Assembly: GCA_958295975.1 (NCBI GenBank)
Contig: OY282446.1
Location: 659,289 to 723,288 of the forward strand
Length of the DNA: 64,000 nucleotides
Origin: Tepidiformaceae bacterium
GTDB lineage: Bacteria; Chloroflexota; Dehalococcoidia; Tepidiformales; Tepidiformaceae
Direction: 5' to 3'
How positions within the stretch are numbered: the first letter of the stretch is position 1; each line of letters begins with the position of its first letter. Under the pieces are notes generated by a model, which was not told where the DNA came from, did not search any database, and saw only the letters and a program-made list of their open reading frames with translations. Shown here piece by piece: positions 1-64,000 of the stretch. The position numbers and the translations under genes were made by a program.

Positions 1-2126
<2,126 letters not shown>

Positions 2127-2176
2127 CAATCGAGGCTCGCCTTGGATCTCGCCAGTTCCTCGCTCTTCCGTGCGAA

Positions 2177-2191
2177 GGTCCGCAACGGACC
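2177..2191 (+). other. Small hairpin in the 23S-tRNA spacer
   Basis: A perfect 6-bp stem (GGTCCG/CGGACC) with a CAA loop lies in the spacer of about 70 bp between the 23S 3' end and tRNA-fMet. It may be a processing signal. The spacer is too short for a 5S rRNA gene. Confidence 0.4.
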
Positions 2192-2196
2192 ATCGG

Positions 2197-2271
<75 letters not shown>

Positions 2272-2278
2272 GAGCGCC

Positions 2279-2310
2279 ACGAAGGGCCTCCCAATCGGGA
2301 GGCCCTTCGT
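2279..2310. terminator. Long perfect hairpin between tRNA-fMet and ppk2
   Basis: Two 14-bp arms (2279-2292 and 2297-2310) pair perfectly around an AATC loop. The hairpin starts 8 bp after the tRNA CCA and its last base is the last base of the stop codon of the opposing kinase gene, so it can serve both strands. There is no T tract, so it is either a factor-assisted or non-canonical terminator. Confidence 0.7.
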
Positions 2311-3206
2311 CATGCCCCCGCGTCCGCCTCCCGCAGCTCCGCGGCGAGCAGGGCGCGGATGCGCTCCTCCTCGCCGGGGGCGATCGGGGGCGCGAGCGGA
2401 TGGCTCGGATCGAGGGCGCGCAGGGCATCCACCACGACGCCCGCGACGGCGCGCCGCATGAACGGCTTGTCGTCGGCGGGAATGGCGTACCACGGCGCCC
2501 ACGGGCGGGAGGTGGCGTCGAAGACGGCCTGGTAGGCGTCGAGGTAGGCCTCGTGGTGCTCGCGCTCGCGCACGTCCGCCATTTCGAACTTCCAGTGCTT
2601 CTCCGGCTCGTCGAGGCGCGAGAGCAGCCGCCGCGTCTGCTCGTCCTTCGAGACGTTCAGCCAGAACTTGAGCACGGCGGTGCCGCTGCGCGCGAGGTGC
2701 CGCTCGTGGTCGCGGATGGATTCCAGCCGCCCTTCCCAGAGGGCCTGCGGGCTTTCCGGCCCGGGCAGGCGCTGCGGCTCCAGCAGCTGCGGGTGGACGC
2801 GCACGACGAGCACCTCCTCGTAGTAGCTGCGGTTGAACACGCCCACGTGGCCGCGCTCGGGCAGATGGCGCGCGGTGCGCCAGAGGAAGTCGTGCTGCAG
2901 CTCCAGCGAGGAGGGCCGCCCGAAGGGGGTGACATGCACGCCCGCGGGATTCACGCCGCGCAGGACGGCGCGGATGGTGCTGTCCTTGCCCGCCGCGTCC
3001 AGCGCCTGGAAGACGAGCAGCAGGGCGTGGCGGTCCTCGCCGTAGAGCTTGCGCTGGAGGTCGTCGAACTCCCGCACGAGGGCCCGCAGCTCCTTCCGCA
3101 GCCGTTTGGCCGGGGGAGCGTCCGCGGGCGGGGCGGTGGGGGCGGCGCGCACGTCGAAGCCGCCGTCGAAGGGCACGGTCCAGGGGCTCGCGGGCGGGAT
3201 GAACAT
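2310..3206 (-). CDS. Polyphosphate kinase 2 family protein (polyphosphate:nucleotide phosphotransferase)
   Basis: The 298-residue protein belongs to the PPK2 family, which transfers phosphate between polyphosphate and nucleotides in the cytoplasm. The P-loop-like Walker A (LDAAGKDST) is near residue 70, and the lid/Walker B segment (GVFNRSYYEEVLVVR) is near residue 120. The PEKHWKF segment near residue 205 resembles the TIGR03709 subgroup, whose characterised members use AMP/ADP. The start is chosen because GCGGAGG lies 7 nt upstream of the ATG; the frame stays open far upstream, inside the neighbouring hydrolase gene. It is the last gene of a minus-strand operon, about 20 bp after the hydrolase stop. 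Confidence 0.92.
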   Translation of the reverse strand: MFIPPASPWTVPFDGGFDVRAAPTAPPADAPPAKRLRKELRALVREFDDLQRKLYGEDRHALLLVFQALDAAGKDSTIRAVLRGVNPAGVHVTPFGRPSSLELQHDFLWRTARHLPERGHVGVFNRSYYEEVLVVRVHPQLLEPQRLPGPESPQALWEGRLESIRDHERHLARSGTAVLKFWLNVSKDEQTRRLLSRLDEPEKHWKFEMADVREREHHEAYLDAYQAVFDATSRPWAPWYAIPADDKPFMRRAVAGVVVDALRALDPSHPLAPPIAPGEEERIRALLAAELREADAGA

Positions 3207-3226
3207 GGGCGCCTCCGCGCCCAAGC

Positions 3227-5014
3227 CTACGCGCCGCGCGGCGGGAGCGGCGCAGCCAGGGCCCGTTCCACCACGGGAAGGGTGAGGCTCGACGGACGGC
3301 GCTCGTCGTGGAACACCTGCTGCACGGCCACGCGCAGGTCGTCCGGACCGGCGAATTCGGGCCGCACGGTCGAGTTCGCGTTGCGGCTGAAGCGGGGGAA
3401 GCTGCTGCTGCTGATCTCGAGCCGCAGGGAGTGGCCCCGTTCGAAGGTGTAGGCGACGTCCCACAGGTCGATGGTGAGGCTGGCGACGACGCCGGGCTCC
3501 AGGAACCGCGGCGACTCGAAGGAGTCGCGGAAGCGGGCGCGCTGGATGCCGTCGGCGACGATGGCGCAGTAGCCCCCCGGCTCCACGTCGACGAGCTTGC
3601 CCGTGAAGTCGGTGTCCGGCGCGCTGCTGGCGATCCACAGCTCGACGGCGACGTTGCCGGCGATGGTGAGGGGCTCCAGCAGGCGGGCGGAGGTGTAGAC
3701 GAGCACGTCGTCGCGGGTCTCGACCTCCGCCTGATCGCGCACGCCGCCCGGCCCCGTGACCGTCGCGAACGTGCGCCCGCCGATCGTCGGGACCGGATCG
3801 CGGGGGTCGTAGCGGTAGCTGTCGGGCGGCCCGGCCCGTGGCGGCTCGGTCGACAGCACGCCGTCGCCGAAGCGCGAGTTGGCGCGGCCGCCGCCATGCA
3901 GGTAGTAGCGCGCGGGCGAGCTGGGCGGCGGCCAGGCGTCGGCCTCCCGCCAGGCGTTCTCGCCGCCCATCAGGAAGTAGCGGGCGCGCGGCTGCGCCAT
4001 GAGGGGCGTGTCCTCGTCCCTGAGCCAGTGGTCGAACCACTGGAGCAGCAGATCGCTGACCACGGCCACCCCGCTCAGCGCGCGCGCGCCGAATTCGCGG
4101 TCGCCCGCGCGCGACAGGTTGTAGCCCATGTAGGAGTTGTGGTCCCACGGACCGACGATGAAGCGGTGGCTCTCGCGCACGCGCGCGTCGGGATGCCGCT
4201 GCAGGCTCTGGTTGAGGTCGAGGTGCCCCTTCAGGAACTGGTCGTACCAGCCCGCGATGTGCATCACCGGCGCGCGTATCTCGTCGGCGCGGGCGGCGAC
4301 GTCCAGCCGCTTCCAGTAGTCGTCGTAGGCGTCGTGGTCGATGAATTCATGCCAGTAGGGAAGGATGTCCCGTTCGCGCAGCACGGGCGCCTCGCTGAGG
4401 GGCAGGGTGCGCAGAAACGCGGCGCGGTCGGCGGCGCACTCCGCCATCTGCCGGCGCAGCTCGCGCTGGCGGTCGCGGTCCACCCCCAGGCGCGCCATGG
4501 CGGGCAGGGCGCGGCCCTGCGTGTAGCCGAGGTTGAAGCCGAGTTCGAGCGCGCCCCCGCTGTAGACCCAGCCCTGGTAGAGGTTGGCGGCGGTCAGGTA
4601 GGCCATGGCCGCCTCGAGGTGGGGCGGGGCGGCGACGGCGGCCTGCAGGCAGGTCACGCCCATGTAGGAGGAGCCGTAGATGCCGACCCTGCCGGTGCTC
4701 CAGGGCTGGGCGGCGGCCCACTCGACGGTGTCGTAGCCGTCCGGCCCCTCGTCCGCGTAGAGCGTCATCACGCCCTCGGACTGGAAGCAGCCGCGGCAGT
4801 CCTGCACGACCACCGCGTAGCCGTGTTCGGCGGCGACGATGGGGTTGACCATCTGGCTGCCGACGTTCTGCGCGATCGACTTGTCGTAGGGGATGCGGTG
4901 CACGAGCACGGGATGGCGCCCGTCGTCGTCGGGACGGTAGACGTCCGCCGCCAGGCGAACGCCGTCGCGCATGGGCGCCATCACGTTTCGTTCGACCAGA
5001 ATGCGGGCGGTCAT
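3227..5014 (-). CDS. CocE/NonD family hydrolase (X-Pro dipeptidyl-peptidase S15-like)
   Basis: The 595-residue protein has the layout of CocE/NonD and X-Pro dipeptidyl peptidases: an alpha/beta-hydrolase domain from about residue 10 to 330 and a C-terminal jelly-roll domain. The nucleophile elbow is GSSYMG near residue 115. Likely acid and base residues are in the GWYDQF and GPWDHNS segments. There is no signal peptide, so it is probably cytoplasmic. Family members cleave esters, acyl amides or N-terminal dipeptides; the substrate cannot be read from the sequence. Its ATG overlaps the stop codon of the upstream SDR gene (TGATG), which suggests coupled translation. Confidence 0.9.
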   Translation of the reverse strand: MTARILVERNVMAPMRDGVRLAADVYRPDDDGRHPVLVHRIPYDKSIAQNVGSQMVNPIVAAEHGYAVVVQDCRGCFQSEGVMTLYADEGPDGYDTVEWAAAQPWSTGRVGIYGSSYMGVTCLQAAVAAPPHLEAAMAYLTAANLYQGWVYSGGALELGFNLGYTQGRALPAMARLGVDRDRQRELRRQMAECAADRAAFLRTLPLSEAPVLRERDILPYWHEFIDHDAYDDYWKRLDVAARADEIRAPVMHIAGWYDQFLKGHLDLNQSLQRHPDARVRESHRFIVGPWDHNSYMGYNLSRAGDREFGARALSGVAVVSDLLLQWFDHWLRDEDTPLMAQPRARYFLMGGENAWREADAWPPPSSPARYYLHGGGRANSRFGDGVLSTEPPRAGPPDSYRYDPRDPVPTIGGRTFATVTGPGGVRDQAEVETRDDVLVYTSARLLEPLTIAGNVAVELWIASSAPDTDFTGKLVDVEPGGYCAIVADGIQRARFRDSFESPRFLEPGVVASLTIDLWDVAYTFERGHSLRLEISSSSFPRFSRNANSTVRPEFAGPDDLRVAVQQVFHDERRPSSLTLPVVERALAAPLPPRGA

Positions 5015-5760
5015 CAGGCCTGGGTCCCTCCGTCGATGACGAGCTGGACGCCGGTGACGAACGAGGCCTCGTCGGATGCCAGGTAGAGCGCGCCGCGGGC
5101 GATGTCGATGGGCTGGCCGAGGCGGCCAAGCGGGATGCGGGCGGCGATGTCGAGGTGCTTGCCGCCGGTGCCCTCGCGCAGCATGGGGGTGTCGATGGAG
5201 CCGGGGTGGATGATGTTCACGCGAATGCCCTCGGCGGCGTACTGCACGGCGGCGGAGCGCGTGAGCACGACCAGCGCGGCCTTGGCCGCGGAGTAGGCGG
5301 CGCTGCTGGCGGCCCCGTGCATGGCGAGCGTGGAGCCGACGTTGACGATGGCGCCGCCCCCGGCGCGGCGCATCTCCGGGATCGCGGCCTGCATGCCCAG
5401 CAGGGTGGCCTTCGCGTTGACGTTGAGCAGGTCGTCCCAGTTTTCGGAGGTGATGTCCTCGATGCCGCCCTCACCCCGCCAGATGGCGGCGTTGTTGACG
5501 AGCACGTCGAGCTTGCCGAAGCCGGCGACGGCGTCCGCCACCGCGGCCTTCCAGGCGTCGGGGCTGGTCACGTCCAGCTGGACGAACGCGGCATTCCCGC
5601 CCGACTCCGCGATCTCCGCCGCCACCTTCGTGCCCTCGGCCTCGCGCACGTCGGCGAGCACGACGGCGGCGCCCTCGGCGCTGAAGAGCCGGGCCTCGGC
5701 CTCTCCCTGCCCGCGCGCCGCGCCCGTGACGAGCGCCACCTTTCCGTCCAGCCTCCCCAT
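5014..5760 (-). CDS. Short-chain dehydrogenase/reductase (classical SDR)
   Basis: The 248-residue NAD(P)-dependent oxidoreductase shows the cofactor motif TGAARGQG near residue 13, the NNAA motif near residue 87, the catalytic Ser in VNVGSTLA, and the YSAAK active-site pair near residue 153. The C-terminal segment ending VIDGGTQA is typical of glucose/3-oxoacyl-ACP-type SDRs. The start is the ATG at 5760, preceded by GGAGGG; a longer reading to 5799 lacks such a site. It is the first gene of the SDR-hydrolase-PPK2 operon and diverges from the gene at 5862. The substrate is unknown. Confidence 0.93.
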   Translation of the reverse strand: MGRLDGKVALVTGAARGQGEAEARLFSAEGAAVVLADVREAEGTKVAAEIAESGGNAAFVQLDVTSPDAWKAAVADAVAGFGKLDVLVNNAAIWRGEGGIEDITSENWDDLLNVNAKATLLGMQAAIPEMRRAGGGAIVNVGSTLAMHGAASSAAYSAAKAALVVLTRSAAVQYAAEGIRVNIIHPGSIDTPMLREGTGGKHLDIAARIPLGRLGQPIDIARGALYLASDEASFVTGVQLVIDGGTQA

Positions 5761-5861
5761 GCCGCCCTCCAGACGCCAGTCCGGCAAGCATCCAGCCACT
5801 GGCGGGGGTAGCCTAGCACGGGACGGGCGGGCGGGACCGGCGCGCGGCGAAGGAGACTCCG

Positions 5862-6293
5862 ATGACCGAAGCGGGCGTGCCCACGATCTGGCTCGGCGAG
5901 GGGGAGCGTCCGGGCATCCCGGACCTGACGGCCTCGGGCTGGGAGCGGCTGGAGTCGCCCGACTACGCCGTCATCTTCCGCAAGGAGGGGGCATCCTCGT
6001 TCGCCGTGCGCGTGCGCGGGGCCGATGAGACCGACGACGTGCCCGAACGCTGGCGGCGGGTGCACGCCGTGCCCGCGGAGGCCGTGCGCACGACCGCGCG
6101 GCGTTTCGCGGGCCGCGACGCGGTCGAGCACGAGGCCCCCTGCGGGGAGGCGGAGCTGCTGCGGACCGTCGTCGTGCGCACGGAGCGGTTCCTGATCGAC
6201 ATCGGCCAGCTCGCGCCCGCGGGCATCGACCACCGCGCCCAGTTCGAGGCCTTCCTCGCGGGGGTGCGGCTGGAACGCGACGCGGGGGCGTAG
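5862..6293 (+). CDS. Conserved hypothetical protein (143 aa)
   Basis: I do not recognise this small soluble protein. It has no signal peptide, membrane segment or metal-binding cysteine cluster, but two conserved-looking Trp residues near the N terminus (TIWLGEG, SGWERL). The ATG is preceded by GAAGGAG at good spacing, and codon use matches the neighbours. It lies 101 bp from the divergent SDR gene and 100 bp ahead of the transporter start, and may form a transcription unit with it. Confidence 0.75.
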   Translation: MTEAGVPTIWLGEGERPGIPDLTASGWERLESPDYAVIFRKEGASSFAVRVRGADETDDVPERWRRVHAVPAEAVRTTARRFAGRDAVEHEAPCGEAELLRTVVVRTERFLIDIGQLAPAGIDHRAQFEAFLAGVRLERDAGA

Positions 6294-6392
6294 GCGACGC
6301 CGGACGGTGCGCGGCCCGTGCGCGCGCGCGGGTTCGCGGGTATGCTGACGGTCGCGGAAGCGTGGGCGCGGGCCCGCTCCGCAGGTGGGGGA

Positions 6393-7691
6393 ATGGCCGA
6401 ACGGACCGGGCGTCCCCGCCTCAGCCCGCGCACGTTCGCGGCCTTCGACTCGCGCAATTTCCAGCTGCTCTGGGCCAACAACTTCAGCTACGCGCTGGTG
6501 CAGGGCATCCAGCGCCTCACTTTCGTGCTGCTGGCGGGCGACCTGACCCGCAACGAGTTCACGCTCGGCCTCGTGGTCTTCGCGCTCGGCATTCCCGTCT
6601 TCTTCCTGACGCTGCCCGCGGGCGCGTTCACGGACCGCCTCGACCAGCGCCTGCTGCTCTTCGGGAGCCAGCTGCTGGTGCTGGTGGCATCGCTGCTGAC
6701 AGCCATCCTCTTCTGGGCGGATCGCATGAGCGTGCCCATGATGCTGGCGATGGCGATTCTGGTGGGCATCGGCGTGGCGGTGGGACAGCCCGTGCGGCAG
6801 GCGCTGGTGCCCGCCATCGTGCCGCCGGAACGGCTGCTGAACGCGATCTCGCTGAACAGCCTCGGCCAGAACGTCTCACAGGTCGCGGGGCCCGCCATCG
6901 CCGGCTTCGCCATCCTCCTCTGGGGGATCGGCGGAAGCTTCGCCGCGCAGGCGGCGCTCATGGGCGCGGGGCTGATCTTCCTGCTCCCGCTGCGCGTGCC
7001 GCCGGTGGAGCGGGCCGCGCGGGCGGGCGGACGGCAGCTGCGGGAGATACTGGGCGAGATCGGCGACGGCTTCCGCTTCGCGTGGCGGGCGGCGGACGTG
7101 CGCGCCCTCTTCATCCTCCTGCTCGCCACCGCGCTCGTGATCATGGGCACATGGCAAACGCTGTTGCCGCGCGTGGCGGAGGACCAGCTGGGAGCGGACG
7201 ATTTCGAGACCATCATGCTGTTCGCGGGCATGGGCGCGGGCACGATCGTGAGCTCACTCGTTCTCGCCTCCATGCCGCGGCTGCGGAACGCGGGCGGCTG
7301 GTTCACCTGCACGCTCATCACGGGCGGCAGCCTCGCGGTCGGCCTCGGCCTCTCGAACGTCTACGCGCTGACGATGACGCTGATGGTGCTGAGCGGGCTG
7401 AACGCGGGCTTCTTCATGAACCTCAACCTGACGCTCATCCAGTCGCACACGCCCAACGCCATGATGGGCCGCATCATGGCCATCTACACGCTCGTGATGC
7501 TGGGCGGCTCGCCCTTCGGCGCGCTCGTGGCGGGGGGCGGCGCGGCGTGGCTGGACGCGGGCCGCTGGTTCGCCATCTCGGGGGCCGCGACCGCCGCGGT
7601 GGCGGTGATCTTCCTGATCGCGCAGCCCAGCCTGCGGCGCATGCCCTCCTACCCGGAGACGCCCGTGGCGGCGCCGTCCGACGCGGGGTAG
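6393..7691 (+). CDS. MFS transporter (drug/enterobactin exporter-like)
   Basis: The 432-residue protein has about 12 hydrophobic helices and an MFS cytoplasmic loop 2-3 (AGAFTDRLDQR) near residue 70, where the usual basic motif is degenerate. The general appearance is that of the MFS_3/EntS-like exporters. The ATG at 6393 follows GGTGGGGGA. A TATGCT hexamer at about 6341 could be the -10 element, giving a leader of about 40 nt; this argues against starting at the ATG it contains. The transported substrate is unknown. Confidence 0.9.
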   Translation: MAERTGRPRLSPRTFAAFDSRNFQLLWANNFSYALVQGIQRLTFVLLAGDLTRNEFTLGLVVFALGIPVFFLTLPAGAFTDRLDQRLLLFGSQLLVLVASLLTAILFWADRMSVPMMLAMAILVGIGVAVGQPVRQALVPAIVPPERLLNAISLNSLGQNVSQVAGPAIAGFAILLWGIGGSFAAQAALMGAGLIFLLPLRVPPVERAARAGGRQLREILGEIGDGFRFAWRAADVRALFILLLATALVIMGTWQTLLPRVAEDQLGADDFETIMLFAGMGAGTIVSSLVLASMPRLRNAGGWFTCTLITGGSLAVGLGLSNVYALTMTLMVLSGLNAGFFMNLNLTLIQSHTPNAMMGRIMAIYTLVMLGGSPFGALVAGGGAAWLDAGRWFAISGAATAAVAVIFLIAQPSLRRMPSYPETPVAAPSDAG

Positions 7692-7732
7692 GCTGCGGAA
7701 CGCCGGGCGCGGGCGTCCGGCGGAGGGCGCGC

Positions 7733-8218
7733 ATGGCGAGCGTGGAGGAGCGGCTGGCCGGGCTGGAGGGGCGCGTGGCCACCCTCGAAGCCGAGCGGGG
7801 CGTGACCGCGAACATGTACCGCTACGCCCACAGCATCGACTACGGGCTGGAGGCGGAGTGGGTGGACTGCTTCACGGAGGACGGCGCCTTCGACATGCGC
7901 ACGCGCCCCCGTTTCGGGGCGGGCGAGGGACAGCGGCACGAGGGGCGCGAGGCGCTGGCCGCCTTCATCGCCACGCACACGCGCGCGCCGGAAACGTGGC
8001 ACAAGCACCTCATGGCGCAGCCGCGCATCGCCCTCGACGCGAGCGGCGAACGCGCCAGCGTGGAGAGCTTCTTCCTGCGTCTGGACGAGGACGCGACGGG
8101 CGAGCCCTACGTGCTCGTGTTCGGGCGCTACCGCGACCACGCGCGGCGCTGCGCGGACGGGCTCTGGCGGTTCGAGGAGCGCATCGTGGAGATCGAGGCG
8201 ATCAAGCCGCGCCCTTAA
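7733..8218 (+). CDS. SnoaL-like / nuclear transport factor 2 fold protein
   Basis: The 161-residue protein matches the SnoaL_4-type alpha+beta barrel: a long N-terminal helix (about residues 3-40), then ALAAFIATH, the THKHL-like segment TWHKHLMAQPRI, and a C-terminal sheet ending FEERIVEI. Family members include polyketide cyclases, limonene-epoxide hydrolases and ring-hydroxylating dioxygenase small subunits, so the reaction is open. The start has a CGGAGGG site upstream. Its TAA shares the TTAA tetramer with the stop of the convergent plsY gene. Confidence 0.85.
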   Translation: MASVEERLAGLEGRVATLEAERGVTANMYRYAHSIDYGLEAEWVDCFTEDGAFDMRTRPRFGAGEGQRHEGREALAAFIATHTRAPETWHKHLMAQPRIALDASGERASVESFFLRLDEDATGEPYVLVFGRYRDHARRCADGLWRFEERIVEIEAIKPRP

Positions 8219-8787
8219 CCCGCCCGCCGCGCGCGCAGGCGATCGGCGAGGTCCTTGATCCCGGCGGCGACGAAGAGGGCGGCGGCGAAGAGGAGGCGTC
8301 CGCGGTCGCCGTCGGTGGCGAGCACGACCACGACGAGCGCGATGGCGGCGGCGGCGATGCCCGCGACGGTGCGTCCGCGCGTGAGCGCGACGGCGGCCCC
8401 GCCGCAGACGAACATGGCGAGGCCGGGGAGGGGAAAGAGGCCCCACGCGACGCCGATTGCCGGGGCCGCGCCGCGTCCGCCGGAGAAGCCGAGCCAAGGC
8501 GGGAAGACGTGGCCGAGGACGGCGAGCGCGCCCGCCGCCAGCGCCACCCCCTCGCTTCGCGCGAGGGCGAGGGCGAGCGCGGTGGCGGCGGCGGCCTTGA
8601 AGACGTCGAGCAGGACGGCGGCGACGCCGGGGGCCACGCCCGCGAGCGCCAGCAGGTTGCCCCCGCCGACGTTGCCGTCGCCTGCCGTGCGCAGGTCGAT
8701 GCCGTAGCGGTAGCGGGCGATGAGCCAGGAGAAGGGCACGGAGCCCAGCAGGAAGGCGAGGGCGAGCGCGAGCGCGTCGTTCACCAT
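8215..8787 (-). CDS. plsY: Glycerol-3-phosphate acyltransferase PlsY family
   Basis: The 190-residue integral membrane protein shows the PlsY landmarks: GSVPFSWLIAR at the N terminus, a GNVGGGN loop where PlsY usually has GSGNxGATN, and LGHVFPPWLGFSGGRG in the middle. About five to six membrane helices are predicted by eye. PlsY transfers acyl from acyl-phosphate to glycerol-3-phosphate, the first step of bacterial phospholipid synthesis. The second motif is divergent from the usual consensus, so this may be a second PlsY paralogue rather than the housekeeping copy. The C terminus overlaps the convergent SnoaL-like gene by 4 bp. Confidence 0.85.
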   Translation of the reverse strand: MVNDALALALAFLLGSVPFSWLIARYRYGIDLRTAGDGNVGGGNLLALAGVAPGVAAVLLDVFKAAAATALALALARSEGVALAAGALAVLGHVFPPWLGFSGGRGAAPAIGVAWGLFPLPGLAMFVCGGAAVALTRGRTVAGIAAAAIALVVVVLATDGDRGRLLFAAALFVAAGIKDLADRLRARRAG

Positions 8788-8842
8788 GCCGCCGTGCCGC
8801 CGCCAGCGCCCGTCACGCGGGCATGGTACGCCGTCCGCCCGC

Positions 8843-8875
8843 GTTAACGGGCACTTAAGCAGCGGCGGCTAGCGT
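8843..8875 (+). promoter_or_regulatory. Pho-box-like direct repeat and -10 element upstream of pstS
   Basis: Two AT-rich hexamers, GTTAAC (8843-8848) and CTTAAG (8854-8859), are spaced 11 bp apart in a very GC-rich context. A TANNNT hexamer, TAGCGT (8870-8875), begins 10 bp after the second one. Direct repeats with an 11-bp period placed 10 bp ahead of the -10 element are the layout of PhoB/PhoP-activated promoters. The half-site sequence itself does not match a known consensus. Confidence 0.4.
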
Positions 8876-8932
8876 CCCCGCTACCGACGCCGGCCCGCCG
8901 GGCGGCGAATCTTCAGGGGGCTCGCCAACTCC

Positions 8933-9949
8933 ATGCATCTTCATACCGCCACGTTCCACAGGGGCCAGCGCCGCTGGCTGACGCCGCTGCTCGCCGGGCT
9001 GGCCGCCTTCACGCTGGCGCTGGTCGCGTGCGGCGGCGATTCGGACGATACGCCCGCGCCCGCCGCCAGCACGCCCGCCGCCAGCGCGGACGGCGCCGAC
9101 CGGTACGCGGACCTTTCGGGGGAGGTTCGCATCGACGGCTCCTCCACCGTCTTCCCCATCGCCGAGGCCATGGCCGAGGAGTTCGGCCTCGTCTCCGACG
9201 TGCGCGTCAACGTCGCCTTCTCCGGCACCGGCGGCGGCTTTGAGAAGTTCTGCCGCGGCGAGACCCAGATCTCCGACGCCTCCCGCCCCATCAAGCAGAG
9301 GGAAATCGACGCCTGCGCCGCGAACGGCATCACCGACATCGTCGAACTGCAGGTCGCCATCGACGCCCTCACCGTCATGGTCCACCCCGACAACGACTTC
9401 GTCCGATGCATGACCGTCGATGAGCTCAACCAGGCCTTCCGCGCCGGCGGCGCCACGCGCTGGAACGAAATCCGGCCCGAATGGCCCGACGAGGAGATCG
9501 TGGCCTACTACCCCGGCGCGGACTCCGGCACCTTCGACTACTTCAACGAGGCCATCATCGAGGCGTTCGAGGGCTCCACCCACCGCGGCGACGGCACCCC
9601 CTCGGAGGACGACAACATCCTCACCCTCGGCATCGGGCGCGACCGGAACGCCATCGGCTACTTCGGCTTCGCCTACTTCCTCGAGGCGGCACGGTCGCTG
9701 CAGGCGGTCTCCGTCGATAACGGCGACGGCTGCGTGGCTCCCAGCTTCGAGGCCGCGCTCTCCGGAGAGTACGCGCCGCTCTCGCGCCCGCTCTTCATCT
9801 ACACCCGCGCCAGCCTGCTCGCGGAGCGGCCGGACGTCGCGGGATTCGCGGCCTTCTTCCTCGACAACGTGGACGCCATCGTGCCCGAGGTCGGCTACGT
9901 GACCATGCCCGCCGACCTCCTCGCCGCGCAGAAGGCGAAGCTCAAGTAG
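8933..9949 (+). CDS. pstS: PstS family phosphate-binding lipoprotein
   Basis: The 338-residue protein is a periplasmic-binding-fold phosphate receptor. A signal peptide with a lipobox-like segment (LALVACGG) puts the acylated Cys at about residue 33. A low-complexity Ala/Pro/Ser linker follows, then the PstS domain. Phosphate-binding signatures are IDGSSTVFPI near residue 65, FSGTGGGFEKFC near residue 95, SDASRPIK near residue 114 and GADSGTFDYF near residue 195. No pstC, pstA, pstB or phoU is adjacent. Regulation by phosphate starvation is suggested by the direct repeat upstream. Confidence 0.93.
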   Translation: MHLHTATFHRGQRRWLTPLLAGLAAFTLALVACGGDSDDTPAPAASTPAASADGADRYADLSGEVRIDGSSTVFPIAEAMAEEFGLVSDVRVNVAFSGTGGGFEKFCRGETQISDASRPIKQREIDACAANGITDIVELQVAIDALTVMVHPDNDFVRCMTVDELNQAFRAGGATRWNEIRPEWPDEEIVAYYPGADSGTFDYFNEAIIEAFEGSTHRGDGTPSEDDNILTLGIGRDRNAIGYFGFAYFLEAARSLQAVSVDNGDGCVAPSFEAALSGEYAPLSRPLFIYTRASLLAERPDVAGFAAFFLDNVDAIVPEVGYVTMPADLLAAQKAKLK

Positions 9950-10005
9950 GGGGCGGCGGCGGTCACCAGCGGGCGCGCGGGGAATCGCGTAGGCGGGGAA
10001 GGCCG

Positions 10006-10011
10006 TAAGAT
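10006..10011 (+). promoter_or_regulatory. Candidate -10 element for the CoA-transferase operon
   Basis: TAAGAT is a good TANNNT-type hexamer in the pstS-CoA-transferase gap. It would give a leader of about 40 nt ahead of the ATG at 10059. No clear -35 is seen. Confidence 0.3.
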
Positions 10012-10058
10012 GCGGCGCGCGCCCGCTGGCGGGACGCGAAGGAAACGGAGGGAGACGG

Positions 10059-11276
10059 ATGACCGGTCCCCTGAACGACGTGCGGGTGCTGGACCTGACG
10101 CAGCACGTCGCGGGCCCGTACGCGACGAAGCTGTTCGCCGATTTCGGGGCGGACGTGATCAAGATCGAGCGGCCCGGGGGCGACCCCTCGCGGCGGCTGG
10201 GGCCGTACAAGGGGGGAACGCCCGATCCGGAGAAGAGCGGGACGTTCTTCTACTTCAACACGAACAAGCGCTCGGTGGCGCTCGACCTGAAGACGGAGGG
10301 CGGGCGGGAGGCGTTCTGGCGGCTGTTCGAGCGCGCCGACCTCGTGGCGGAGAACTTCCGGCCGGGCGTGCTGGAGGCGCTGGGCGTGGGCTGGGAGGAG
10401 ATGCACGCGCGGCGCGCGGAGGTGCCCCTCGTCTCCATCTCGAACTTCGGGCAGGAGAGCCCCTACCGCGACTACCGCGGCTCGGACCTGGTGCTCTACG
10501 CCTTCGCCGGGGAGATGTACTCGACGGGGCTGCTGGAGCGGGAGCCGGTGAAGATGTACGGCACGGCGGCGCTGGTGCAGTCGGGCTCGGCGGCGGCCAC
10601 GGCGATGATGGGGGCGCTCATGGCGGGGCGCTACCAGGGCGCGGGCCAGCACGTCGATTTCTCCATCGCGGACAGCCACCTCGTGGGCGTGGACCGGCGG
10701 CACGCGACGGTCATGGGCTACCAGTTCTCGGGGCGCAAGACGCTGCGTTCGCCGGGGGCGGCGGTGGGCATGCTCAACGGCGTCTTCCCCTGCATGGACG
10801 GCTGGGTGGACCTGCAGGGCGGGGGGCCGCGCTTCGCGCGCGCGCGCGAGTTCCTCGGCCATCCGGAGTGGATGGAGGACGAGAAGTGGGACGACCCCGC
10901 CATCCAGATGAACCCTGACGCCATCGAGGAGTTCAACGCCTGGTTCTACCTGTGGCTCTCGGAGCGCACGAAGCGGGAGATCTGGGAGGCGGCGCGCCGG
11001 GTGCGCTTCCTCTGCGGCCCGCTCTTCACCATCGACGAGGTGTTCGCCGATCCGAACTTCCGCGCGCGCGGCTTCTGGACGCTGGCGCGGCACGAGGCGC
11101 TGGGGGAGGTGGAGATACCGGGGCGGCCCTTCCTCATGTCGGAGACGCCCTGGGAGCTGCGCCGCGCGGCCCCGCTGCTGGGGGAGCACACGGCGGAGGT
11201 GCTGGCGGAGGCGGGCTACGGCGCGGACGAAATCGCGGCGCTGGCGGCGACGGGCGCGGCGGGGGTGCGGTCGTGA
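10059..11276 (+). CDS. CaiB/BaiF family (class III) CoA-transferase, catalytic type
   Basis: The 405-residue protein has the family N terminus (VRVLDLTQHVAGPYATK), the FADFGADVIKIE segment and the central CoA-binding half. The catalytic Asp is present in the RGSDLVLYAFAGEM segment near residue 147, at the spacing to the following G-x-M used in formyl-CoA and carnitine-CoA transferases. It is the first gene of a three-gene operon, with GGAGGGAG ahead of the ATG. The stop overlaps the next start (GTGA). Substrates are unknown; the second, non-identical paralogue suggests a heteromeric enzyme. Confidence 0.93.
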   Translation: MTGPLNDVRVLDLTQHVAGPYATKLFADFGADVIKIERPGGDPSRRLGPYKGGTPDPEKSGTFFYFNTNKRSVALDLKTEGGREAFWRLFERADLVAENFRPGVLEALGVGWEEMHARRAEVPLVSISNFGQESPYRDYRGSDLVLYAFAGEMYSTGLLEREPVKMYGTAALVQSGSAAATAMMGALMAGRYQGAGQHVDFSIADSHLVGVDRRHATVMGYQFSGRKTLRSPGAAVGMLNGVFPCMDGWVDLQGGGPRFARAREFLGHPEWMEDEKWDDPAIQMNPDAIEEFNAWFYLWLSERTKREIWEAARRVRFLCGPLFTIDEVFADPNFRARGFWTLARHEALGEVEIPGRPFLMSETPWELRRAAPLLGEHTAEVLAEAGYGADEIAALAATGAAGVRS

Positions 11277-12619
11277 CGGCGCTGCCGCTGGACGGCGTGC
11301 GCATCCTCGACCTGAGCGGCGTGTGGGCGGGCACGTTCTCGACCGTGCTGCTGGCCGATCTGGGCGCGGAGGTGCTGAAGCAGGAGAACCAGTTCGTGTG
11401 GCAGCCGAACACGCGGGCGGTGCCCGGGCCGCGCATCCCGGCGGCCATGACGCGGTCGGGGCCGGGCTGGATCACGGGCTTCCCCAACGGCGATCCGGGG
11501 GAACGGCCCTGGAACTACCACCCCATGTTCGTGAGCCTCTACCGCAACAAGCGCAGCTTCACGCTGGACATCCGCCGCCCCGAGGGGAAGGCCCTGCTGG
11601 GGCGGCTGGCGGCCATCTCCGACGCGGTGCTGGAGAACAGCGCCGTGGGCACGATGGAGAAGCTGGGCATCACCTGGGAGTGGCTGCGGGAGCAGCGGGA
11701 GGACATCATCTTCCTGCGCGCGCCGGGCTACGGAATCACGGGCGACTACCGCGAGGCGCGCACCATGGGCGCGCACCTCGAGGGCACCATGGGCCACCAG
11801 CTCCTGCGCGGCTACGCGGGCGGCGGCCCGAATTCGAACAGCGGCATCTTCGCCGCCGACTACATCGCCGCGGCCCAGATCGCGCTCGCCCTCATGCTGG
11901 CCATCTGGCACCGCAACAACACGGGCAAGGGGCAGTTCATCGAGATGGCGCAGGCGGAGAACGCCGCCGCCATGTTCGCGCAGGCCTACATGAACTACAG
12001 CCTCAATGGCGAGGTGGAGCACGCCATCGGCAACCGCTCCATCTACGCCGCCGACGGCGAGGCCCCCTGCGGCATCTACCCCTGCCGCTCGGAGGGGGAG
12101 GGCGGCGCGGAGACGGGCGACGACCGCTGGATCGCCATCACCGTGACGGGCGACCGCGACTGGGAGGCGCTGCGCGAGCTGATGGGCGATCCCGACTGGG
12201 CGCGCGCGCCCGAGCTGGCCACGGCCGCGGGACGCGCGGCGCGGCAGGACCTGCTCGACGAGCGGCTGGCGGCGTGGACGGTCGGGTTCGCGGACATGGA
12301 CCTGTTCGCGCGGCTGCAGGCGGCGGGCGTGCCCGCGGCCCCCGTGATGGACTCCTCGCGCGTGCTCGACAATCCGCACGTGCAGGCGCGGGGGCTCTAC
12401 GTGCCGCGGGAGCTGGCGCGCGAGGACATCGGCGTCTACCACTACCCGCGCCCGCTCTACGAATTCCCCGATTCGCAGGGGGGCATCCGCCTCCCGCCCG
12501 TCGCCTTCGGGCAGGACAACGAGTACGTCTACCGCGAACTGCTGGGCGTGGGCGACGAGGAGTACCAGCGACTGACGGACGAGGGGCACATCGCCACGGC
12601 CTTCAGCGACACGCTGTGA
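11273..12619 (+). CDS. CaiB/BaiF family CoA-transferase paralogue lacking the catalytic Asp
   Basis: The 448-residue protein has the class III fold (VRILDLSGVWAGTFSTV at the N terminus, LLADLGAEVLK next). In the segment aligned with the active site (GDYREARTMGAHLEGTMG) the position of the catalytic Asp holds Arg or Thr by my hand alignment. It may therefore be a structural or substrate-binding partner of the upstream subunit. The GTG start overlaps the preceding TGA and the TGA overlaps the next GTG, so all three genes of the operon are translationally coupled. An insertion with an acidic loop lies near residue 275. Confidence 0.88.
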   Translation: MTALPLDGVRILDLSGVWAGTFSTVLLADLGAEVLKQENQFVWQPNTRAVPGPRIPAAMTRSGPGWITGFPNGDPGERPWNYHPMFVSLYRNKRSFTLDIRRPEGKALLGRLAAISDAVLENSAVGTMEKLGITWEWLREQREDIIFLRAPGYGITGDYREARTMGAHLEGTMGHQLLRGYAGGGPNSNSGIFAADYIAAAQIALALMLAIWHRNNTGKGQFIEMAQAENAAAMFAQAYMNYSLNGEVEHAIGNRSIYAADGEAPCGIYPCRSEGEGGAETGDDRWIAITVTGDRDWEALRELMGDPDWARAPELATAAGRAARQDLLDERLAAWTVGFADMDLFARLQAAGVPAAPVMDSSRVLDNPHVQARGLYVPRELAREDIGVYHYPRPLYEFPDSQGGIRLPPVAFGQDNEYVYRELLGVGDEEYQRLTDEGHIATAFSDTL

Positions 12620-13794
12620 GCGCCGCGGTCCCCGCCATCGAGGGGCAGTGCGACGCGCGCTTCGGGCGCGTGCGCGAGGCGTTCGCGCGCAACTTCGCGG
12701 AATCGGGCGAGGCCGGCGCCTCCGTGGCGGTGGCGCTCGACGGCGAGCTGGTCGTGGACCTGTGGGCGGGCCACGCCGACCGCGCGCGCGCGCGCCCCTG
12801 GGAACGCGACACGATCGTCTGCGTCTACTCGACGACGAAGGGGATCGTGGCGCTGGCGGCGCACATGCTCGCGGACCGGGGGCTGCTCGACCTGGACGCG
12901 CCCGTGGCGGACGTGTGGCCGGAGTTCGCGCAGGCGGGCAAGGAGCGGCTGCCCGTGCGCCTGCTGCTGACGCACGAGGCGGGGCTGCCCGTGATCGACG
13001 CGGAGCTGCCCGCGGGCGCGGAGCTGGACTGGGCCACGATGACGGAGGCGCTGGCGCGGCAGGCGCCGGTCTGGCCGCCGGGCGAGCGGCAGGGCTACCA
13101 CACGGCCACCTTCGGCTGGCTCGTGGGCGAGGTCGTGCGGCGGGCGAGCGGGCGCACGGTGGGCGCGTTCATCCGCGAGGAGATCGCGGGGCCGCTGGGC
13201 GTGGACGCGCTCCTCGGCTTCGGGCCGGAGGAGGACGGGCGCGTGGCCGACCTGCTGCGCGCGCGGGGCGCGACGGCGGCGTCCGCGTCGAGCGCGCTGG
13301 CGAAGGCCATGGCGGACCCGCGCTCGCTGACGGCGCGCTCCTTCAACCTGGCGCCGTCCGGCCCGGACAAGGGGCCGAACAGCCGCGCCTTCCGCGCCTC
13401 CGAACAACCCTCGGCGAACGGCCACGCGAACGCCCGCGCGCTGGCCGCGATCTACGGGGCGCTGGCCGCGGGCGGCGTCTGGCGGGGCCACCGCCTGCTG
13501 GCGGCGGACGCCGCGCGGCGCATGGGCGAGGAGCGCGCGCGGGGCGAGGACGCCATCCTGCGAAGGCCGGTGCGCCGTTCGTCGGGCTTCATGCTGCCCG
13601 TGCCGGGGACGGGGGACGCGCGCGGGCCCAACGCCTTCGGACACGCGGGCATGGGCGGCTCGCTGGGCTTCGCCGACCCCGACGCGGGCCTCGGCTTCGG
13701 CTACGCCATGAACCAGCTGTGGGCGAGCACGCTGGACGGCGACGACCCGCGCGCCGACCGGCTCGCGCGCGCGGCCTACGCCTCGCTGCGCTGA
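12616..13794 (+). CDS. Serine hydrolase, beta-lactamase/EstB-type family
   Basis: The 392-residue protein has the beta-lactamase-related (PF00144) motifs: the nucleophile motif STTK near residue 73, a Tyr motif region GYHTATFGW near residue 160, and HAGMGGSLG near residue 343 in place of the KTG/HxG motif. No signal peptide is seen, so a cytoplasmic esterase, as in EstB/LovD-like proteins, is more likely than a penicillin-binding enzyme. The GTG start overlaps the upstream stop. Together with the two CoA-transferases it may form a small acyl-thioester pathway. Confidence 0.9.
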   Translation: MSAAVPAIEGQCDARFGRVREAFARNFAESGEAGASVAVALDGELVVDLWAGHADRARARPWERDTIVCVYSTTKGIVALAAHMLADRGLLDLDAPVADVWPEFAQAGKERLPVRLLLTHEAGLPVIDAELPAGAELDWATMTEALARQAPVWPPGERQGYHTATFGWLVGEVVRRASGRTVGAFIREEIAGPLGVDALLGFGPEEDGRVADLLRARGATAASASSALAKAMADPRSLTARSFNLAPSGPDKGPNSRAFRASEQPSANGHANARALAAIYGALAAGGVWRGHRLLAADAARRMGEERARGEDAILRRPVRRSSGFMLPVPGTGDARGPNAFGHAGMGGSLGFADPDAGLGFGYAMNQLWASTLDGDDPRADRLARAAYASLR

Positions 13795-13803
13795 GGCATG
13801 GCG

Positions 13804-13818
13804 GCATCGAGCCGATGC
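13804..13818. terminator. Short hairpin in the convergent gap before bioD
   Basis: A 6-bp stem (GCATCG/CGATGC) with an AGC loop sits in the 30-bp gap between two convergent genes. It lacks a T tract, so terminator function is only suggested by position. Confidence 0.3.
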
Positions 13819-13824
13819 GTTCGC

Positions 13825-14538
13825 CTAGCCGCTGGACTCCCCGCGGGCAATCGCGCCGGACAGGGGGGAGGCGGGGCCGTGCGCGCGCGCGTCGAGCCCG
13901 GCGAGGGGGTCGGGCGGGGCCAGCGGCGCTTCCGCGAGCGTGACCACGGGGAGGTCCGGGCGGCGGGAGCGCAGGAAGCGCAGGTTCTCGCGCTCGACCA
14001 CGCCCGCGCGCTTCGGGTACGCGCTTATGACGAGCAGCTCGACGGCGAGGCCGCGGCGTTCGGCGGCTTCGAGCGTGAGCGCGACGTGGTTGAGCGTTCC
14101 GAGCGAGGGGCGCGCGACCACCACGAGGGAGGCGTCGAGCGCGGCGGCGAAGTCCGCCATGTCGGTCGCGCCGTCGATGGGCACGAGCAGGCCGCCCGCG
14201 CCCTCCGCCAGCAGCACGTCGTGATCCCGCGCCAGCGCGCGGCACTCGTCGATGGCGGCGGCCACGTCGATGGGCGCGCCCGCGCGCGCGGCGGCGATGG
14301 AGGGCGCGAGCGGCTCGGGCAGGGAGACGAGCGTGCGGATGGTGACGGGCGTTCCGCGCAGGGCGGCGCGGTAGAACGCCTCGTCGCCGTCGCGGGCGGG
14401 GTCCGCCACGCCCGTCTGGAAGGGCTTGACGAGGGCCACGCGGGCGTCGCGGGCGAGGGAGCGGGCGAGCCAGGCGGCGGCGACGGTCTTGCCCACGCCC
14501 GTGTCCGTGCCGGTGACGAAGAGGACGCGCCCGCTCAT
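13825..14538 (-). CDS. bioD: ATP-dependent dethiobiotin synthetase
   Basis: BioD converts 7,8-diaminopelargonic acid, CO2 and ATP to dethiobiotin in the cytoplasm. The 237-residue protein has the P-loop GTDTGVGKT at residues 10-18, VKPFQTGV near residue 37 and EGAGGLLVPI near residue 110. The length is normal. It is the last gene of the minus-strand bioA-bioF-bioD set; its start overlaps the 3' end of bioF by 4 bp. Confidence 0.95.
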   Translation of the reverse strand: MSGRVLFVTGTDTGVGKTVAAAWLARSLARDARVALVKPFQTGVADPARDGDEAFYRAALRGTPVTIRTLVSLPEPLAPSIAAARAGAPIDVAAAIDECRALARDHDVLLAEGAGGLLVPIDGATDMADFAAALDASLVVVARPSLGTLNHVALTLEAAERRGLAVELLVISAYPKRAGVVERENLRFLRSRRPDLPVVTLAEAPLAPPDPLAGLDARAHGPASPLSGAIARGESSG

Positions 14539-15716
14539 GGGGGCGGCGGCAGGGCGGCGAGGGCGCGGTCGATGGCGGCCTCGTCGTGGGTGGCCATGAG
14601 GTTGAAGCGGATGCGGGCCGTGCCCTCGGGCACGGTGGGCGGGCGGATGGCGCGCGCGAGGACGCCCGCCGCGCGCAGGCGGCGCTCGACGGCGAGCGCG
14701 GCTTCGGCGTCGCCGAGCAGGAGGGGCACGATGGGCGTCTCCGAAGCCGAGGGGGGATGCCCGGCAGCGATCAGGCCCTCGCGCAGGCGGCGGGCGAGGG
14801 CGTCCAGGCGCGCGCGCCGTTCGGGTTCGGCGGCGACGACGTCGAGGGCGGCGAGGGCGGCCCCCACGCTGGCGGGCGGCAGGGCGGTGTTGAAGATGAA
14901 GGGGCGCGAGCGGTTGACGAGGTAGTCGACGACGGTCGCCCCGGCGACGACGAATCCGCCCGCCGACCCCAGCGCCTTCGAGAGCGTGCCCACGACGACG
15001 ATGCCGTCGCGGTCGATGCCGGCGCGCGCGATGGCGCCCTCGCCGCCGGGGCCGAGCACGCCGGTGGCGTGCGCCTCGTCGAGCACAAGCACGGCGTCGT
15101 GACGGCGGGCGACGGCGGCGAGGGCGGGCAGGGGCGCGACGTCGCCGTCCATGCTGAAGACGGTTTCGCTCACGATGAGGCGGCGGCGCGCGGTCGAGGC
15201 GGCGATCAGCTCCGCGAGGTGGCCGGCGTCGCGGTGGCGGTAGACGCGCGTCTCCGCGCCGGAGAGGCGGCAGCCGTCGATGATGGAGGCGTGGTTGAGG
15301 GCGTCGCTGAAGATGGCGTCGCCGGGGCGGGCGAGGGCGGTGAGCGCGCCGAGGTTGGCGAGGTAGCCGGAGGAGTAGAGCAGCGCCGCCTGCCCGCCCT
15401 TGAGCGCCGCCAGACGGCGTTCGAGGCGGTCGTGGAGGGGCGTGGAGCCGCAGAGCAGGCGCGAGGCGCTCACGCTCGCGCCGTACTCGCGGGCGGCGGC
15501 GGCGGCGGCCCCGGCCACGCGCGGGTCGCTGGCGAGGCCGAGGTAGTTGTTCGAGGTGAAGTTGAGGAGATCGCGCCCGTCGATGCGGAGGCGCTCGCCC
15601 TGGCCGCCGTCGGGCGTGAGGATGGCGCGGCGCAGGGAGCGGCGTTCGAGCCCGGCGAGCTCGTCCGCCAGCGCCGCCGTCCAGCCGCTAGCCGCGCGCG
15701 ATTCGGTCGAGGCCAT
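14535..15716 (-). CDS. bioF: 8-amino-7-oxononanoate synthase
   Basis: BioF joins pimeloyl-ACP/CoA and L-alanine with PLP as cofactor. The 393-residue protein shows [14 protein letters not shown] near residue 55, the GYLAN segment with the usual aromatic stacking region, [10 protein letters not shown] near residue 210 and the PLP lysine in TLSKALGS near residue 243. The start ATG at 15716 lies inside the end of bioA (29-bp overlap); longer readings are inside bioA and lack family similarity. Confidence 0.95.
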
Positions 15717-17016
15717 GGACGACCGCCTCCACGATGCGCTCGACCTCGTCCTCTTCGATGGAGAGGGGCGGCATGAGCACGACCACGTCACCGAGGGGGC
15801 GGATGAAGACGCCGCGTTCGCGGGCCGCGAGGCAGACGCGCCAGCCCGCCTCGCGTTCGGGCGGCGGGGGCGCGCGCGTCTCGCGGTCGGCGACGAGCTC
15901 GACGCCGGTCATGAGGCCCTGACGGCGCACCTCGCCGACGAGGGGATGCGGGGCCACGCGCTCGGCGAGCAGCTCGCCGAGCAGGGCGGCGCGGGCGCGT
16001 CCGCGGGCGAGGACGTCGGTGGTCTCGAACAGGTCGAGGCTGGCGAGGGCGGCGGCGCAGCAGATGGGGTTGCCCGCGTAGGTGTGGCCGTGGAAGAGCT
16101 TGCGCTCCTCGCCGCCGAGGAAGGCGCGGTACACCTCCTCCGTGGCGACGGTGGCGGAGAGGGGCAGGTAGCCGCCCGTGATGCCCTTGCCGGCGACGGC
16201 GATGTCGGGCGTGACGCCCTCGAGGTCGCAGGCGAACATGGCGCCGGTCTTGCCGAAGCCGGTGGCCACCTCGTCGGCGATGAGGAGGACGCCGAACTCG
16301 TCGCAGAGGGCGCGGATGGCGGCGAGGTGGCCCTCGGGGGCGACGATGATGCCGCCCGCGCCCTGCACGCGGGGCTCGACGATGACGGCGGCCACCTCGC
16401 CGCCGCGGGCCTCCAGCAGATCGCGCAGGGCGTTCACGCAGGCGTCCGTGCAGGCGGGCGCGGCGGCGCAGCGGGCGCAGCGGTAGCGGTAGGCGTTGGG
16501 GAAGCGCAGCGGCTCGAAGAGGAAGGGCGCGTAGACGTCGCGGAAGGGGCCCGCGCCGCCGACGCCGACGGCGCCGAGCGTGTCGCCGTGGTAGGCCATG
16601 TCGAGGGCCACGATGCGGCGGCGTTCGGGCTGGCCGCGGTTGGCCTGGTACTGGAGCGCCATCTTGAGCGCGACCTCGACGGCGGAGGCGCCGTTCTCGC
16701 TGAAGAAGACGCGCGAGCGCCCGGGGAAGTGGGGGAGCAGGCGGCGGCCCAGCTCGATGGCGGGCTCGTGCGTGATGCCGAGCAGGGTGCTGTGCTGGAG
16801 CCTCGCGGCCTGCTCGCGGATGGCGTCCACGATGTGGGGGTGGCCGTGGCCGTGCACGTTCGCCCAGAGCGAGGCCACGCCGTCGACGTACTCCGCGCCG
16901 CTGGCGTCGATGAGGCGGTTGCCCTCGGCGCGGGCGACGACGAGGCGGGGCTCGCGCTCGAAGCGCGCCATCTGCGTGAAGGGATGCCAGAGGGGGTAGT
17001 GGTCGGCGTCGGGCAC
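15688..17016 (-). CDS. bioA: Adenosylmethionine-8-amino-7-oxononanoate aminotransferase
   Basis: BioA transfers the amino group of S-adenosylmethionine to 7-keto-8-aminopelargonate using PLP. The 442-residue protein has the BioA N terminus ([10 protein letters not shown]), [18 protein letters not shown] near residue 105, [14 protein letters not shown] near residue 245 and the PLP lysine in [11 protein letters not shown] near residue 275. A Cys-rich insert ([14 protein letters not shown]) near residue 178 is seen in many BioA proteins. The start is a GTG with no Shine-Dalgarno sequence. A TACGAT hexamer ends exactly 6 nt before it, so the transcript may be leaderless. It diverges from bioB across 42 bp. 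Confidence 0.95.
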
Positions 17017-17022
17017 GGCCGA

Positions 17023-17028
17023 ATCGTA
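17023..17028 (-). promoter_or_regulatory. -10 element (TACGAT), leaderless bioA promoter
   Basis: On the minus strand TACGAT is followed by 6 nt and then the GTG of bioA. With a transcription start about 7 nt after the hexamer, the mRNA would begin at the start codon. No -35 is evident. Confidence 0.45.
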
Positions 17029-17058
17029 CCGCGCCTGCCGCCCGCGCGAGCGGGGCGT

Positions 17059-18123
17059 ATGCTGCGGGGCGTGGGCGACGCGTTCGCGGAACGGCTGACG
17101 GAGCTGGTCGGGGCGAGCCTGGCGGGGCGCGATCCGGGCCGCGAGGGGCTGGCGCGGCTGCTGGCCGCGCCCGACGCGCGCACGCTGGAGATCGTGGCCG
17201 CCGTGAGCCGCGTGCGCGAGGCCGCCTTCGGACGGCGCGTGAAGCTGAACCTGCTGCTCAACATCAAGAGCGGCCTCTGCCCCGAGGACTGCCATTACTG
17301 CTCGCAGGCGCGCGATTCGACCGCGCCCATCGCCGCCTACCCGATGGTGGGCGAGGAGACGTTCCTGGCGGCGGCGGCGCGGGCGCGCGAGCTGGGGGCC
17401 ACGCGCCTCTGTCTGGTGGCCAGCGGGCGCGGCCCCACGGAGCGCGAGGTCGCGCGGGTGGCGCGCGGCGTGGAGGCGGTGAAGGCGCGGGACGGGGCGA
17501 TGGAGGTCTGCGCCTGCCTCGGCCTGCTGGGCGAGGGGCAGGCCGAGCGGCTGGGCGCGGCGGGCGTGTTCGCCTACAACCACAACCTCAACACGAGCGA
17601 GGCCTTCTACGGCGAAATCTGCGGGACGCACGGCTTCGCCGACCGCCGCGCGACGGTGGAGCGGGCCAAGGCGGGCGGGCTTTCCCCCTGCTCCGGCGCG
17701 CTCTTCGGCATGGGCGAGGGCGACGCGGACGTGCTCGACGCGGGCTACGCCCTGCGCGCGATGGAACCGGACTCGGTGCCGGTGAATTTCCTGATCCCGA
17801 TCGAGGGGACGCCGCTGGCGGGCCTGAACGCGCTCACGCCGCAACGCTGCCTGCGCATCCTCGCCGTCTTCCGGCTGCTCTTCCCGCGCGCGGAGGTGCG
17901 CATCGCGGGCGGGCGCGAGACGCACCTGCGCTCACTCCAGCCGCTGGGCCTGCACCTGGCGAATTCGATCTTCATCGGCGACTACCTGACGACGAAGGGG
18001 CAGGCGGCGGAGGCCGACCTGGCCATGATCGCGGACGCCGGCTTCGAGGTGGAGGGCGGCGGCCCCGCGGTTCCGCCCGCGCCCGCGCTGGCGGTGGCGC
18101 TCAAGCGCGGCCCGCTGGAGTAA
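17059..18123 (+). CDS. bioB: Biotin synthase
   Basis: BioB is the radical-SAM enzyme that inserts sulfur into dethiobiotin. The 354-residue protein shows the radical-SAM cysteines in [10 protein letters not shown] near residue 75 and [12 protein letters not shown] near residue 175. [13 protein letters not shown] near residue 240 and IAGGRETHL with the cluster-ligand Arg near residue 285 are also present. The first ATG is used; a GTG four codons later is an alternative start. It diverges from bioA and is followed after 10 bp by an enolase-superfamily gene. Confidence 0.96.
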
Positions 18124-18133
18124 GGAGGACGGA

Positions 18134-19222
18134 ATGCGAATCGCGACGTTCGAGACGCGGGTGGTGGAGCTGCCCGGGGGGCGCGGGGAGCTGGGCGAAA
18201 TCCCCGGCCAGGTGGCGCCCCGCTGCGTCACCCTGCGGCTGCGCACGGACGAGGGCGTGGAGGGCATCGCCTACGCCGCCTACGTGTCGCGCGCCATGAC
18301 GCCCGCGCTCAAGGCGGCGCTGGACGGCCTCTGCGAGCAGACCGTGGGGCGCGATCCCTTCGACGCGGACGCCATCGGGCGGGAGCTGCGCGCGCGCAAC
18401 GGGGGCGCGGCCCCGGCGGGGCTGGTGACGCGCGCCAGCTCGGCCATCGACGTGGCCCTCTGGGACATCAAGGGCAAGGCGCTGGGCCTGCCCTGCCGGA
18501 AGCTGCTGGGCGGCGGCGGGGAGCGCGCGCGCGCCTACGGCAGCGGCCACCTCTGGCGGCACTACTCGCTGGACGAGCTGCGCGAATGGGGCCCGAGGCT
18601 GGTCGCGGCGGGCTTCACCGCCATGAAGCTGCGCTGCGGGGGCGAGGCCGCGCCCGCCGCCGAGGTGGAGCGCATGCGCGCGCTGCGCGAGGCCGTGGGG
18701 CCGGACGTGGACATCATGATCGACATCAACCAGGGCTGGAGCGCGCACGAGGCCACCGTCAACGGGCGGGCGCTGGCCGAGCACGGGCTCTACTGGCTGG
18801 AGGACCCCACGCATCATCAGGACCTCGCGGGCATGGCGCGCATCGCGGCGGCGCTGGACACGCCCCTCTGCACGGGCGAGTACCACTACGGGCTGGAGCC
18901 CTTCCGGCAGCTGGCGGAGGCGCGCGCGGCGGACATCCTCATGGTCGACCTCTTCCGCGTGGGGGGCTTCACGGGCTACGTGAAGGCGGTCCATCTGGCG
19001 GAGGCGTTCAACCTGCCGGTGGTCACGCACCTGGCCACGGAGCTGTTCGCGCAGGCGGCGGCGGGCACGAACACGCTGCTGCTGGAGCACGTGCCCTGGG
19101 CCTTCCCCCTCTTCGAGGAGACGCCGCGCGTGGAGGACGGCATGGTGGTGCCGCCGGAGGGGCCGGGGCTGGGGCTGCGCTTCGACGAGGCGGCGCTGCG
19201 GGCGCTGGCGGTCGACGAGTAG
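18134..19222 (+). CDS. Mandelate racemase/muconate lactonizing enzyme family protein
   Basis: The 362-residue enolase-superfamily protein has the capping domain, then a TIM barrel. Likely metal ligands are Asp in MIDINQGW near residue 198, Glu in YWLEDPTHH near residue 224 and Glu in CTGEYHYG near residue 250. The catalytic candidates are the Lys in MKLRCGG near residue 167 and the Asp...His pair in MVDLFRVGG and VVTHLATE, as in the mandelate racemase subgroup. The natural acid-sugar or hydroxy-acid substrate is not evident. AGGAGGACGGA lies between the bioB stop and this ATG, so the two are likely co-transcribed although the enzyme has no known role in biotin synthesis. Confidence 0.9.
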   Translation: MRIATFETRVVELPGGRGELGEIPGQVAPRCVTLRLRTDEGVEGIAYAAYVSRAMTPALKAALDGLCEQTVGRDPFDADAIGRELRARNGGAAPAGLVTRASSAIDVALWDIKGKALGLPCRKLLGGGGERARAYGSGHLWRHYSLDELREWGPRLVAAGFTAMKLRCGGEAAPAAEVERMRALREAVGPDVDIMIDINQGWSAHEATVNGRALAEHGLYWLEDPTHHQDLAGMARIAAALDTPLCTGEYHYGLEPFRQLAEARAADILMVDLFRVGGFTGYVKAVHLAEAFNLPVVTHLATELFAQAAAGTNTLLLEHVPWAFPLFEETPRVEDGMVVPPEGPGLGLRFDEAALRALAVDE

Positions 19223-19248
19223 CGCGTCCGCGCCCGCACGCCCGTCCA

Positions 19249-19254
19249 TATACT
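19249..19254 (+). promoter_or_regulatory. -10 element (TATACT) ahead of mutS
   Basis: TATACT is a near-consensus -10 hexamer, rare in this GC-rich sequence. It would start transcription near 19261, giving a leader of about 28 nt to the mutS GTG. No good -35 is seen. Confidence 0.5.
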
Positions 19255-19288
19255 GGGGGAAGGCCGCGCGGGGCCAGGACGGGAGCGC

Positions 19289-21811
19289 GTGACGACGCCC
19301 ATTCGCCGGCAGTACCTCGACCTGAAGCGGCGGCACCCCGGGGCCATCCTCTTCTTCCGTCTGGGCGATTTCTACGAGACGTTCGACGCGGACGCCGAGG
19401 TGGTGGCGCGGGAGCTGGAGATCGCGCTCACCACGAAGGTCATGGGCAAGGGCCTGCGCGTGCCCCTCGCGGGCGTGCCCGTGCAGAGCATCGAGGGGCA
19501 CGTGGCCACGCTCGTGAAGCGCGGCCACCGCGTGGCCATCTGCGAGCAGATGGCGGACCCGGCCACGGTGAAGGGCATCGTGCCGCGCGAGGTGGTGCGC
19601 ACGGTCACGGCGGGCACCGTCACGAACGAGGCGGCGCTCGCGGCGGACGCCCCCAACGAGCTGGCGGCGCTGGCGGAGCGCGGCGGCCTGCGCGCGCTGG
19701 CGCTGGCGGAGGTGACGACGGGCGAGGTGCGCGTGGCCGAGGGCGAGGCCGCGCTCGCGGAGCTGGCCCGCGCCGCCCCGGCGGAGCTGCTGGTGGAGGA
19801 CGCCTCCGGCGGGACGGGCGGCGTCGAGGTGGAGCGCCCGCGCCTGAGCGCGGCGGTGGCGGCGGCGCTCGTGGCCGACCAGTACGGCGAGGCCGCGCCG
19901 GAGACGCTGCTGGGGAGCGAGGCGGCGGTGGCGGCGGTGGCCCACCTGCTGGCCTACCTCGGGGAGGTCTACCCGGCGGCCACGGGCGCGCTGGGGCGCG
20001 TGCGCGCGCTGGCGGGCGAGGAGACGGCGACGCTGGATGGGCGCACGCTGGCGAACCTGGAGACGCTGCCCGCGGGCGGCGGGCGGCCCTCGCTCTTCGC
20101 CGTGCTCAACCGCACGCGCTCGGCCATGGGCGCGCGCCTCCTGCGGCGCTGGCTGGCGCGGCCCCTGCGCGCGCCCGCGCCTTTGGCGGAGCGGCACGAC
20201 GCCGTGGACTGGGCGCTGGCGGCGCCCATCGAGCGGGAGCGGGGACAGGCCATCCTGCGCGGCATCCCCGACGTGGCGCGCCTCTGCGGGCGGCTGGGGA
20301 CGCGCCACGTCTCGCCGCGCGATCTGGCCTCCCTGCGGCAGGGGCTGCGCGCCGCGCTCGACCTGGGGGCGCTGCTGGAGGGTACGGAGGCGCCGCCCCT
20401 GCTGAAGCGCGCGCAGGCGGCGCTGGCGGGCGGGGCGGGGCCGCTGCTGGCGCTGGACGGGGCGCTGGCGGAGGACCCGCCCGCCAGCTTCGAGGAGGGC
20501 GGCGTGATCGCGCCCGGCCACGACGCCGAGATCGACGGCCTGCGGGGCTCGGCGCGCTCGGCGCGCGAGGCGCTGCTGGGGCTGGAGGCGGCGGAGCGCG
20601 AGCGCACCGGCATCCGCTCCCTGCGCGTGGGCCAGAACCGCGTCTTCGGCTACTACCTCGAGGTCTCCAGCGCCAACGCCGCGCGCGTGCCCGAGCGCTA
20701 CCAGCGGCGGCAGACGCTGGTGGGCGCGGAGCGCTACGTGACGGAGGAGCTGAAGGAGCTGGAGAGCGGCATGGCCACCTCCCGCGAGCGGCTGGCGGCG
20801 CGCGAGAAGCAGGCCTTCGAGGCCCTGGTGGAGCGGCTCGCGCACGAGCTGGCGGCGCTGCAGGAGGCGGGCGAGGGGCTGGCCGCCATCGACGTGGCGC
20901 TGGCGCTGGCGGAGGCGGCGGCGGAACGCGGCTACGCGCGCCCCTCCTTCGGCGAGCGGCTGGCCATCCGCGGCGGGCGGCACGCGGTGGTGGAGGCGGC
21001 GCTGGGGCCGGGGCGCTTCGTGCCCAACGACTGCCTGCTGGAGGGGGAACGGCGCATCCTGCTGCTGACGGGGCCGAACATGAGCGGCAAATCGACCTAC
21101 CTGCGGCAGGTGGCGCTGATCGCGCTGATGGCGCAGGCGGGGGCCTTCGTGCCCGCGGAAGCGGCGGAGCTGCCCCTGTTCGACCGCATCTTCACGCGCA
21201 TCGGCGCGCACGACGACCTCGCCGCCGGACACTCGACCTTCATGGTGGAGATGGTGGAGACGGCGCAGATCCTGCACCGCGCGACGGAGCGCTCGCTCGT
21301 CATCCTCGACGAGGTGGGGCGGGGCACGAGCACCTTCGACGGCATGGCCATCGCGCGCGCGGCGCTGGAGTACCTGGCCGCGCGACCGGCGGGGTCGCCG
21401 CGCACGCTCTTCGCCACGCACTACCACGAGCTGACGGCGGTGGCGGCGGAGCTGCCGCGCGCGGACAACGCGCACGTGGCCGTGCACGAGGACGGCGCGG
21501 ACGTGGTGTTCGAGCACCGCATCGAGCCGGGGCCGAGCGACCGCTCCTACGGCATCCACGTGGCCCGCCTGGCGGGGCTGCCGGCGGCGGTGGTGGAACG
21601 CGCGCGCGCGCTGCTCGACGAGCTGGAGCGCGCCCCGGCGGCGGACCCCGACGGCGAGCGGGGCCGGCAGGGCGCGCTCTTCGGCGTGGAGACGGGAACG
21701 GGGTCGGAGCTGGAGGCGGAGCTGGCGGCGCTCGATCTGGAGGCGATGACGCCGCTGGAGGCGATGACGCGGCTGGCCGACCTGCGCGCGCGGGCGCGGG
21801 AGGGGCGGTGA
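19289..21811 (+). CDS. mutS: DNA mismatch repair protein MutS
   Basis: The 840-residue protein recognises mismatches and small loops. The N-terminal mismatch-binding domain carries FFRLGDFYETF near residue 27, the Phe-x-Glu element that intercalates at the mismatch. The lever and clamp domains follow, then the ATPase with Walker A GPNMSGKST near residue 596 and DEVGRGTSTFDG near residue 673. The C-terminal tail is short. The start is a GTG. The mutS stop overlaps the mutL GTG, forming a mutS-mutL-DUF1461 operon. Confidence 0.98.
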   Translation: MTTPIRRQYLDLKRRHPGAILFFRLGDFYETFDADAEVVARELEIALTTKVMGKGLRVPLAGVPVQSIEGHVATLVKRGHRVAICEQMADPATVKGIVPREVVRTVTAGTVTNEAALAADAPNELAALAERGGLRALALAEVTTGEVRVAEGEAALAELARAAPAELLVEDASGGTGGVEVERPRLSAAVAAALVADQYGEAAPETLLGSEAAVAAVAHLLAYLGEVYPAATGALGRVRALAGEETATLDGRTLANLETLPAGGGRPSLFAVLNRTRSAMGARLLRRWLARPLRAPAPLAERHDAVDWALAAPIERERGQAILRGIPDVARLCGRLGTRHVSPRDLASLRQGLRAALDLGALLEGTEAPPLLKRAQAALAGGAGPLLALDGALAEDPPASFEEGGVIAPGHDAEIDGLRGSARSAREALLGLEAAERERTGIRSLRVGQNRVFGYYLEVSSANAARVPERYQRRQTLVGAERYVTEELKELESGMATSRERLAAREKQAFEALVERLAHELAALQEAGEGLAAIDVALALAEAAAERGYARPSFGERLAIRGGRHAVVEAALGPGRFVPNDCLLEGERRILLLTGPNMSGKSTYLRQVALIALMAQAGAFVPAEAAELPLFDRIFTRIGAHDDLAAGHSTFMVEMVETAQILHRATERSLVILDEVGRGTSTFDGMAIARAALEYLAARPAGSPRTLFATHYHELTAVAAELPRADNAHVAVHEDGADVVFEHRIEPGPSDRSYGIHVARLAGLPAAVVERARALLDELERAPAADPDGERGRQGALFGVETGTGSELEAELAALDLEAMTPLEAMTRLADLRARAREGR

Positions 21812-23535
21812 GCGGCCCGCGCCGCATCCGCCAGCTGCCGCCGGAAGTGGCGGCGCGCATCGCCGCGGGCGAGGTCATCGAGCGGCCCGTGTCGGTCGTG
21901 CGCGAACTGCTGGACAACGCCATCGACGCGGGCGCGCGGCGCATCCGCGTGGGCGTGACGGACGGCGGCCTGCGCGCCATCGAGGTGAGCGACGACGGGC
22001 GCGGCATCGCCCCCGACCAGCTGGAGATCGCCTTCGAGCGCCACGCCACCAGCAAGATCGCGGAGGCGGGCGACCTGCGGCGCGTGGCCACGCTGGGCTT
22101 CCGCGGCGAGGCCCTGGGGGCCATCGCGGCGGCGGCGGAAGTCGAGATCGTGACGCGCGCGGAGGGGGAGCCGGTGGGCGTGGCGGCGCTGCTGGCGGAC
22201 CGTCGCGTGGTGCGCCGCGCCGCGCGCGCGGCCCCCGTGGGCACCGCCATCACCGTGCGCGAGCTCTTCGCGAAGGTGCCCGCGCGGCGCGGCTTCCTCG
22301 GATCGGCGGCCAGCGAGGGGCGGCAGATCGCCACGCTCGTCTCGCACTACGCCCTCGCCTACCCGGGCATCGCCTTCCGCCTGGAGGCGGGCCGCCGCCC
22401 CTTCGCCACCAGCGGCGACGGCGTCCTGCGCCACGCCGTGGCGGCGGTCTACGGGGCGGAGCAGGGCGCGGCCATGCTGGACGTGGCGCACGCGGAGGGC
22501 GACGTCGACGTCTCCGGGCTGGCGGGGCCGCCCTCGCTCCACCGCGGCAACCGCGGCGGCATCGCCCTCTTCGTCAACGGGCGCTGGGTGCAGAGCGCCG
22601 CCCTGCGCTTCGCCGTGAGCGACGCCTACCAGTCGGAGTTGCCCGTCGGACGCTTTCCGGTGGCCAGCCTGGCCCTGCGCCTGCCGCCGGACGCGGTGGA
22701 CGTGAACGTGCACCCGGCGAAGGCGGAGGTGCGCTTCCGCGACCAGCGCGCGGTGGCGCGAACGCTGCGCCGCGCCGTGGCCGGGGCGCTGGAACGGGCG
22801 GCCCCGCCGGAGTGGACGCTGCCGGACGAGGACGAGCCGCCGCCGTCCGCCCGCGGGGACGGCGGCGCGAAGGCCCCGACGCTGCGCGAGCGGCTGCTTC
22901 CGCCGGGGGAGGGCGCGGGCGCGGATGGCGGCGCGCCCTCCGAGCGCGCGGCGCGGCGGGCACAGCGCGAGACGCTGCCCCTGTTGCGCGTGGTGGGGCA
23001 GCTGGCGACGACCTACGTGGTGGCGGAGGGGCCGGACGGGATGTACCTGCTCGACCAGCACGCGGCCCACGAGCGGGTGGTGTTCGACCGCCTGCGGGCG
23101 CGTCCGGCGGAGGAGGCGGTGCAGCCGCTGCTCGCGCCCGTGCTGGTGGAGCTGGACCGCGCGGGCGCGGCGACGCTGGAGGAGCACGCCCCCCACCTGG
23201 CGCGGCTGGGGCTGGAGCTGGAGCCCTTCGGGGATGCCGCCTGCCTCGTGCGGGCCGCGCCCGCGGGCTTCGGCGAGGGCGACGTGGCGGGGGCGCTGGC
23301 CGCCCTGCTGGAGCAGCTGGGGGACGAGCGCCGCGTCTCCGACCCGTTCGACCGCGCGGCGGCGACGGTGGCCTGCCACGCCAGCGTGCGCGCGGGCATG
23401 GCCCTGTCGCTGGAGGAGATGCGCCAGCTGATCGACGACCTGGCGGCCACAGCCTCGCCGCGCACCTGCCCGCACGGACGCCCCACGCTCGTGCACGTGC
23501 GCCAGGATTCGCTGGACCGGCGGTTCGGGCGATGA
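21808..23535 (+). CDS. mutL: DNA mismatch repair protein MutL, endonuclease-type
   Basis: The 575-residue protein has the GHKL ATPase domain with IAAGEVIERP near residue 16, ELLDNAIDAG near residue 32, DDGRGI near residue 57 and FRGEAL near residue 97. A Pro/Gly-rich linker follows. The C-terminal dimerisation domain keeps the nicking motif DQHAAHERVVFD near residue 416 (the last Glu of the consensus is Asp), plus CPHGRP and a terminal RFGR. The protein should therefore have latent endonuclease activity, consistent with a methyl-independent repair pathway. The GTG overlaps the mutS stop and the TGA overlaps the next ATG. Confidence 0.97.
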   Translation: MSGPRRIRQLPPEVAARIAAGEVIERPVSVVRELLDNAIDAGARRIRVGVTDGGLRAIEVSDDGRGIAPDQLEIAFERHATSKIAEAGDLRRVATLGFRGEALGAIAAAAEVEIVTRAEGEPVGVAALLADRRVVRRAARAAPVGTAITVRELFAKVPARRGFLGSAASEGRQIATLVSHYALAYPGIAFRLEAGRRPFATSGDGVLRHAVAAVYGAEQGAAMLDVAHAEGDVDVSGLAGPPSLHRGNRGGIALFVNGRWVQSAALRFAVSDAYQSELPVGRFPVASLALRLPPDAVDVNVHPAKAEVRFRDQRAVARTLRRAVAGALERAAPPEWTLPDEDEPPPSARGDGGAKAPTLRERLLPPGEGAGADGGAPSERAARRAQRETLPLLRVVGQLATTYVVAEGPDGMYLLDQHAAHERVVFDRLRARPAEEAVQPLLAPVLVELDRAGAATLEEHAPHLARLGLELEPFGDAACLVRAAPAGFGEGDVAGALAALLEQLGDERRVSDPFDRAAATVACHASVRAGMALSLEEMRQLIDDLAATASPRTCPHGRPTLVHVRQDSLDRRFGR

Positions 23536-24395
23536 GCGCCGCCGCGATGGCCATGCGGTTCGCCGCGCACGCCGCCACCGCCGCCTTCACGCTGGCCCTG
23601 CCGGTCCTGCTCTTCACCAGCGCCATCCGCGTGCTGGCCGTGGACACGGCCTTCGCGGAACGGGGCCTGCGCGAGCACGGCGCGGCGGCGGCCACGGGGC
23701 TGGCGCTGGCCGAGCTGGACCGCGCGGCGGCGGCCATCGTGCGCTACTTCGAGGACGACGCGGAGACGCTGCGCATCATCGTCAGCGACGGGGACGGGGA
23801 GCTGGCGCTCTTCAACGAGGTGGAGACGCAGCACATGCGCGACGTGAAGGCGCTCATGCGCGCGCTCTTCCGCGCCAACGAGGCGGCGCTCGGCTTCGTG
23901 CTGGCCTACGCGGGGGCGGCGGTGCTGTGGTCGGGGGAGCGCACGGTGCGGCAGCTGGCCAAACGCACGCTGGCGGCGGTGGGCGTGGGCGCGGCGGCGG
24001 CGCTGGCCGTGGGCGCGATGGCGCTCGTGCTGGGCTTCGATCGCTTCTGGAGCCAGTTCCACGAGATCGCCTTCACCAACGACTTCTGGCGGCTGGACCC
24101 GTCAAGCGACCGGCTCATCCAGATGTACCCGGAGCCGTTCTGGCAGGAGGCGTCGCTGATCGCGGGGGGGCTGACGCTGGGGGCGGCGGCGGCGCTGGCG
24201 GCGCTGGCCGGGGCCTGCCTGTGGTTCACGCGCCCGCGACGCGAGCGGGGCGAACGCGCGGAGACCGCCAGCCGTTCGGCCAGCGCCGGGGAGGCTGGCA
24301 TCGCCAGCGGGGCGATCGGGGATCAGGAGGAGCAGCCGCAGCCCCCGCCACCACAGGCGCAGCCGCCGCCCGAAACGGGGGCGGGCTCGAACTGA
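23532..24395 (+). CDS. DUF1461 / TIGR01906 family integral membrane protein
   Basis: The 287-residue protein matches the DUF1461 family: an N-terminal membrane helix (ALPVLLFTSAIRVL), a long extracytoplasmic segment with ALFNEVETQHMRDVK near residue 97, and three further helices. The FWSQFHEIAFTNDFWRLDP segment near residue 170 is characteristic of the family. The function is unknown. The last 50 residues are Pro/Gln-rich and overlap the convergent fmdB gene by 73 bp. Its ATG overlaps the mutL stop, an unusual partner for mismatch repair genes. Confidence 0.85.
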   Translation: MSAAAMAMRFAAHAATAAFTLALPVLLFTSAIRVLAVDTAFAERGLREHGAAAATGLALAELDRAAAAIVRYFEDDAETLRIIVSDGDGELALFNEVETQHMRDVKALMRALFRANEAALGFVLAYAGAAVLWSGERTVRQLAKRTLAAVGVGAAAALAVGAMALVLGFDRFWSQFHEIAFTNDFWRLDPSSDRLIQMYPEPFWQEASLIAGGLTLGAAAALAALAGACLWFTRPRRERGERAETASRSASAGEAGIASGAIGDQEEQPQPPPPQAQPPPETGAGSN

Positions 24396-24553
24396 GCGGC
24401 GCCGTTGCCGACGCGCGCCACGGCGAAGGTCGAGATGGCGCGCTCGGCGCGGTGGCCCGAGGCGCAGGTGGCGGCGGCGGCGGCCTCCGCCATGGGCCTG
24501 CGCCGCTCGAAGGTGTCGCGGCAGGTGGGGCAGTAGTACTCGTAGATGGCCAT
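24323..24553 (-). CDS. FmdB family zinc-ribbon protein
   Basis: The 76-residue protein begins with the FmdB signature MAIYEYYCPTC and has a second pair of metal ligands in a degenerate form (CASGH). The C-terminal tail is Gly/Cys-rich (CACGGGGCGCSS) and could bind a further metal. FmdB proteins are small putative regulators. There is no Shine-Dalgarno sequence; a TATACT hexamer ends 6 nt before the ATG, so the message is probably leaderless. Its 3' half overlaps the end of the convergent DUF1461 gene. Confidence 0.85.
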   Translation of the reverse strand: MAIYEYYCPTCRDTFERRRPMAEAAAAATCASGHRAERAISTFAVARVGNGAAQFEPAPVSGGGCACGGGGCGCSS

Positions 24554-24559
24554 GCGCGC

Positions 24560-24565
24560 AGTATA
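24560..24565 (-). promoter_or_regulatory. -10 element (TATACT), leaderless fmdB promoter
   Basis: TATACT is read on the minus strand, followed by GCGCGC and the fmdB ATG. This is the best example in the window of a hexamer at the leaderless distance. Confidence 0.6.
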
Positions 24566-24568
24566 GCG

Positions 24569-24787
24569 TCAGGCGACGCTGGAGGGACGGCCGTCGCCGG
24601 GCGCCTCCCGCGCGGCCTCGGGCGCGAGCGGGGCGGGCACGGGCGCGGGCCTGTCGGGCAGGTGCGGCGGCAGCGGGGCGCGCAGCTCGTCCTCGATGGC
24701 GCGCGTGATGTCGTTGCCGGGGCGCACCCAGTCGCGCGACCGGGAACGGCGCAGGGGCGGGCGAAGGCGGTTCGGCCAGCGGGGCAT
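24569..24787 (-). CDS. Small hypothetical protein (72 aa)
   Basis: This short frame fills the gap between fmdB and the alpha/beta hydrolase. The N terminus is basic (PRWPNRLRPPLRRSRSR), then a short helix (DITRAIEDELRAPL) and a Pro-rich tail. No Shine-Dalgarno sequence is visible; a TAGCCT hexamer ends 9 nt before the ATG. I do not recognise it and it could be a chance frame. Confidence 0.45.
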   Translation of the reverse strand: MPRWPNRLRPPLRRSRSRDWVRPGNDITRAIEDELRAPLPPHLPDRPAPVPAPLAPEAAREAPGDGRPSSVA

Positions 24788-24821
24788 GGGCGCGAAAGGC
24801 TAGGGGAACGGCGGGAAACGG

Positions 24822-25622
24822 TCAACGGGCGGCGCGCTCGCGGGCCGCGGCGCGGGCGAGGAAGGCGAGGGCGAAGCCGTTGAAGGCCGCGGGGCGCTCG
24901 AAGTAGGTGGAATGCCCCGCCCTCGCCACCTCGAAGAGCTCCGCGCCGGGCACGAGGGAGCGCGCCTCGCGCACGAGCGCGGGCGAGACGATGCGGTCGC
25001 CCTCGCCCACGAGGAAGGCGACGGGCGCGCCGCTCGCCGCCAGCAGTTCGTGCGTGCTGCCGCGGTAGCCCGGCGGGGGCGGGCCGAGCGCGTTCGCCGC
25101 GCGGGGCGGGTTGAGCCGCCGGATCTGGTGGTAGAGCAGGGCCAGCGCGGGCTCGTCGCGCGCGAACGACGGCGCGAGGGCGTGACGCGCGAGGCCGCCC
25201 TCGCCCCGCTCGACGCGCAGCGCCGCCTGCAGCTCGCGCACGCGGTCGTTGACGGCCCCCGCCGTGGTGCCGCAGAGCACGAGCGAGCGGGCGCGTTCGG
25301 GGGCGAGGCGCAGCAGTCCGGCCACGGCGCGCCCGCCCATCGACTGCGCGATCACGTGGGCGCGGTCGATGGCGAGGTGGTCGAGCAGCCCGAGGAGGTC
25401 GCGCCCGAAGGCGCCGCGATCGTGCTCCCCGAGCGCGAGGGAGCGGCCCCAGCCGCGCGCGTCGTAGACGGTGCAGCGGTAGCGCCGTGCGAAGGCGGGG
25501 AGCTGCCGCCACCAGGAGAGGCTGTTGCCGCCCGCGCCGTGGACGAACACGACGTGGTCGGCATCGGGCGGGCCGTGCCGCTCGTAGTAGAGGCGCGCGC
25601 CGTCGAGGTCGGCGAAGGGCAT
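24822..25622 (-). CDS. Alpha/beta hydrolase
   Basis: The 266-residue protein has the alpha/beta-hydrolase fold: oxyanion-hole segment VFVHGAGGNS near residue 26, YDARGWGRS near residue 54, nucleophile elbow AQSMGG near residue 95, acidic residue in VGEGDRIV near residue 213 and catalytic His in RAGHSTYF near residue 240. The substrate is unknown; it resembles the 3-oxoadipate enol-lactonase/menaquinone-type branch. It has no Shine-Dalgarno sequence, and TAGACT ends 6 nt before the ATG. Confidence 0.92.
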   Translation of the reverse strand: MPFADLDGARLYYERHGPPDADHVVFVHGAGGNSLSWWRQLPAFARRYRCTVYDARGWGRSLALGEHDRGAFGRDLLGLLDHLAIDRAHVIAQSMGGRAVAGLLRLAPERARSLVLCGTTAGAVNDRVRELQAALRVERGEGGLARHALAPSFARDEPALALLYHQIRRLNPPRAANALGPPPPGYRGSTHELLAASGAPVAFLVGEGDRIVSPALVREARSLVPGAELFEVARAGHSTYFERPAAFNGFALAFLARAAARERAAR

Positions 25623-25628
25623 GGGGCG

Positions 25629-25634
25629 AGTCTA
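25629..25634 (-). promoter_or_regulatory. -10 element (TAGACT), leaderless hydrolase promoter
   Basis: TAGACT on the minus strand is followed by six bases (CGCCCC) and then the hydrolase ATG. The upstream gene stops at 25681, so this TAG is not a stop codon that fell here by chance. Confidence 0.5.
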
Positions 25635-25645
25635 CGGGGCAGGAA

Positions 25646-25678
25646 CAAAAAAGGCCGACGCCCCGTGGAGCGCCCGGC
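25646..25678 (-). terminator. Intrinsic terminator of the lower-GC gene
   Basis: On the minus strand, just after the stop at 25681, an imperfect GC-rich hairpin (GCCGGGCGC pairing with GCGTCGGC) is followed by TTTTTT (complement of 25647-25652). A second possible stem is ACGGGGC (25634-25640) with GCCCCGT (25660-25666). Confidence 0.5.
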
Positions 25679-25680
25679 AG

Positions 25681-26349
25681 CTACAGCATCAGACTGCGCG
25701 CGCGTTTGGCAGCCTCCATGACCGCTTGGGGCAGTTGCTCGTACGTCACCGCCTCATGGCCCTCTTTACAATGGTTCACCATGCGAACCAGAGCCTTCAG
25801 CGGGTTGAGACCAATCGTTTCTTGGTCACCTTTCTCGCGGTCGAGGCTGGCGGTGTCGAGGACGTAGAACTTCCATTCGTCGATGTCGAGAGGATTGGGG
25901 TCCGGCCCGTCACACGTTCCCAACACAGAGAAGACGTAAACGTCGGCAACGCGCTTCGGAGGATCGTACTTGGTGGTCTCCCTTGTTTCGGGATCCCAGG
26001 ATTCCTTGCTTTTTGCAATGCGAAACTCGATCTTCGACGGTTCTTCCTGTTTCCAGGACTGACGGTAGGCGGCGCTCTTCACCTCGACCTTGACCCCGGA
26101 CGGAGTAATGACGTCGTGGTCCGCCCATTCGATGCGCGGCTTGTCCGCCACGCCGAGCGCTTTAGCGACCAAGAACTCGGCCAGCACGCCGCGCTCCGCG
26201 TTACCCAGCAGGTCCGAACCAGACCAGCGCCAGTAATCCAGCAGCGTGCAGTCGGGCGGGGCACCGTCCCCGCGAAACGGCTCAACGCCGTCCCGACGCT
26301 TCAGGTCAAGTGCTTCTCTGGGCCAAGTGGATGCGGGTTGCGATGGCAC
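25681..26349 (-). CDS. Putative PD-(D/E)XK nuclease-like protein, lower-GC accessory gene
   Basis: The 222-residue protein is clearly lower in GC than its neighbours and uses codons they avoid, a sign of transfer. A segment with GVLAEFLVAKALG near residue 53, then WADHDVITPSG and VEVKSAAY near residue 87, matches the Glu...Asp...ExK layout of the PD-(D/E)XK nuclease fold. The rest (WKFYVLDTASLD near residue 160) looks like a sheet of the same fold. The GTG start is supported by AAGGAGGAG. No methyltransferase or other restriction partner is adjacent. The nuclease assignment is inference from the motif only. Confidence 0.7.
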   Translation of the reverse strand: MPSQPASTWPREALDLKRRDGVEPFRGDGAPPDCTLLDYWRWSGSDLLGNAERGVLAEFLVAKALGVADKPRIEWADHDVITPSGVKVEVKSAAYRQSWKQEEPSKIEFRIAKSKESWDPETRETTKYDPPKRVADVYVFSVLGTCDGPDPNPLDIDEWKFYVLDTASLDREKGDQETIGLNPLKALVRMVNHCKEGHEAVTYEQLPQAVMEAAKRARSLML

Positions 26350-26379
26350 TGGGCTCCTCCTTGCCCGCAGGCTACCACA

Positions 26380-28242
26380 CTACGCGAAGCGGTCGCGGAT
26401 GGCGATGGCTTCGGGGGCGACCTCGCGGCAGGCGTCGCAGCGGATGCACAGCTCGTCCACGATGGCGTGGCCCGCGCCGTCCGCGACGATGGCGGCGGTG
26501 GGGCAGACGGCGGCGGCCCCGGCGAGGGCGGGCGCGGTCGGGTTCGTGATTTCGTACGCGATCATGCCGGGCAGGGAGCGCGTGGGGTCGCGCTTCTCGC
26601 GGATGAGCGTCTCGAATTCGGAGCGGAATTCGCGCAGGGCGAGTTTGACGGTGGTGGGCGCGAACTGGCCGTGGAGGCAGTTGGACCAGATCATCGTCTG
26701 GATGAGGTCGCCGAGCTTGTCGAGGTCGGTCTCGCGCCCGCCGCCGCTGGCGATGCGGCGCAGGATTTCGACGGCGCGCTGGGTGCCCTGGAAGCAGGTG
26801 GTGCAGCGCCCGCAGGATTCGTCCTCGGCGAATCCGAGGAAGTAGGTGCAGAGGTCGACCACGCTGGCGGTTTCGTCGAAGAAGACGATGCCGCCGGAGC
26901 CGAGGAACATGCCGCGCTCGCGGAAGGGGGCGAGGGTGAGGGGCAGGTCGGCCTCGGCGGCGGGCAGGATGCCGGAGAGGGGGCCGCCGGGCTGGTAGCC
27001 CTTGAGGGGGACGCCGCCGGGGACGCCGCCGCCGTAGCGCTCCAGCAGCTCGCGCACGCTGAGGCCGAAGGGGATCTCGACGCAGCCGGACTGGTTGACC
27101 GCGCCGGAGAAGGTGAACATCTTGGTGCCCTTGGCGTCGTCGTCGCTGACGGAGGACCACCATGCCGCGCCCTCGCGCAGGATGAGGGGGGCGTTGGCGT
27201 AGGTTTCCACGTTGTTGACGTTGGTGGGCAGGTTCCAGAGGCCAGCCTGCGCGGGGAAGGGCGGGCGGATGCGGGGCATGCCGCGGTAGCCGTCGATGGA
27301 GTTGATGAGGCCCGTCTCCTCGCCGCACACGTAGGAGCCCGCGCCCGTGAAGACGACGAGGTCGAAGGTCTTGCCGGAGCCGAGGATGTCCTCGCCGAGG
27401 AGGCCGCGTTCGCGCGCCTGGCGCACGGCCTCGTTCATGCGCTCGATGGCGAGCGGGTATTCGTGGCGGATGTAGACGTAGCCCTCGACGGCGTGGGTGG
27501 CGAGGGCGGCGATGAGCATGCCCTCGACGATGAGGTGGGGGTCGCCCTCCATGAGGATGCGGTTGACCCACGCGCCGGGGTCGCCCTCGTCGGCGTTGCA
27601 GACGAGGTAGCGGGGGTCGGCGGTGGCATTGCGGAGGAAGTCCCACTTGCGCCCGGCGGGGAAGCCGCCGCCGCCGCGCCCGCCGAGGCCGCTCTCCAGC
27701 ATGAGCTCGATGATGGCCGCGGGCTCCATGTCGAGGGCCGTGACGAAGCCCTCGTAGGCGCGGTTGGCGAGGGCGTCGTCGATGCTGGCCGGGTCGATGC
27801 GGCCGCAGTTGGCCATGAGGCGGCGGACCTGGCCGCGCATGAAGGGGTGGTCGCGCAGGAGGCCGATGCGATCCGTGGCCGGGCCCTCGACCACGCCGAG
27901 GGCCAGTTCGGGGAATTCGCCCGCCTCGACGATGACCGCCCGCAGGAACTCCTCCACGCGGTCGGGCGTGAGGGAGTGGTAGAGCACGGTGCGGCTGCCC
28001 GCGGCGGAGCGCACGGAGACGGTCGGTTCGAGCCAGCAGAAGCCCCAGGAGCCGGTGGTCGCGATCTCGACGTCGAGGCCGCGGGCGGCGACGGCCTCGC
28101 GCAGGGCGGCGAGCGTGGCCTCGCCGCCGCGGGCGCGCGAGGAGGTGTCGAGGCAGAGGGCGATGCGGGGGCGGCCGCTGGAGCGGCTGGCGTCGCGGCG
28201 TTCGCGGGCCCCGGCGGCGATGGCGGCGAAGCGGTCGTTCAC
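26380..28242 (-). CDS. NuoF/HoxF/FdsB-type NADH-binding flavoprotein subunit
   Basis: The 620-residue protein combines several domains. A thioredoxin-like region covers residues 20-105. The FMN/NADH-binding NuoF core has GRGGGGFPAGRKW near residue 170 and CNADEGDPGAW near residue 198. An SLBB segment follows, then the N3-type iron-sulfur motif ESCGRCTTC near residue 470. The C-terminal ferredoxin-like part keeps only CP from its first motif and CIRCDAC from the second, so it probably holds one [4Fe-4S] cluster rather than two. Such subunits feed NADH electrons in formate dehydrogenases, bidirectional hydrogenases or bifurcating enzymes. The GTG overlaps the NuoE stop. Confidence 0.93.
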   Translation of the reverse strand: MNDRFAAIAAGARERRDASRSSGRPRIALCLDTSSRARGGEATLAALREAVAARGLDVEIATTGSWGFCWLEPTVSVRSAAGSRTVLYHSLTPDRVEEFLRAVIVEAGEFPELALGVVEGPATDRIGLLRDHPFMRGQVRRLMANCGRIDPASIDDALANRAYEGFVTALDMEPAAIIELMLESGLGGRGGGGFPAGRKWDFLRNATADPRYLVCNADEGDPGAWVNRILMEGDPHLIVEGMLIAALATHAVEGYVYIRHEYPLAIERMNEAVRQARERGLLGEDILGSGKTFDLVVFTGAGSYVCGEETGLINSIDGYRGMPRIRPPFPAQAGLWNLPTNVNNVETYANAPLILREGAAWWSSVSDDDAKGTKMFTFSGAVNQSGCVEIPFGLSVRELLERYGGGVPGGVPLKGYQPGGPLSGILPAAEADLPLTLAPFRERGMFLGSGGIVFFDETASVVDLCTYFLGFAEDESCGRCTTCFQGTQRAVEILRRIASGGGRETDLDKLGDLIQTMIWSNCLHGQFAPTTVKLALREFRSEFETLIREKRDPTRSLPGMIAYEITNPTAPALAGAAAVCPTAAIVADGAGHAIVDELCIRCDACREVAPEAIAIRDRFA

Positions 28243-28718
28243 GACGCCCCGTCCTCCATGACCTCGCGGGCGAGGGCCACGGCCGCGGCCACGGTGAGGC
28301 CGCCGACGACCTCGCCGTCGAGCCACACCTGGGGGGCCTCGCTGCAGGTGCCGTTGCACTGGCCGAGGCGGAAGCCGCAGGCGCCGTCGGCGCTCTGGCC
28401 GTCGAGGGGCAGGCCGAGGGTGTGCTGCAGGGCCTCGCGGATGCGGTCGCCGCCGCGCAGGCGGCAGGCGGGGCCGCTGCACCAGACGATCTCGCGGCGG
28501 GGCGGGGGCTCGGTGCGGAAGTCGGCGTAGAAGGAGACGGCCCCGTAGACGAGGGCGGGGGTGGTGCCGAGCTGGCGGGCGAGCGCCTCCATGGCGCGAC
28601 GGGAGACGTAGCCGTAGCGCTCCTGGATCGCGATGAGGGCGGGGAGGAGATGGCCGCGGTCGAACTCGTACCCGGCGACGAGCGCCCGCAGCTCGCGAGT
28701 GGTGGGCTCAGCCGCCAT
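28239..28718 (-). CDS. NuoE/FdsG-type [2Fe-2S] subunit
   Basis: The 159-residue thioredoxin-fold subunit has the four [2Fe-2S] cysteines as WCSGPAC near residue 82 and QCNGTC near residue 123. The helical N-terminal part (LLPALIAIQERYGYVSRRA) is typical of NuoE. It pairs with the NuoF-like protein directly downstream. No other complex I, formate dehydrogenase or hydrogenase genes lie in the window. The ATG at 28718 is chosen because the only longer reading begins at a TTG close to the mapped promoter. Confidence 0.93.
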   Translation of the reverse strand: MAAEPTTRELRALVAGYEFDRGHLLPALIAIQERYGYVSRRAMEALARQLGTTPALVYGAVSFYADFRTEPPPRREIVWCSGPACRLRGGDRIREALQHTLGLPLDGQSADGACGFRLGQCNGTCSEAPQVWLDGEVVGGLTVAAAVALAREVMEDGAS

Positions 28719-28750
28719 GTCGGAGCGTCCCGCTTGTGAAGTGCGGCACA

Positions 28751-28780
28751 ACTATATGCGCGCCCCGCGCGCGGCGGCAA
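28751..28780 (-). promoter_or_regulatory. Promoter of the nuoE-nuoF-like pair
   Basis: On the minus strand TTGCCG (28780-28775) and TATAGT (28756-28751) are separated by 18 bp. The -10 element includes the TAG stop of the upstream FAD oxidoreductase gene. Transcription would start near 28744, about 26 nt before the ATG, so this pair can be expressed separately from the long upstream series. Confidence 0.6.
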
Positions 28781-30086
28781 GCGCGCGGCTGGCGGCGTCC
28801 ATGTGCCCGGCGGCGCGTTCGCCCAGTTCGAGGCTGTAGTTCTGGCCGCGGTCCTCGGGATAGACCTGCGTGGTGTTGGCGAGGGTGAGGCCGCGCACGC
28901 CCGTCTCCAGCGGGGGCACGGAGGCGGAGTAGTTGGTCGTGATCACGGGCTGGCCGCCGGGATCGCGGAAGAACCACTTCTCGCGCACCCAGGAGCGGTC
29001 GAAGGCGGGGTTGATGCGCCGGATGGCCTCCTCGTAGGCGGCGAGCGCCTGCTCCGCGTCCATCTGCAGGACGGGGTGGTCGGGGGCGACGTAGTTGGAG
29101 AGGTAGACGATGTGGTTGCCGCCGTAGCGGTCGGCGGGCACCAGGTTGGTGTGCTCGACGCAGGCGACGAAGGGCAGGTCGTCGCCGATGGAGAGCCAGT
29201 AGACGTCGCTGAGGGGGCGGTCGAGGGCGAGCACGAGGCAGCTGGCCCACTGGTAGCGCACGCGGTCGAGGATGGCCACGTAGTCGGCGGGCAGGTCGGG
29301 GGCGATGCGCTTCGTGATGACGTTGGGAGTGGTCATGAGCACCTGGTCGAACTCGTGGAAGGCGCCGCCCGCGCGGATGCCGGTGACGGCCCCCAGCTCC
29401 GTGGCCACGGCCTCGACGGGCGCGTTCAGGTGGATGCGCCCGCCGTCGGCGCGCACGCGCTCGGCGAGGGCCACGTAGCAGGCGTGGAAGGAGCCGCGGG
29501 GGTAGCCGAGCGTCTCCTTCGCGCCGAGGCGGCCGGAGCGGGAGGCGAAGCGCAGGCGGATCTTCCAGTGCAGCCAGGCCATGCCCACCTCGTCGGCGCG
29601 TTCGGCGAACTTGCCGCGCAGGAGCGGCCCCCAGAAGGCGGCGAACGCGCGCCGTCCGACGGCGCGCTCCATCCAGGCGCGGGCGGTGACGTGCTCGTAG
29701 ACGCGCCAGTCGGCCTGGCGCTTGAGCCAGAGGCTGGCGAGGCCGAGGCGCAGGCGCCCGGGCAGGCTGACGGCGTCGAAGCGGAGGAGGTCGAGGGGCG
29801 TGACGAAGGGGTAGATGCGCCCGTTCACGAAGTGGCCGTTGTGGGGTTCGATCCATTCGAGGCGGTCGCCCAGGCCGAGGTCCTCGAAGTAGCGGACGAC
29901 GGCGCGGTCGTGGGTGAAGATGTGGTGGTAGAAGCACTCGATGGGCTCGCCGCCGACCTCGAAGGCGACGACCTGGCCGCCGGGCTCGCCGCGGCCCTCG
30001 AAGAGCGTGACCTCGTGGCCGAGCGCCTGCAGGCGGTGGGCGGCGGCCAGCCCGGCCGCGCCCGCGCCGACGATGCCCGCCCTCAC
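28752..30086 (-). CDS. FAD-dependent oxidoreductase (protoporphyrinogen oxidase/amine oxidase-like)
   Basis: The 444-residue protein begins with the dinucleotide-binding motif GIVGAGAAGLAAA at residues 3-15, with the acidic ribose-binding residue in VTLFEGRGEPGG near residue 32. It resembles the NAD(P)/FAD-dependent protoporphyrinogen oxidase-like enzymes often found in polysaccharide and lipid clusters. There is no signal peptide. The GTG start overlaps the stop of the upstream flippase-like gene, making it the last gene of the envelope operon. It may oxidise or isomerise a lipid-linked or nucleotide sugar, but that is inference from context. Confidence 0.88.
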   Translation of the reverse strand: MRAGIVGAGAAGLAAAHRLQALGHEVTLFEGRGEPGGQVVAFEVGGEPIECFYHHIFTHDRAVVRYFEDLGLGDRLEWIEPHNGHFVNGRIYPFVTPLDLLRFDAVSLPGRLRLGLASLWLKRQADWRVYEHVTARAWMERAVGRRAFAAFWGPLLRGKFAERADEVGMAWLHWKIRLRFASRSGRLGAKETLGYPRGSFHACYVALAERVRADGGRIHLNAPVEAVATELGAVTGIRAGGAFHEFDQVLMTTPNVITKRIAPDLPADYVAILDRVRYQWASCLVLALDRPLSDVYWLSIGDDLPFVACVEHTNLVPADRYGGNHIVYLSNYVAPDHPVLQMDAEQALAAYEEAIRRINPAFDRSWVREKWFFRDPGGQPVITTNYSASVPPLETGVRGLTLANTTQVYPEDRGQNYSLELGERAAGHMDAASRALAAARGARI

Positions 30087-31105
30087 GGCGCCACCGCGCC
30101 GCGTTCGGGGCCGGAACCGGGGCGCGCGCGCCCCATGCGTCCGAGAGCGCCGAGGGGGATGCCGAAGACCCAGAGCAGCAGCAGTCCGGTGACGGTGACG
30201 GGCACGAGGAGGATGAGGTGGGCGCCGATGGCGTAGGCCCCGGCGAGGCCGCCGGCGACGCCCGCGTTGACGAGCACGAGCTTGGCCGCCCACTCGAACG
30301 GTCCCGTGCCGCCGAGGAGCGTGGGCACGATGATGGCGAGGTTGGCGGCGGCGAGCAGGAGCACGTAGTGGGCGAAGCCGATATCGATGCCGAAGGCGGG
30401 GCCGAGCAGCACGTAGGCGCAGGTCTCCACCAGCCAGGCCATGGCGCTCAGGATGGCGACGGAGAGGAAGCGGCGCCAGTCGTGCACGGAGCGCAGGCCG
30501 TCGATGAAGGCCTGCACGTGCGGCTCGACGCGCTGGCGCGGGCCCGCGGGCAGGCGGTCGAGCACGAAGGCGGCGGCGCGGTACAGGCGCGTTTCGACGA
30601 GCGTGATCCAGTAGAAGCCCGTGAAGGCGACGGCGAAGAGCGCCGCCGCGACGATGGCGATGGCGCGCAGGCCGGGGGCGCCGAGGCCCGTGAAGGCCGC
30701 CGCCGTCAGCAGCATGAGGACGAGCATGCAGCCGTCGAAGAGGCGCTCGACGGCGATGGTGCCGAGGACGCCCATGGTGGGGACGCGCTCGCGCTGGCCG
30801 AGCACGTAGGCGCGCACGACCTCGCCGGTGCGCGCGGGCAGCAGGTTGTTCGCCATGGCGCCGATGATGAAACAGGCGAAGAGCCGCCGCGTGGGGATGG
30901 CGGCCACCGGGCGCAGGAGCAGGCGCCAGCGGTAGCTGCGCAGCCAGTGGCCGAGCGCGAAGACGGCGAGCGTGGGCGCGAGGTACCAGTAGTTCATGTC
31001 GCGCAGGGCGCGGCCGATCTCGCCCGGGTCGGTGGTGACGAGGAAGAGCGTGAGGAGCAGGACGCCGATGGCCGCGCTGATCCAGAAGCGGAGGCTGCGG
31101 AACAT
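30083..31105 (-). CDS. Lysylphosphatidylglycerol synthase TM-region/flippase-like membrane protein
   Basis: The 340-residue protein has about eight membrane helices and the LPG_synthase_TM (UPF0104/AglD-like) pattern, with the conserved N-x-x-x-P-x-R-x-G-E motif as NNLLPARTGEVVRAY near residue 86 and GGTGPFEWAA near residue 265. Proteins of this family often accompany glycosyltransferases and may flip lipid-linked sugars. It lacks the aminoacyl-transferase domain of MprF. The start is 5 bp after the stop of the TIGR03663 gene, and its stop overlaps the next GTG. Confidence 0.88.
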   Translation of the reverse strand: MFRSLRFWISAAIGVLLLTLFLVTTDPGEIGRALRDMNYWYLAPTLAVFALGHWLRSYRWRLLLRPVAAIPTRRLFACFIIGAMANNLLPARTGEVVRAYVLGQRERVPTMGVLGTIAVERLFDGCMLVLMLLTAAAFTGLGAPGLRAIAIVAAALFAVAFTGFYWITLVETRLYRAAAFVLDRLPAGPRQRVEPHVQAFIDGLRSVHDWRRFLSVAILSAMAWLVETCAYVLLGPAFGIDIGFAHYVLLLAAANLAIIVPTLLGGTGPFEWAAKLVLVNAGVAGGLAGAYAIGAHLILLVPVTVTGLLLLWVFGIPLGALGRMGRARPGSGPERGAVAP

Positions 31106-31110
31106 GCGGA

Positions 31111-34100
31111 TCAGGGCTCCACGGGCTCGGGAATGGCGAAGCGGCGCACGCGCGCGCCCTCACCCTCGACGATCCAGAGCTTACCATCAGCCGTCTCAAG
31201 GAGCCCGTAGGGGGAGAGCAGCGGCTCGTCGGCGGGGGCGACGACGGCGAGCAGGGCGCCGTCGGGGGCGTACACGCGCGCCTCCCCGGCGGAGGGGACG
31301 GTGAGGGCGATGCGGCCGTCGCGGAGCACGCGCAGCCAGGGCTTGTCGACGGCGTCCTCGCCGCCCCAGCCCGCGACGGGGAACTCGCGCAGGTACTCGC
31401 CCGACGGGTCGAGCACCTGGACGCGCGCGTTCCACATGTCGGCGACGGCGATCTCGCCATCGGGGCCGATGGCGATGCCCACGGGCTCGCTGAACTGGCC
31501 GGGGCCGGAGCCGCGCCCCGAGGTGGCGGCGGTGAAGGGCGCGCCGAACTCGCGCAGGTACTCGCCGTCCGGCGTGTAGACGACGATGCGGTTATGTCCG
31601 GTATCCGTGACCCACAGGTCGCCCCTGGCGTCGATGGCGATGTCGCGCGGGCCGTAGAGGCGGTAGGGGCCGGGCGGTTCGCCGTCGAGCAGGGGAGGTT
31701 CGCCGAACGCGAGCACGCGCTCGAGCGTCTCGCCGTCGAAGGCCAGCACGCGCCAGCCGAAGGTATCGGCCACGTAGACGCGCCCGTCGGCGGCGACGGC
31801 GAGCCCCCAGGGCTCGGAGGCCTCGTCGGGGGATGCGCGCACGTCGACCGAGGCGAGCAGGTTCCCGTCCGCGTCGAAGCGCTGCAGCCGCCGCGTGACG
31901 CGGTCGATGACGTAGAGGCTGCCGTCGGGACCAGCCTCGATGTCGACGGGGCCGAGGAACTGGCCGGGGCCGTCGCCGCGCTCGCCGAAGACGGCGCGGC
32001 TGGCGGCGTCGGTCGTGGGGGCAGGGGCCTCGGCGACGGGGACGGTTCCGGCCGCGCGGACGGCGAGGCGGCCCGTTTCGCGATCAAAGTCCGCGGGGAA
32101 GAAGGCGAGGGCGTCGAGGGCGCCGGGCTCGCGCGGCGGCTCGCGGTCGCGCCAGAAGGCGAAGGCGTCGCCGAACCAGTTGCGGCGGAAGACGCCGTCG
32201 GCGATGCGCCGCCAGGTCTCGGCCTCGTACGGCTCGCCCCAGCGGACCGCGCCCTCGCCGTCGGCGGGCCACTCCTTGTAGACTTCGCGGAACCACCAGC
32301 GATGGGGATGGCGCACGGGGGGCGCGTGGTCCACGCCGCCCCCGGCGAGCCCCTCCCGCACGGCGTCCCCGTTGGCGGCGCTCGCCAGCACCACGTCGAA
32401 CGCCCCGTCGGGGGGGCCGTTCTCCATGTTGGCGTAGGACACGCGGCGGTAGTCGCGCAGATACCAGACCCAGGGCCAGTGCAGCGCGGCGCGGGTATCG
32501 ACGGCGATGCGCAGGTCATGGCCCCGCCCGCTGGCGGCGGCGAGCGCGTCGATGTCGTCCGCCAGCTCCGTGACGCGGGGGGAGCTCTGCGTGTAGATGA
32601 GCAGGTCCTCGGGCACGTCGCCGCGCTCGTAGACGACGAGCAGCATGGCGCGCACGGAGAGGCAGGCGAAGGCGGCGAACAGCAGGAGCGCGGCCAGCGC
32701 GGGCAGGGCGCGCACGCCGGAATCGCGGGCGGCGATCACGGCGGCCACGACCGCGACCAGGGCGATGCCGCTCCCCCAGGCGAGGCGCGCGCCCGCGGGC
32801 GGCCCCCAGTCGATCGCGACCACGATGGCGGCCAGCGCGGCGGCGGCGATGGCCACGGCCAGCGGGAGCGCGGCGCGGCGGTCAGGCGCGCGCGGGCCCC
32901 ATGCGTTCCAGGCGCGCCGGAGCGTCCACGCGGCGAGCAGGGCGGAGGGCACGGCCAGGTGGGTGGTGAGCCAGGGCATCTTCTCGCCGGCGAAGGAGAG
33001 GGCGATGAAGAGCGTCAGGAGCCAGACGACGAGGAAGCGGGCGAAGGAGGAGCCGCGCGCGATGGCCCAGACGCCGCCGATGAGCGCGGGGATGAGCGTC
33101 AGGAATTCGTAGGCGGGCATGAGCATGAGGTAGTAGAACCAGGGCTGGTCGCCGCGGCGGTAGTCCTGCTGCGCCTGCCAGTGGTCGATGGACCCCCAGG
33201 GGCCGCTGCAGAGGCCGTCGAGGTTCGTCCAGAAGCTGGTCATGAGCGTCGCGTAGACGAGGGCGGCGAGGCCCGCCGCCACGAGCCAGAGGCGGGGCCG
33301 CCAGGCCACCCCGACGGCGGCGGCGAGGCCGGTGGAGACAGCGAAGACGCCGCCGAGCACGAGCAGGTCGCTGGCTTCGCCGCTGGAGCAGAGCCTGGAG
33401 TAGTCGAAGCGTCCCGCGGCGTCGTCGCCGAAGGCGCCCAGCAGCCGCACGACGGGACCCTTGGCGAAGGCGGTGAGCAGGGGCAGGGTGAGCGTGCCCG
33501 TGAGCACGAGCAGGTCGCCGGAGCGGGGCAGCGCGCGCCAGGCGAGGGCGCGGCGCGGGCGTTCGAGCAGGGGCCAGAGGGCGGCCACCGCCCAGGCCAC
33601 GGGGAAGCAGGCGGCGGCCAGCGCGGCGAAACGCCAGCGTGACGCGGCCCGTTCGCCATCGCGCAGGGCCGCGCGCGCGAGGTCCCCGGCGAGGTGGCCG
33701 TTCAGCGCGAGCAGGAGGAAGGCCGCCAGCAGGAACGCCACCTCCTTCGTGCTGAAGGCGAGGGCGAGGGCGGCGGCGTAGACGACGAGCCAGCGCGCCC
33801 GTCCGCCGTGCAGGTAGCGCCAGAGGGCGGCCACCGCGAGGAGCGTGAAGAGGGCGAGGTAGATGTCCATGCGCAGGAAACGGCTGTAGTAGACGGCAGT
33901 CGGGGAGAGGGCGAGGAAGGCCCCGGCGGCGAGCGCGCCCCCCGACCCCAGCCAGCGGCGCAGGGCGAGGGGGGCGGCCACCACGCCCATGCCGAAGAGG
34001 GCGGGCGAGATGCGGGCGGTGTAGTCCGTGGCAGTCCCGACGAGGAAGGTGAAGCCCTGCGCGACGTAGAGGAGCGGGCCGTGGTAGACGGGGCTGTGGC

Positions 34101-34317
34101 GATAGTGCCCCTGCGCGAAGTCCCAGGCCCACTTGGCGTGGATGCTCTCGTCGTGATGGAGGGCGCGCGCGCCGAGGTCCCAGAAGCGCAGGGCGAAGGC
34201 GACGGCGAGGATGACCGCCCAGGCGACGATCTCCCAGTTCACGGCGACGCGCCGCGCGAGCAGGCGGTCGAGGGCGGAGGCGTCCGCCGCGCCGGTGGGG
34301 GACGGGCGCTGCGTCAT
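31111..34317 (-). CDS. TIGR03663-type membrane glycosyltransferase-like protein with C-terminal NHL propeller
   Basis: The 1068-residue protein joins two parts. Residues 1 to about 560 form a GT-C (ArnT/PMT-like) membrane domain with the acidic loop motif ALHHDESIHAKW near residue 51, a likely catalytic site facing the outside of the membrane. Residues about 690-1068 form an NHL beta-propeller, with repeats such as GPGQFLGPVDIEA and GRVYVADTFGWRV. TIGR03663 is known mainly from Chloroflexota and archaea. The propeller could bind the acceptor polymer. Start and stop are coupled to the flanking genes (4-bp overlap and 5-bp gap). Confidence 0.88.
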   Translation of the reverse strand: MTQRPSPTGAADASALDRLLARRVAVNWEIVAWAVILAVAFALRFWDLGARALHHDESIHAKWAWDFAQGHYRHSPVYHGPLLYVAQGFTFLVGTATDYTARISPALFGMGVVAAPLALRRWLGSGGALAAGAFLALSPTAVYYSRFLRMDIYLALFTLLAVAALWRYLHGGRARWLVVYAAALALAFSTKEVAFLLAAFLLLALNGHLAGDLARAALRDGERAASRWRFAALAAACFPVAWAVAALWPLLERPRRALAWRALPRSGDLLVLTGTLTLPLLTAFAKGPVVRLLGAFGDDAAGRFDYSRLCSSGEASDLLVLGGVFAVSTGLAAAVGVAWRPRLWLVAAGLAALVYATLMTSFWTNLDGLCSGPWGSIDHWQAQQDYRRGDQPWFYYLMLMPAYEFLTLIPALIGGVWAIARGSSFARFLVVWLLTLFIALSFAGEKMPWLTTHLAVPSALLAAWTLRRAWNAWGPRAPDRRAALPLAVAIAAAALAAIVVAIDWGPPAGARLAWGSGIALVAVVAAVIAARDSGVRALPALAALLLFAAFACLSVRAMLLVVYERGDVPEDLLIYTQSSPRVTELADDIDALAAASGRGHDLRIAVDTRAALHWPWVWYLRDYRRVSYANMENGPPDGAFDVVLASAANGDAVREGLAGGGVDHAPPVRHPHRWWFREVYKEWPADGEGAVRWGEPYEAETWRRIADGVFRRNWFGDAFAFWRDREPPREPGALDALAFFPADFDRETGRLAVRAAGTVPVAEAPAPTTDAASRAVFGERGDGPGQFLGPVDIEAGPDGSLYVIDRVTRRLQRFDADGNLLASVDVRASPDEASEPWGLAVAADGRVYVADTFGWRVLAFDGETLERVLAFGEPPLLDGEPPGPYRLYGPRDIAIDARGDLWVTDTGHNRIVVYTPDGEYLREFGAPFTAATSGRGSGPGQFSEPVGIAIGPDGEIAVADMWNARVQVLDPSGEYLREFPVAGWGGEDAVDKPWLRVLRDGRIALTVPSAGEARVYAPDGALLAVVAPADEPLLSPYGLLETADGKLWIVEGEGARVRRFAIPEPVEP

Positions 34318-35918
34318 TCCGGCGGCCTCACGTAGATGGCGGCCAGCTCCGTTTCGCGCTCCAGCCCGCCGCGGTCGCCGAGCCAGTGGACCCAGCCGAG
34401 GAAATCGCCGGGGGGGTGGACGGCGCGTTCGACGATCCAGCGCCCTTCCAGCGGGACGAAGCCGTCGGGGGCGGCCTCGTCCGGCGGCCAGACGACGGCG
34501 GCGGCGTTGGGCGGCACGCGGCTGGCGAGCAGCAGGACGCCGGAGTCGCGGAAGGACCAGGCGAGCGCCTCGCGGTAGCGCGGGTGCGCGACGACGAGGC
34601 CGCCCGCGGCGGCTTCGAGGGCGGCCTCGCGCACGAGCGCGGGGCGAACGGGGCCGGACAGGGGTTCACGGTCGGCGTTGAAGGCGGCGCCGCTCGCGCC
34701 CGCGAGCAGCAGGACGCCGCCCGCGACGAGCACGGGGACGAGCGTCGGCGGGCGCGTTTCGCGGCGGACGGCGAGGAAGGCGAGCGCGGCCAGCGCCAGC
34801 ACGAGGGAGCTGGCGACGAGCGCCTGTCCGTACGCGCCGCCGGGGCCTCCCGCGCGTCCCCAGGCCGCCAGCTGGAAGCAGGCGACGGCCGCGAGGCCGA
34901 GCGCGAGCGGCAGGAGGACACGCCCCTCGCGCCAGCGGGCGTCGCGCAGCGCCCCGGCGATGCGCGCCAGCGCGGGGCCGAGCAGGAGGCTCGACGCCAG
35001 CGCGGCGGCGGCGAGCGGCAGCGGCGACGCGCTCCCCAACGCCAGCAGGAGCCAGAGGACAGCCACGCCGAACGCCCCCGCCACGAGGGTTTCGACGGGC
35101 GGCGGACCGTGCCCCCCGCGGCGGACGCGGACCCCCAGCCAGACGGCGGCGACGGCCCCTCCGGTGAGCAGGGGCAGGCCGTAGAGCGCGGCCAGTTCGG
35201 CCCCGTTCGCCGCCCCGGAGGCCCCGAACGATTCCGCGAAGAGGGCGAACGACGGAACCAGCACGCCGTCGCCGCCCAGCCCGAAGCGCAGGCTCGTCGC
35301 CAGCAGTCCAGCCGCGGCGCCGAGCGCCATCGGGCCGAGCGCGCGCACGGAGAGGCGGCGAGCGTTCAGGAGCGCCGCGGCGGCGAGGAAGGGCAATGGC
35401 AGCGGTCCGGCGGTGAGCACGAGGAAGGCGAGCACGGCACGGCCCCACGGCGGCGGCGCGCGTCCCCCGGCCAGCGCGACGACCAGCCAGAGCGCGACGG
35501 CGGCGTCCCAGGCGACCGCCGAGGCGGTCGCGCCCAGCAGGATGCCAGCCGGATCGAGCGCCAGCAGCAGGAGCGCGAGGAGCGCGCCCGCCTCTCCGAG
35601 CGCGTGGCGGAGGCGGTACAGCGCGAACGGGATCGTGAGCGTTCCCGCGAGGGCGAGCGCGCGCGCGGGAACCTCGGAGTCGGTCCAGTTCAGGGTCAGC
35701 GCCGTGAGCGCCTGGAAGAGCGTGGGCGCGTAGCGGTCGTCCGCGATGCTGAGGCTGGCCAGCCAGGCGCCGGAGAGGTGGTCGAGTTCGAGGCCGCCCA
35801 CGGGAGCATTCCACGCCAGCCCCACGCGCATGAGCGCGAAGACGGCGGCGGCGGCCACCCACGCCAGGGCGGCAACGGACACGGCGGGCGCGCGGCGGAC
35901 AGCGGGCGCGGCGCTCAT
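34314..35918 (-). CDS. Polytopic membrane protein, GT-C glycosyltransferase-like
   Basis: The 534-residue protein has about 11-12 hydrophobic helices and a 130-residue C-terminal extracytoplasmic domain with two aromatic segments (WSFRDSGVLLL, WVHWLGDRGG). In the first outer loop, LELDHLSGAWLASL near residue 45 is where GT-C enzymes carry the acidic catalytic residues. The architecture fits a mannosyl- or arabinosyltransferase-like enzyme using lipid-linked sugars, but the family is divergent. ATGA overlaps join it to the genes on both sides. Confidence 0.75.
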   Translation of the reverse strand: MSAAPAVRRAPAVSVAALAWVAAAAVFALMRVGLAWNAPVGGLELDHLSGAWLASLSIADDRYAPTLFQALTALTLNWTDSEVPARALALAGTLTIPFALYRLRHALGEAGALLALLLLALDPAGILLGATASAVAWDAAVALWLVVALAGGRAPPPWGRAVLAFLVLTAGPLPLPFLAAAALLNARRLSVRALGPMALGAAAGLLATSLRFGLGGDGVLVPSFALFAESFGASGAANGAELAALYGLPLLTGGAVAAVWLGVRVRRGGHGPPPVETLVAGAFGVAVLWLLLALGSASPLPLAAAALASSLLLGPALARIAGALRDARWREGRVLLPLALGLAAVACFQLAAWGRAGGPGGAYGQALVASSLVLALAALAFLAVRRETRPPTLVPVLVAGGVLLLAGASGAAFNADREPLSGPVRPALVREAALEAAAGGLVVAHPRYREALAWSFRDSGVLLLASRVPPNAAAVVWPPDEAAPDGFVPLEGRWIVERAVHPPGDFLGWVHWLGDRGGLERETELAAIYVRPPE

Positions 35919-38299
35919 CGCGTGACGACCAGCTCGGCGACGGGGAGGCGGTAGACGGTCGCGCGCTTCCCGTCGACATCCACGTCGAAAACGGTATCGA
36001 GGAACGTCCCGAAGGGGGGCATGACGCCGTCGAGGTAACGCTCGCGCTCGAGGCTCGCGACGACGACGTAGCTCGCGCCCAGTTCGCGCAGGGCGGCCAG
36101 CGCCTCCTCCGCGCCGGGGGCGGTGTAGACGCGATCGACGAGGTCCTGGCGGTGGGTAATTCCGGCGCGCGCACCCGCGCCGCGCCACTGGAGCTGATGG
36201 CCGGGCCAGCCGACGGGGGCCTGCAGGCCGGTACGCATGCTCACGCGGTTGACGGCGCTGTAGTCGATGCGCGGCTGCTGGCGGGACCGCCGGGGCCGTC
36301 CGTCGTCGCCGCGCTCCCAGCGCCGCCCCGACGCCTCGACGACGACGGCGGCGCCTGCGGCGTTCTCCGCCAGCCAGCGGACGAGCCCGCGCTCGGAGGA
36401 ATCGACCCCCGAGACGGAGCCGTCGAGCCCGTGGTTGCGGGCGAATCCGTCCGCGCGGTTGGGAACGGCGATGACGGCGTAGACGAGCGCGGCGGCGAAG
36501 AGCAGGGCGGCGGGGGCGGCCAGCACGGGCCGGATGCGGGGGGCCATGCCGCGCAGCGCGGCGACGAGGGCGACCGCCGCCGCCACGGAGAGGATGATTC
36601 GCGCCTGGAGGGAGACCTTGTAGAAGGTGTTGTAGCGCGGCAGATAGTTCAGGTAGTTGTCGCCCACGAAGAGCAGCTCGACGCCGTACAGGAGGAGCAG
36701 GGCGAAGGCCGCGAGTCCGGCGACCACGGCGGCGCGGTGGCGGCGGCGGGCGAGCGCGAACGCGGTGCCGGTGAACAGCCAGACGGCGGCGGCGTGGAGC
36801 GCGAGCGTGACCCATCCGCCCGCGCCCCGGGCGTCGAACGCGGCGGAGAGTCCGTCGCGGGTGGCGGCGAGGATCAGCCAGAGCGCGAGCGGCAGGAGCG
36901 GGGCCGCCAGGGCCACGGCGAAGGGGCGGGCGGACGACGGCGCCCTCCGCACGAACGCCCAGCCCAGCACGGGCATCGCGAAGAGGATGAGCGCGCCGAA
37001 TTGCAGGAAAAGGTGCTCGGGGCGCGTGCCCGCTCCGGCGTAGCCGTACAGCCCCGACGCCGCCGAGCTGAACGCGCCGTACCAGGGGGCGTAGGCGACG
37101 ATGGCGAGGATGGCGGGCGGCAGGAGCCAGGAGAGCGCGGCCACGACGCGACGCGTCGCCGCGCGGGGCTCCCCCGCGCGCAGGTTCCGGGCGACGACGG
37201 CGGCGGCGAGGATGGCGGCGAAGGTGACGGCGTCCCAGGTGTTGACGAAGGCGATGCCGCCGAAGACGAGGGCGACGACGATGAGCGGGACGGGCCGCCG
37301 CCGGTGGTCGCGCCAGGAGAGCGCGCCGCGGCCCCGCCAGAGGGCGGCGGCGATGGCGATGGCGAGGAGCATGGCGGGAATGGCCATCACGTGCGCGTGC
37401 AGATCGCCGAGGATGAAGCTGTAGGCGGGGAAGGCCGTGATGGTGTCGGGCACGAGGTGCGAGGCGCGCCACCAGAACCAGTACGCGTCGGGATACCACG
37501 TCGCCGAGCGCGCGGCGGGGTCGTCGGGGAGGAAGGATTCGATGCCGAAGGCCTCGAACGCGCCCTGCGGCGCGGCCCCGTGCGCGGCGGCGAGCTGGAA
37601 CGGGCCGAGCAGCGAGCCGGAGAACAGCAGCAGCAGGACGCCGCCCGCGGCGGCGGCGGCGATCCAGCCGCGCGCGCGTCCGCCGAGCAGCCAGCGCGCG
37701 AGGGCCGCGCAGAGGGAGGCCGCGGCGGTTCCGGCGCTGGCGAACACGGCGGCGAGGGCAAGGTTGTAGCCGACGGCGGCGGACGCGCCGGACGAGGCCG
37801 TGAGGATGACCGCCTGAAGATGGCCGCCGTAGTAGTAGCTCAGGCGCTCGCCCCCCATCCAGGGGTCGTGCGGGGGGTAGTCGGGGGAGACGAGCAGCGC
37901 GTTCAGGAAGGTGAGGTTCATCGGGTATTCGGGCGCGGGGCCGGGAACGTAGGCGCGGAACCAGGCGAAGGCGAAGAAGAGGAGCGTGAAGAGCGCGGCG
38001 GCCACGGCCACGCCGGTCCGGCAGCGGCGGAAGGCGGCGCGCGCGCGCCCGTCGCGGATGGCCAGCGCGGCCATGGCGAGGGCGAACAGCGCGAGGGCGA
38101 GCAGGACGCCTCCGCGCCCGGCGGGCAGCGCGCCGATCACGCGCAGGAGGAAGTACCCGGCGGCCACGAGCATGAGGCCGAGCGCGAGGCTGAGCCCAGC
38201 CCCGCCGTCGGGGAAGCGCGCGAAGAGGCGGAAGGCCAGCGGCAGCGTGAACGCCGCGATGGCCATGGCGACGGCCCAGAAGGCGAGCGCCTCAGCCAC
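35915..38299 (-). CDS. DUF2298 (Chlor_Arch_YYY) membrane protein
   Basis: The 794-residue polytopic protein shows the DUF2298 signature. YYYGGHLQA follows DPWMGGERLS near residue 155, and LVPDTITAFPAYSFILGDLHAH near residue 285 is the most conserved stretch of the family (given here only as the segment names its residues). At the C terminus a soluble domain ends with YVVVASLERERYL. DUF2298 proteins occur with TIGR03663 proteins in Chloroflexota and archaea; the reaction is unknown, probably glycosyl transfer. The start is GTG, 9 bp after the ftsY stop. Confidence 0.9.
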   Translation of the reverse strand: MAEALAFWAVAMAIAAFTLPLAFRLFARFPDGGAGLSLALGLMLVAAGYFLLRVIGALPAGRGGVLLALALFALAMAALAIRDGRARAAFRRCRTGVAVAAALFTLLFFAFAWFRAYVPGPAPEYPMNLTFLNALLVSPDYPPHDPWMGGERLSYYYGGHLQAVILTASSGASAAVGYNLALAAVFASAGTAAASLCAALARWLLGGRARGWIAAAAAGGVLLLLFSGSLLGPFQLAAAHGAAPQGAFEAFGIESFLPDDPAARSATWYPDAYWFWWRASHLVPDTITAFPAYSFILGDLHAHVMAIPAMLLAIAIAAALWRGRGALSWRDHRRRPVPLIVVALVFGGIAFVNTWDAVTFAAILAAAVVARNLRAGEPRAATRRVVAALSWLLPPAILAIVAYAPWYGAFSSAASGLYGYAGAGTRPEHLFLQFGALILFAMPVLGWAFVRRAPSSARPFAVALAAPLLPLALWLILAATRDGLSAAFDARGAGGWVTLALHAAAVWLFTGTAFALARRRHRAAVVAGLAAFALLLLYGVELLFVGDNYLNYLPRYNTFYKVSLQARIILSVAAAVALVAALRGMAPRIRPVLAAPAALLFAAALVYAVIAVPNRADGFARNHGLDGSVSGVDSSERGLVRWLAENAAGAAVVVEASGRRWERGDDGRPRRSRQQPRIDYSAVNRVSMRTGLQAPVGWPGHQLQWRGAGARAGITHRQDLVDRVYTAPGAEEALAALRELGASYVVVASLERERYLDGVMPPFGTFLDTVFDVDVDGKRATVYRLPVAELVVTR

Positions 38300-38308
38300 G
38301 GGCGCGCC

Positions 38309-39307
38309 TCATGCCAGCAGCGCGTCCACGAAGGTGGCGGGGTCGAAGGGGGCGAGGTCGCCGAGGGCCTCGCCGGTGCCGATGAGGCGGACGGGGAGGC
38401 CGAGTTCGCCGGCGATGGCGAAGGTGATGCCGCCCTTCGCGGTGCCGTCCAGCTTGGCGAGAACGATGCCGGTCACGTTCACGGCCTCGGTGAAGGCGCG
38501 CGCCTGTAGCAGGCCGTTCTGGCCGGTGGTGGCGTCCAGCACGAGCAGGGTTTCGTGGGGCGCGTCGGGATGGCGGCGCTGGATGACGCGCACGACCTTC
38601 CGCAGCTCCTCCATGAGGTTCGCCTTCGTGTGCAGCCTGCCCGCGGTGTCGATGACGGCGACGGCGCCCCCGGCGGCCTCGGCGGCGGCGAGGGCGTCGA
38701 ACACGACGGCCCCCGGGTCGCCGCCGGGCTGGTGGGCGACGACGCGCGCGCCGAGCCGTTCGCCCCAGGCGCGCAGCTGGTCGATGGCGGCGGCGCGAAA
38801 GGTGTCGGCGGCGGCGAGGACGGGCGTGTGGCCGCCCTCCCGCAGCGCCGCCGCGAGCTTGGCGATGGACGTCGTCTTGCCCGCGCCGTTGACCCCCACG
38901 ACGAGGATGACGAGCGGCTCGGGGAAGGGCGCGTCCCAGCGCGGGGGGGCGACGGCGGGGGCCTCGAGGATGGCGACGAGCTCGTCGCGCAGGATGGCGC
39001 GGACCCCGTCGGCGGTGGTGACGCCGGTGTCGCGCACGCGCGCGCGCACGCCGTCGAGGATGCGCCCGGCGACGGCGACGCCGGTGTCGGCGGCGATGAG
39101 CAGCTCTTCCAGCTCCTCCCACAGGTCGTCGCCGAATTCGCGGCGCTCGAAGAGCGCGCCGATGCGCCCGAAGAGGCCGGAGCGGCTGCGGGCGAGGGCG
39201 CGTTCGGCCTGGGCGCGCATCTCGCCGGTTTCCCCGGCGGTGAAGCCGGGGGCGGCGTCCCCCGCGGGGGCGTCTTCGTCAGCCGAACGCCGTCGCCAGA
39301 AGCGCAT
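38309..39307 (-). CDS. ftsY: Signal recognition particle receptor FtsY
   Basis: FtsY docks SRP-ribosome complexes at the membrane. The 332-residue protein has a short acidic/basic A region (residues 1-40), the N helical bundle, and the GTPase G domain with GVNGAGKTTS near residue 138, DTFRAAAIDQL near residue 170, DTAGRLHTKAN near residue 224 and TKLDG-type AKLDGTAKGG near residue 280. GGAGAGG precedes the ATG. It follows smc by 74 bp and is the housekeeping start of the string that continues into the envelope genes. Confidence 0.97.
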   Translation of the reverse strand: MRFWRRRSADEDAPAGDAAPGFTAGETGEMRAQAERALARSRSGLFGRIGALFERREFGDDLWEELEELLIAADTGVAVAGRILDGVRARVRDTGVTTADGVRAILRDELVAILEAPAVAPPRWDAPFPEPLVILVVGVNGAGKTTSIAKLAAALREGGHTPVLAAADTFRAAAIDQLRAWGERLGARVVAHQPGGDPGAVVFDALAAAEAAGGAVAVIDTAGRLHTKANLMEELRKVVRVIQRRHPDAPHETLLVLDATTGQNGLLQARAFTEAVNVTGIVLAKLDGTAKGGITFAIAGELGLPVRLIGTGEALGDLAPFDPATFVDALLA

Positions 39308-39381
39308 CGCGCCGCCTCTCCGCCATCGCCGGGATGGCGCGCCCGATTCTCCCCGACGCCGCGCGCACGCGCACGCGCCCC

Positions 39382-42300
39382 TCAGCGGCTGACGGCGGGG
39401 GCGGACGGGCGCGGCCCGGCGGAGGCGGCCAGCGGGCGCTGCGCGGGCGCGCCGCCGGGCAGGTCGGAGAGGCGCAGGGAGAGCGTGGCGGAGACGCCGC
39501 CCGGCCCCATGGAGACGCCGTAGATGGCGTCGGTGGCCTCGATCGTGCGGCGGTTGTGGGTGACGACGAGGAACTGCGTGCGCCCGGCGAGGCGCGCCAG
39601 CTCGGCCACGAAGCGGCCCACGTTGGCCTCGTCGAGGGCGGCGTCCACCTCGTCGAGCACGCAGAAGGGGGCGGGGTTCACGGAGAGCAGCGCGAACAGC
39701 AGGGCCACGGCGGTGAGGGAGCGTTCGCCGCCGGAGAGCAGGCTGAGGCTGCTGAGGCGCTTGCCCGGGGGCTGCGCCTCGATCTCGATGCCGGAATCGA
39801 TCACGTCGCCGGGGTCGAGCAGCTGCAGGCGCGCGCGCCCGCCGCCGAAGAAGGCCGTGAAGTAGCTGCCGAAGGCCGCGTTCACGCTGGTGAAGGCGGC
39901 GTTGAAGCGGGTGCGGATCTCCTCGTTCAGCTCCGCGATCGCGCCCTGCAGGCGGGCCTCCGCGTCGGTCAGGTCCCGCAGCTGGCCGGTGAGGAAGGAG
40001 TGGCGCTCCTCGCTCTCGCGGAAGTCCTCCAGCGCTTCCTCGTTGATGGGGCCGAGCTTGCGGATGGAGAGGCGCACGGCGGCGATTTCGGCCTCGATGG
40101 CGGCGGCGTCGACGGCGGGCGGCTCCGGTTCGGCGGCGGCGGGCGGCTCGATGCCCTCGCGCGCCATCTCGCCCCGCAGCGTTTCGAGCCGGTCGTGGGC
40201 GCGGGCCAGTTCGGCCTCCAGTTCGAGGCGGCGGGCGCGGGCCTCAAGCAGGGCGGCCTGCGCCTCGGCGTAGGCCGCCTGCACGGAGCGCTCGTGCGCC
40301 TCCAGGCGGTGCAGCTCGTCGCGGTCGGGGGCGCTGTCCTCGCTGACGCGGGCCCGTTCGGCGCGGAGGCCCTCGAGTTCGCGCGTCTGGCGTTCGACGG
40401 CCCCGGCGAAGGCGGCGGCCTCGCCCTCGAGCTCGCCGAGGCGGAGGCGGCGCTGGGCGAGGCGGGCGTTGAGGCGCTCGACCGAGCGCCGCCGCAGTTC
40501 GCGGGCGCGATCACGGGCGCGGGCCTCGCCCTCGGCGGCGGCGAGGCGGGCGCTGGCCTCCGAGACCTCGGCCACGGCCTGCTCGACGCGCACGGGGACG
40601 GCTTCGAGGCCGGCGGCCAGGCCCTCCAGTTCCGCGCCGAGCTCCGCGCGCCGGGCGGTGAGGCGGTCGAGCCGCTCGCGCAGCGCCTCCGCGTCGCCGG
40701 CGTCCGGAGCGCCAGCCAGCTGGCGGCGGCGCAGGTGGATGGCGGCCAGGTCGCGGCGCAGGCGGTGCAGGCGATCGCGCTCGCGGTCGCGATCGCGGCG
40801 GGCGGCGTCGAGGGCGGCGCGGCTCTCCGCGTGGGCGCGGTCGCCGTCGGCGGCGAGCTGCATGAGGCGCTCCACCGTCTCGCGGGCGCTGGCCACCTGC
40901 TGGTCGTGTTCGGCCACGAGCGCCTCCAGCTCGGCGATGCTGGCGGGGATCTCGTCCATCTCGCGCTGGCGGGCGAAGGTGAAGGGGTTTCCGGCGGAGG
41001 AGACGAGGCCGCCCGTGAGCACGCCCGAGGGGTCGAGGAAGGTGCCGTCCACGGTGACGACCGCGCCGAGGCCGCGGGCCAGCATGCGGCGGGCGGCCTG
41101 CAGGTCCTCGACCACGATGACGCGGCCGAGGAGGGCGTCGACGAGGTCGCGGAAGCGGTTCTCGCAGCGCACGAGGCGCGAGGCGACGCCGACGACGCCG
41201 TGCTCCTTCTGGAGGTTGAGGGGATGGACGCGGCGCAGGGCGTCGAGGGGGATGAACTGGGCGCGGCCCGCGGCGCGCTGCCGCAGGAGGTCGATGGCGC
41301 GGAAGGCCTGCTCCTCGCGTTCGACGACGACGGCGTGGAGGCGGTGTTCGAGGGCGGCGCTGATGGCGGCCTCGATCCCGGCGGGCACGCGCACGTGGCG
41401 CGAGAGGAGCCCGGCCACGCCCTCGATTTCGGGGGCCTCGCCGAGGCTGCCGGGGCGCACGTTCTCGATCAGCACCTGCCCCATGACGAGCACGTTGCGG
41501 GTGCCGAGGGCGATGCCCTCGTTCTCGTCGCGCACGCGCTTCAGCAGGTCGAGGCGGCCCCGCAGGGCGTCGAGCGCGCGCGCGCGCTCCCGCCCGGCGG
41601 CTTCGCGTTCGGCCAGTTCGACCTGCACGCGGGCGAGGCGGTCGCGGGCCCCGGCGGCGGATTCGCGCGCCTCCGCGAGGCGGGCCTCGGCGGCGGCGGC
41701 GCGCTCGCCCAGCGCGGCGAAGCGGCGGCCATAGCCGATGAGTTCGACGAGCAGGTGCTGGCGGCGCGCCTCGAGGGCGTCCGGCCCGGGGCCGGGCTCG
41801 CCGTCGGGCGCGCGCCCGGCGGCGTCCTCGATGCGGTCGTCGAGGGCGGCGAGCTGGCCGCGCAGCTCCTCGGCGCGGCGGTGGATGGCGGCGTCCTCGC
41901 GCTGGGCGATGGTGAGGGCGTCGCGGGCGTGGGCGAGGGCCGCGCGGGCGGCGGCGATCTCGTCCGCGGCGGCGGCGGCGCGCTCCCCGCCGTCGTCGTC
42001 CCCGTCCCCGGCGGCGAGCGCGATCCGCTCGCCCTCGATGCCCTCGATCTCGGCGCGCAGCTCCTCCAGGCGGGAGTCGGTCATGGCGTGGCGTTCGCGG
42101 TCGAGGGCGATGGCGTGTTCGAGGGCGCGGAGGCGGCTTTCGGCGTCGTCGCGGGCGCCCTCGCGGCGGGCGACGGCCTCGCGGCGGCGGGCGATCTCCT
42201 CGCCGAGGGCCTGGATCTGCTCGCGCATGGCGGTGGCGCGGGCGTCCACGGCCTCGTCCTCGGCGATGCGCTGGTCGAGCCCGGCGCGGGCGCGGGCGAT

Positions 42301-43020
42301 GGCGGTGCGCGTCTCGTCCCAGCGTCCGGCGTAGAGATCGCGCAGGAGGCGGGCGAGGCGGGCGGAGCGTTCGCGGTGCTCGTCCGCGCGGCTGGCCTGG
42401 CGGCGCAGGCGGCGCAGGCGCGGTTCGAGCTCGGCGACGATGAGCTCGACGCGGGCCATGTTCTCGCGGGTGCCCGCGAGGCGCGTGCGGGCGTCGGCGA
42501 TCTTCTGGCGGAAGCGCTTGACGTCGGCGGCCTCGTCGATCAGGGAGCGGCGGTCCTGGGGCGAGAGGCTGAGCACCTCGTCGACCATGCCCTGCCCCAT
42601 GACGGCGTAGCTGTTGCGGGCCACGTTGGCCTTCTGGAGCAGGTCGTTGAGGTCGCGCAGGCGGATGCGGGAGCCGTTGAGGAGGTACTCGCTGTCGCCG
42701 TCGCGGTAGGCGCGCCGCCCGATCTCGACCTCGGCGAAATCGAGGGGCAGCCAGCCGTCGGCGTTGTCGAGCGTGAGGACGACCTCGGCCATGCCCAGCG
42801 GGGGGCGGTCGCCGCCGCCGGAGAAGATGACGTCCTCCTGCCGGCGGGCGCGCAGGAGGCGCAGGCCCTGTTCGCCGAGCACCCAGCGCACGGCGTCGGC
42901 GACGTTGCTCTTGCCGGAGCCGTTGGGGCCGACGATGGCGGTGACGCCGGGGCCGAACTCGAACACGGTCTCGCGCGCGAAGCTCTTGAAGCCGTGGATG
43001 GCGAGGCGCTTGACGTACAC
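39382..43020 (-). CDS. smc: Chromosome segregation protein SMC
   Basis: The 1212-residue SMC condensin ATPase has an N-terminal head with Walker [10 protein letters not shown] near residue 32. Two coiled-coil arms flank the hinge (about residues 510-670, with [11 protein letters not shown] near its start and [10 protein letters not shown] after it). The C-terminal head has the signature [17 protein letters not shown] near residue 1115 and Walker [17 protein letters not shown] near residue 1138. The GTG start lies 2 bp after the rnc stop. The order rnc-smc-ftsY is widespread in bacteria. Confidence 0.97.
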
Positions 43021-43022
43021 GG

Positions 43023-43742
43023 TCAGCCCTCCACCGCGGCCCCGGCGAGGGCGTCGCAGGCGCAGCGGGCGGCCTCGTGCTGGGCGGCGCGCTTGCTCGC
43101 CCCCGCGCCGCGGCCGAGGCGGTCGCCGGAGACACGCACCTCGACCACGAAGCGGCGGTCGCCGTCCTCGCCCCGCTCCTCCACGGTCACGTATTCGGGC
43201 GGCTCGTGCCAGCGGGCCTGGACGAGGTGCTGGAGGGCGGACTTGGGGTCGAGGGCGGCGCCGCGGTCGCGCACGCGGTCGAATTCGGGCTTGAGCAGGC
43301 GCAGGGCGAGGGCGCGGGCCACGTTGAGGCCGCGGGCGCGGTAGACGGCGCCGAGCAGGGCCTCGAAGCCGCCCGCGAGGTTGCGGTCGCGGTCGCGGCC
43401 CCCGGCGGCTTCCTCGCCGCGCCCGAGGATGAGGCGCTCGCCGAGGCCGATGCGGCGGGCGGCGGCGGCGAGGGCGGCCCCGCACACGATCTCGGCGCGC
43501 ATGCGCGTGAGCTCGCCCTCGGAGGCGTCGGGGCGGGCGCGGAAGAGGGCGTTGGCCGCGATCATGCCGAGCACGGCGTCGCCGAGGAATTCGAGGCGCT
43601 CGTTGGAGCGGGCGCCGGAACCGCCCTCGTTGGGCCAGGAGGCATGGGTCAGCGCCTCGCGGAGGAGGTCGTCGGGAAGCGGGGGAATCCCGAGCCGCTC
43701 CGCCAGTTCGCCGCTCCCGGGCGCCGCGTCCGCGCTCTGCAA
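43023..43742 (-). CDS. rnc: Ribonuclease III
   Basis: RNase III cleaves double-stranded RNA in rRNA processing. The signature [13 protein letters not shown] and the distal acidic site ([11 protein letters not shown]) are present, followed by the dsRNA-binding domain ([20 protein letters not shown], ending near [11 protein letters not shown]). The frame is open to an ATG at 43793. However, that ATG lies inside a near-perfect -10 hexamer (TATGAT), so it cannot be in the transcript. The next usable start is the TTG at 43742, with GGTGGGGGTG ahead of it. This gives 239 residues, close to the usual length. Confidence 0.94.
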
Positions 43743-43788
43743 GGCGATGCACCCCCACCGTCCGGTTTCGAATTGATAAGGCGGGATG

Positions 43789-43818
43789 ATCATATCGGGG
43801 GGCGTTTCGCGGTGTCAA
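43789..43818 (-). promoter_or_regulatory. Sigma-70-type promoter of rnc-smc-ftsY
   Basis: On the minus strand TTGACA (43818-43813) is a perfect -35 and TATGAT (43794-43789) a five-of-six -10, with an 18-bp spacer. The start point would be near 43782. It is the best promoter in the window and can drive the whole 17-kb minus-strand series. Confidence 0.85.
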
Positions 43819-43827
43819 GAAACCGGC

Positions 43828-43833
43828 TACCGT
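43828..43833 (+). promoter_or_regulatory. -10 element (TACCGT), leaderless start of the zinc-finger gene
   Basis: TACCGT ends 7 nt before the ATG at 43841, which has no Shine-Dalgarno sequence. It lies back to back with the rnc promoter. Confidence 0.4.
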
Positions 43834-43840
43834 TCCCGTC

Positions 43841-44236
43841 ATGAGCGAGACCCCCGCGGCCTGCCCGTGTTCGATCTGCGCCGAGCCCGTCGAGCGGCAC
43901 ACGGAGTCGTACTGCAACGGCTGCGGGCGGCTCTTCCACCTGAACCAGCGGGAGGACCTGCCGGGGCGCGATTGCGGCACGGTCTCCCTGAGCGAGGCGC
44001 ACCTGGCGCTGGAGTTCCTGTGCGCGGCCTGCGACGAGGCGGCGGCGGACGCGCCCGCGGAGCTGGCGGCGGTGCTGGACCTGGCCGAGGCGGCGGGCGC
44101 GGCGGGCATGTCCGAGGCCGCGCTGGCGGCGGAGGCGGCGGCGGGGCGGCTTCCCCACCGGCGCACGGCGGGCGGCGCGCTGCTGTTCGAGCGGGCGGCG
44201 GTGGAACGGCTGGCGCGCGCGGGCGGCGGCGCATGA
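43841..44236 (+). CDS. Zinc-finger protein with excisionase/MerR-like HTH
   Basis: The 131-residue protein starts with a Cys/His cluster resembling a RING/PHD-type double zinc site: CPCSIC, YCNGCGRLFH and FLCAAC within residues 8-66. The C-terminal part (MSEAALAAEAAAGRLPHRRTAGG, then LLFERAAVERLA) has the pattern of the small excisionase-type winged helix (HTH_17). I do not know a named family with this combination. It overlaps the next gene by 4 bp (ATGA) and diverges from rnc. Confidence 0.75.
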   Translation: MSETPAACPCSICAEPVERHTESYCNGCGRLFHLNQREDLPGRDCGTVSLSEAHLALEFLCAACDEAAADAPAELAAVLDLAEAAGAAGMSEAALAAEAAAGRLPHRRTAGGALLFERAAVERLARAGGGA

Positions 44237-44544
44237 GCCCCACGCGGCGGCGACGCCGACGGCTGGCGCGCGCGGGCGGCGGCGCGGGCGAGGCGGCGAC
44301 GGGAGCGGGGACGTCCCGGCCGCCGCTGCCGGAGTGGCGCTGGCGCACGCTGCCGGTGTTCGCGGCGCTCTCCGTCGGGCTGTTCACGGGGATCATCCTG
44401 GGCTCGGCGGTGACGGGCACGGGCATCGCGGGCACGGTCGTGTTCCTGATCGTGGCGGGGATGCTGGGCCTCTCCGTCTCGCGCCTGCTCACGCGGCTGC
44501 TGATGCGGCGCGGCTTCATCAGGCCACGCGCGCGGCGGCGCTGA
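44233..44544 (+). CDS. Small membrane protein with two transmembrane segments
   Basis: The 103-residue protein has a basic, disordered N terminus (about 35 residues), two hydrophobic helices (LPVFAALSVGLFTGIILGSA region, then GTVVFLIVAGMLGLSVSRLL region) and a basic C terminus. Its ATG overlaps the stop of the zinc-finger gene, so the two are probably expressed together. The function is unknown. Confidence 0.65.
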   Translation: MSPTRRRRRRLARAGGGAGEAATGAGTSRPPLPEWRWRTLPVFAALSVGLFTGIILGSAVTGTGIAGTVVFLIVAGMLGLSVSRLLTRLLMRRGFIRPRARRR

Positions 44545-44580
44545 CGCGCGCCGTGGCATGATGCGGAGGGGAGGGCGGCC

Positions 44581-45597
44581 ATGAGCTATACGGGACTGGT
44601 GCTGCACGGCGACCATGTGCGCGATCACGTGGAACAGGCGCAAGCGGGCGAGCGGCTCGGCTTCGCCAGCGGCTGGGTGACGGAGGTGAACGAGCCGGAC
44701 GCGATCACGGTGCTGGCGGCGGCGGCGGCGGGCACGGAGCGCATGCGCCTGGGCACGGGCATCGCGCCCATCTTCCTGCGCGACCCGTATCTGGCGGCGA
44801 TGTCGTTCTGGTCGCTGCAGGACCTGAGCGGGGGGCGCATGACGGCGGGCTTCGGCGTGAGCACGCCCGTGATCGTGGACGGCTGGCACGGCCAGCCCTG
44901 GGGCCGCCCGCGCGCGCACATGCGGGAGTACGTGGACCTCTTCCGACGCATGACGGCGGGCGAGCGGCTGCGCCACGAGGGGCTCTACCGCACGCGCGCG
45001 CCCGCGCTGCCCGCGGCGGACCCGCCCATCCCCGTCTACGTGGGCGCGCTGGGCGAGGGCATGCTGGAGCTGGCGGGGGAGGTCGCCGACGGCGTGATCC
45101 TGAACTACCCCACGGCGACCTCCATCGCGCGCGCGGTGGAGGCCATTGAGCGGGGCATCGCGCGGGCCGGACGGGAGCGTGCGGAGGTGCGCGTGATCGC
45201 CTTCGCGCGCACGGTCCTGCACGAGTCGTACGAGGCCGCCGCCACGCCCATCAGGGAGGAGCTGCTGGCCTACATGATGGCGCCGGTCTACCGCGGGGTG
45301 TTCACCGGGGACGGCTTCGGGGAGGAGTGCGAGACGTTCGCGCGGCGCTGGGAGGCGCGCGAGCGGGCGGAGGCGATCGCGGGCATCTCCGAGCGCTTCG
45401 TGCGCGCCCACGCGGTGGTGGGGCGCAACGCCGGGGAGTGCCGCGAGCAGGCGGAGGCGCTGCTGGCGGCGGGCCTCGACGAGGCGCTGCTCTATCCCGT
45501 CGCGCCCGCGGGGGCGGCGGACCCGCAGGCGGCGGTGCTGGAAACGATACGGGCGCTCGCGCCCCGCCAGGCGGGCGGCGGCTCGCCCGCGCATTGA
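44581..45597 (+). CDS. LLM class flavin-dependent oxidoreductase (F420/FMN type)
   Basis: The 338-residue TIM-barrel protein belongs to the bacterial luciferase-like superfamily. Characteristic segments are LGFASGWVTEVNEPDAITVLA near residue 25 (family strand 1-2), MRLGTGIAPIFLRDP near residue 56, FWSLQDLSGGRMTAGFGV near residue 77 and IPVYVGALGEGMLELAGE near residue 143. Many such enzymes use coenzyme F420, others FMN; the substrate is unknown. The ATG is preceded by GGAGGGGAGG. The TGA stop is part of the putative -35 box of the next gene. Confidence 0.9.
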   Translation: MSYTGLVLHGDHVRDHVEQAQAGERLGFASGWVTEVNEPDAITVLAAAAAGTERMRLGTGIAPIFLRDPYLAAMSFWSLQDLSGGRMTAGFGVSTPVIVDGWHGQPWGRPRAHMREYVDLFRRMTAGERLRHEGLYRTRAPALPAADPPIPVYVGALGEGMLELAGEVADGVILNYPTATSIARAVEAIERGIARAGRERAEVRVIAFARTVLHESYEAAATPIREELLAYMMAPVYRGVFTGDGFGEECETFARRWEARERAEAIAGISERFVRAHAVVGRNAGECREQAEALLAAGLDEALLYPVAPAGAADPQAAVLETIRALAPRQAGGGSPAH

Positions 45598-45623
45598 CTC
45601 CTTCCCCACGCTTCCCCCACTAT
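45594..45623 (+). promoter_or_regulatory. Candidate promoter of the leucine-rich-repeat gene
   Basis: TTGACT (45594-45599) and CACTAT (45618-45623) are 18 bp apart. An upstream ATG at 45622 overlaps the -10 box, which favours the ATG at 45655 as the true start. Confidence 0.4.
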
Positions 45624-45654
45624 GCCGTCAACCCGCGCGGGGGAACGTTCTCAC

Positions 45655-48507
45655 ATGCGTAGCGGATTGGCGGCCGGGAAGCCGAGGCTCTGGATCGTCG
45701 CGGGCCTCGCCGGAGCGCTCGCGCTCGCGCTCGCGGGCCTCGTGGCCGCGCAATCCGCCCCCGGCTCCGGCTCGGGTTCGACGGCGAACGTCGAGGTGCG
45801 CGTCTGGCAGGGCGTCGGCGACGCCGGAAGCCTCTACGTCAGCGCCCGCGCGGCGGGCGGCTCGTGGCGCACGCTCGGCACCGTGCCCCTCGACATGAGC
45901 GGCCTCAGCGCTTCCGGACGCTACCGCTACGGCGACATCTCCCTCGACGTGCCCCGTTCCGGCTCCGACGAAACGGTGACAGTGCAGGTGCGCGTCTGGC
46001 AGGGCGTGAGCAGCACGGGGAGCCTGTACATCAGCGCGCGCCGGGCCGGGGGCTCGTGGCGCGACCTCGGCACCGTGCCGCTCGCGCTGGACAGCCAGAG
46101 CGCATCCGGCGCCTACCGCTACGCCGACACCGACCTTCCCGTTCCCGCCCCGGCGCCGGACGAACCGGCGGCCACGCGCACGCCGACTCCCACGCCAACC
46201 CCCACGCCCGGCCCCGTCACCTGCGTGAACGACTGCCCGACGGCCACGGCCACGGCCACCCCAACCGCAACGCCCACTCCCACTCCAACTCCGACTCCTA
46301 CCCCGACGCCAACGCCTACCCCGACTCCGACGCCTACTCCGACTCCCACGCCCACGCCGTCCGGCGGCGGTGGTGGCGGCGGTGGTGGTGGCGGCGGTGG
46401 TGGCGGCGGAGCAGGCCCCGGCGGTGGTGGCGGTGGCGGGACCGGTCCCGTCGCCTGCGTGAACGACTGCCCGCCCGCTTCGAGCGTGGCGACCGACCGC
46501 GCCGCGCTGATCGCCCTCTACAACGCCGCTGACAGCCAGCACCAGCGCTGGCTCGACGGTTTGGGGTGGAATTCCAATGCACCCCTGGGTGAGTGGGGCG
46601 GGGTCGTCGCTGACAGCAATGGGCGCGTTACCAACCTCGGACTTCGGAACCTCAGGGGCACGATCCCGGCGGAACTGGGCAACCTGACGAACTTGCAGAC
46701 CCTCGACCTGGGCGGCAGCTCGGGTCTTGGCGGGTTGACGGGCGCAATCCCGGCGGAACTGGGTAAGCTAACGAACCTGCAGTACCTCCTCCTGAACGAG
46801 AACCAGTTGACGGGTGCAATCCCGGCGACGCTGGGCAACCTGTCGAACCTGAAGTACCTCAGGCTGGAGTTCAACCAGTTGACGGGCACGATCCCTGCCG
46901 AGTTGGGCAACCTGTCGAACGTGCAGTACCTCTGGCTGTTCGGCAACCAGTTGACGGGCACGATCCCTGCCAAGCTGGGCAACCTGTCGAACGTGACGGA
47001 GCTCTATCTGAGCGGGAACCAGTTGACGGGCGCAATTCCGGCGGCGCTGGGCAAGCTGACGAACCTGCGGGGCCTCAGCCTGCAGGAGAACCAATTGTCG
47101 GGCACGATCCCGGCGACTCTGGGCAAGCTGACGAACCTGCGGACCCTCGGCCTAGATACCAACCGGTTGACGGGTGCAATTCCGGCGGCGCTGGGCAAGC
47201 TGACGAACCTGCAGTACCTCCATCTGGACATCAACCAGTTGACGGGCGCGATCCCGGTGGCGCTGACCAATCTGACCGGGCTGAGTCGACTCAAGGTGGA
47301 CAACAGTCTGTGCGTGGGGCGTGACAAGGCCGTCCAGACCGCCCTCAGGAGCTGGCTCAGCGGCATCAGGGTCACGAACATCGTCGTTCCGCTCTGCCCC
47401 GCCACGGGCACGGCGACTCCAACGGCCACCCCCACATCCCCCGGGGTGGAAGCAGATCGGGCCACGCTGATCGCCTTCTACGACGCCACTGGCGGAGATA
47501 GCTGGAGGCACAGCACGAATTGGAAGACTGACACCCCGCTGAATCAGTGGTATGGGGTTTCGACCAGCGGCAGCGGGCGAGTCAGCGTGATCGATCTGAA
47601 CAACAACTGGGTGACAGGCACAATCCCGGCGGCGCTGGGCACACTGACCGGACTGCGGACTCTCGGATTGGGCCGCAACTCGCTGTCGGGCGCGATCCCG
47701 CCGGAGCTGGGCAATCTGGCCAACCTGCAGCAGCTCTGGCTGTATAGGAACCAGCTGTCAGGCGCGATCCCGCCGGAGCTGGGCAAGCTGACGAACCTGC
47801 TGGGCCTCGACCTGAGCAGCAACCGGTTGACGGGCGCGATCCCGTCGGAGCTGGGCAAGCTGACGAAGCTGGGGCGCCTCCGGTTGGACAGCAACCGGCT
47901 GTCGGGTGCGATGCCAGTGGAACTCGCCAGCCTGGGCAATCTGCGTGATTTTACCATTCGTGGCCAACAGGGTCTGTGCGTGGATACCAGCACCAGCTAC
48001 TACCTGTGGCGCTTTTTGCACGAGCAACGGGCGCTGCTTTCCAGCGGTAGCATCTCGTCCTGCCCGACGGCCACGCCCACGCCTACCCCCACGCCCACGC
48101 CTACCCCCACGCCCACGCCTACCCCCACCCCCACGCCCACGCCTACCCCCACCCCCACGCCCACGCCTACCCCCACCCCCACGCCCACGCCTACCCCCAC
48201 CCCCACGCCCACGCCTACCCCCACCCCCACGCCCACGCCTACGCCTACTCCAACGCCCACGGCCACGCCTACTCCGACGGCCACGCCCACACCGTCGGCA
48301 ACACCCGATCCCACGGCCGCCGCCCGCCTAGCGGGGTCGCGGAAGCGCCCGCCACAGCGGGGCGCGCGCCGTGCGTACCCCGCTAGGCGGGCGGCGGCTC
48401 GCCCGCGCAGGCGCGCCAGGCGGCGGCCAGCAGGGCGCGCGCGTGGATGGCGCCCGGGCAATGGGCCACGACCGCGCGCCCCTCGAACGCGCCGTAGCGC
48501 CGCGTGA
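45655..48507 (+). CDS. Secreted leucine-rich-repeat protein with Pro-Thr linkers
   Basis: The 950-residue surface protein has, in order: a signal peptide (residues 8-35); two copies of a 50-residue beta-rich unit ([20 protein letters not shown] and [20 protein letters not shown]); and a Thr-Pro linker opened by CVNDCP. A poly-Gly tract with a second CVNDCP follows. Next are an N-cap and nine plant-type LRRs ([17 protein letters not shown]), a second cap with five LRRs, and a Thr-Pro repeat. GGGGGAA precedes the ATG. The last 60 residues are Arg-rich, overlap an antisense gene and are probably not native: a TAG one frame over at 48329 ends the gene inside an inverted repeat. Confidence 0.85.
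46185..46362 (+). repeat. Thr-Pro-coding low-complexity repeat, first linker
   Basis: Tandem 6-bp units (CCNACN) encode alternating Thr and Pro, interrupted by CVNDCP. A poly-Gly GGN tract (about 46365-46440) follows. Confidence 0.9.
46620..47280 (+). repeat. 72-bp LRR-coding repeats, block 1 (nine units)
   Basis: Degenerate 72-bp units encode 24-residue leucine-rich repeats with the consensus [15 protein letters not shown]. Neighbouring units are close enough to recombine. Confidence 0.85.
47595..47945 (+). repeat. 72-bp LRR-coding repeats, block 2 (five units)
   Basis: Five further 24-residue repeats of the same type follow a second N-terminal cap, so the cap-LRR module is itself duplicated. 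Confidence 0.85.
48064..48300 (+). repeat. Near-identical minisatellite encoding Thr-Pro, second linker
   Basis: Units of about 12-30 bp built from CCCACGCCTACC recur almost without change to about 48240 and then diverge. All units are multiples of 3 bp, so copy-number change keeps the frame. Confidence 0.9.
48316..48398. terminator. Perfect 22-bp inverted repeat between convergent genes
   Basis: Arms 48316-48337 and 48377-48398 are exact complements around a 39-bp spacer. Each arm contains a TAG at the mirror-image position. The one in the right arm is the stop of the minus-strand gene; the one in the left arm would end the LRR gene if the frame were shifted by one. It is probably a bidirectional terminator that includes both gene ends. 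Confidence 0.65.
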
Positions 48508-48979
48508 ACAGGCCGCCCGCGGGCTCGTCCATGCGGGCCACGGCCTCGACCCAGGCGCGGCGCTCGCCGGGGGACGGCGCGTACGGCTCGCCCGCGACGG
48601 GATCGCTCCAGAGGACGGCGCGCAGCACGGCGGCCACCGACTCGACGCCGGCGACGACCAGTTCGGCGTCCTCGGCGTCCATGCCCCGCGCGGCGGCGCG
48701 TTCGCGCACGGCCCCGCAGGCGGCCTCGCGCCAGAGCTCGACGCGCGGCGCGCCGGGGTGGCGGCGGGCATGGCGGGCGTAGGCGGCGGCGAGCGGATCG
48801 GGGGATTCGCGGAGCGCGAGCCGCTCGATGGCCGCGCCCGCGCGGGCGGCGAACCCGGGCGCGAATCTGGAGACGAGCAGCTCGTCCGCGTCCATGCGGG
48901 CGATGCGGCGGGGCGGCTCGACCACGCCGCGTCCGTCGGCGAACCAGCGGCGCAGGCGCTCCTCGATGGCCTCGGGCAT
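48383..48979 (-). CDS. Hypothetical helical protein (198 aa)
   Basis: The 198-residue protein is soluble and helix-rich, with repeated Arg-Met-Asp/Glu patterns ([15 protein letters not shown] near residue 25) and no motif I recognise. The frame is open upstream into the next gene, but the ATG at 48979 is the first sensible start outside the methyltransferase antisense region. The TAG stop is inside the inverted repeat shared with the LRR gene end. Confidence 0.65.
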
Positions 48980-49040
48980 GGCGGCACGGTGACGGCGCGG
49001 CGGGGGCGCGTCAAGGGCGGGAGTCGTAGGCTCACGGGCG

Positions 49041-49814
49041 ATGAACGACGCCTGGCTTCCGGAGCAGTACGCGCGCTTCCGCGCCGAACGCGAACGGCCC
49101 TTCCACGACCTGCTCGCGCTGACGCGGCCCATCCCGGGCGGGCGCGCCGTCGATCTGGGCTGCGGCGGGGGCGCGCTCACGCGGCTGCTGCACGAGCGCA
49201 CGGGCGCGGCGGAGACGGTCGGCGTCGACCGCTCGGCGGCCATGCTGGCGGGCTGCGAGCGGCACGCGGGCGGGGGCCTGCGCTTCGAGCGGGGCGACAT
49301 CGAGGCGTTCGCGGGCGAGGGGCTCGACCTCGTGTTCTCGAACGCGGCGCTGCAGTGGGTGGCGGACCACGGGACGCTGTTCGCGCGGCTGGCGGGGATG
49401 CTGCGGGCGGGCGGCCAGCTGGCCGTGCAGATGCCCGCCAACCACGACCACCCCTCGCACGCGACGGCGCACGCGGTCGCGCGGGAACCGCGCCACGCAC
49501 GCGCCCTCGGCGGCCACGTGCGCGACGACCCCGTGCGCGCGCCGGAGTGGTACGCGGCGGCGCTGGAGCGCCTCGGCTTCGGGGAGTGGCACGCGCGCGT
49601 GCAGGTCTACCTGCACCGGCTGGCGGGGCCGGAGGAGGTGGTGGAGTGGGTGAAGGGATCGCTGCTGACGGACTACCGCGCGCGGCTCGACGACGACGCC
49701 TGGGAGGCGTACCTCGCGGACTACCGCGAACGGCTGCTGGCGGAGCTGCCGCCGGAGCGCCCGTATTTCTTCACGTTCAAGCGGCTGCTGCTGTGGGGGC
49801 GGCTGGGCGCGTAG
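49041..49814 (+). CDS. tam: SAM-dependent methyltransferase, trans-aconitate 2-methyltransferase-like
   Basis: The 257-residue class I methyltransferase has motif I as VDLGCGGGALT near residue 37, an acidic end of strand 2 in VGVDRSAAML near residue 60, and FSNAALQWVADH near residue 98. The QMPANHDHPSH segment near residue 133 and the C-terminal YRERLLAELP pattern match trans-aconitate methyltransferases. That enzyme methylates the by-product trans-aconitate. Gene name is by similarity only. A TAGGCT hexamer ends 8 nt before the ATG. Confidence 0.88.
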   Translation: MNDAWLPEQYARFRAERERPFHDLLALTRPIPGGRAVDLGCGGGALTRLLHERTGAAETVGVDRSAAMLAGCERHAGGGLRFERGDIEAFAGEGLDLVFSNAALQWVADHGTLFARLAGMLRAGGQLAVQMPANHDHPSHATAHAVAREPRHARALGGHVRDDPVRAPEWYAAALERLGFGEWHARVQVYLHRLAGPEEVVEWVKGSLLTDYRARLDDDAWEAYLADYRERLLAELPPERPYFFTFKRLLLWGRLGA

Positions 49815-49824
49815 GCTGGCGGGC

Positions 49825-50547
49825 GTGGCGCGCTTCGAGGCCAGCGAGGGGACGTCCGGCGGCCTGCGCGAGGTGCGCTTCCGGCTGGAAGTGGCGGATG
49901 AGAACGTGCCCGGGCGGCTGTGGCTCCCCGCCGGGGAGACGGCGGCGGCGCGCCCGCTCGTGCTGCTCCAGCACCCGGGCATGAGCGGCAAGGACGACGC
50001 CATCGTGGCCGCGCCCGCGCGCGCCTAGGCGCTGGCGCACGGCTGGGCCTGCCTCGCGCTGGACGCGCCCGGCCACGGCGAGCGGGCGAGCGCCGATCCG
50101 CTGGCCGCCCTGCGCGATCCGGAACGGGCCGCGGCCCTCGCTGGCCAGTTCGCGGCGGAGGCGCGCGCCGCCGTGGACGCCATCGCGGAGCGCGAGTCCA
50201 TCGACGCCGCGCGCCTCGGCTACTACGGCTACTCGCTCGGCGCGATGCTGGGCGTGGCCGTGCTGGCGGGCGACGGGCGCTACCGCGCGGCGGCGCTGGC
50301 GGCGGCGGGGGCGGGAGCGCTGAGCGGCCCGGCGCACGGTCCCGGCAGCCGCCTGCCCGCGCTCGCGGGCGTGGCCGTGCGCCTCATCGCGAAGGCGGAC
50401 GACGAGCTGATCGCGCGCGCGGACACGGAGGCGCTGTTCGCGGGGCTGCCCGGCGAGAAGGACCTGCGCACGCTGCCCGGCGGGCACTTCGCCATCGGCG
50501 ACGACGTGACGCGCGCGGCGGAGGAGTGGCTGGCGGCGCGGCTCTAG
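49825..50547 (+). pseudogene. Dienelactone-hydrolase-like alpha/beta hydrolase interrupted by an in-frame amber codon
   Basis: One frame encodes a complete hydrolase of 239 codons plus an internal TAG at 50026-50028. Before it lie the oxyanion-hole segment VLLQHPGMSGKDD; after it DAPGHGERA, the nucleophile elbow YYGYSLGAM, the acid in AKADDELI and the His in LPGGHFAIGDD. All catalytic parts are intact, so the mutation is recent, a sequencing error, or read through. The GTG start has TAGGCT 7 nt upstream. Its final TAG shares CTAG with the stop of the opposing gene. Confidence 0.8.
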
Positions 50548-51005
50548 CGGCGCATCCGCTCGAGCTTGAGGTTGTCCCAGGTGACCACGCGCTCCGGCGC
50601 GAACGCGACCCAGCGGCGGCTGCGCCCGCTGGCCGTGCCCTCGTGGCGCGGGCCGGAGCCGTACTTGGCGCCCATCTGCACGCGCGCCTCCTCCAGGTGC
50701 GGGTCGGCGGCCTCGGCGGCGGCGTCCTCCAGCACCGTGGCGCGGCCCTGCAGCATGATTCCCTGCAGCTCGGGGAAGCGCTCGTTGCGGTCCACGAGCA
50801 CCGTGGCAATCGGGTCGCGGCGCAGGTTGCGGACCTTCTGGCCGCGGCAAAGGGTGTAGACGCGCCCGCCCGCCCAGCCGAACCAGAGGGGCGTGAGGTT
50901 GATGCGCCCGCCGGGGCTGTGGGTGGCGATGCGCATGTTCCAGCTGGAGATCATGATCTCGTCGATCTCGGCGGGCGTGAGGGCCAGTTCGTCGGGAATG
51001 GGCAC
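50544..51005 (-). CDS. Pyridoxamine 5'-phosphate oxidase-fold flavin/F420-binding protein
   Basis: The 153-residue protein has the split-barrel fold of PNPOx-like and F420-dependent reductases: MRIATHSPGGRINLTPLWFGWAGG near residue 24 described by its ends, then LRRDPIATVLVD and the LQGIMLQGRATV strand near residue 83. It probably binds FMN or F420 as a dimer. The substrate is unknown. Its TAG stop lies in the CTAG shared with the convergent hydrolase. Confidence 0.85.
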   Translation of the reverse strand: MPIPDELALTPAEIDEIMISSWNMRIATHSPGGRINLTPLWFGWAGGRVYTLCRGQKVRNLRRDPIATVLVDRNERFPELQGIMLQGRATVLEDAAAEAADPHLEEARVQMGAKYGSGPRHEGTASGRSRRWVAFAPERVVTWDNLKLERMRR

Positions 51006-51075
51006 GGCGGGCCTCCATGGCGATGCGCGGGAATGCCGGGATACCGGCGGCGATGGTAGGATACCGGCGGCGCGG

Positions 51076-51149
51076 GCGGGCGTGGTTCAATGGCAGAATG
51101 CGACCTTCCCAAGGTTGAGACGAGGGTTCGATTCCCTTCGCCCGCTCCA
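51076..51149 (+). tRNA. tRNA-Gly (CCC)
   Basis: A 74-nt cloverleaf with encoded CCA (51147-51149). The acceptor stem GCGGGCG pairs with CGCCCGC, the anticodon loop is TTCCCAA (anticodon CCC) and the T loop is TTCGATT. Discriminator base is U, as usual for Gly. Confidence 0.95.
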
Positions 51150-51227
51150 TATGAGGAGAGCGCCGCGCTGGCGCGCGGCTGGGGGAGAGGAGAGCGCGCG
51201 GCGCGCCACGCTGAGTGGGAGTGCCGC

Positions 51228-51677
51228 TTAGCGGACGCGGATGACCTCGACGTCGCTGTCCTCTGGCGCGCCGCCCGTGAGCACGGTGTGCACGGTGTCG
51301 TTGATGTAGAGCAGGCGACCGTCGAGGGTGACGCTGGCCTGCAGGGAGTATTCGCGGCGCTCGTCGATGCGGTCCGGGTCGTAGGGGATGCGGAAGGCGA
51401 GGGGCAGGCCGCGCGCGTCGGGGAACGCCTGCTCGCCGAGCGTGACGGCGGGGGCGTCGGCGAGGGAGGTGTCCTGCAACTGGACCTCGACGACCGCGCC
51501 CTCGGGCAGCTCGACCGCGCCGCCGCCGAAGAAGACGCGGCCCTCGACGGCGGGACCGTCGGCGAGCATGTCATCCGGGACCGCGGATTCGCCGAGGCCG
51601 AGCGCGTCGCACACGGACGACGCCAGCGCCATGAGGAACAGGAACAGGGCAAGCCCGACGCCGGTCATGAGCGGCAT
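51228..51677 (-). CDS. YbaY-family (PF09619) secreted or lipid-associated protein
   Basis: The 149-residue protein has an N-terminal hydrophobic segment with VGLALFLFLMALASSVCD, in which Cys23 might be lipidated. It then has the YbaY-type immunoglobulin-like domain: VEGRVFFGG, ELPEGAVVEVQLQDTSLADA and the strand YDPDRIDERREYSLQA. Such proteins are envelope lipoproteins of unknown role. No Shine-Dalgarno sequence is present; TAGAAT ends 6 nt before the ATG. Confidence 0.85.
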   Translation of the reverse strand: MPLMTGVGLALFLFLMALASSVCDALGLGESAVPDDMLADGPAVEGRVFFGGGAVELPEGAVVEVQLQDTSLADAPAVTLGEQAFPDARGLPLAFRIPYDPDRIDERREYSLQASVTLDGRLLYINDTVHTVLTGGAPEDSDVEVIRVR

Positions 51678-51683
51678 GGGGGG

Positions 51684-51689
51684 ATTCTA
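51684..51689 (-). promoter_or_regulatory. -10 element (TAGAAT), leaderless YbaY-like promoter
   Basis: TAGAAT on the minus strand is followed by six cytosines and the ATG at 51677. It differs from TATAAT at one base. Confidence 0.55.
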
Positions 51690-51750
51690 GCGGTTCGCGG
51701 GGCCGTGCGAAGGGGGCGCCCGTAAGCGCGCGGCCTGGAATCTTGGCGCC

Positions 51751-52419
51751 ATGGCGTTCGAACCGGGGGAAGTGATCTCCTACCTCGCGATGTGCGAGGA
51801 GGAGGGATCGAGCCTGCAGCGGGGCATGAATTTCCGCCTGGGGCCGAACCACAGCGTGCTGCTGATGAGCCAGCGCCCGAATGCGCCGTATGCCGATGAG
51901 GTGCGGGATGGCGGCACCGTCATCATCTACGAGGGACATGACGCGCCGCGCGGAGACGATGCGCCCGACCCGAAGGCCGTTGACCAGCCGTTGCGGACGG
52001 CGACGGGGCGGCTGACCCAGAACGGACGCTTCTTCGAGGCCGCGCGCACGAGGCGCGAGCTGGTGCGCGTCTATGAGAAGCTGCTGCAGGGCATCTGGGT
52101 CTGCAACGGCGTCTTCCGCCTGACCGACGCCTGGACGGAGTCGTCCGGCGGGCGGCTGGTGTGCAGGTTCCGGCTGGAGATCACCGAGGCGGACGCGGCA
52201 GGCGCGCCGCAGCAGCGGGAACCTTCCCGCATCATCCCGTCGGTGGTGAAGCGGGAGGTGTGGGCGCGGGATGGCGGACGCTGCGTGCTCTGCGGGGCCA
52301 GCGACGACCTGCACTTCGACCACGAGATTCCGTTTTCGAGGGGCGGCGCCTCGACGACCGAGAACGTGCGCATCCTCTGCGCCCGCCACAACCTGCGGAA
52401 GGGCGCGCGGATCGAGTAG
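51751..52419 (+). CDS. Putative SRA(YDG)-like/HNH endonuclease
   Basis: The 222-residue protein ends in an HNH nuclease: WARDGGRCVLCGASDDLHFDHEIP near residue 170 (given by its conserved parts RCVLCG, DHEIPFSRGG, NVRILCARHN). The N-terminal 150 residues (VLLMSQR...GTVIIYEGHD...VRVYEKL...FRLTDAW...CRFRLEI) follow the order of strands in the SRA/YDG fold that reads modified bases. A modification-dependent (type IV-like) restriction enzyme is a reasonable guess. The amber stop is followed in the same frame by a decayed HEPN-like gene. Confidence 0.8.
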   Translation: MAFEPGEVISYLAMCEEEGSSLQRGMNFRLGPNHSVLLMSQRPNAPYADEVRDGGTVIIYEGHDAPRGDDAPDPKAVDQPLRTATGRLTQNGRFFEAARTRRELVRVYEKLLQGIWVCNGVFRLTDAWTESSGGRLVCRFRLEITEADAAGAPQQREPSRIIPSVVKREVWARDGGRCVLCGASDDLHFDHEIPFSRGGASTTENVRILCARHNLRKGARIE

Positions 52420-52928
52420 CGGCATCTCCGTGATCGGGCGTGGGCCATCGCCCGGGGCGAGGTTCCCGCAGCTGGCCAGCCCCTGACCACGACCGACTAC
52501 CGGCGCGCGATCTCGTCGGCCTACTACGCGCTCTTTCACGCGATCACGCTCTCCTCGGCGTCGCTCTTCGCGCTGGACAACGACTCGCGCTACGAGGCCG
52601 TGCGGTGGTTCCGTCACGGCGACCTGAGGGTCGTCACCGCCTGGATTCATGGCGGCAAGCCGCCCCAGGGGCTGGAACACAGCGTCGGCGCGCTACGGGA
52701 GAACGAGCGCGTCCGCGGCGTCGCCGTCGCCTTCCAGCGGCTGCTCAAGGCCCGCGAGTCCGCCGACTACGATCACTCCGCCGCGTTCAGGAGAGTGACG
52801 TCCATGAACTCGTCAGCCTCGCCCGGGAGGCCGTCGAGCTGGTCGCGGGCCCCGCCTTCGCGGACAGCCCCGCGGGACGCCAGTTTCTCGGGCTGCTGGC
52901 GCTGCGGGCGCGCGGGGGCGGGGCCTAG
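52420..52928 (+). pseudogene. HEPN-like gene remnant, no start codon and one frameshift
   Basis: Directly after the HNH stop and in the same frame, the translation reads HLRDRAWAIARGEVP, then TDYRRAISSAYYALFHAI, as in HEPN-type helical proteins, and continues to ADYDHSAAF. At about 52789 one base is missing; in the next frame the family C terminus resumes (ESDVHELVSLAREAVELV) and ends at 52928. No ATG, GTG or TTG precedes the conserved part. The two lesions mean it is not expressed as a normal protein. Its final TAG shares CTAG with the opposing gene. Confidence 0.7.
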
Positions 52929-53164
52929 CGGAACGGGTTTTCGCCGTCCGGCGGAAGCGCGTCGGCGCCCTCGTCGATGCCCAGCAGCCGCAGGCGGGCG
53001 GCGTCGTAGGCGCGCTTGGCGCGGGCCTCGCGGTTGAGCAGCCCCTTCAGCCGGTCCGGCGTCATGGCCTCGCCCTCCAGCAGCGCGGCGTGCACGCGCT
53101 CGAGCTGCCGCGTCCAGCCCTCCCAGGCGCTGCGGTACGCCTCGCGGGCGGCCTCGTCGACCAT
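52925..53164 (-). CDS. Small helical hypothetical protein (79 aa)
   Basis: The 79-residue protein is charged and helical (EAYRSAWEGWTRQLERVHAAL, RLKGLLNREARAKRAYDAARL shortened to their ends) with no known motif. The ATG at 53164 is supported by GGAGG upstream; the longer reading begins inside tRNA-Glu and is rejected. The stop is in the CTAG shared with the HEPN remnant. Confidence 0.7.
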   Translation of the reverse strand: MVDEAAREAYRSAWEGWTRQLERVHAALLEGEAMTPDRLKGLLNREARAKRAYDAARLRLLGIDEGADALPPDGENPFR

Positions 53165-53201
53165 CGTCCCGCCTCCGTCCCTCCCGCCCGCGATGGCGTG
53201 G

Positions 53202-53278
53202 TGGTAGCGCATAGGGGATTCGAACCCCTGATCTCCGCCTTGAGAGGGCGGTGTCCTGGGCCGCTAGACGAATGCGCC
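53202..53278 (-). tRNA. tRNA-Glu (CTC)
   Basis: Read on the minus strand, a 77-nt cloverleaf with encoded CCA. The anticodon loop CTCTCAA gives anticodon CTC, and the start GGCGCATTCGTCTAGC is typical of bacterial tRNA-Glu. The 1:72 pair is G:U. Confidence 0.94.
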
Positions 53279-53328
53279 GCCGCCAACAGCCTAGCGCGCC
53301 GCCCGCGCATTGGGCAAGATGGGAGGCC

Positions 53329-54708
53329 ATGGGACGCGCGCTCGCGGCCATCGGCGCGGCGCTGCTGCTGGCGGCGGGCGCGGCCTGCGGGTCCGGCGGC
53401 GAGCGCCCCCCCGCCAGCCCCACGCCGACCGTCGCGCCCGCGACGGAAGCGCCGTCCGCCTCCGCGACGGCGTCGCCGACCCCATCGCCCACCGCCAGCC
53501 CGTCCCCGGCGACTGATGCGCCGCCGCTGCCCGCCGCCGTGCGCGAGATGCTGGCCGAGGTGGTCGCGCTGCGCGGCCTCGAGCCGCCGCCCGGCCTGCG
53601 CGCCGGCACCGTCTCGCGCGCCGACCTGCCCGACCTCATCGAGGAACTCATCACCGAGGACGAATTCCGCCGCTTCGACGAAATCACGACGCTCTACCGC
53701 CTGCTCGGACACCTGCGATCCGATCAGGAGTACTGGGCCGTCCTCAAGGACGCCTTCGGCGGCGTGGTCGGCCTCTACGACCCCGGCGGGAAGCAGCTCT
53801 GGGTGGTGACCCGCGGCGGGGGGCTGGACGACCTCGAGCCCTGGCAGCGCGAAACGCTCGCGCACGAACTCCTGCACGCCCTGCAGGACCACTACGCCGA
53901 CCTGGCCACGATGCTGGAGGAGCGGAGCGACGACCTCGACCGCGAACTGGCCGCGCGCTCGGTGGTCGAGGGCGACGCCGAGTACCACGCCCGCCTCTGG
54001 GCCGATGGCGACCGCGACCGCGGCTGGCGGCCGGGCGGCGCGCGCCTCCTGCTCCTCGGGCTGCCCCAGGGAGGCGACGTGCCGGAGGCCATCATCCGCG
54101 AGTTCGGCTTCCCCTACGAATGGGGGAGCATCTGGGTCGAGGCCGCCGTCGAGCGCGGCGGGCTGGATGCGGTCAACGCCGCCCTCCTCGCTCCGCCGCC
54201 CACGACCGCCCACATCCTCCATCCCGACGGGATCGCGCCCGACTGGAGGCCGGAGGCGGTCGCCCTGCCCCCCCTCGCGGCGGCCCTCGGCGAGGGCTGG
54301 CGGCTGGAATCGGAGGGCCCGCTCGGCGAGTTCGGGCTGCTCAACTACCTGCTGCCCGACCGCAGCGGCCCTCCGCGCCGCACCGACGACCGCGCGGTCG
54401 CCGCCGCCGAGGCCGCCGCGGGCTGGCGCGGCGACCGCCACGCCGTCTACGTGAACGGCGGCGAGAGCGTGATGGTGGCGCGCGTGCGCTTCGCGGATGC
54501 CGAAGAGGCGCGCGAGTTCGACGGGACGCACCGCGACGTCGCGCTGGCGGACGCCGATGCCGTGACGGCGGGCGCGCTCACGCTCGCGACGCGGGACGAC
54601 GGCATGACGGTCGCGCTGGCCGAGCCGCTGGGGCGGGACGTGCTCTTCGCCATCGGCTCGAACGCGGACATCGCCCGCGCCGCCCTCGAGGCCCTGCTCG
54701 GCGGCTAG
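53329..54708 (+). CDS. Putative zinc metallopeptidase lipoprotein
   Basis: The 459-residue protein has a signal peptide ending LLLAAGAACGSGG, a possible but atypical lipobox, then a Ser/Thr/Pro/Ala-rich spacer (residues 28-65). The catalytic domain has HELLHALQDHY near residue 185, a gluzincin-like HExxH, with a likely third ligand in VVEGDAEYH near residue 213. The C-terminal 120 residues form an unrecognised domain. GGGAGG precedes the ATG. The protein is probably anchored outside the membrane. The TAG stop is the start of a TAGACT hexamer 9 nt before the next gene. Confidence 0.82.
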   Translation: MGRALAAIGAALLLAAGAACGSGGERPPASPTPTVAPATEAPSASATASPTPSPTASPSPATDAPPLPAAVREMLAEVVALRGLEPPPGLRAGTVSRADLPDLIEELITEDEFRRFDEITTLYRLLGHLRSDQEYWAVLKDAFGGVVGLYDPGGKQLWVVTRGGGLDDLEPWQRETLAHELLHALQDHYADLATMLEERSDDLDRELAARSVVEGDAEYHARLWADGDRDRGWRPGGARLLLLGLPQGGDVPEAIIREFGFPYEWGSIWVEAAVERGGLDAVNAALLAPPPTTAHILHPDGIAPDWRPEAVALPPLAAALGEGWRLESEGPLGEFGLLNYLLPDRSGPPRRTDDRAVAAAEAAAGWRGDRHAVYVNGGESVMVARVRFADAEEAREFDGTHRDVALADADAVTAGALTLATRDDGMTVALAEPLGRDVLFAIGSNADIARAALEALLGG

Positions 54709-54720
54709 ACTGTTGGAACC

Positions 54721-55041
54721 GTGAGCGTGGACGACGACCTGCACGAGTACCCCTTCGACATTCCCCCGTCCCCCGTTCCCGTCGTGCGCGCGGTTCGGGA
54801 CGACAGGGGCTGGGGGTACGAGTGTGACGGCTGTGGGCGCTGGCGGCACGGGAACGACGCTCCACGCGCCGACTGGCCGACGCGGGAGGCTATCGTGGCC
54901 GCGCGCTTCGCGTCCGGGCTGGAGTACTACTTCACGGACGAGTACGTCGTGGCGGAGGCACACGCCCGCACCTGTCGCTTCGCACGCGCGCTGGGGGAGT
55001 TGGGGCGAGCGGTCTACCAGCGCGCGCTGGACTTGGAATGA
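54721..55041 (+). CDS. Hypothetical protein with a Cys pair (106 aa)
   Basis: The 106-residue protein opens with an acidic/Pro-rich stretch, then a possible half zinc site (YECDGCGRW) near residue 34 with later His/Cys (AHARTCRF) near residue 80. GTG start, 12 bp after the metallopeptidase stop. I do not recognise the family. Confidence 0.65.
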   Translation: MSVDDDLHEYPFDIPPSPVPVVRAVRDDRGWGYECDGCGRWRHGNDAPRADWPTREAIVAARFASGLEYYFTDEYVVAEAHARTCRFARALGELGRAVYQRALDLE

Positions 55042-55225
55042 CTCGGCGGGAGAAGTGGGTGCCATACGCGAAGGTGGGGGCTACGGGGGCAGGCGGCGAC
55101 GCCTCAGCCACCGACGCTTCCTAGGGAACATCCGGCAGGAGTACGGCGCAGCCTGCGAAAACTCGTCCAGGGTGAGGAGGAGGGCCGACAGGGAGTCGGT
55201 ATCGTCGTGGGGCGGGTTCCCCGGC

Positions 55226-55254
55226 TTGACACCCGTTCTTCCGTCCGGCAAGAT
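55226..55254 (+). promoter_or_regulatory. Promoter of the lower-GC orphan gene
   Basis: TTGACA (55226-55231), 17-bp spacer and CAAGAT (55249-55254). The -35 is perfect, the -10 weak. It lies in the 241-bp gene-free stretch 55042-55282, where I see nothing else. Confidence 0.55.
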
Positions 55255-55282
55255 CATGGGAAGTCGTAGGAGGACGAGGCTG

Positions 55283-56308
55283 ATGGTGGAACGATCTGAG
55301 AACCTGCTCGATAAAATCGAGCAGGAGGATGCGCTCTACGAGTCGATCTTTGAAGAGCTGTTCGCCGTGGGCCTTGACCGTGCCGCCTATAAGCCGCGTG
55401 TGCTGTCCGATCCTTCTTACGAGATGTCCATTCTCGATGACCGTTGTGTTTCGCCTCCGTTCTGTGACTCTGCCTTGCCTTACGCGGAGGGCCTCGAAGA
55501 TTTTGAGCGCACGCTTCTGGAAGCTGAGCGCAAGTGGCATCTCGTTCCGAAGTCCTACTACGAAGGAGCGATTGACGGTCATCCGGTTCTCCGCCTTCTT
55601 CATCAGTCCCTCTGCTTCCGTGGTCCGGGGGCAGACGATGTCGTGCCTGTCTTCAGCAGGTACGACGGCCAGACGGAGGAGGTGGCCGTTCGGCTGTCCC
55701 CTTTCCTGTACAGGATGAGGTACAACCGTCCGAAGTCTGAAGGTGTCGCCTTGTCGAGGCATCTCGTCCAAGAGATGGTCCGCCCCTACCTGGATGAAGT
55801 GATGGGAGAGGTGATTTATGGAGATGGCACGCGGTTTGAAGGTATCGCTCACCATCTCGGTTCTGCTGCGGGGTATACCGCGAAACACATTACAAGCGCA
55901 GGCGATCTGATGCCCGGGATAGCTGAAATCAGGGCGATCAGCAGCGGTCATGGAGCAGTGCTCACTACGCATCGCAACTTTTGGAGTGGCGGTTTGGGCG
56001 AAGATGTTCCCGTCTTCGCTCCTGCACGACTGCGGGGTGAAGACGTCCATTGCTTGGATACGCTCTTGGACGATTTCGGGGCCGTTCCGCACTCGGAAGC
56101 CGAAGGGCCGGTACAAGCGATATTCGGCGCATTCGATGATTACATGCTCTTTGAGTATCCATACGTTTACATGGCATCCGTGCGAGATGGTGATATCGAG
56201 ACCACAGTGCTCTTGTTCTGGGCTGATGGTAAGCCCCGGAAGGACGCTGTCTTCAATATCTTGCGGCGCGCCGACGCCGACGCTCAGTCGGCCGCGGGCT
56301 CGACGTAG
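55283..56308 (+). CDS. Orphan protein of unknown function, lower GC (341 aa)
   Basis: The 341-residue soluble protein has a base composition near 55 percent GC by eye and codons its neighbours avoid, so it is probably acquired. It is rich in Tyr, Phe and acidic residues, with segments FRGPGADDVVPVFSRYDG near residue 111 and FGAFDDYMLFEYPYVYMA near residue 285. No known motif is found. AGGAGG lies 9 nt before the ATG at 55283. It has its own promoter and its 3' end overlaps the convergent ferritin-like gene by 25 bp. Wider context is no help. Confidence 0.75.
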   Translation: MVERSENLLDKIEQEDALYESIFEELFAVGLDRAAYKPRVLSDPSYEMSILDDRCVSPPFCDSALPYAEGLEDFERTLLEAERKWHLVPKSYYEGAIDGHPVLRLLHQSLCFRGPGADDVVPVFSRYDGQTEEVAVRLSPFLYRMRYNRPKSEGVALSRHLVQEMVRPYLDEVMGEVIYGDGTRFEGIAHHLGSAAGYTAKHITSAGDLMPGIAEIRAISSGHGAVLTTHRNFWSGGLGEDVPVFAPARLRGEDVHCLDTLLDDFGAVPHSEAEGPVQAIFGAFDDYMLFEYPYVYMASVRDGDIETTVLLFWADGKPRKDAVFNILRRADADAQSAAGST

Positions 56309-57480
56309 GCGCGCAGCGCGGAGTGGAGGCGGGGGGCGCGCTCGAAGCCGGCGGCGGCGAGGTTGGCGAGGTAGGCCTCCACCTGCCGCCGGCGCATGGC
56401 GAGCAGGGCCGCCTCGCCCTGCGCCATGCCGTCGCGCCCGCCGCCCAGCAGCAGCGCCAGCGGCTCGCGCACGGCGGGGTCGCGCCATTCGCGCGCCATG
56501 CGGATTTCGGCCTTGCGCAGGTAGAGGTGCTGCTCCACGCGCCGGTCCGGATACGCCTCCAGATAGGACGCCAGCCGCTCGATCTGGTAGCGCATGAGCC
56601 GCGCGCGGTCGCGCGCCGCGAGGGCGTAGAGGTCGCGCTCCAGCTGGTTGCGCGCGAGCGCCCCGGCCTCGTCGAAGAAGGCGAGCATGGCGCTGTCCTG
56701 CACGAACAGGTAGGCCGCCAATTCGGGGAAGCTGCGCGCTTCCGCGGCCCCGCGCACGAGGTCCGTGGGGGCCTGCAGGCCGAGCCCGCCGCCGTTCGCC
56801 AGCGCGCGCTTGCGGAAGGCCTCCGCGTGCCGCGCGAGGTCGTAGATGACGCTCCCGAGGAACAGCTTGAGCTCCACGAAGCCGTAGCTGATCTCCGGCA
56901 GCCAGCGCCCCAGCACCACCGCCTGCGCGTAGGCGCGCTCGCTCTGCTCCGTCATGAGCTGGCAGATGGCGCGCTCGATGTCCTCGGGCAGGGCCTCGAG
57001 GCTGCGCCAGCCGAGGTCCGTGGCCGCCGCCCAGCGCTCGCGGATGGCCTCCTCGTAGAGGTCGGCCACGGAGGGGGCCCAGGCGATGGCCTTCTCGAAG
57101 ATGGTGTAGCCCATGTCCTCGATGGTCCCCTCCGCCGGGTGCGAACCGCGCGCGATCTCCGTGCGGTCGGTCCACAGGTCGGGCACCTCGCCGTAGGAGC
57201 CGACCATGATGTCGGCCACGGTCAGCCCGTGTTCCGCGTCGGCGGGCGTGGCGCGCACGCCCCACTCCGTGGGGGACTGCATCCACGTCAGGTCGGGGGG
57301 GATGCGGGGGCGGTCGAGGAAGAGGCTCGCCTGTTTGCCCGCCAGCTTCGCGTCCAGCGCCCCGCCGATGGCGTCCGCGCCGTAGCCGTGTTCGAGGGCG
57401 CGGTCGATGAGGCCATCGTCCCAGCCCAGCGCGCGCGCCCGCGCGCGCGCGGCCTCCAGCAGAGCGGCGTCGGCGGGCAT
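56284..57480 (-). CDS. Ferritin-like protein paralogue without diiron ligands
   Basis: The 398-residue protein aligns with the adjacent 57489-58520 product over the four-helix core; both contain FRKRALANGGG. Where that protein has EARH and DESRH, this one has LARH (residues 215-218) and DRARL, and the third-helix Glu is also replaced. At most two of the six expected ligands remain, so it probably does not bind a diiron centre. An extra N-terminal domain of about 60 residues is present. It follows its paralogue by 8 bp in one operon and may be its partner. Confidence 0.82.
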   Translation of the reverse strand: MPADAALLEAARARARALGWDDGLIDRALEHGYGADAIGGALDAKLAGKQASLFLDRPRIPPDLTWMQSPTEWGVRATPADAEHGLTVADIMVGSYGEVPDLWTDRTEIARGSHPAEGTIEDMGYTIFEKAIAWAPSVADLYEEAIRERWAAATDLGWRSLEALPEDIERAICQLMTEQSERAYAQAVVLGRWLPEISYGFVELKLFLGSVIYDLARHAEAFRKRALANGGGLGLQAPTDLVRGAAEARSFPELAAYLFVQDSAMLAFFDEAGALARNQLERDLYALAARDRARLMRYQIERLASYLEAYPDRRVEQHLYLRKAEIRMAREWRDPAVREPLALLLGGGRDGMAQGEAALLAMRRRQVEAYLANLAAAGFERAPRLHSALRAYVEPAAD

Positions 57481-57488
57481 GGGCGCGC

Positions 57489-58520
57489 TCAGGCGGCGAA
57501 GGGCGTGAGCGCGGGGCCCAGCCGCTCGCGCCGGTCGCCCAGCCCGGCCACGTCGAGGCGGTGCAGGTACTCGCGCACCTGCCGCCGCCGCAGCAGCAGG
57601 AACTTGGCCACGCCCTCGTCGAAGTGGTCCCTGCCCCCGCCGAGCAGGATGGCGAGGGACTCGAACACGGGCGGGAAGGTCACGTCGCCGCTGCCCCCGC
57701 CCGAACGCTCCTCGGCCCTGTCCAGGTAGTGGTGGATCTCCTCGCGGCGCTCCGGCGTTTCGGCGAGCACGTGCTTGAGGTGCATGACGCCGAAGGCCAG
57801 GTGGCGCGACTCGTCCTGCGCGGCCATGCGGAAGATGCGCTTGTCCGCCGCCGTGGGGCCGATCAGCTCGCCCATGCGGAACATGGACTGCACGAAGCCC
57901 TCGGCCTGCACGTGCATGAGCACCGACATTTCCGTGAAGTCCTTGGCGTCGAGCAGGTTTCGCAGCCCCAGGCCCGCGCCCTGCGCCAGCAGGCCGCCGC
58001 CGTTGGCCAGCGCGCGCTTGCGGAACACGTCCGTGTGCCGCGCCTCGTCCATGATCTGGGACATCAGGAAGAGGCCCACCTCGAACTCGTCGCCGCTGAT
58101 GGAGGGCAGCCACTGGCCGGGCACGTCCCCGGCGATGAACTCCACCTCGGCCAGCATGGTGGCGAGCTGGCACACGGCGCGCTCCGTCTCGTCCGGCAGC
58201 GGTTCCAGCTCGCCCCAGGGGATGTCGCGCGCGGAGGACCACTGCCGCTGCACGGCCTCCTCGTAGAGCGCGAGGCACTGGTCCGCCCACACGTCCGCCT
58301 TCGTCTGGTAGGTGAGGCCCTGGCGGTGGGCGTTGGCGCGCGCGGAGGCCCCGCGCAGCCGCGGCGTCATGTCGCGCGGCGCGTCCTCGCGCGCGGCCAG
58401 GCCGTTCGCGGCGATGGCCTCCAGCGTGAGCCCCCGGTCCGAGGGCTCGACCGCCGCCGGCTCGTCGAACAGGTCCAGCCAGGACAGATCGAGGGCGGGG
58501 GTCTCGGGCGTGGCGCTCAT
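57489..58520 (-). CDS. Ferritin-like diiron protein (R2-like oxidase/oxygenase)
   Basis: The 343-residue protein has the ferritin/R2-type pattern of metal ligands: Glu125 or Glu127, E159-ARH162, Glu207 and E237-SRH240. The overall look is of the ribonucleotide-reductase R2-like/AurF-like oxidases. It lacks the R2 C-terminal tail, so a role in radical or oxygen chemistry other than ribonucleotide reduction is more likely. GGGAG precedes the ATG. It diverges by 127 bp from a DtxR-type regulator that may control it. Confidence 0.85.
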   Translation of the reverse strand: MSATPETPALDLSWLDLFDEPAAVEPSDRGLTLEAIAANGLAAREDAPRDMTPRLRGASARANAHRQGLTYQTKADVWADQCLALYEEAVQRQWSSARDIPWGELEPLPDETERAVCQLATMLAEVEFIAGDVPGQWLPSISGDEFEVGLFLMSQIMDEARHTDVFRKRALANGGGLLAQGAGLGLRNLLDAKDFTEMSVLMHVQAEGFVQSMFRMGELIGPTAADKRIFRMAAQDESRHLAFGVMHLKHVLAETPERREEIHHYLDRAEERSGGGSGDVTFPPVFESLAILLGGGRDHFDEGVAKFLLLRRRQVREYLHRLDVAGLGDRRERLGPALTPFAA

Positions 58521-58552
58521 GGCTTGCTCCCGCGCGCGTTCCGCGCCCCGCG

Positions 58553-58558
58553 AGTGTA
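58553..58558 (-). promoter_or_regulatory. -10 element (TACACT) for the ferritin-like pair
   Basis: TACACT on the minus strand lies 32 nt before the ATG at 58520. The same gap has a run of ten C (58597-58606). No clear DtxR-type palindrome is visible. Confidence 0.35.
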
Positions 58559-58647
58559 CGGCGCGGGCGCTCCGAAGTGAAGGCGGCGCGGTAAAGCCCC
58601 CCCCCCGCGCGACACTCCGGCGCTGGCTGTGGCACGATCACGGGGCC

Positions 58648-59325
58648 ATGCCGAAGCAGGTCGTCAACGTCGCCAGCGACGACTACCTGAGCGCCGTCTA
58701 CCGCCTCCACCACGACGAGGGCGAGAGCGTGATCGCGGTGCGCCTCGCCGACCGCCTCGGCGTCACGCCCCCCTCCGTGGCGGGGATGCTCAAGCGGCTG
58801 CGGCGCGACGGGCTCGTGTCCATCGAGCGCGGGCGCGTGATCGCCCTCACGCCCGAGGGGCTGCGCCGCGCCGAGCGCATGGTGCGCCGCCACCGCCTCG
58901 CCGAATGCCTGCTCACGAGCGTGCTGGGCGTGCCCTGGTGGCGCGCCTACGAGGAGGCCCACCTGCTGGAGCACGGCATCTCGGACGTGACCGAGCCGCA
59001 CCTCGTGGAGACGCTGGGCAATCCCGCGCGCAGCCCCTTCGGCTACCCCATCCCCGGCATCGCCGAGCCCGCCGCGCTCTCCATGACCACGCTCGCCGAC
59101 GTGCCGGAGGGCGCCACCATCGAGATCGACCGCGTCTTCGAGGAGGACGAGCAGCTGCTCCAGTTCTTCGACGAGGAGGGCATCCGCCCGGGCCAGCGCG
59201 TGCGGATGGAGGCGTCCGCGCCCTACCGCGGCACCGTGGCCGTGGCGCTCGACGGGCGCGGGATCGTGATGGGCATGCAGGTGGCGGAGCGCGTCTGGGT
59301 GCGCGCGGACGCAGACGGCGCCTGA
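58648..59325 (+). CDS. DtxR/MntR family metal-dependent transcriptional regulator
   Basis: The 225-residue protein has the winged helix (LADRLGVTPPSVAGMLKRL near residue 32), the dimerisation domain and a C-terminal SH3/FeoA-like domain (IRPGQRVRMEA, ending GMQVAERVWV). Ancillary-site residues are in RRHRLAE near residue 79, and the primary site is EAHLLEH near residue 101, with His where DtxR has Cys102. That replacement is found in Mn-sensing relatives and suggests Mn or mixed Mn/Fe response. It diverges from the diiron gene pair. Confidence 0.92.
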   Translation: MPKQVVNVASDDYLSAVYRLHHDEGESVIAVRLADRLGVTPPSVAGMLKRLRRDGLVSIERGRVIALTPEGLRRAERMVRRHRLAECLLTSVLGVPWWRAYEEAHLLEHGISDVTEPHLVETLGNPARSPFGYPIPGIAEPAALSMTTLADVPEGATIEIDRVFEEDEQLLQFFDEEGIRPGQRVRMEASAPYRGTVAVALDGRGIVMGMQVAERVWVRADADGA

Positions 59326-59403
59326 TCCCGCGCCCGCCGAAAGGCGTTAGGATCGTGGCGAGCGCCCGCGGGGGCGCCAGACCGCGCGAAAGGCGGAACC
59401 GCC

Positions 59404-59817
59404 ATGGCCTACGAAAAACCCGTGCCCGTGCCCACGCCGGAGACGCAGGACTTCTGGGATGGGGCGAAGCGGGGCGAACTGCGCCTCCAGCGCTGCGACG
59501 CCTGCGCGGTCGTCATCTTCCCGCCCCGGCCCTTCTGTCCGAAGTGCGGCGATCGCTCCGTGAGCGGCTTCACCGCCAGCGGGCGCGCCGCCCTGCACAG
59601 CTACGTCATCAACCACCGCCCGCCGCGCGGCTTCGGGGACGAGCCCTACGCGCTCGCCATCGTCGAGCTGGAGGAGGGGCCGCGGCTGATGTCGAACATC
59701 GTGGATTGCGCGCAGACGCCCGAGGCGCTCACGCTGGACATGCCGCTCGAAGCCGTCTTCGAGCCCATCACGGACGAGATTTCGCTGCCGAAATTCCGTC
59801 CCGCCGCGGGAGGCTAG
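59404..59817 (+). CDS. Zn-ribbon/OB-fold protein (DUF35), thiolase partner
   Basis: The 137-residue protein has the rubredoxin-like zinc ribbon RCDACAVVIFPPRPFCPKCG (residues 29-48) followed by an OB-fold (SGRAALHSYVINHRP, VPLEAVFEPI-like end). DUF35 proteins bind and assist SCP-x-type thiolases. The thiolase gene starts 2 bp after its stop. GGCGGAACC precedes the ATG. Confidence 0.92.
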   Translation: MAYEKPVPVPTPETQDFWDGAKRGELRLQRCDACAVVIFPPRPFCPKCGDRSVSGFTASGRAALHSYVINHRPPRGFGDEPYALAIVELEEGPRLMSNIVDCAQTPEALTLDMPLEAVFEPITDEISLPKFRPAAGG

Positions 59818-59819
59818 CC

Positions 59820-60959
59820 ATGGAACCGCGCGCCGCCGCCATCGTGGGGGCCGCCGAGACGACCGAGCTCGGCCGCATCCCCACGCTCTCCCAGCTGCAG
59901 CTGCACGCCGACGCCGCCCTCAACGCCATGGCGGACGCGGGCCTCGGCCCGGGCGACATCGACGGCGTGGCCACGGCGGGCGAGACGCCCGCCTCCGTGG
60001 CCCACTACCTCGGCATCACCCCCACCTGGGTGGACGGCACGGCCGTGGGCGGCTGCTCCTTCATGCTGCACGTGCGCCACGCCGCCGCCGCCATCGCCGA
60101 GGGCCTCTGCGACACGGCGCTGGTGACGCACGGCGAGAGCGGGCGCTCGCGCGTGGGCGTCTCGCGCTTCGGGGGATCGCCCGCCTCCCTGCCCGGCCAG
60201 TTCGAGGCGCCCTACGGCCCCGCCGGTCCGCCCTCCATGTTCACCCTCGGCGTGCTGCGCTACATGAAGGAGACGGGCCTCACGCACGAGCAGCTGGCCT
60301 CCGTCTCGGTGGTGCAGCGCGAATGGGCGGGGCTGAACCCGCGCGCCACCTTCCGCGACCCCATCAGCGTCGACGACGTGCTCAACTCGCGCATGATCGC
60401 CTACCCCTTCCGCCTGCTGCAGTGCTGCCTCGTGACCGACGGGGGCGGGGCGCTCATCCTCGTCTCCCGCGAGCGAGCGCGCGATTTCCCGACGAAGCCC
60501 GTCTACATCCTGGGCACGGGCGAGAGCGTGGAGACGCCCATGATCAGCCAGATGGAGGACATGACCAGCTCGCGCGCCTTCCGCGTGTCCGGGGCCAGGG
60601 CCTTCGCCGAGGCGGGCATCTCCCACGACGACGTGGACCACGTGATGATCTACGACGCCTTCGCCCACCTGCCCATCTACGGGCTGGAGGACCTGGGCTT
60701 CGTGGGGCGCGGCGAGGCCGGGCCCTTCATCGCGGAGCGCAACACCGCCCCCGGCGGCCCCCTGCCCGTCAACACCAACGGCGGCGGCCTCAGCTACATG
60801 CACTCCGGCATGTACGGCATGTACGCCCTGCAGGAGAGCGTGCGCCAGATGCGCGGCATCGCCCCGGCGCAGGTGGAGGGCGCGAGGATCAGCGTCTGCC
60901 ACGGCGTGGGCGGCATGTTCATGGCCTCCGGCACCATCATCATGACGAACGAGGAGTAG
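59820..60959 (+). CDS. Thiolase family protein (SCP-x/lipid-transfer type)
   Basis: The 379-residue protein resembles the nondecarboxylating thiolases that act with DUF35 partners. Segments are VDGTAVGGCSFMLHVRHAAAAI near residue 73 (Cys in GGCS aligned to the nucleophile region), LVTDGGGALILVS near residue 200, HVMIYDAFAHLPIYGLE near residue 278, NTNGGGLSYMHSG near residue 317 with the usual His, and the C-terminal CHGVGGMF catalytic motif in which CHG replaces CGG. Such enzymes cleave or condense acyl-CoAs, for example in sterol side-chain or aldol-type retro-reactions. It forms an operon with DUF35 and the aldolase. Confidence 0.92.
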   Translation: MEPRAAAIVGAAETTELGRIPTLSQLQLHADAALNAMADAGLGPGDIDGVATAGETPASVAHYLGITPTWVDGTAVGGCSFMLHVRHAAAAIAEGLCDTALVTHGESGRSRVGVSRFGGSPASLPGQFEAPYGPAGPPSMFTLGVLRYMKETGLTHEQLASVSVVQREWAGLNPRATFRDPISVDDVLNSRMIAYPFRLLQCCLVTDGGGALILVSRERARDFPTKPVYILGTGESVETPMISQMEDMTSSRAFRVSGARAFAEAGISHDDVDHVMIYDAFAHLPIYGLEDLGFVGRGEAGPFIAERNTAPGGPLPVNTNGGGLSYMHSGMYGMYALQESVRQMRGIAPAQVEGARISVCHGVGGMFMASGTIIMTNEE

Positions 60960-60963
60960 GGCC

Positions 60964-61719
60964 GTGCGCGAGAACCGCGTGAAGGCGCGCTGGCGCGCGG
61001 GCGAGACCGCCCTCGGCGCGTGGCTGTCCCTGCCCAGCTCCCTCTCCGCCGAGATCATGGCCCGCGAGGCCTTCGACTACGTCTGCATCGACATGCAGCA
61101 CGGCGGCGTGGACACGCAGGCCGCCCTCACCATGCTGCAGGCCATCGACGCCGCCGGGAACACGCCCTTCGCGCGCGTCCCCTGGAATGAGCCCGGCGTC
61201 ATCATGAAGACGCTCGACGCGGGCGCGATGGGCGTCATCATCCCCATGGTGAACAGCGTGGCGGAGGCGGAGGCCGCCGTGGCCGCCTGCCGCTACCATC
61301 CCGCGGGCGTCCGCAGCTTCGGCCCCCTGCGCGCGGGCATGGTGCACGGCCCCGACTACTTCGCGCGCGCCAACGACGAGGTGGCCTGCATCCCCATGAT
61401 CGAGACGGAGCGCGCGCTCGACTCGCTCGACGACATCCTCGCCGTGCCCGGCATCGACGCCGTGTACGTGGGCCCCGCCGACCTCAGCATCACGCTCGGC
61501 CTGCCGCCGGGCATGGACAACGGCGGGCGCTTCGAGGAGGCGCGCCAGGCCATCGCCGCCGCCTGCGAACGCCACGGCGTGGTCGCGGGCATCCACGCCA
61601 GCGCGGCTTTGGCGGAGAAGCACATGGCGGCGGGCTACCGCATGGTCACCATCAGCACCGACCAGGGCGGGATGCGCGCCGCCGCCCGCGCCGACCTCGA
61701 ACGCGCGCGCGGGGGCTAG
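60964..61719 (+). CDS. HpcH/HpaI aldolase family protein
   Basis: The 251-residue class II pyruvate-type aldolase shows IDMQHGGVD near residue 42, ARVPWNEPGVIMKTLDAG near residue 70, the metal ligand Glu in CIPMIETERALD near residue 143 and the Asp in VGPADLSITLG near residue 170. It likely cleaves a 4-hydroxy-2-oxoacid, though some members act on CoA esters. GTG start, 4 bp after the thiolase stop, so it is the third gene of the acyl-CoA operon. Confidence 0.93.
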   Translation: MRENRVKARWRAGETALGAWLSLPSSLSAEIMAREAFDYVCIDMQHGGVDTQAALTMLQAIDAAGNTPFARVPWNEPGVIMKTLDAGAMGVIIPMVNSVAEAEAAVAACRYHPAGVRSFGPLRAGMVHGPDYFARANDEVACIPMIETERALDSLDDILAVPGIDAVYVGPADLSITLGLPPGMDNGGRFEEARQAIAAACERHGVVAGIHASAALAEKHMAAGYRMVTISTDQGGMRAAARADLERARGG

Positions 61720-61770
61720 CAGCAGGCCGTCGCGTCCATGCGCCGGGCTGGACGGCGGAGGAGCGAAGCC

Positions 61771-62343
61771 ATGCGATTCGTGTTCGAGGAGCGTCTGGCG
61801 GCGCAGGCGGCGGCCTGGCTGCTGCGCCGTCACGGGCGGCCCATGCCCTCCATCACGCTCATCAAGCTGCTCTACCTCGCCGACCGGCGGGCCTTCATCG
61901 AGACCGGCTACCCCATTACGGGCGACCGGATGGTGGCCACCCCGCACGGCCCCATGCTGGGGAACATCCTCGACCTGACTGCCTGGGGGGCGCGCGAGGA
62001 GGGCTCGGCCTGGAGCGAGCTGGTCACGGCCCCCTCCGGCCACTGCGTCACCGCCACCGGTCCCGCCACCGGCGACGAGCTCGCCGACTACGGCGCACTC
62101 TCGGACTACGACTGCGATCTGCTCGACGCGATCCACGATGAGTACGCGGCCATGGATTGCTGGGCGCTGGCCGACGTCACGCGCGCCCTGCCCGAATGGC
62201 GCGATCCGGGCGAGTCGTCCGTGCCCATCGACCCGCGCGACATCCTGCGCGACATCGGCTACACGGACAAGCTGATCGCCCAGGTCGAGGACAACGTTGG
62301 GGCCATCTATTCCCTCGAACTCACCTTGAAGGGCTCCCGCTGA
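61771..62343 (+). CDS. Panacea-domain (DUF4065/SocA) antitoxin
   Basis: The 190-residue protein has the Panacea pattern: ITLIKLLYLADRRAFIETG near residue 30, RMVATPHGPMLGNILDL near residue 56, the segment LSDYDCDLLDAIHDEYA near residue 111 and the C-terminal PEWRDP. This domain is known as the antitoxin core of many unrelated toxin-antitoxin pairs. GGAGGAG precedes the ATG at 61771; an ATG 33 bp upstream lacks it. Its TGA overlaps the first codon of the downstream gene (CTGA). Confidence 0.85.
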   Translation: MRFVFEERLAAQAAAWLLRRHGRPMPSITLIKLLYLADRRAFIETGYPITGDRMVATPHGPMLGNILDLTAWGAREEGSAWSELVTAPSGHCVTATGPATGDELADYGALSDYDCDLLDAIHDEYAAMDCWALADVTRALPEWRDPGESSVPIDPRDILRDIGYTDKLIAQVEDNVGAIYSLELTLKGSR

Positions 62344-62720
62344 ATCCCGGGGATACCTTCATCGATCCCGGTTTCGACCGGGGCAGGCATCTCTGGATCG
62401 TGCTCAGCGTGCCCGTCACGGGGGATTTCATCGCCACCGTCAACCTGACCACGCACGACCTCACCCGTGGAGACTGCGACGAACGCTGCTTCATCCTCCG
62501 GCCGGGCGATCATGCGTCCGTGCGACACGATTCCTGCGTCTACTACAAGCGGGCGCTGCTGCGCTCCCTTGCCAAAATCGGGGAAGCCGGGGAACTCCGC
62601 ACGCGACGACCGCTCGGCGCGCGGCTCCTGCGCCGCATTCAGGAAGGGGCGCTGGCCACGCCAGCCACGCGAAAGGAAGTCAAGGGCGCCATCCGAGAGA
62701 CGCTGTGGCGGGCGGGCTAG
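62340..62720 (+). CDS. Putative toxin partner of the Panacea antitoxin, CTG start
   Basis: The 126-residue protein starts with NPGDTFIDPG, then HLWIVLSVP, VNLTTHDL, CFILRPGDH and RHDSCVYYKRALL, a sheet-rich order resembling PemK/MazF-like small barrels; the C-terminal 45 residues are basic and helical. No ATG, GTG or TTG lies in frame close to the conserved part. The CTG at 62340, with GAAGGG 6 nt upstream and overlapping the antitoxin stop, is the probable start. Toxin activity is inferred from the partner only. Its stop shares CTAG with the opposing gene. Confidence 0.65.
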   Translation: MNPGDTFIDPGFDRGRHLWIVLSVPVTGDFIATVNLTTHDLTRGDCDERCFILRPGDHASVRHDSCVYYKRALLRSLAKIGEAGELRTRRPLGARLLRRIQEGALATPATRKEVKGAIRETLWRAG

Positions 62721-63844
62721 AGGCGCGCCACGTTCGTGACAAGGTTGTAGAGGAACCAGCCGTCGTCGCCGTCCGTGCGGAAGGTCTCCGGCTTGGCGCG
62801 GGCGAGGTCGCGCATGATGCCGATGCCGTCGCTGTACGGCTCGAAGGAGACGATGCGGTCGAGGCGCACGCGGAAGCGCTCGCGCGCGCCGTGGAAGTAG
62901 ACGTGCCGCGTGGTCACGCCCAGCAGGCCCACGTCCGCCTTCACCGTCTCCGTGATGGAGACGGGATGGCCGCGGAAGGCGCTCTGGCGCAGGTAGAGGC
63001 CGCGCGCCACGCGCACGCTCGCGCCCGTGGAGCCGCCGTGGAACTCCCGCCGCGTCTGGAGCTGGTAGTAGTCGACGCCATCGAAGAGCCAGACCAGCTG
63101 CTCCGACTTCTGGAAGTTGAAGGGGATGGGCATGGAGTCCGGCGCGGTGCGGAAGTTCACCTCGGGCATGGTCCCCTCGCAGACGGAGCGGATGACCATG
63201 GCCTTCGCGGCCCTCGCGCGCGCCTCCCGCAGGGCCGGATCGTCGTCGGCGTCCAGCCCGAAGCGCTCGAGGTAGCGGTCGATGGCGGCCTCTTCCCCGC
63301 GCGAGAGCAGGTCGTCGTCGAGGGCGCGGTCGATGGCGTCGGCGAGCGACCCCGCCAGCAGCGCACGCCGTTCCCCCTCGGGCAGGGGCGAGGCGCGCAG
63401 CTCCGCCTCCAGCACGTCCAGCGTCTCCGCGTCCCCGGACCCGGCGGCGAGCGCGGCGTAGCGGCGCAGTCGTTCGCGGGAGGCCCCGGCCAGCCGTGCG
63501 AGCGTGCGCCCCGTCTCCCGCTCCGTGAGCGCGAAGGCCGCGCGGAAGGCATGGAGCCGGTCCTCCTCGTCGCGCGTGAGCGAGCCGTCGTCGAGGCCGC
63601 GCGCCGCCGCCTCGTTCCAGCCCTCGGCCAGCGCCGCGCGCACGTCGTCGCCGTCCACGCGCCCTTCGGCGGCGAGAGCGTTCAGGTCGAGCCGCAGGGC
63701 CTCGACGTCGAGCGCGGGGGCGAGCGCCGCGGTCGCCGCGCGCTCCGTGATGGCCACGCGGGCCGCCTCGTGGGCGCGTTCGCAGTCGCCGTGGGCGCGG
63801 CGCAGGAAGCCCGCGTCCTTGCCGCAGTGGCGGCAATTCGCCAT
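62717..63844 (-). CDS. Zinc-ribbon protein with unknown C-terminal domain (375 aa)
   Basis: The 375-residue protein opens with a short zinc site (CRHCGKDAGFLRRAHGDC at residues 4-21), followed by a long helical TerB-like region with Asp/Glu-rich loops (EGRVDGDDVRAAL, DDDLLSRGEEAAIDRYL). The C-terminal 150 residues are beta-rich with GVTTRHVYFHG, RLDRIVSFEPYSDGIGI and DGWFLYNLVTNV, a pattern I have seen in uncharacterised bacterial proteins. Its ATG overlaps the upstream stop (TGATG). Confidence 0.8.
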   Translation of the reverse strand: MANCRHCGKDAGFLRRAHGDCERAHEAARVAITERAATAALAPALDVEALRLDLNALAAEGRVDGDDVRAALAEGWNEAAARGLDDGSLTRDEEDRLHAFRAAFALTERETGRTLARLAGASRERLRRYAALAAGSGDAETLDVLEAELRASPLPEGERRALLAGSLADAIDRALDDDLLSRGEEAAIDRYLERFGLDADDDPALREARARAAKAMVIRSVCEGTMPEVNFRTAPDSMPIPFNFQKSEQLVWLFDGVDYYQLQTRREFHGGSTGASVRVARGLYLRQSAFRGHPVSITETVKADVGLLGVTTRHVYFHGARERFRVRLDRIVSFEPYSDGIGIMRDLARAKPETFRTDGDDGWFLYNLVTNVARL

Positions 63845-64000
63845 CAGCCGCGCTCCAGCGGCATGGCGAGGCGGTCGGCGGCGACCTCCGCGAAGGGCGT
63901 GGCGCGGGGGGCCACCTCCGCGCCGGAGCGCACGCGGTAGGCCTCGCCGTTGCGGGCGGCGGCGGGCTCGCGCCCCTCCAGCAGCTCGCGCGCCATGCGC
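63844..64000 (-). CDS. Partial gene, C-terminal 51 residues
   Basis: The last codons of a minus-strand gene run off the window edge. The visible part (ARELLEGREPAAARNGEAYR, ending RLAMPLERG) has no motif. The TGA overlaps the ATG of the zinc-ribbon gene, so the two are coupled. Confidence 0.65.
   Translation of the reverse strand, partial: RMARELLEGREPAAARNGEAYRVRSGAEVAPRATPFAEVAADRLAMPLERG

Follow-up and report, generated by a model that had tools for sequence, protein, structure and literature searches.

An intact SRA-HNH endonuclease gene and a HEPN-like remnant meet at a rearrangement junction in a Tepidiformaceae genome

In the 64,000-nt stretch of contig OY282446.1 analysed here (the window), an intact SRA-HNH endonuclease gene is directly followed, on the same strand and in the same frame, by a HEPN-like remnant. 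With high probability these are accidental neighbours and not one defence unit, namely a standalone TagI-type enzyme and a HEPN pseudogene that was placed beside it by a rearrangement. This reading is based on the domains, fold and intactness of the SRA-HNH gene, on the junction between the two genes, on the absence of the pair elsewhere and on the gene that regularly adjoins intact HEPN copies, all of which were observed. The eye-catching adjacency in one frame is therewith settled as a rearrangement scar and not as a fused defence gene, and the locus provides a compact example of a slot beside a tRNA gene that takes up restriction-related genes. A small side lead from the locus is a small HEPN module in which the partner belongs to no known family.

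The SRA-HNH gene and its predicted product

The SRA-HNH gene is located at positions 51751-52419 of the forward strand and encodes 222 aa between an ATG start and a TAG stop. The HNH domain (residues 159-222, 52225-52416, +) carries the residues C178xxC181, D190-H191, N205 and C210xxH213-N214, and the Pfam family PF01844 (HNH) was matched at the C-terminus with an E-value of 3.2e-7, above the cut-off. For the SRA domain (residues 1-145, 51751-52185, +), the Pfam family SAD_SRA was matched at residues 46-143 with an E-value of 1.5e-4 and 22 bits, which is below its cut-off of 30.7 bits. A profile of eight SRA-HNH orthologues retrieved the SRA domain of SUVH5 from the PDB at 9e-5 together with HNH proteins, and residues Y47, D49 and Y60 were aligned to the Y-x-D...Y segment of this SUVH5 domain. 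These three residues as well as H191, N205, H213 and N214 are invariant among 71 sequences.

An AlphaFold2 model built from the 71 related sequences reached a mean pLDDT of 88.7. TagI was the best PDB match of the model in Foldseek (E-value 7e-8), followed by the SRA structures of SUVH5, ScoMcrA and UHRF1, with E-values of the SRA matches between 1e-7 and 1e-4. The SRA part of the model showed a TM-score of 0.66-0.69 normalized by SUVH5 length; the whole-chain TM-score against TagI was low (0.42), and the model is not to be relied on for how the two domains are positioned to each other. An SRA fold of the N-terminal domain, for which structure prediction had been proposed as a check, was thereby obtained, and the original prediction that the HNH gene is of the modification-dependent restriction enzyme type is borne out by both sequence domains and by the top fold match. 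The gene at 51751-52419 is thus an SRA-HNH gene for a nuclease of the modification-dependent type, the cleavage preference of which is predicted.

Orthologues in two species of the same genus (G001 and G002) are 73% and 67% identical. Among the three genus orthologues, synonymous changes are far in excess (pS 0.64-0.71 versus pN 0.17-0.21), and the gene is therefore maintained under purifying selection. A search against plasmids gave no match, and a search against phages gave matches to the HNH domain only. In a genome of the same family, the SRA-HNH gene is degraded and interrupted by in-frame stops (L011 / L053, G028:C2:175429-176140).

SRA-HNH modification-dependent endonucleases are known from TagI, ScoA3IV and TbiR51I, and the flipped-base pocket of TagI is formed by two tyrosines and an aspartate (PMC6212794). 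By analogy to the TagI family, from which the sensing of modified cytosine by the SRA domain and the cutting by the HNH domain are inferred, a cytosine of incoming DNA that carries a modification (5mC or 5hmC) would be flipped out by the SRA domain, and the DNA would be nicked or cut nearby by the HNH domain, which probably acts as a dimer. Modified foreign DNA would be restricted as the outcome, and a partner gene would not be required for this enzyme.

The HEPN-like remnant and its damage

Right after the SRA-HNH stop codon the same frame is open from position 52420 and encodes the first part of the HEPN-like remnant (52420-52788, +), which shares 40-47% identity with intact HEPN-like paralogues up to about 52788. 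It retains the R-x6-H motif in the form RESADYDH (52753-52776, +), in which neither the R nor the ADY segment varies among the HEPN relatives. The similarity to the paralogues restarts in the -1 frame at 52812-52913 with 47-50% identity, within a second part (52790-52928, +) which comprises the C-terminal ~40 aa and reaches the normal C-terminus. Genes for the HEPN-like relatives of the remnant lie at other sites of this genome as well as in two further genomes of the genus. With a HEPN profile, E-values of 5e-26 and 7e-6 were obtained for the first and second part, respectively, so that a chance similarity is excluded. The relatives matched PF05168 weakly (7e-4 to 2e-3, under the Pfam cut-off), and HEPN chains of the PDB were likewise matched weakly by the remnant family (0.004-0.04); single-sequence fold prediction of the remnant gave no confident structural match. 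The HEPN superfamily is characterised by a helical bundle with an R-x4-6-H motif; judged from the motif and the weak profile matches, the remnant is likely a member of it.

Both kinds of damage described in the original prediction, i.e. the lack of a start codon and a frameshift at about 52789, were recovered. Intact HEPN copies have ~20 additional N-terminal residues, the codons for which would overlap the SRA-HNH gene and are absent there. The sole ATG, GTG or TTG codon of the HEPN frame within 52420-52788 is a GTG at 52600, located 3′ of the conserved RRAxSxxYYALFH helix. As assembled, the frameshift near 52789 is confirmed as a single-base-type change by the switch of paralogue similarity from frame 1 to the -1 frame. 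Due to the coding-type codon bias of the remnant (GC content of 0.71/0.52/0.89 by codon position) together with its intact R-x6-H motif, the damage is recent. These retained features weigh against the pseudogene reading, as do the weak HEPN matches and the uninformative fold prediction.

The same codon bias and the retained catalytic-type motif, along with a frame free of stops between the end of the HNH gene and about 52788, could also be taken to mean that the HEPN is still functional, with the frameshift being an assembly error and translation occurring via read-through or re-initiation from SRA-HNH. This explanation is improbable, since no start codon is present ahead of 52600 and since the partner gene and approximately 20 codons at the N-terminus have been lost whatever the status of the frameshift. 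In addition, no comparable frameshifts were found in the neighbouring 20 kb. When about 15-20 nearby genes at 28-51 kb of the window were compared with sister genomes, no frameshift was present, the two rows flagged in this comparison being spurious ORFs across a tRNA, and a general indel problem of the assembly is therefore unlikely. A blanket assembly error as the cause of the frameshift was rejected after this comparison. Having lost its start and its presumed antitoxin, the HEPN of the window appears to be dead.

The junction and the search for SRA-HNH/HEPN pairs

The orthologues of G001 and G002 end with an identical TAG stop at the same site, and they are followed by a convergent gltD gene with no HEPN. 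In both genomes the SRA-HNH gene lies about 90-140 nt past the same tRNA gene, tRNA-Gly(ccc), which is found in the window at 51076-51149 (+) and next to which the SRA-HNH gene is held in three genus members. At the DNA level the window resembles G001 and G002 only up to 52421, within 4 nt of the SRA-HNH stop, and the HEPN remnant starts where the homology to the sister genomes stops (52420-52423). The gltD gene of this genome (91% identical) is located at 1.4616-1.4630 Mb, about 0.75 Mb distant. Because the homology ends at the stop codon and gltD lies about 0.75 Mb away, the boundary between HNH and HEPN is a rearrangement junction. The synteny of the displaced gltD with the sister genomes is broken as well, at the gltD 3′ end; neither the missing HEPN 5′ part nor its partner was found beside it.

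Several observations were made on the surroundings of the junction. GC-rich short tandem repeats are located right after the displaced gltD, on the far side of the break in synteny (L193:4015-4300). In genus members without SRA-HNH, the tRNA-Gly gene is followed by convergent gltD with a gap of 0.1-0.9 kb, apart from G007, which has an insert with a C5-cytosine methylase and a GIY-YIG gene (L185). The gap between tRNA-Gly and gltD is a small hotspot (51076-51149; L046, L047, L182-L187), with SRA-HNH in three genus members. Two further genes of the window have their relatives elsewhere in the sister genomes and lie outside the unit: a small YscW-family (PF09619) protein gene at 51228-51677 (-) and tRNA-Glu(ctc) at 53202-53278 (-), just past the remnant. 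Furthermore, the region 45594-48377 is an insertion compared with all sister genomes, with synteny resuming on both sides, and encodes a leucine-rich-repeat protein of 961 aa that contains long Thr-Pro repeats.

According to the original prediction, SRA-HNH and HEPN once either formed a defence unit of two genes or were translationally fused, and the HEPN half decayed here. Both genes are indeed adjacent on the same strand and in the same frame with nothing between them, and HEPN proteins of the PF05168 type sometimes cluster with restriction-modification operons (PMC3710099). However, a fusion left no sign and is already contradicted by the sister orthologues, which stop at the same TAG without a HEPN in two species. 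The proposed check for an intact pair was negative as well: a scan for SRA-HNH in one genome per species yielded 80 loci in many phyla, and a HEPN of the remnant's family was found near none of them (0/80), with a profile that readily detects known copies, nor at any class-level SRA-HNH locus besides the window itself. Among 393 genomes of the class, SRA-HNH was present in 32 and the HEPN family of the remnant in 8, and both occurred only in the genome studied here, i.e. in one genome compared with about 0.65 expected by chance from these frequencies. A former unit or fusion of the two genes is consequently very improbable.

When 53 downstream ORFs were scanned with Pfam (first 25 of 71 families), no recurrent neighbour family beside SRA-HNH was detected; the scan was not exhaustive, with 27 loci having no eligible ORF, and the genes recovered were unrelated except for one PF08780 gene. 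This complete gene of the HEPN type follows SRA-HNH in Leptolyngbya sp. FACHB-60 (L131:4995-6467). Its HEPN differs from that of the remnant and, since it adjoins its own nucleotidyltransferase-like gene, it forms a separate pair and does not favour a unit of SRA-HNH with HEPN. Finally, a programmed -1 frameshift in place of damage, which would fit the similarity kept by the C-terminal part in the -1 frame, has next to no probability, as no slippery heptamer was found near the shift at ~52789 and the intact paralogues are read in a single frame.

The usual neighbour of HEPN and comparison with known systems

Four intact HEPN copies were found, three of them in this genome (G000; a single copy at 1.864 Mb and a tandem pair at 1.443 Mb) and the fourth in the sister species G005; a fifth copy in G004 contains an in-frame stop. 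For every HEPN copy of the genus apart from that in the window (n=5), tandem copies included, an uncharacterised gene for ~130 aa is located directly 5′ of HEPN (L056:3274-4723; L055:3688-5582; L054:3807-4791; L057:3470-4918), with an overlap of a few bases between the two genes in G005. As the ~130-aa gene is present without HEPN in several genus members, it is HEPN that varies at this locus. The ~130-aa gene is restricted to the genus and is absent from more distant HEPN relatives outside it; its product had no match in Pfam, PADLOC or PDB, and no copy was found near the remnant of the window. The claim that the locus is the remnant of a two-gene unit therefore holds in part: the HEPN does derive from a unit of two genes, the other of which has been lost here, but this lost partner is the ~130-aa gene and not SRA-HNH.

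In toxin-antitoxin pairs the antitoxin gene comes first (PMC3710099), and the order of the ~130-aa gene and HEPN resembles this arrangement. It is conceivable, and put forward tentatively, that the pair represents a toxin-antitoxin-like module not described so far, which would belong to this Dehalococcoidia genus and include a new family of antitoxins, and that the window contains an orphan toxin, as a disabled fragment only, from which the antitoxin was lost. For the preferred reading of accidental neighbours, the pseudogene would represent the 3′ portion of a toxin-like HEPN gene, the normal place of which is behind a ~130-aa partner gene. A rearrangement with its breakpoint at the SRA-HNH stop codon would have stripped the HEPN of partner gene and start, and a separate indel of the one-base type would have broken the frame ahead of the C-terminus.

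The intact HEPN loci share with HEPN-MNT toxin-antitoxin systems a small gene directly 5′ of HEPN that overlaps or nearly touches it. In contrast to HEPN-MNT, no nucleotidyltransferase was recognised in the ~130-aa partner, and an adjacent partner is missing in the window. With the HEPN-T (PF05168) type, the family has in common the conserved R-x6-H motif and an all-helical prediction, together with weak profile matches of its intact relatives; however, the family scores under the Pfam cut-off and the copy in the window is truncated and frameshifted. The 222-aa protein is shorter than TagI (6ghs, 285 aa modelled) and only 17% identical to it, and the TM-score of 0.42 indicates that its domain arrangement differs or is mis-modelled. 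The N-terminal SRA domain, the C-terminal HNH domain and the standalone gene are common to TagI and the 222-aa protein, and the SRA-HNH gene is a new sequence of a known, TagI-type standalone kind.
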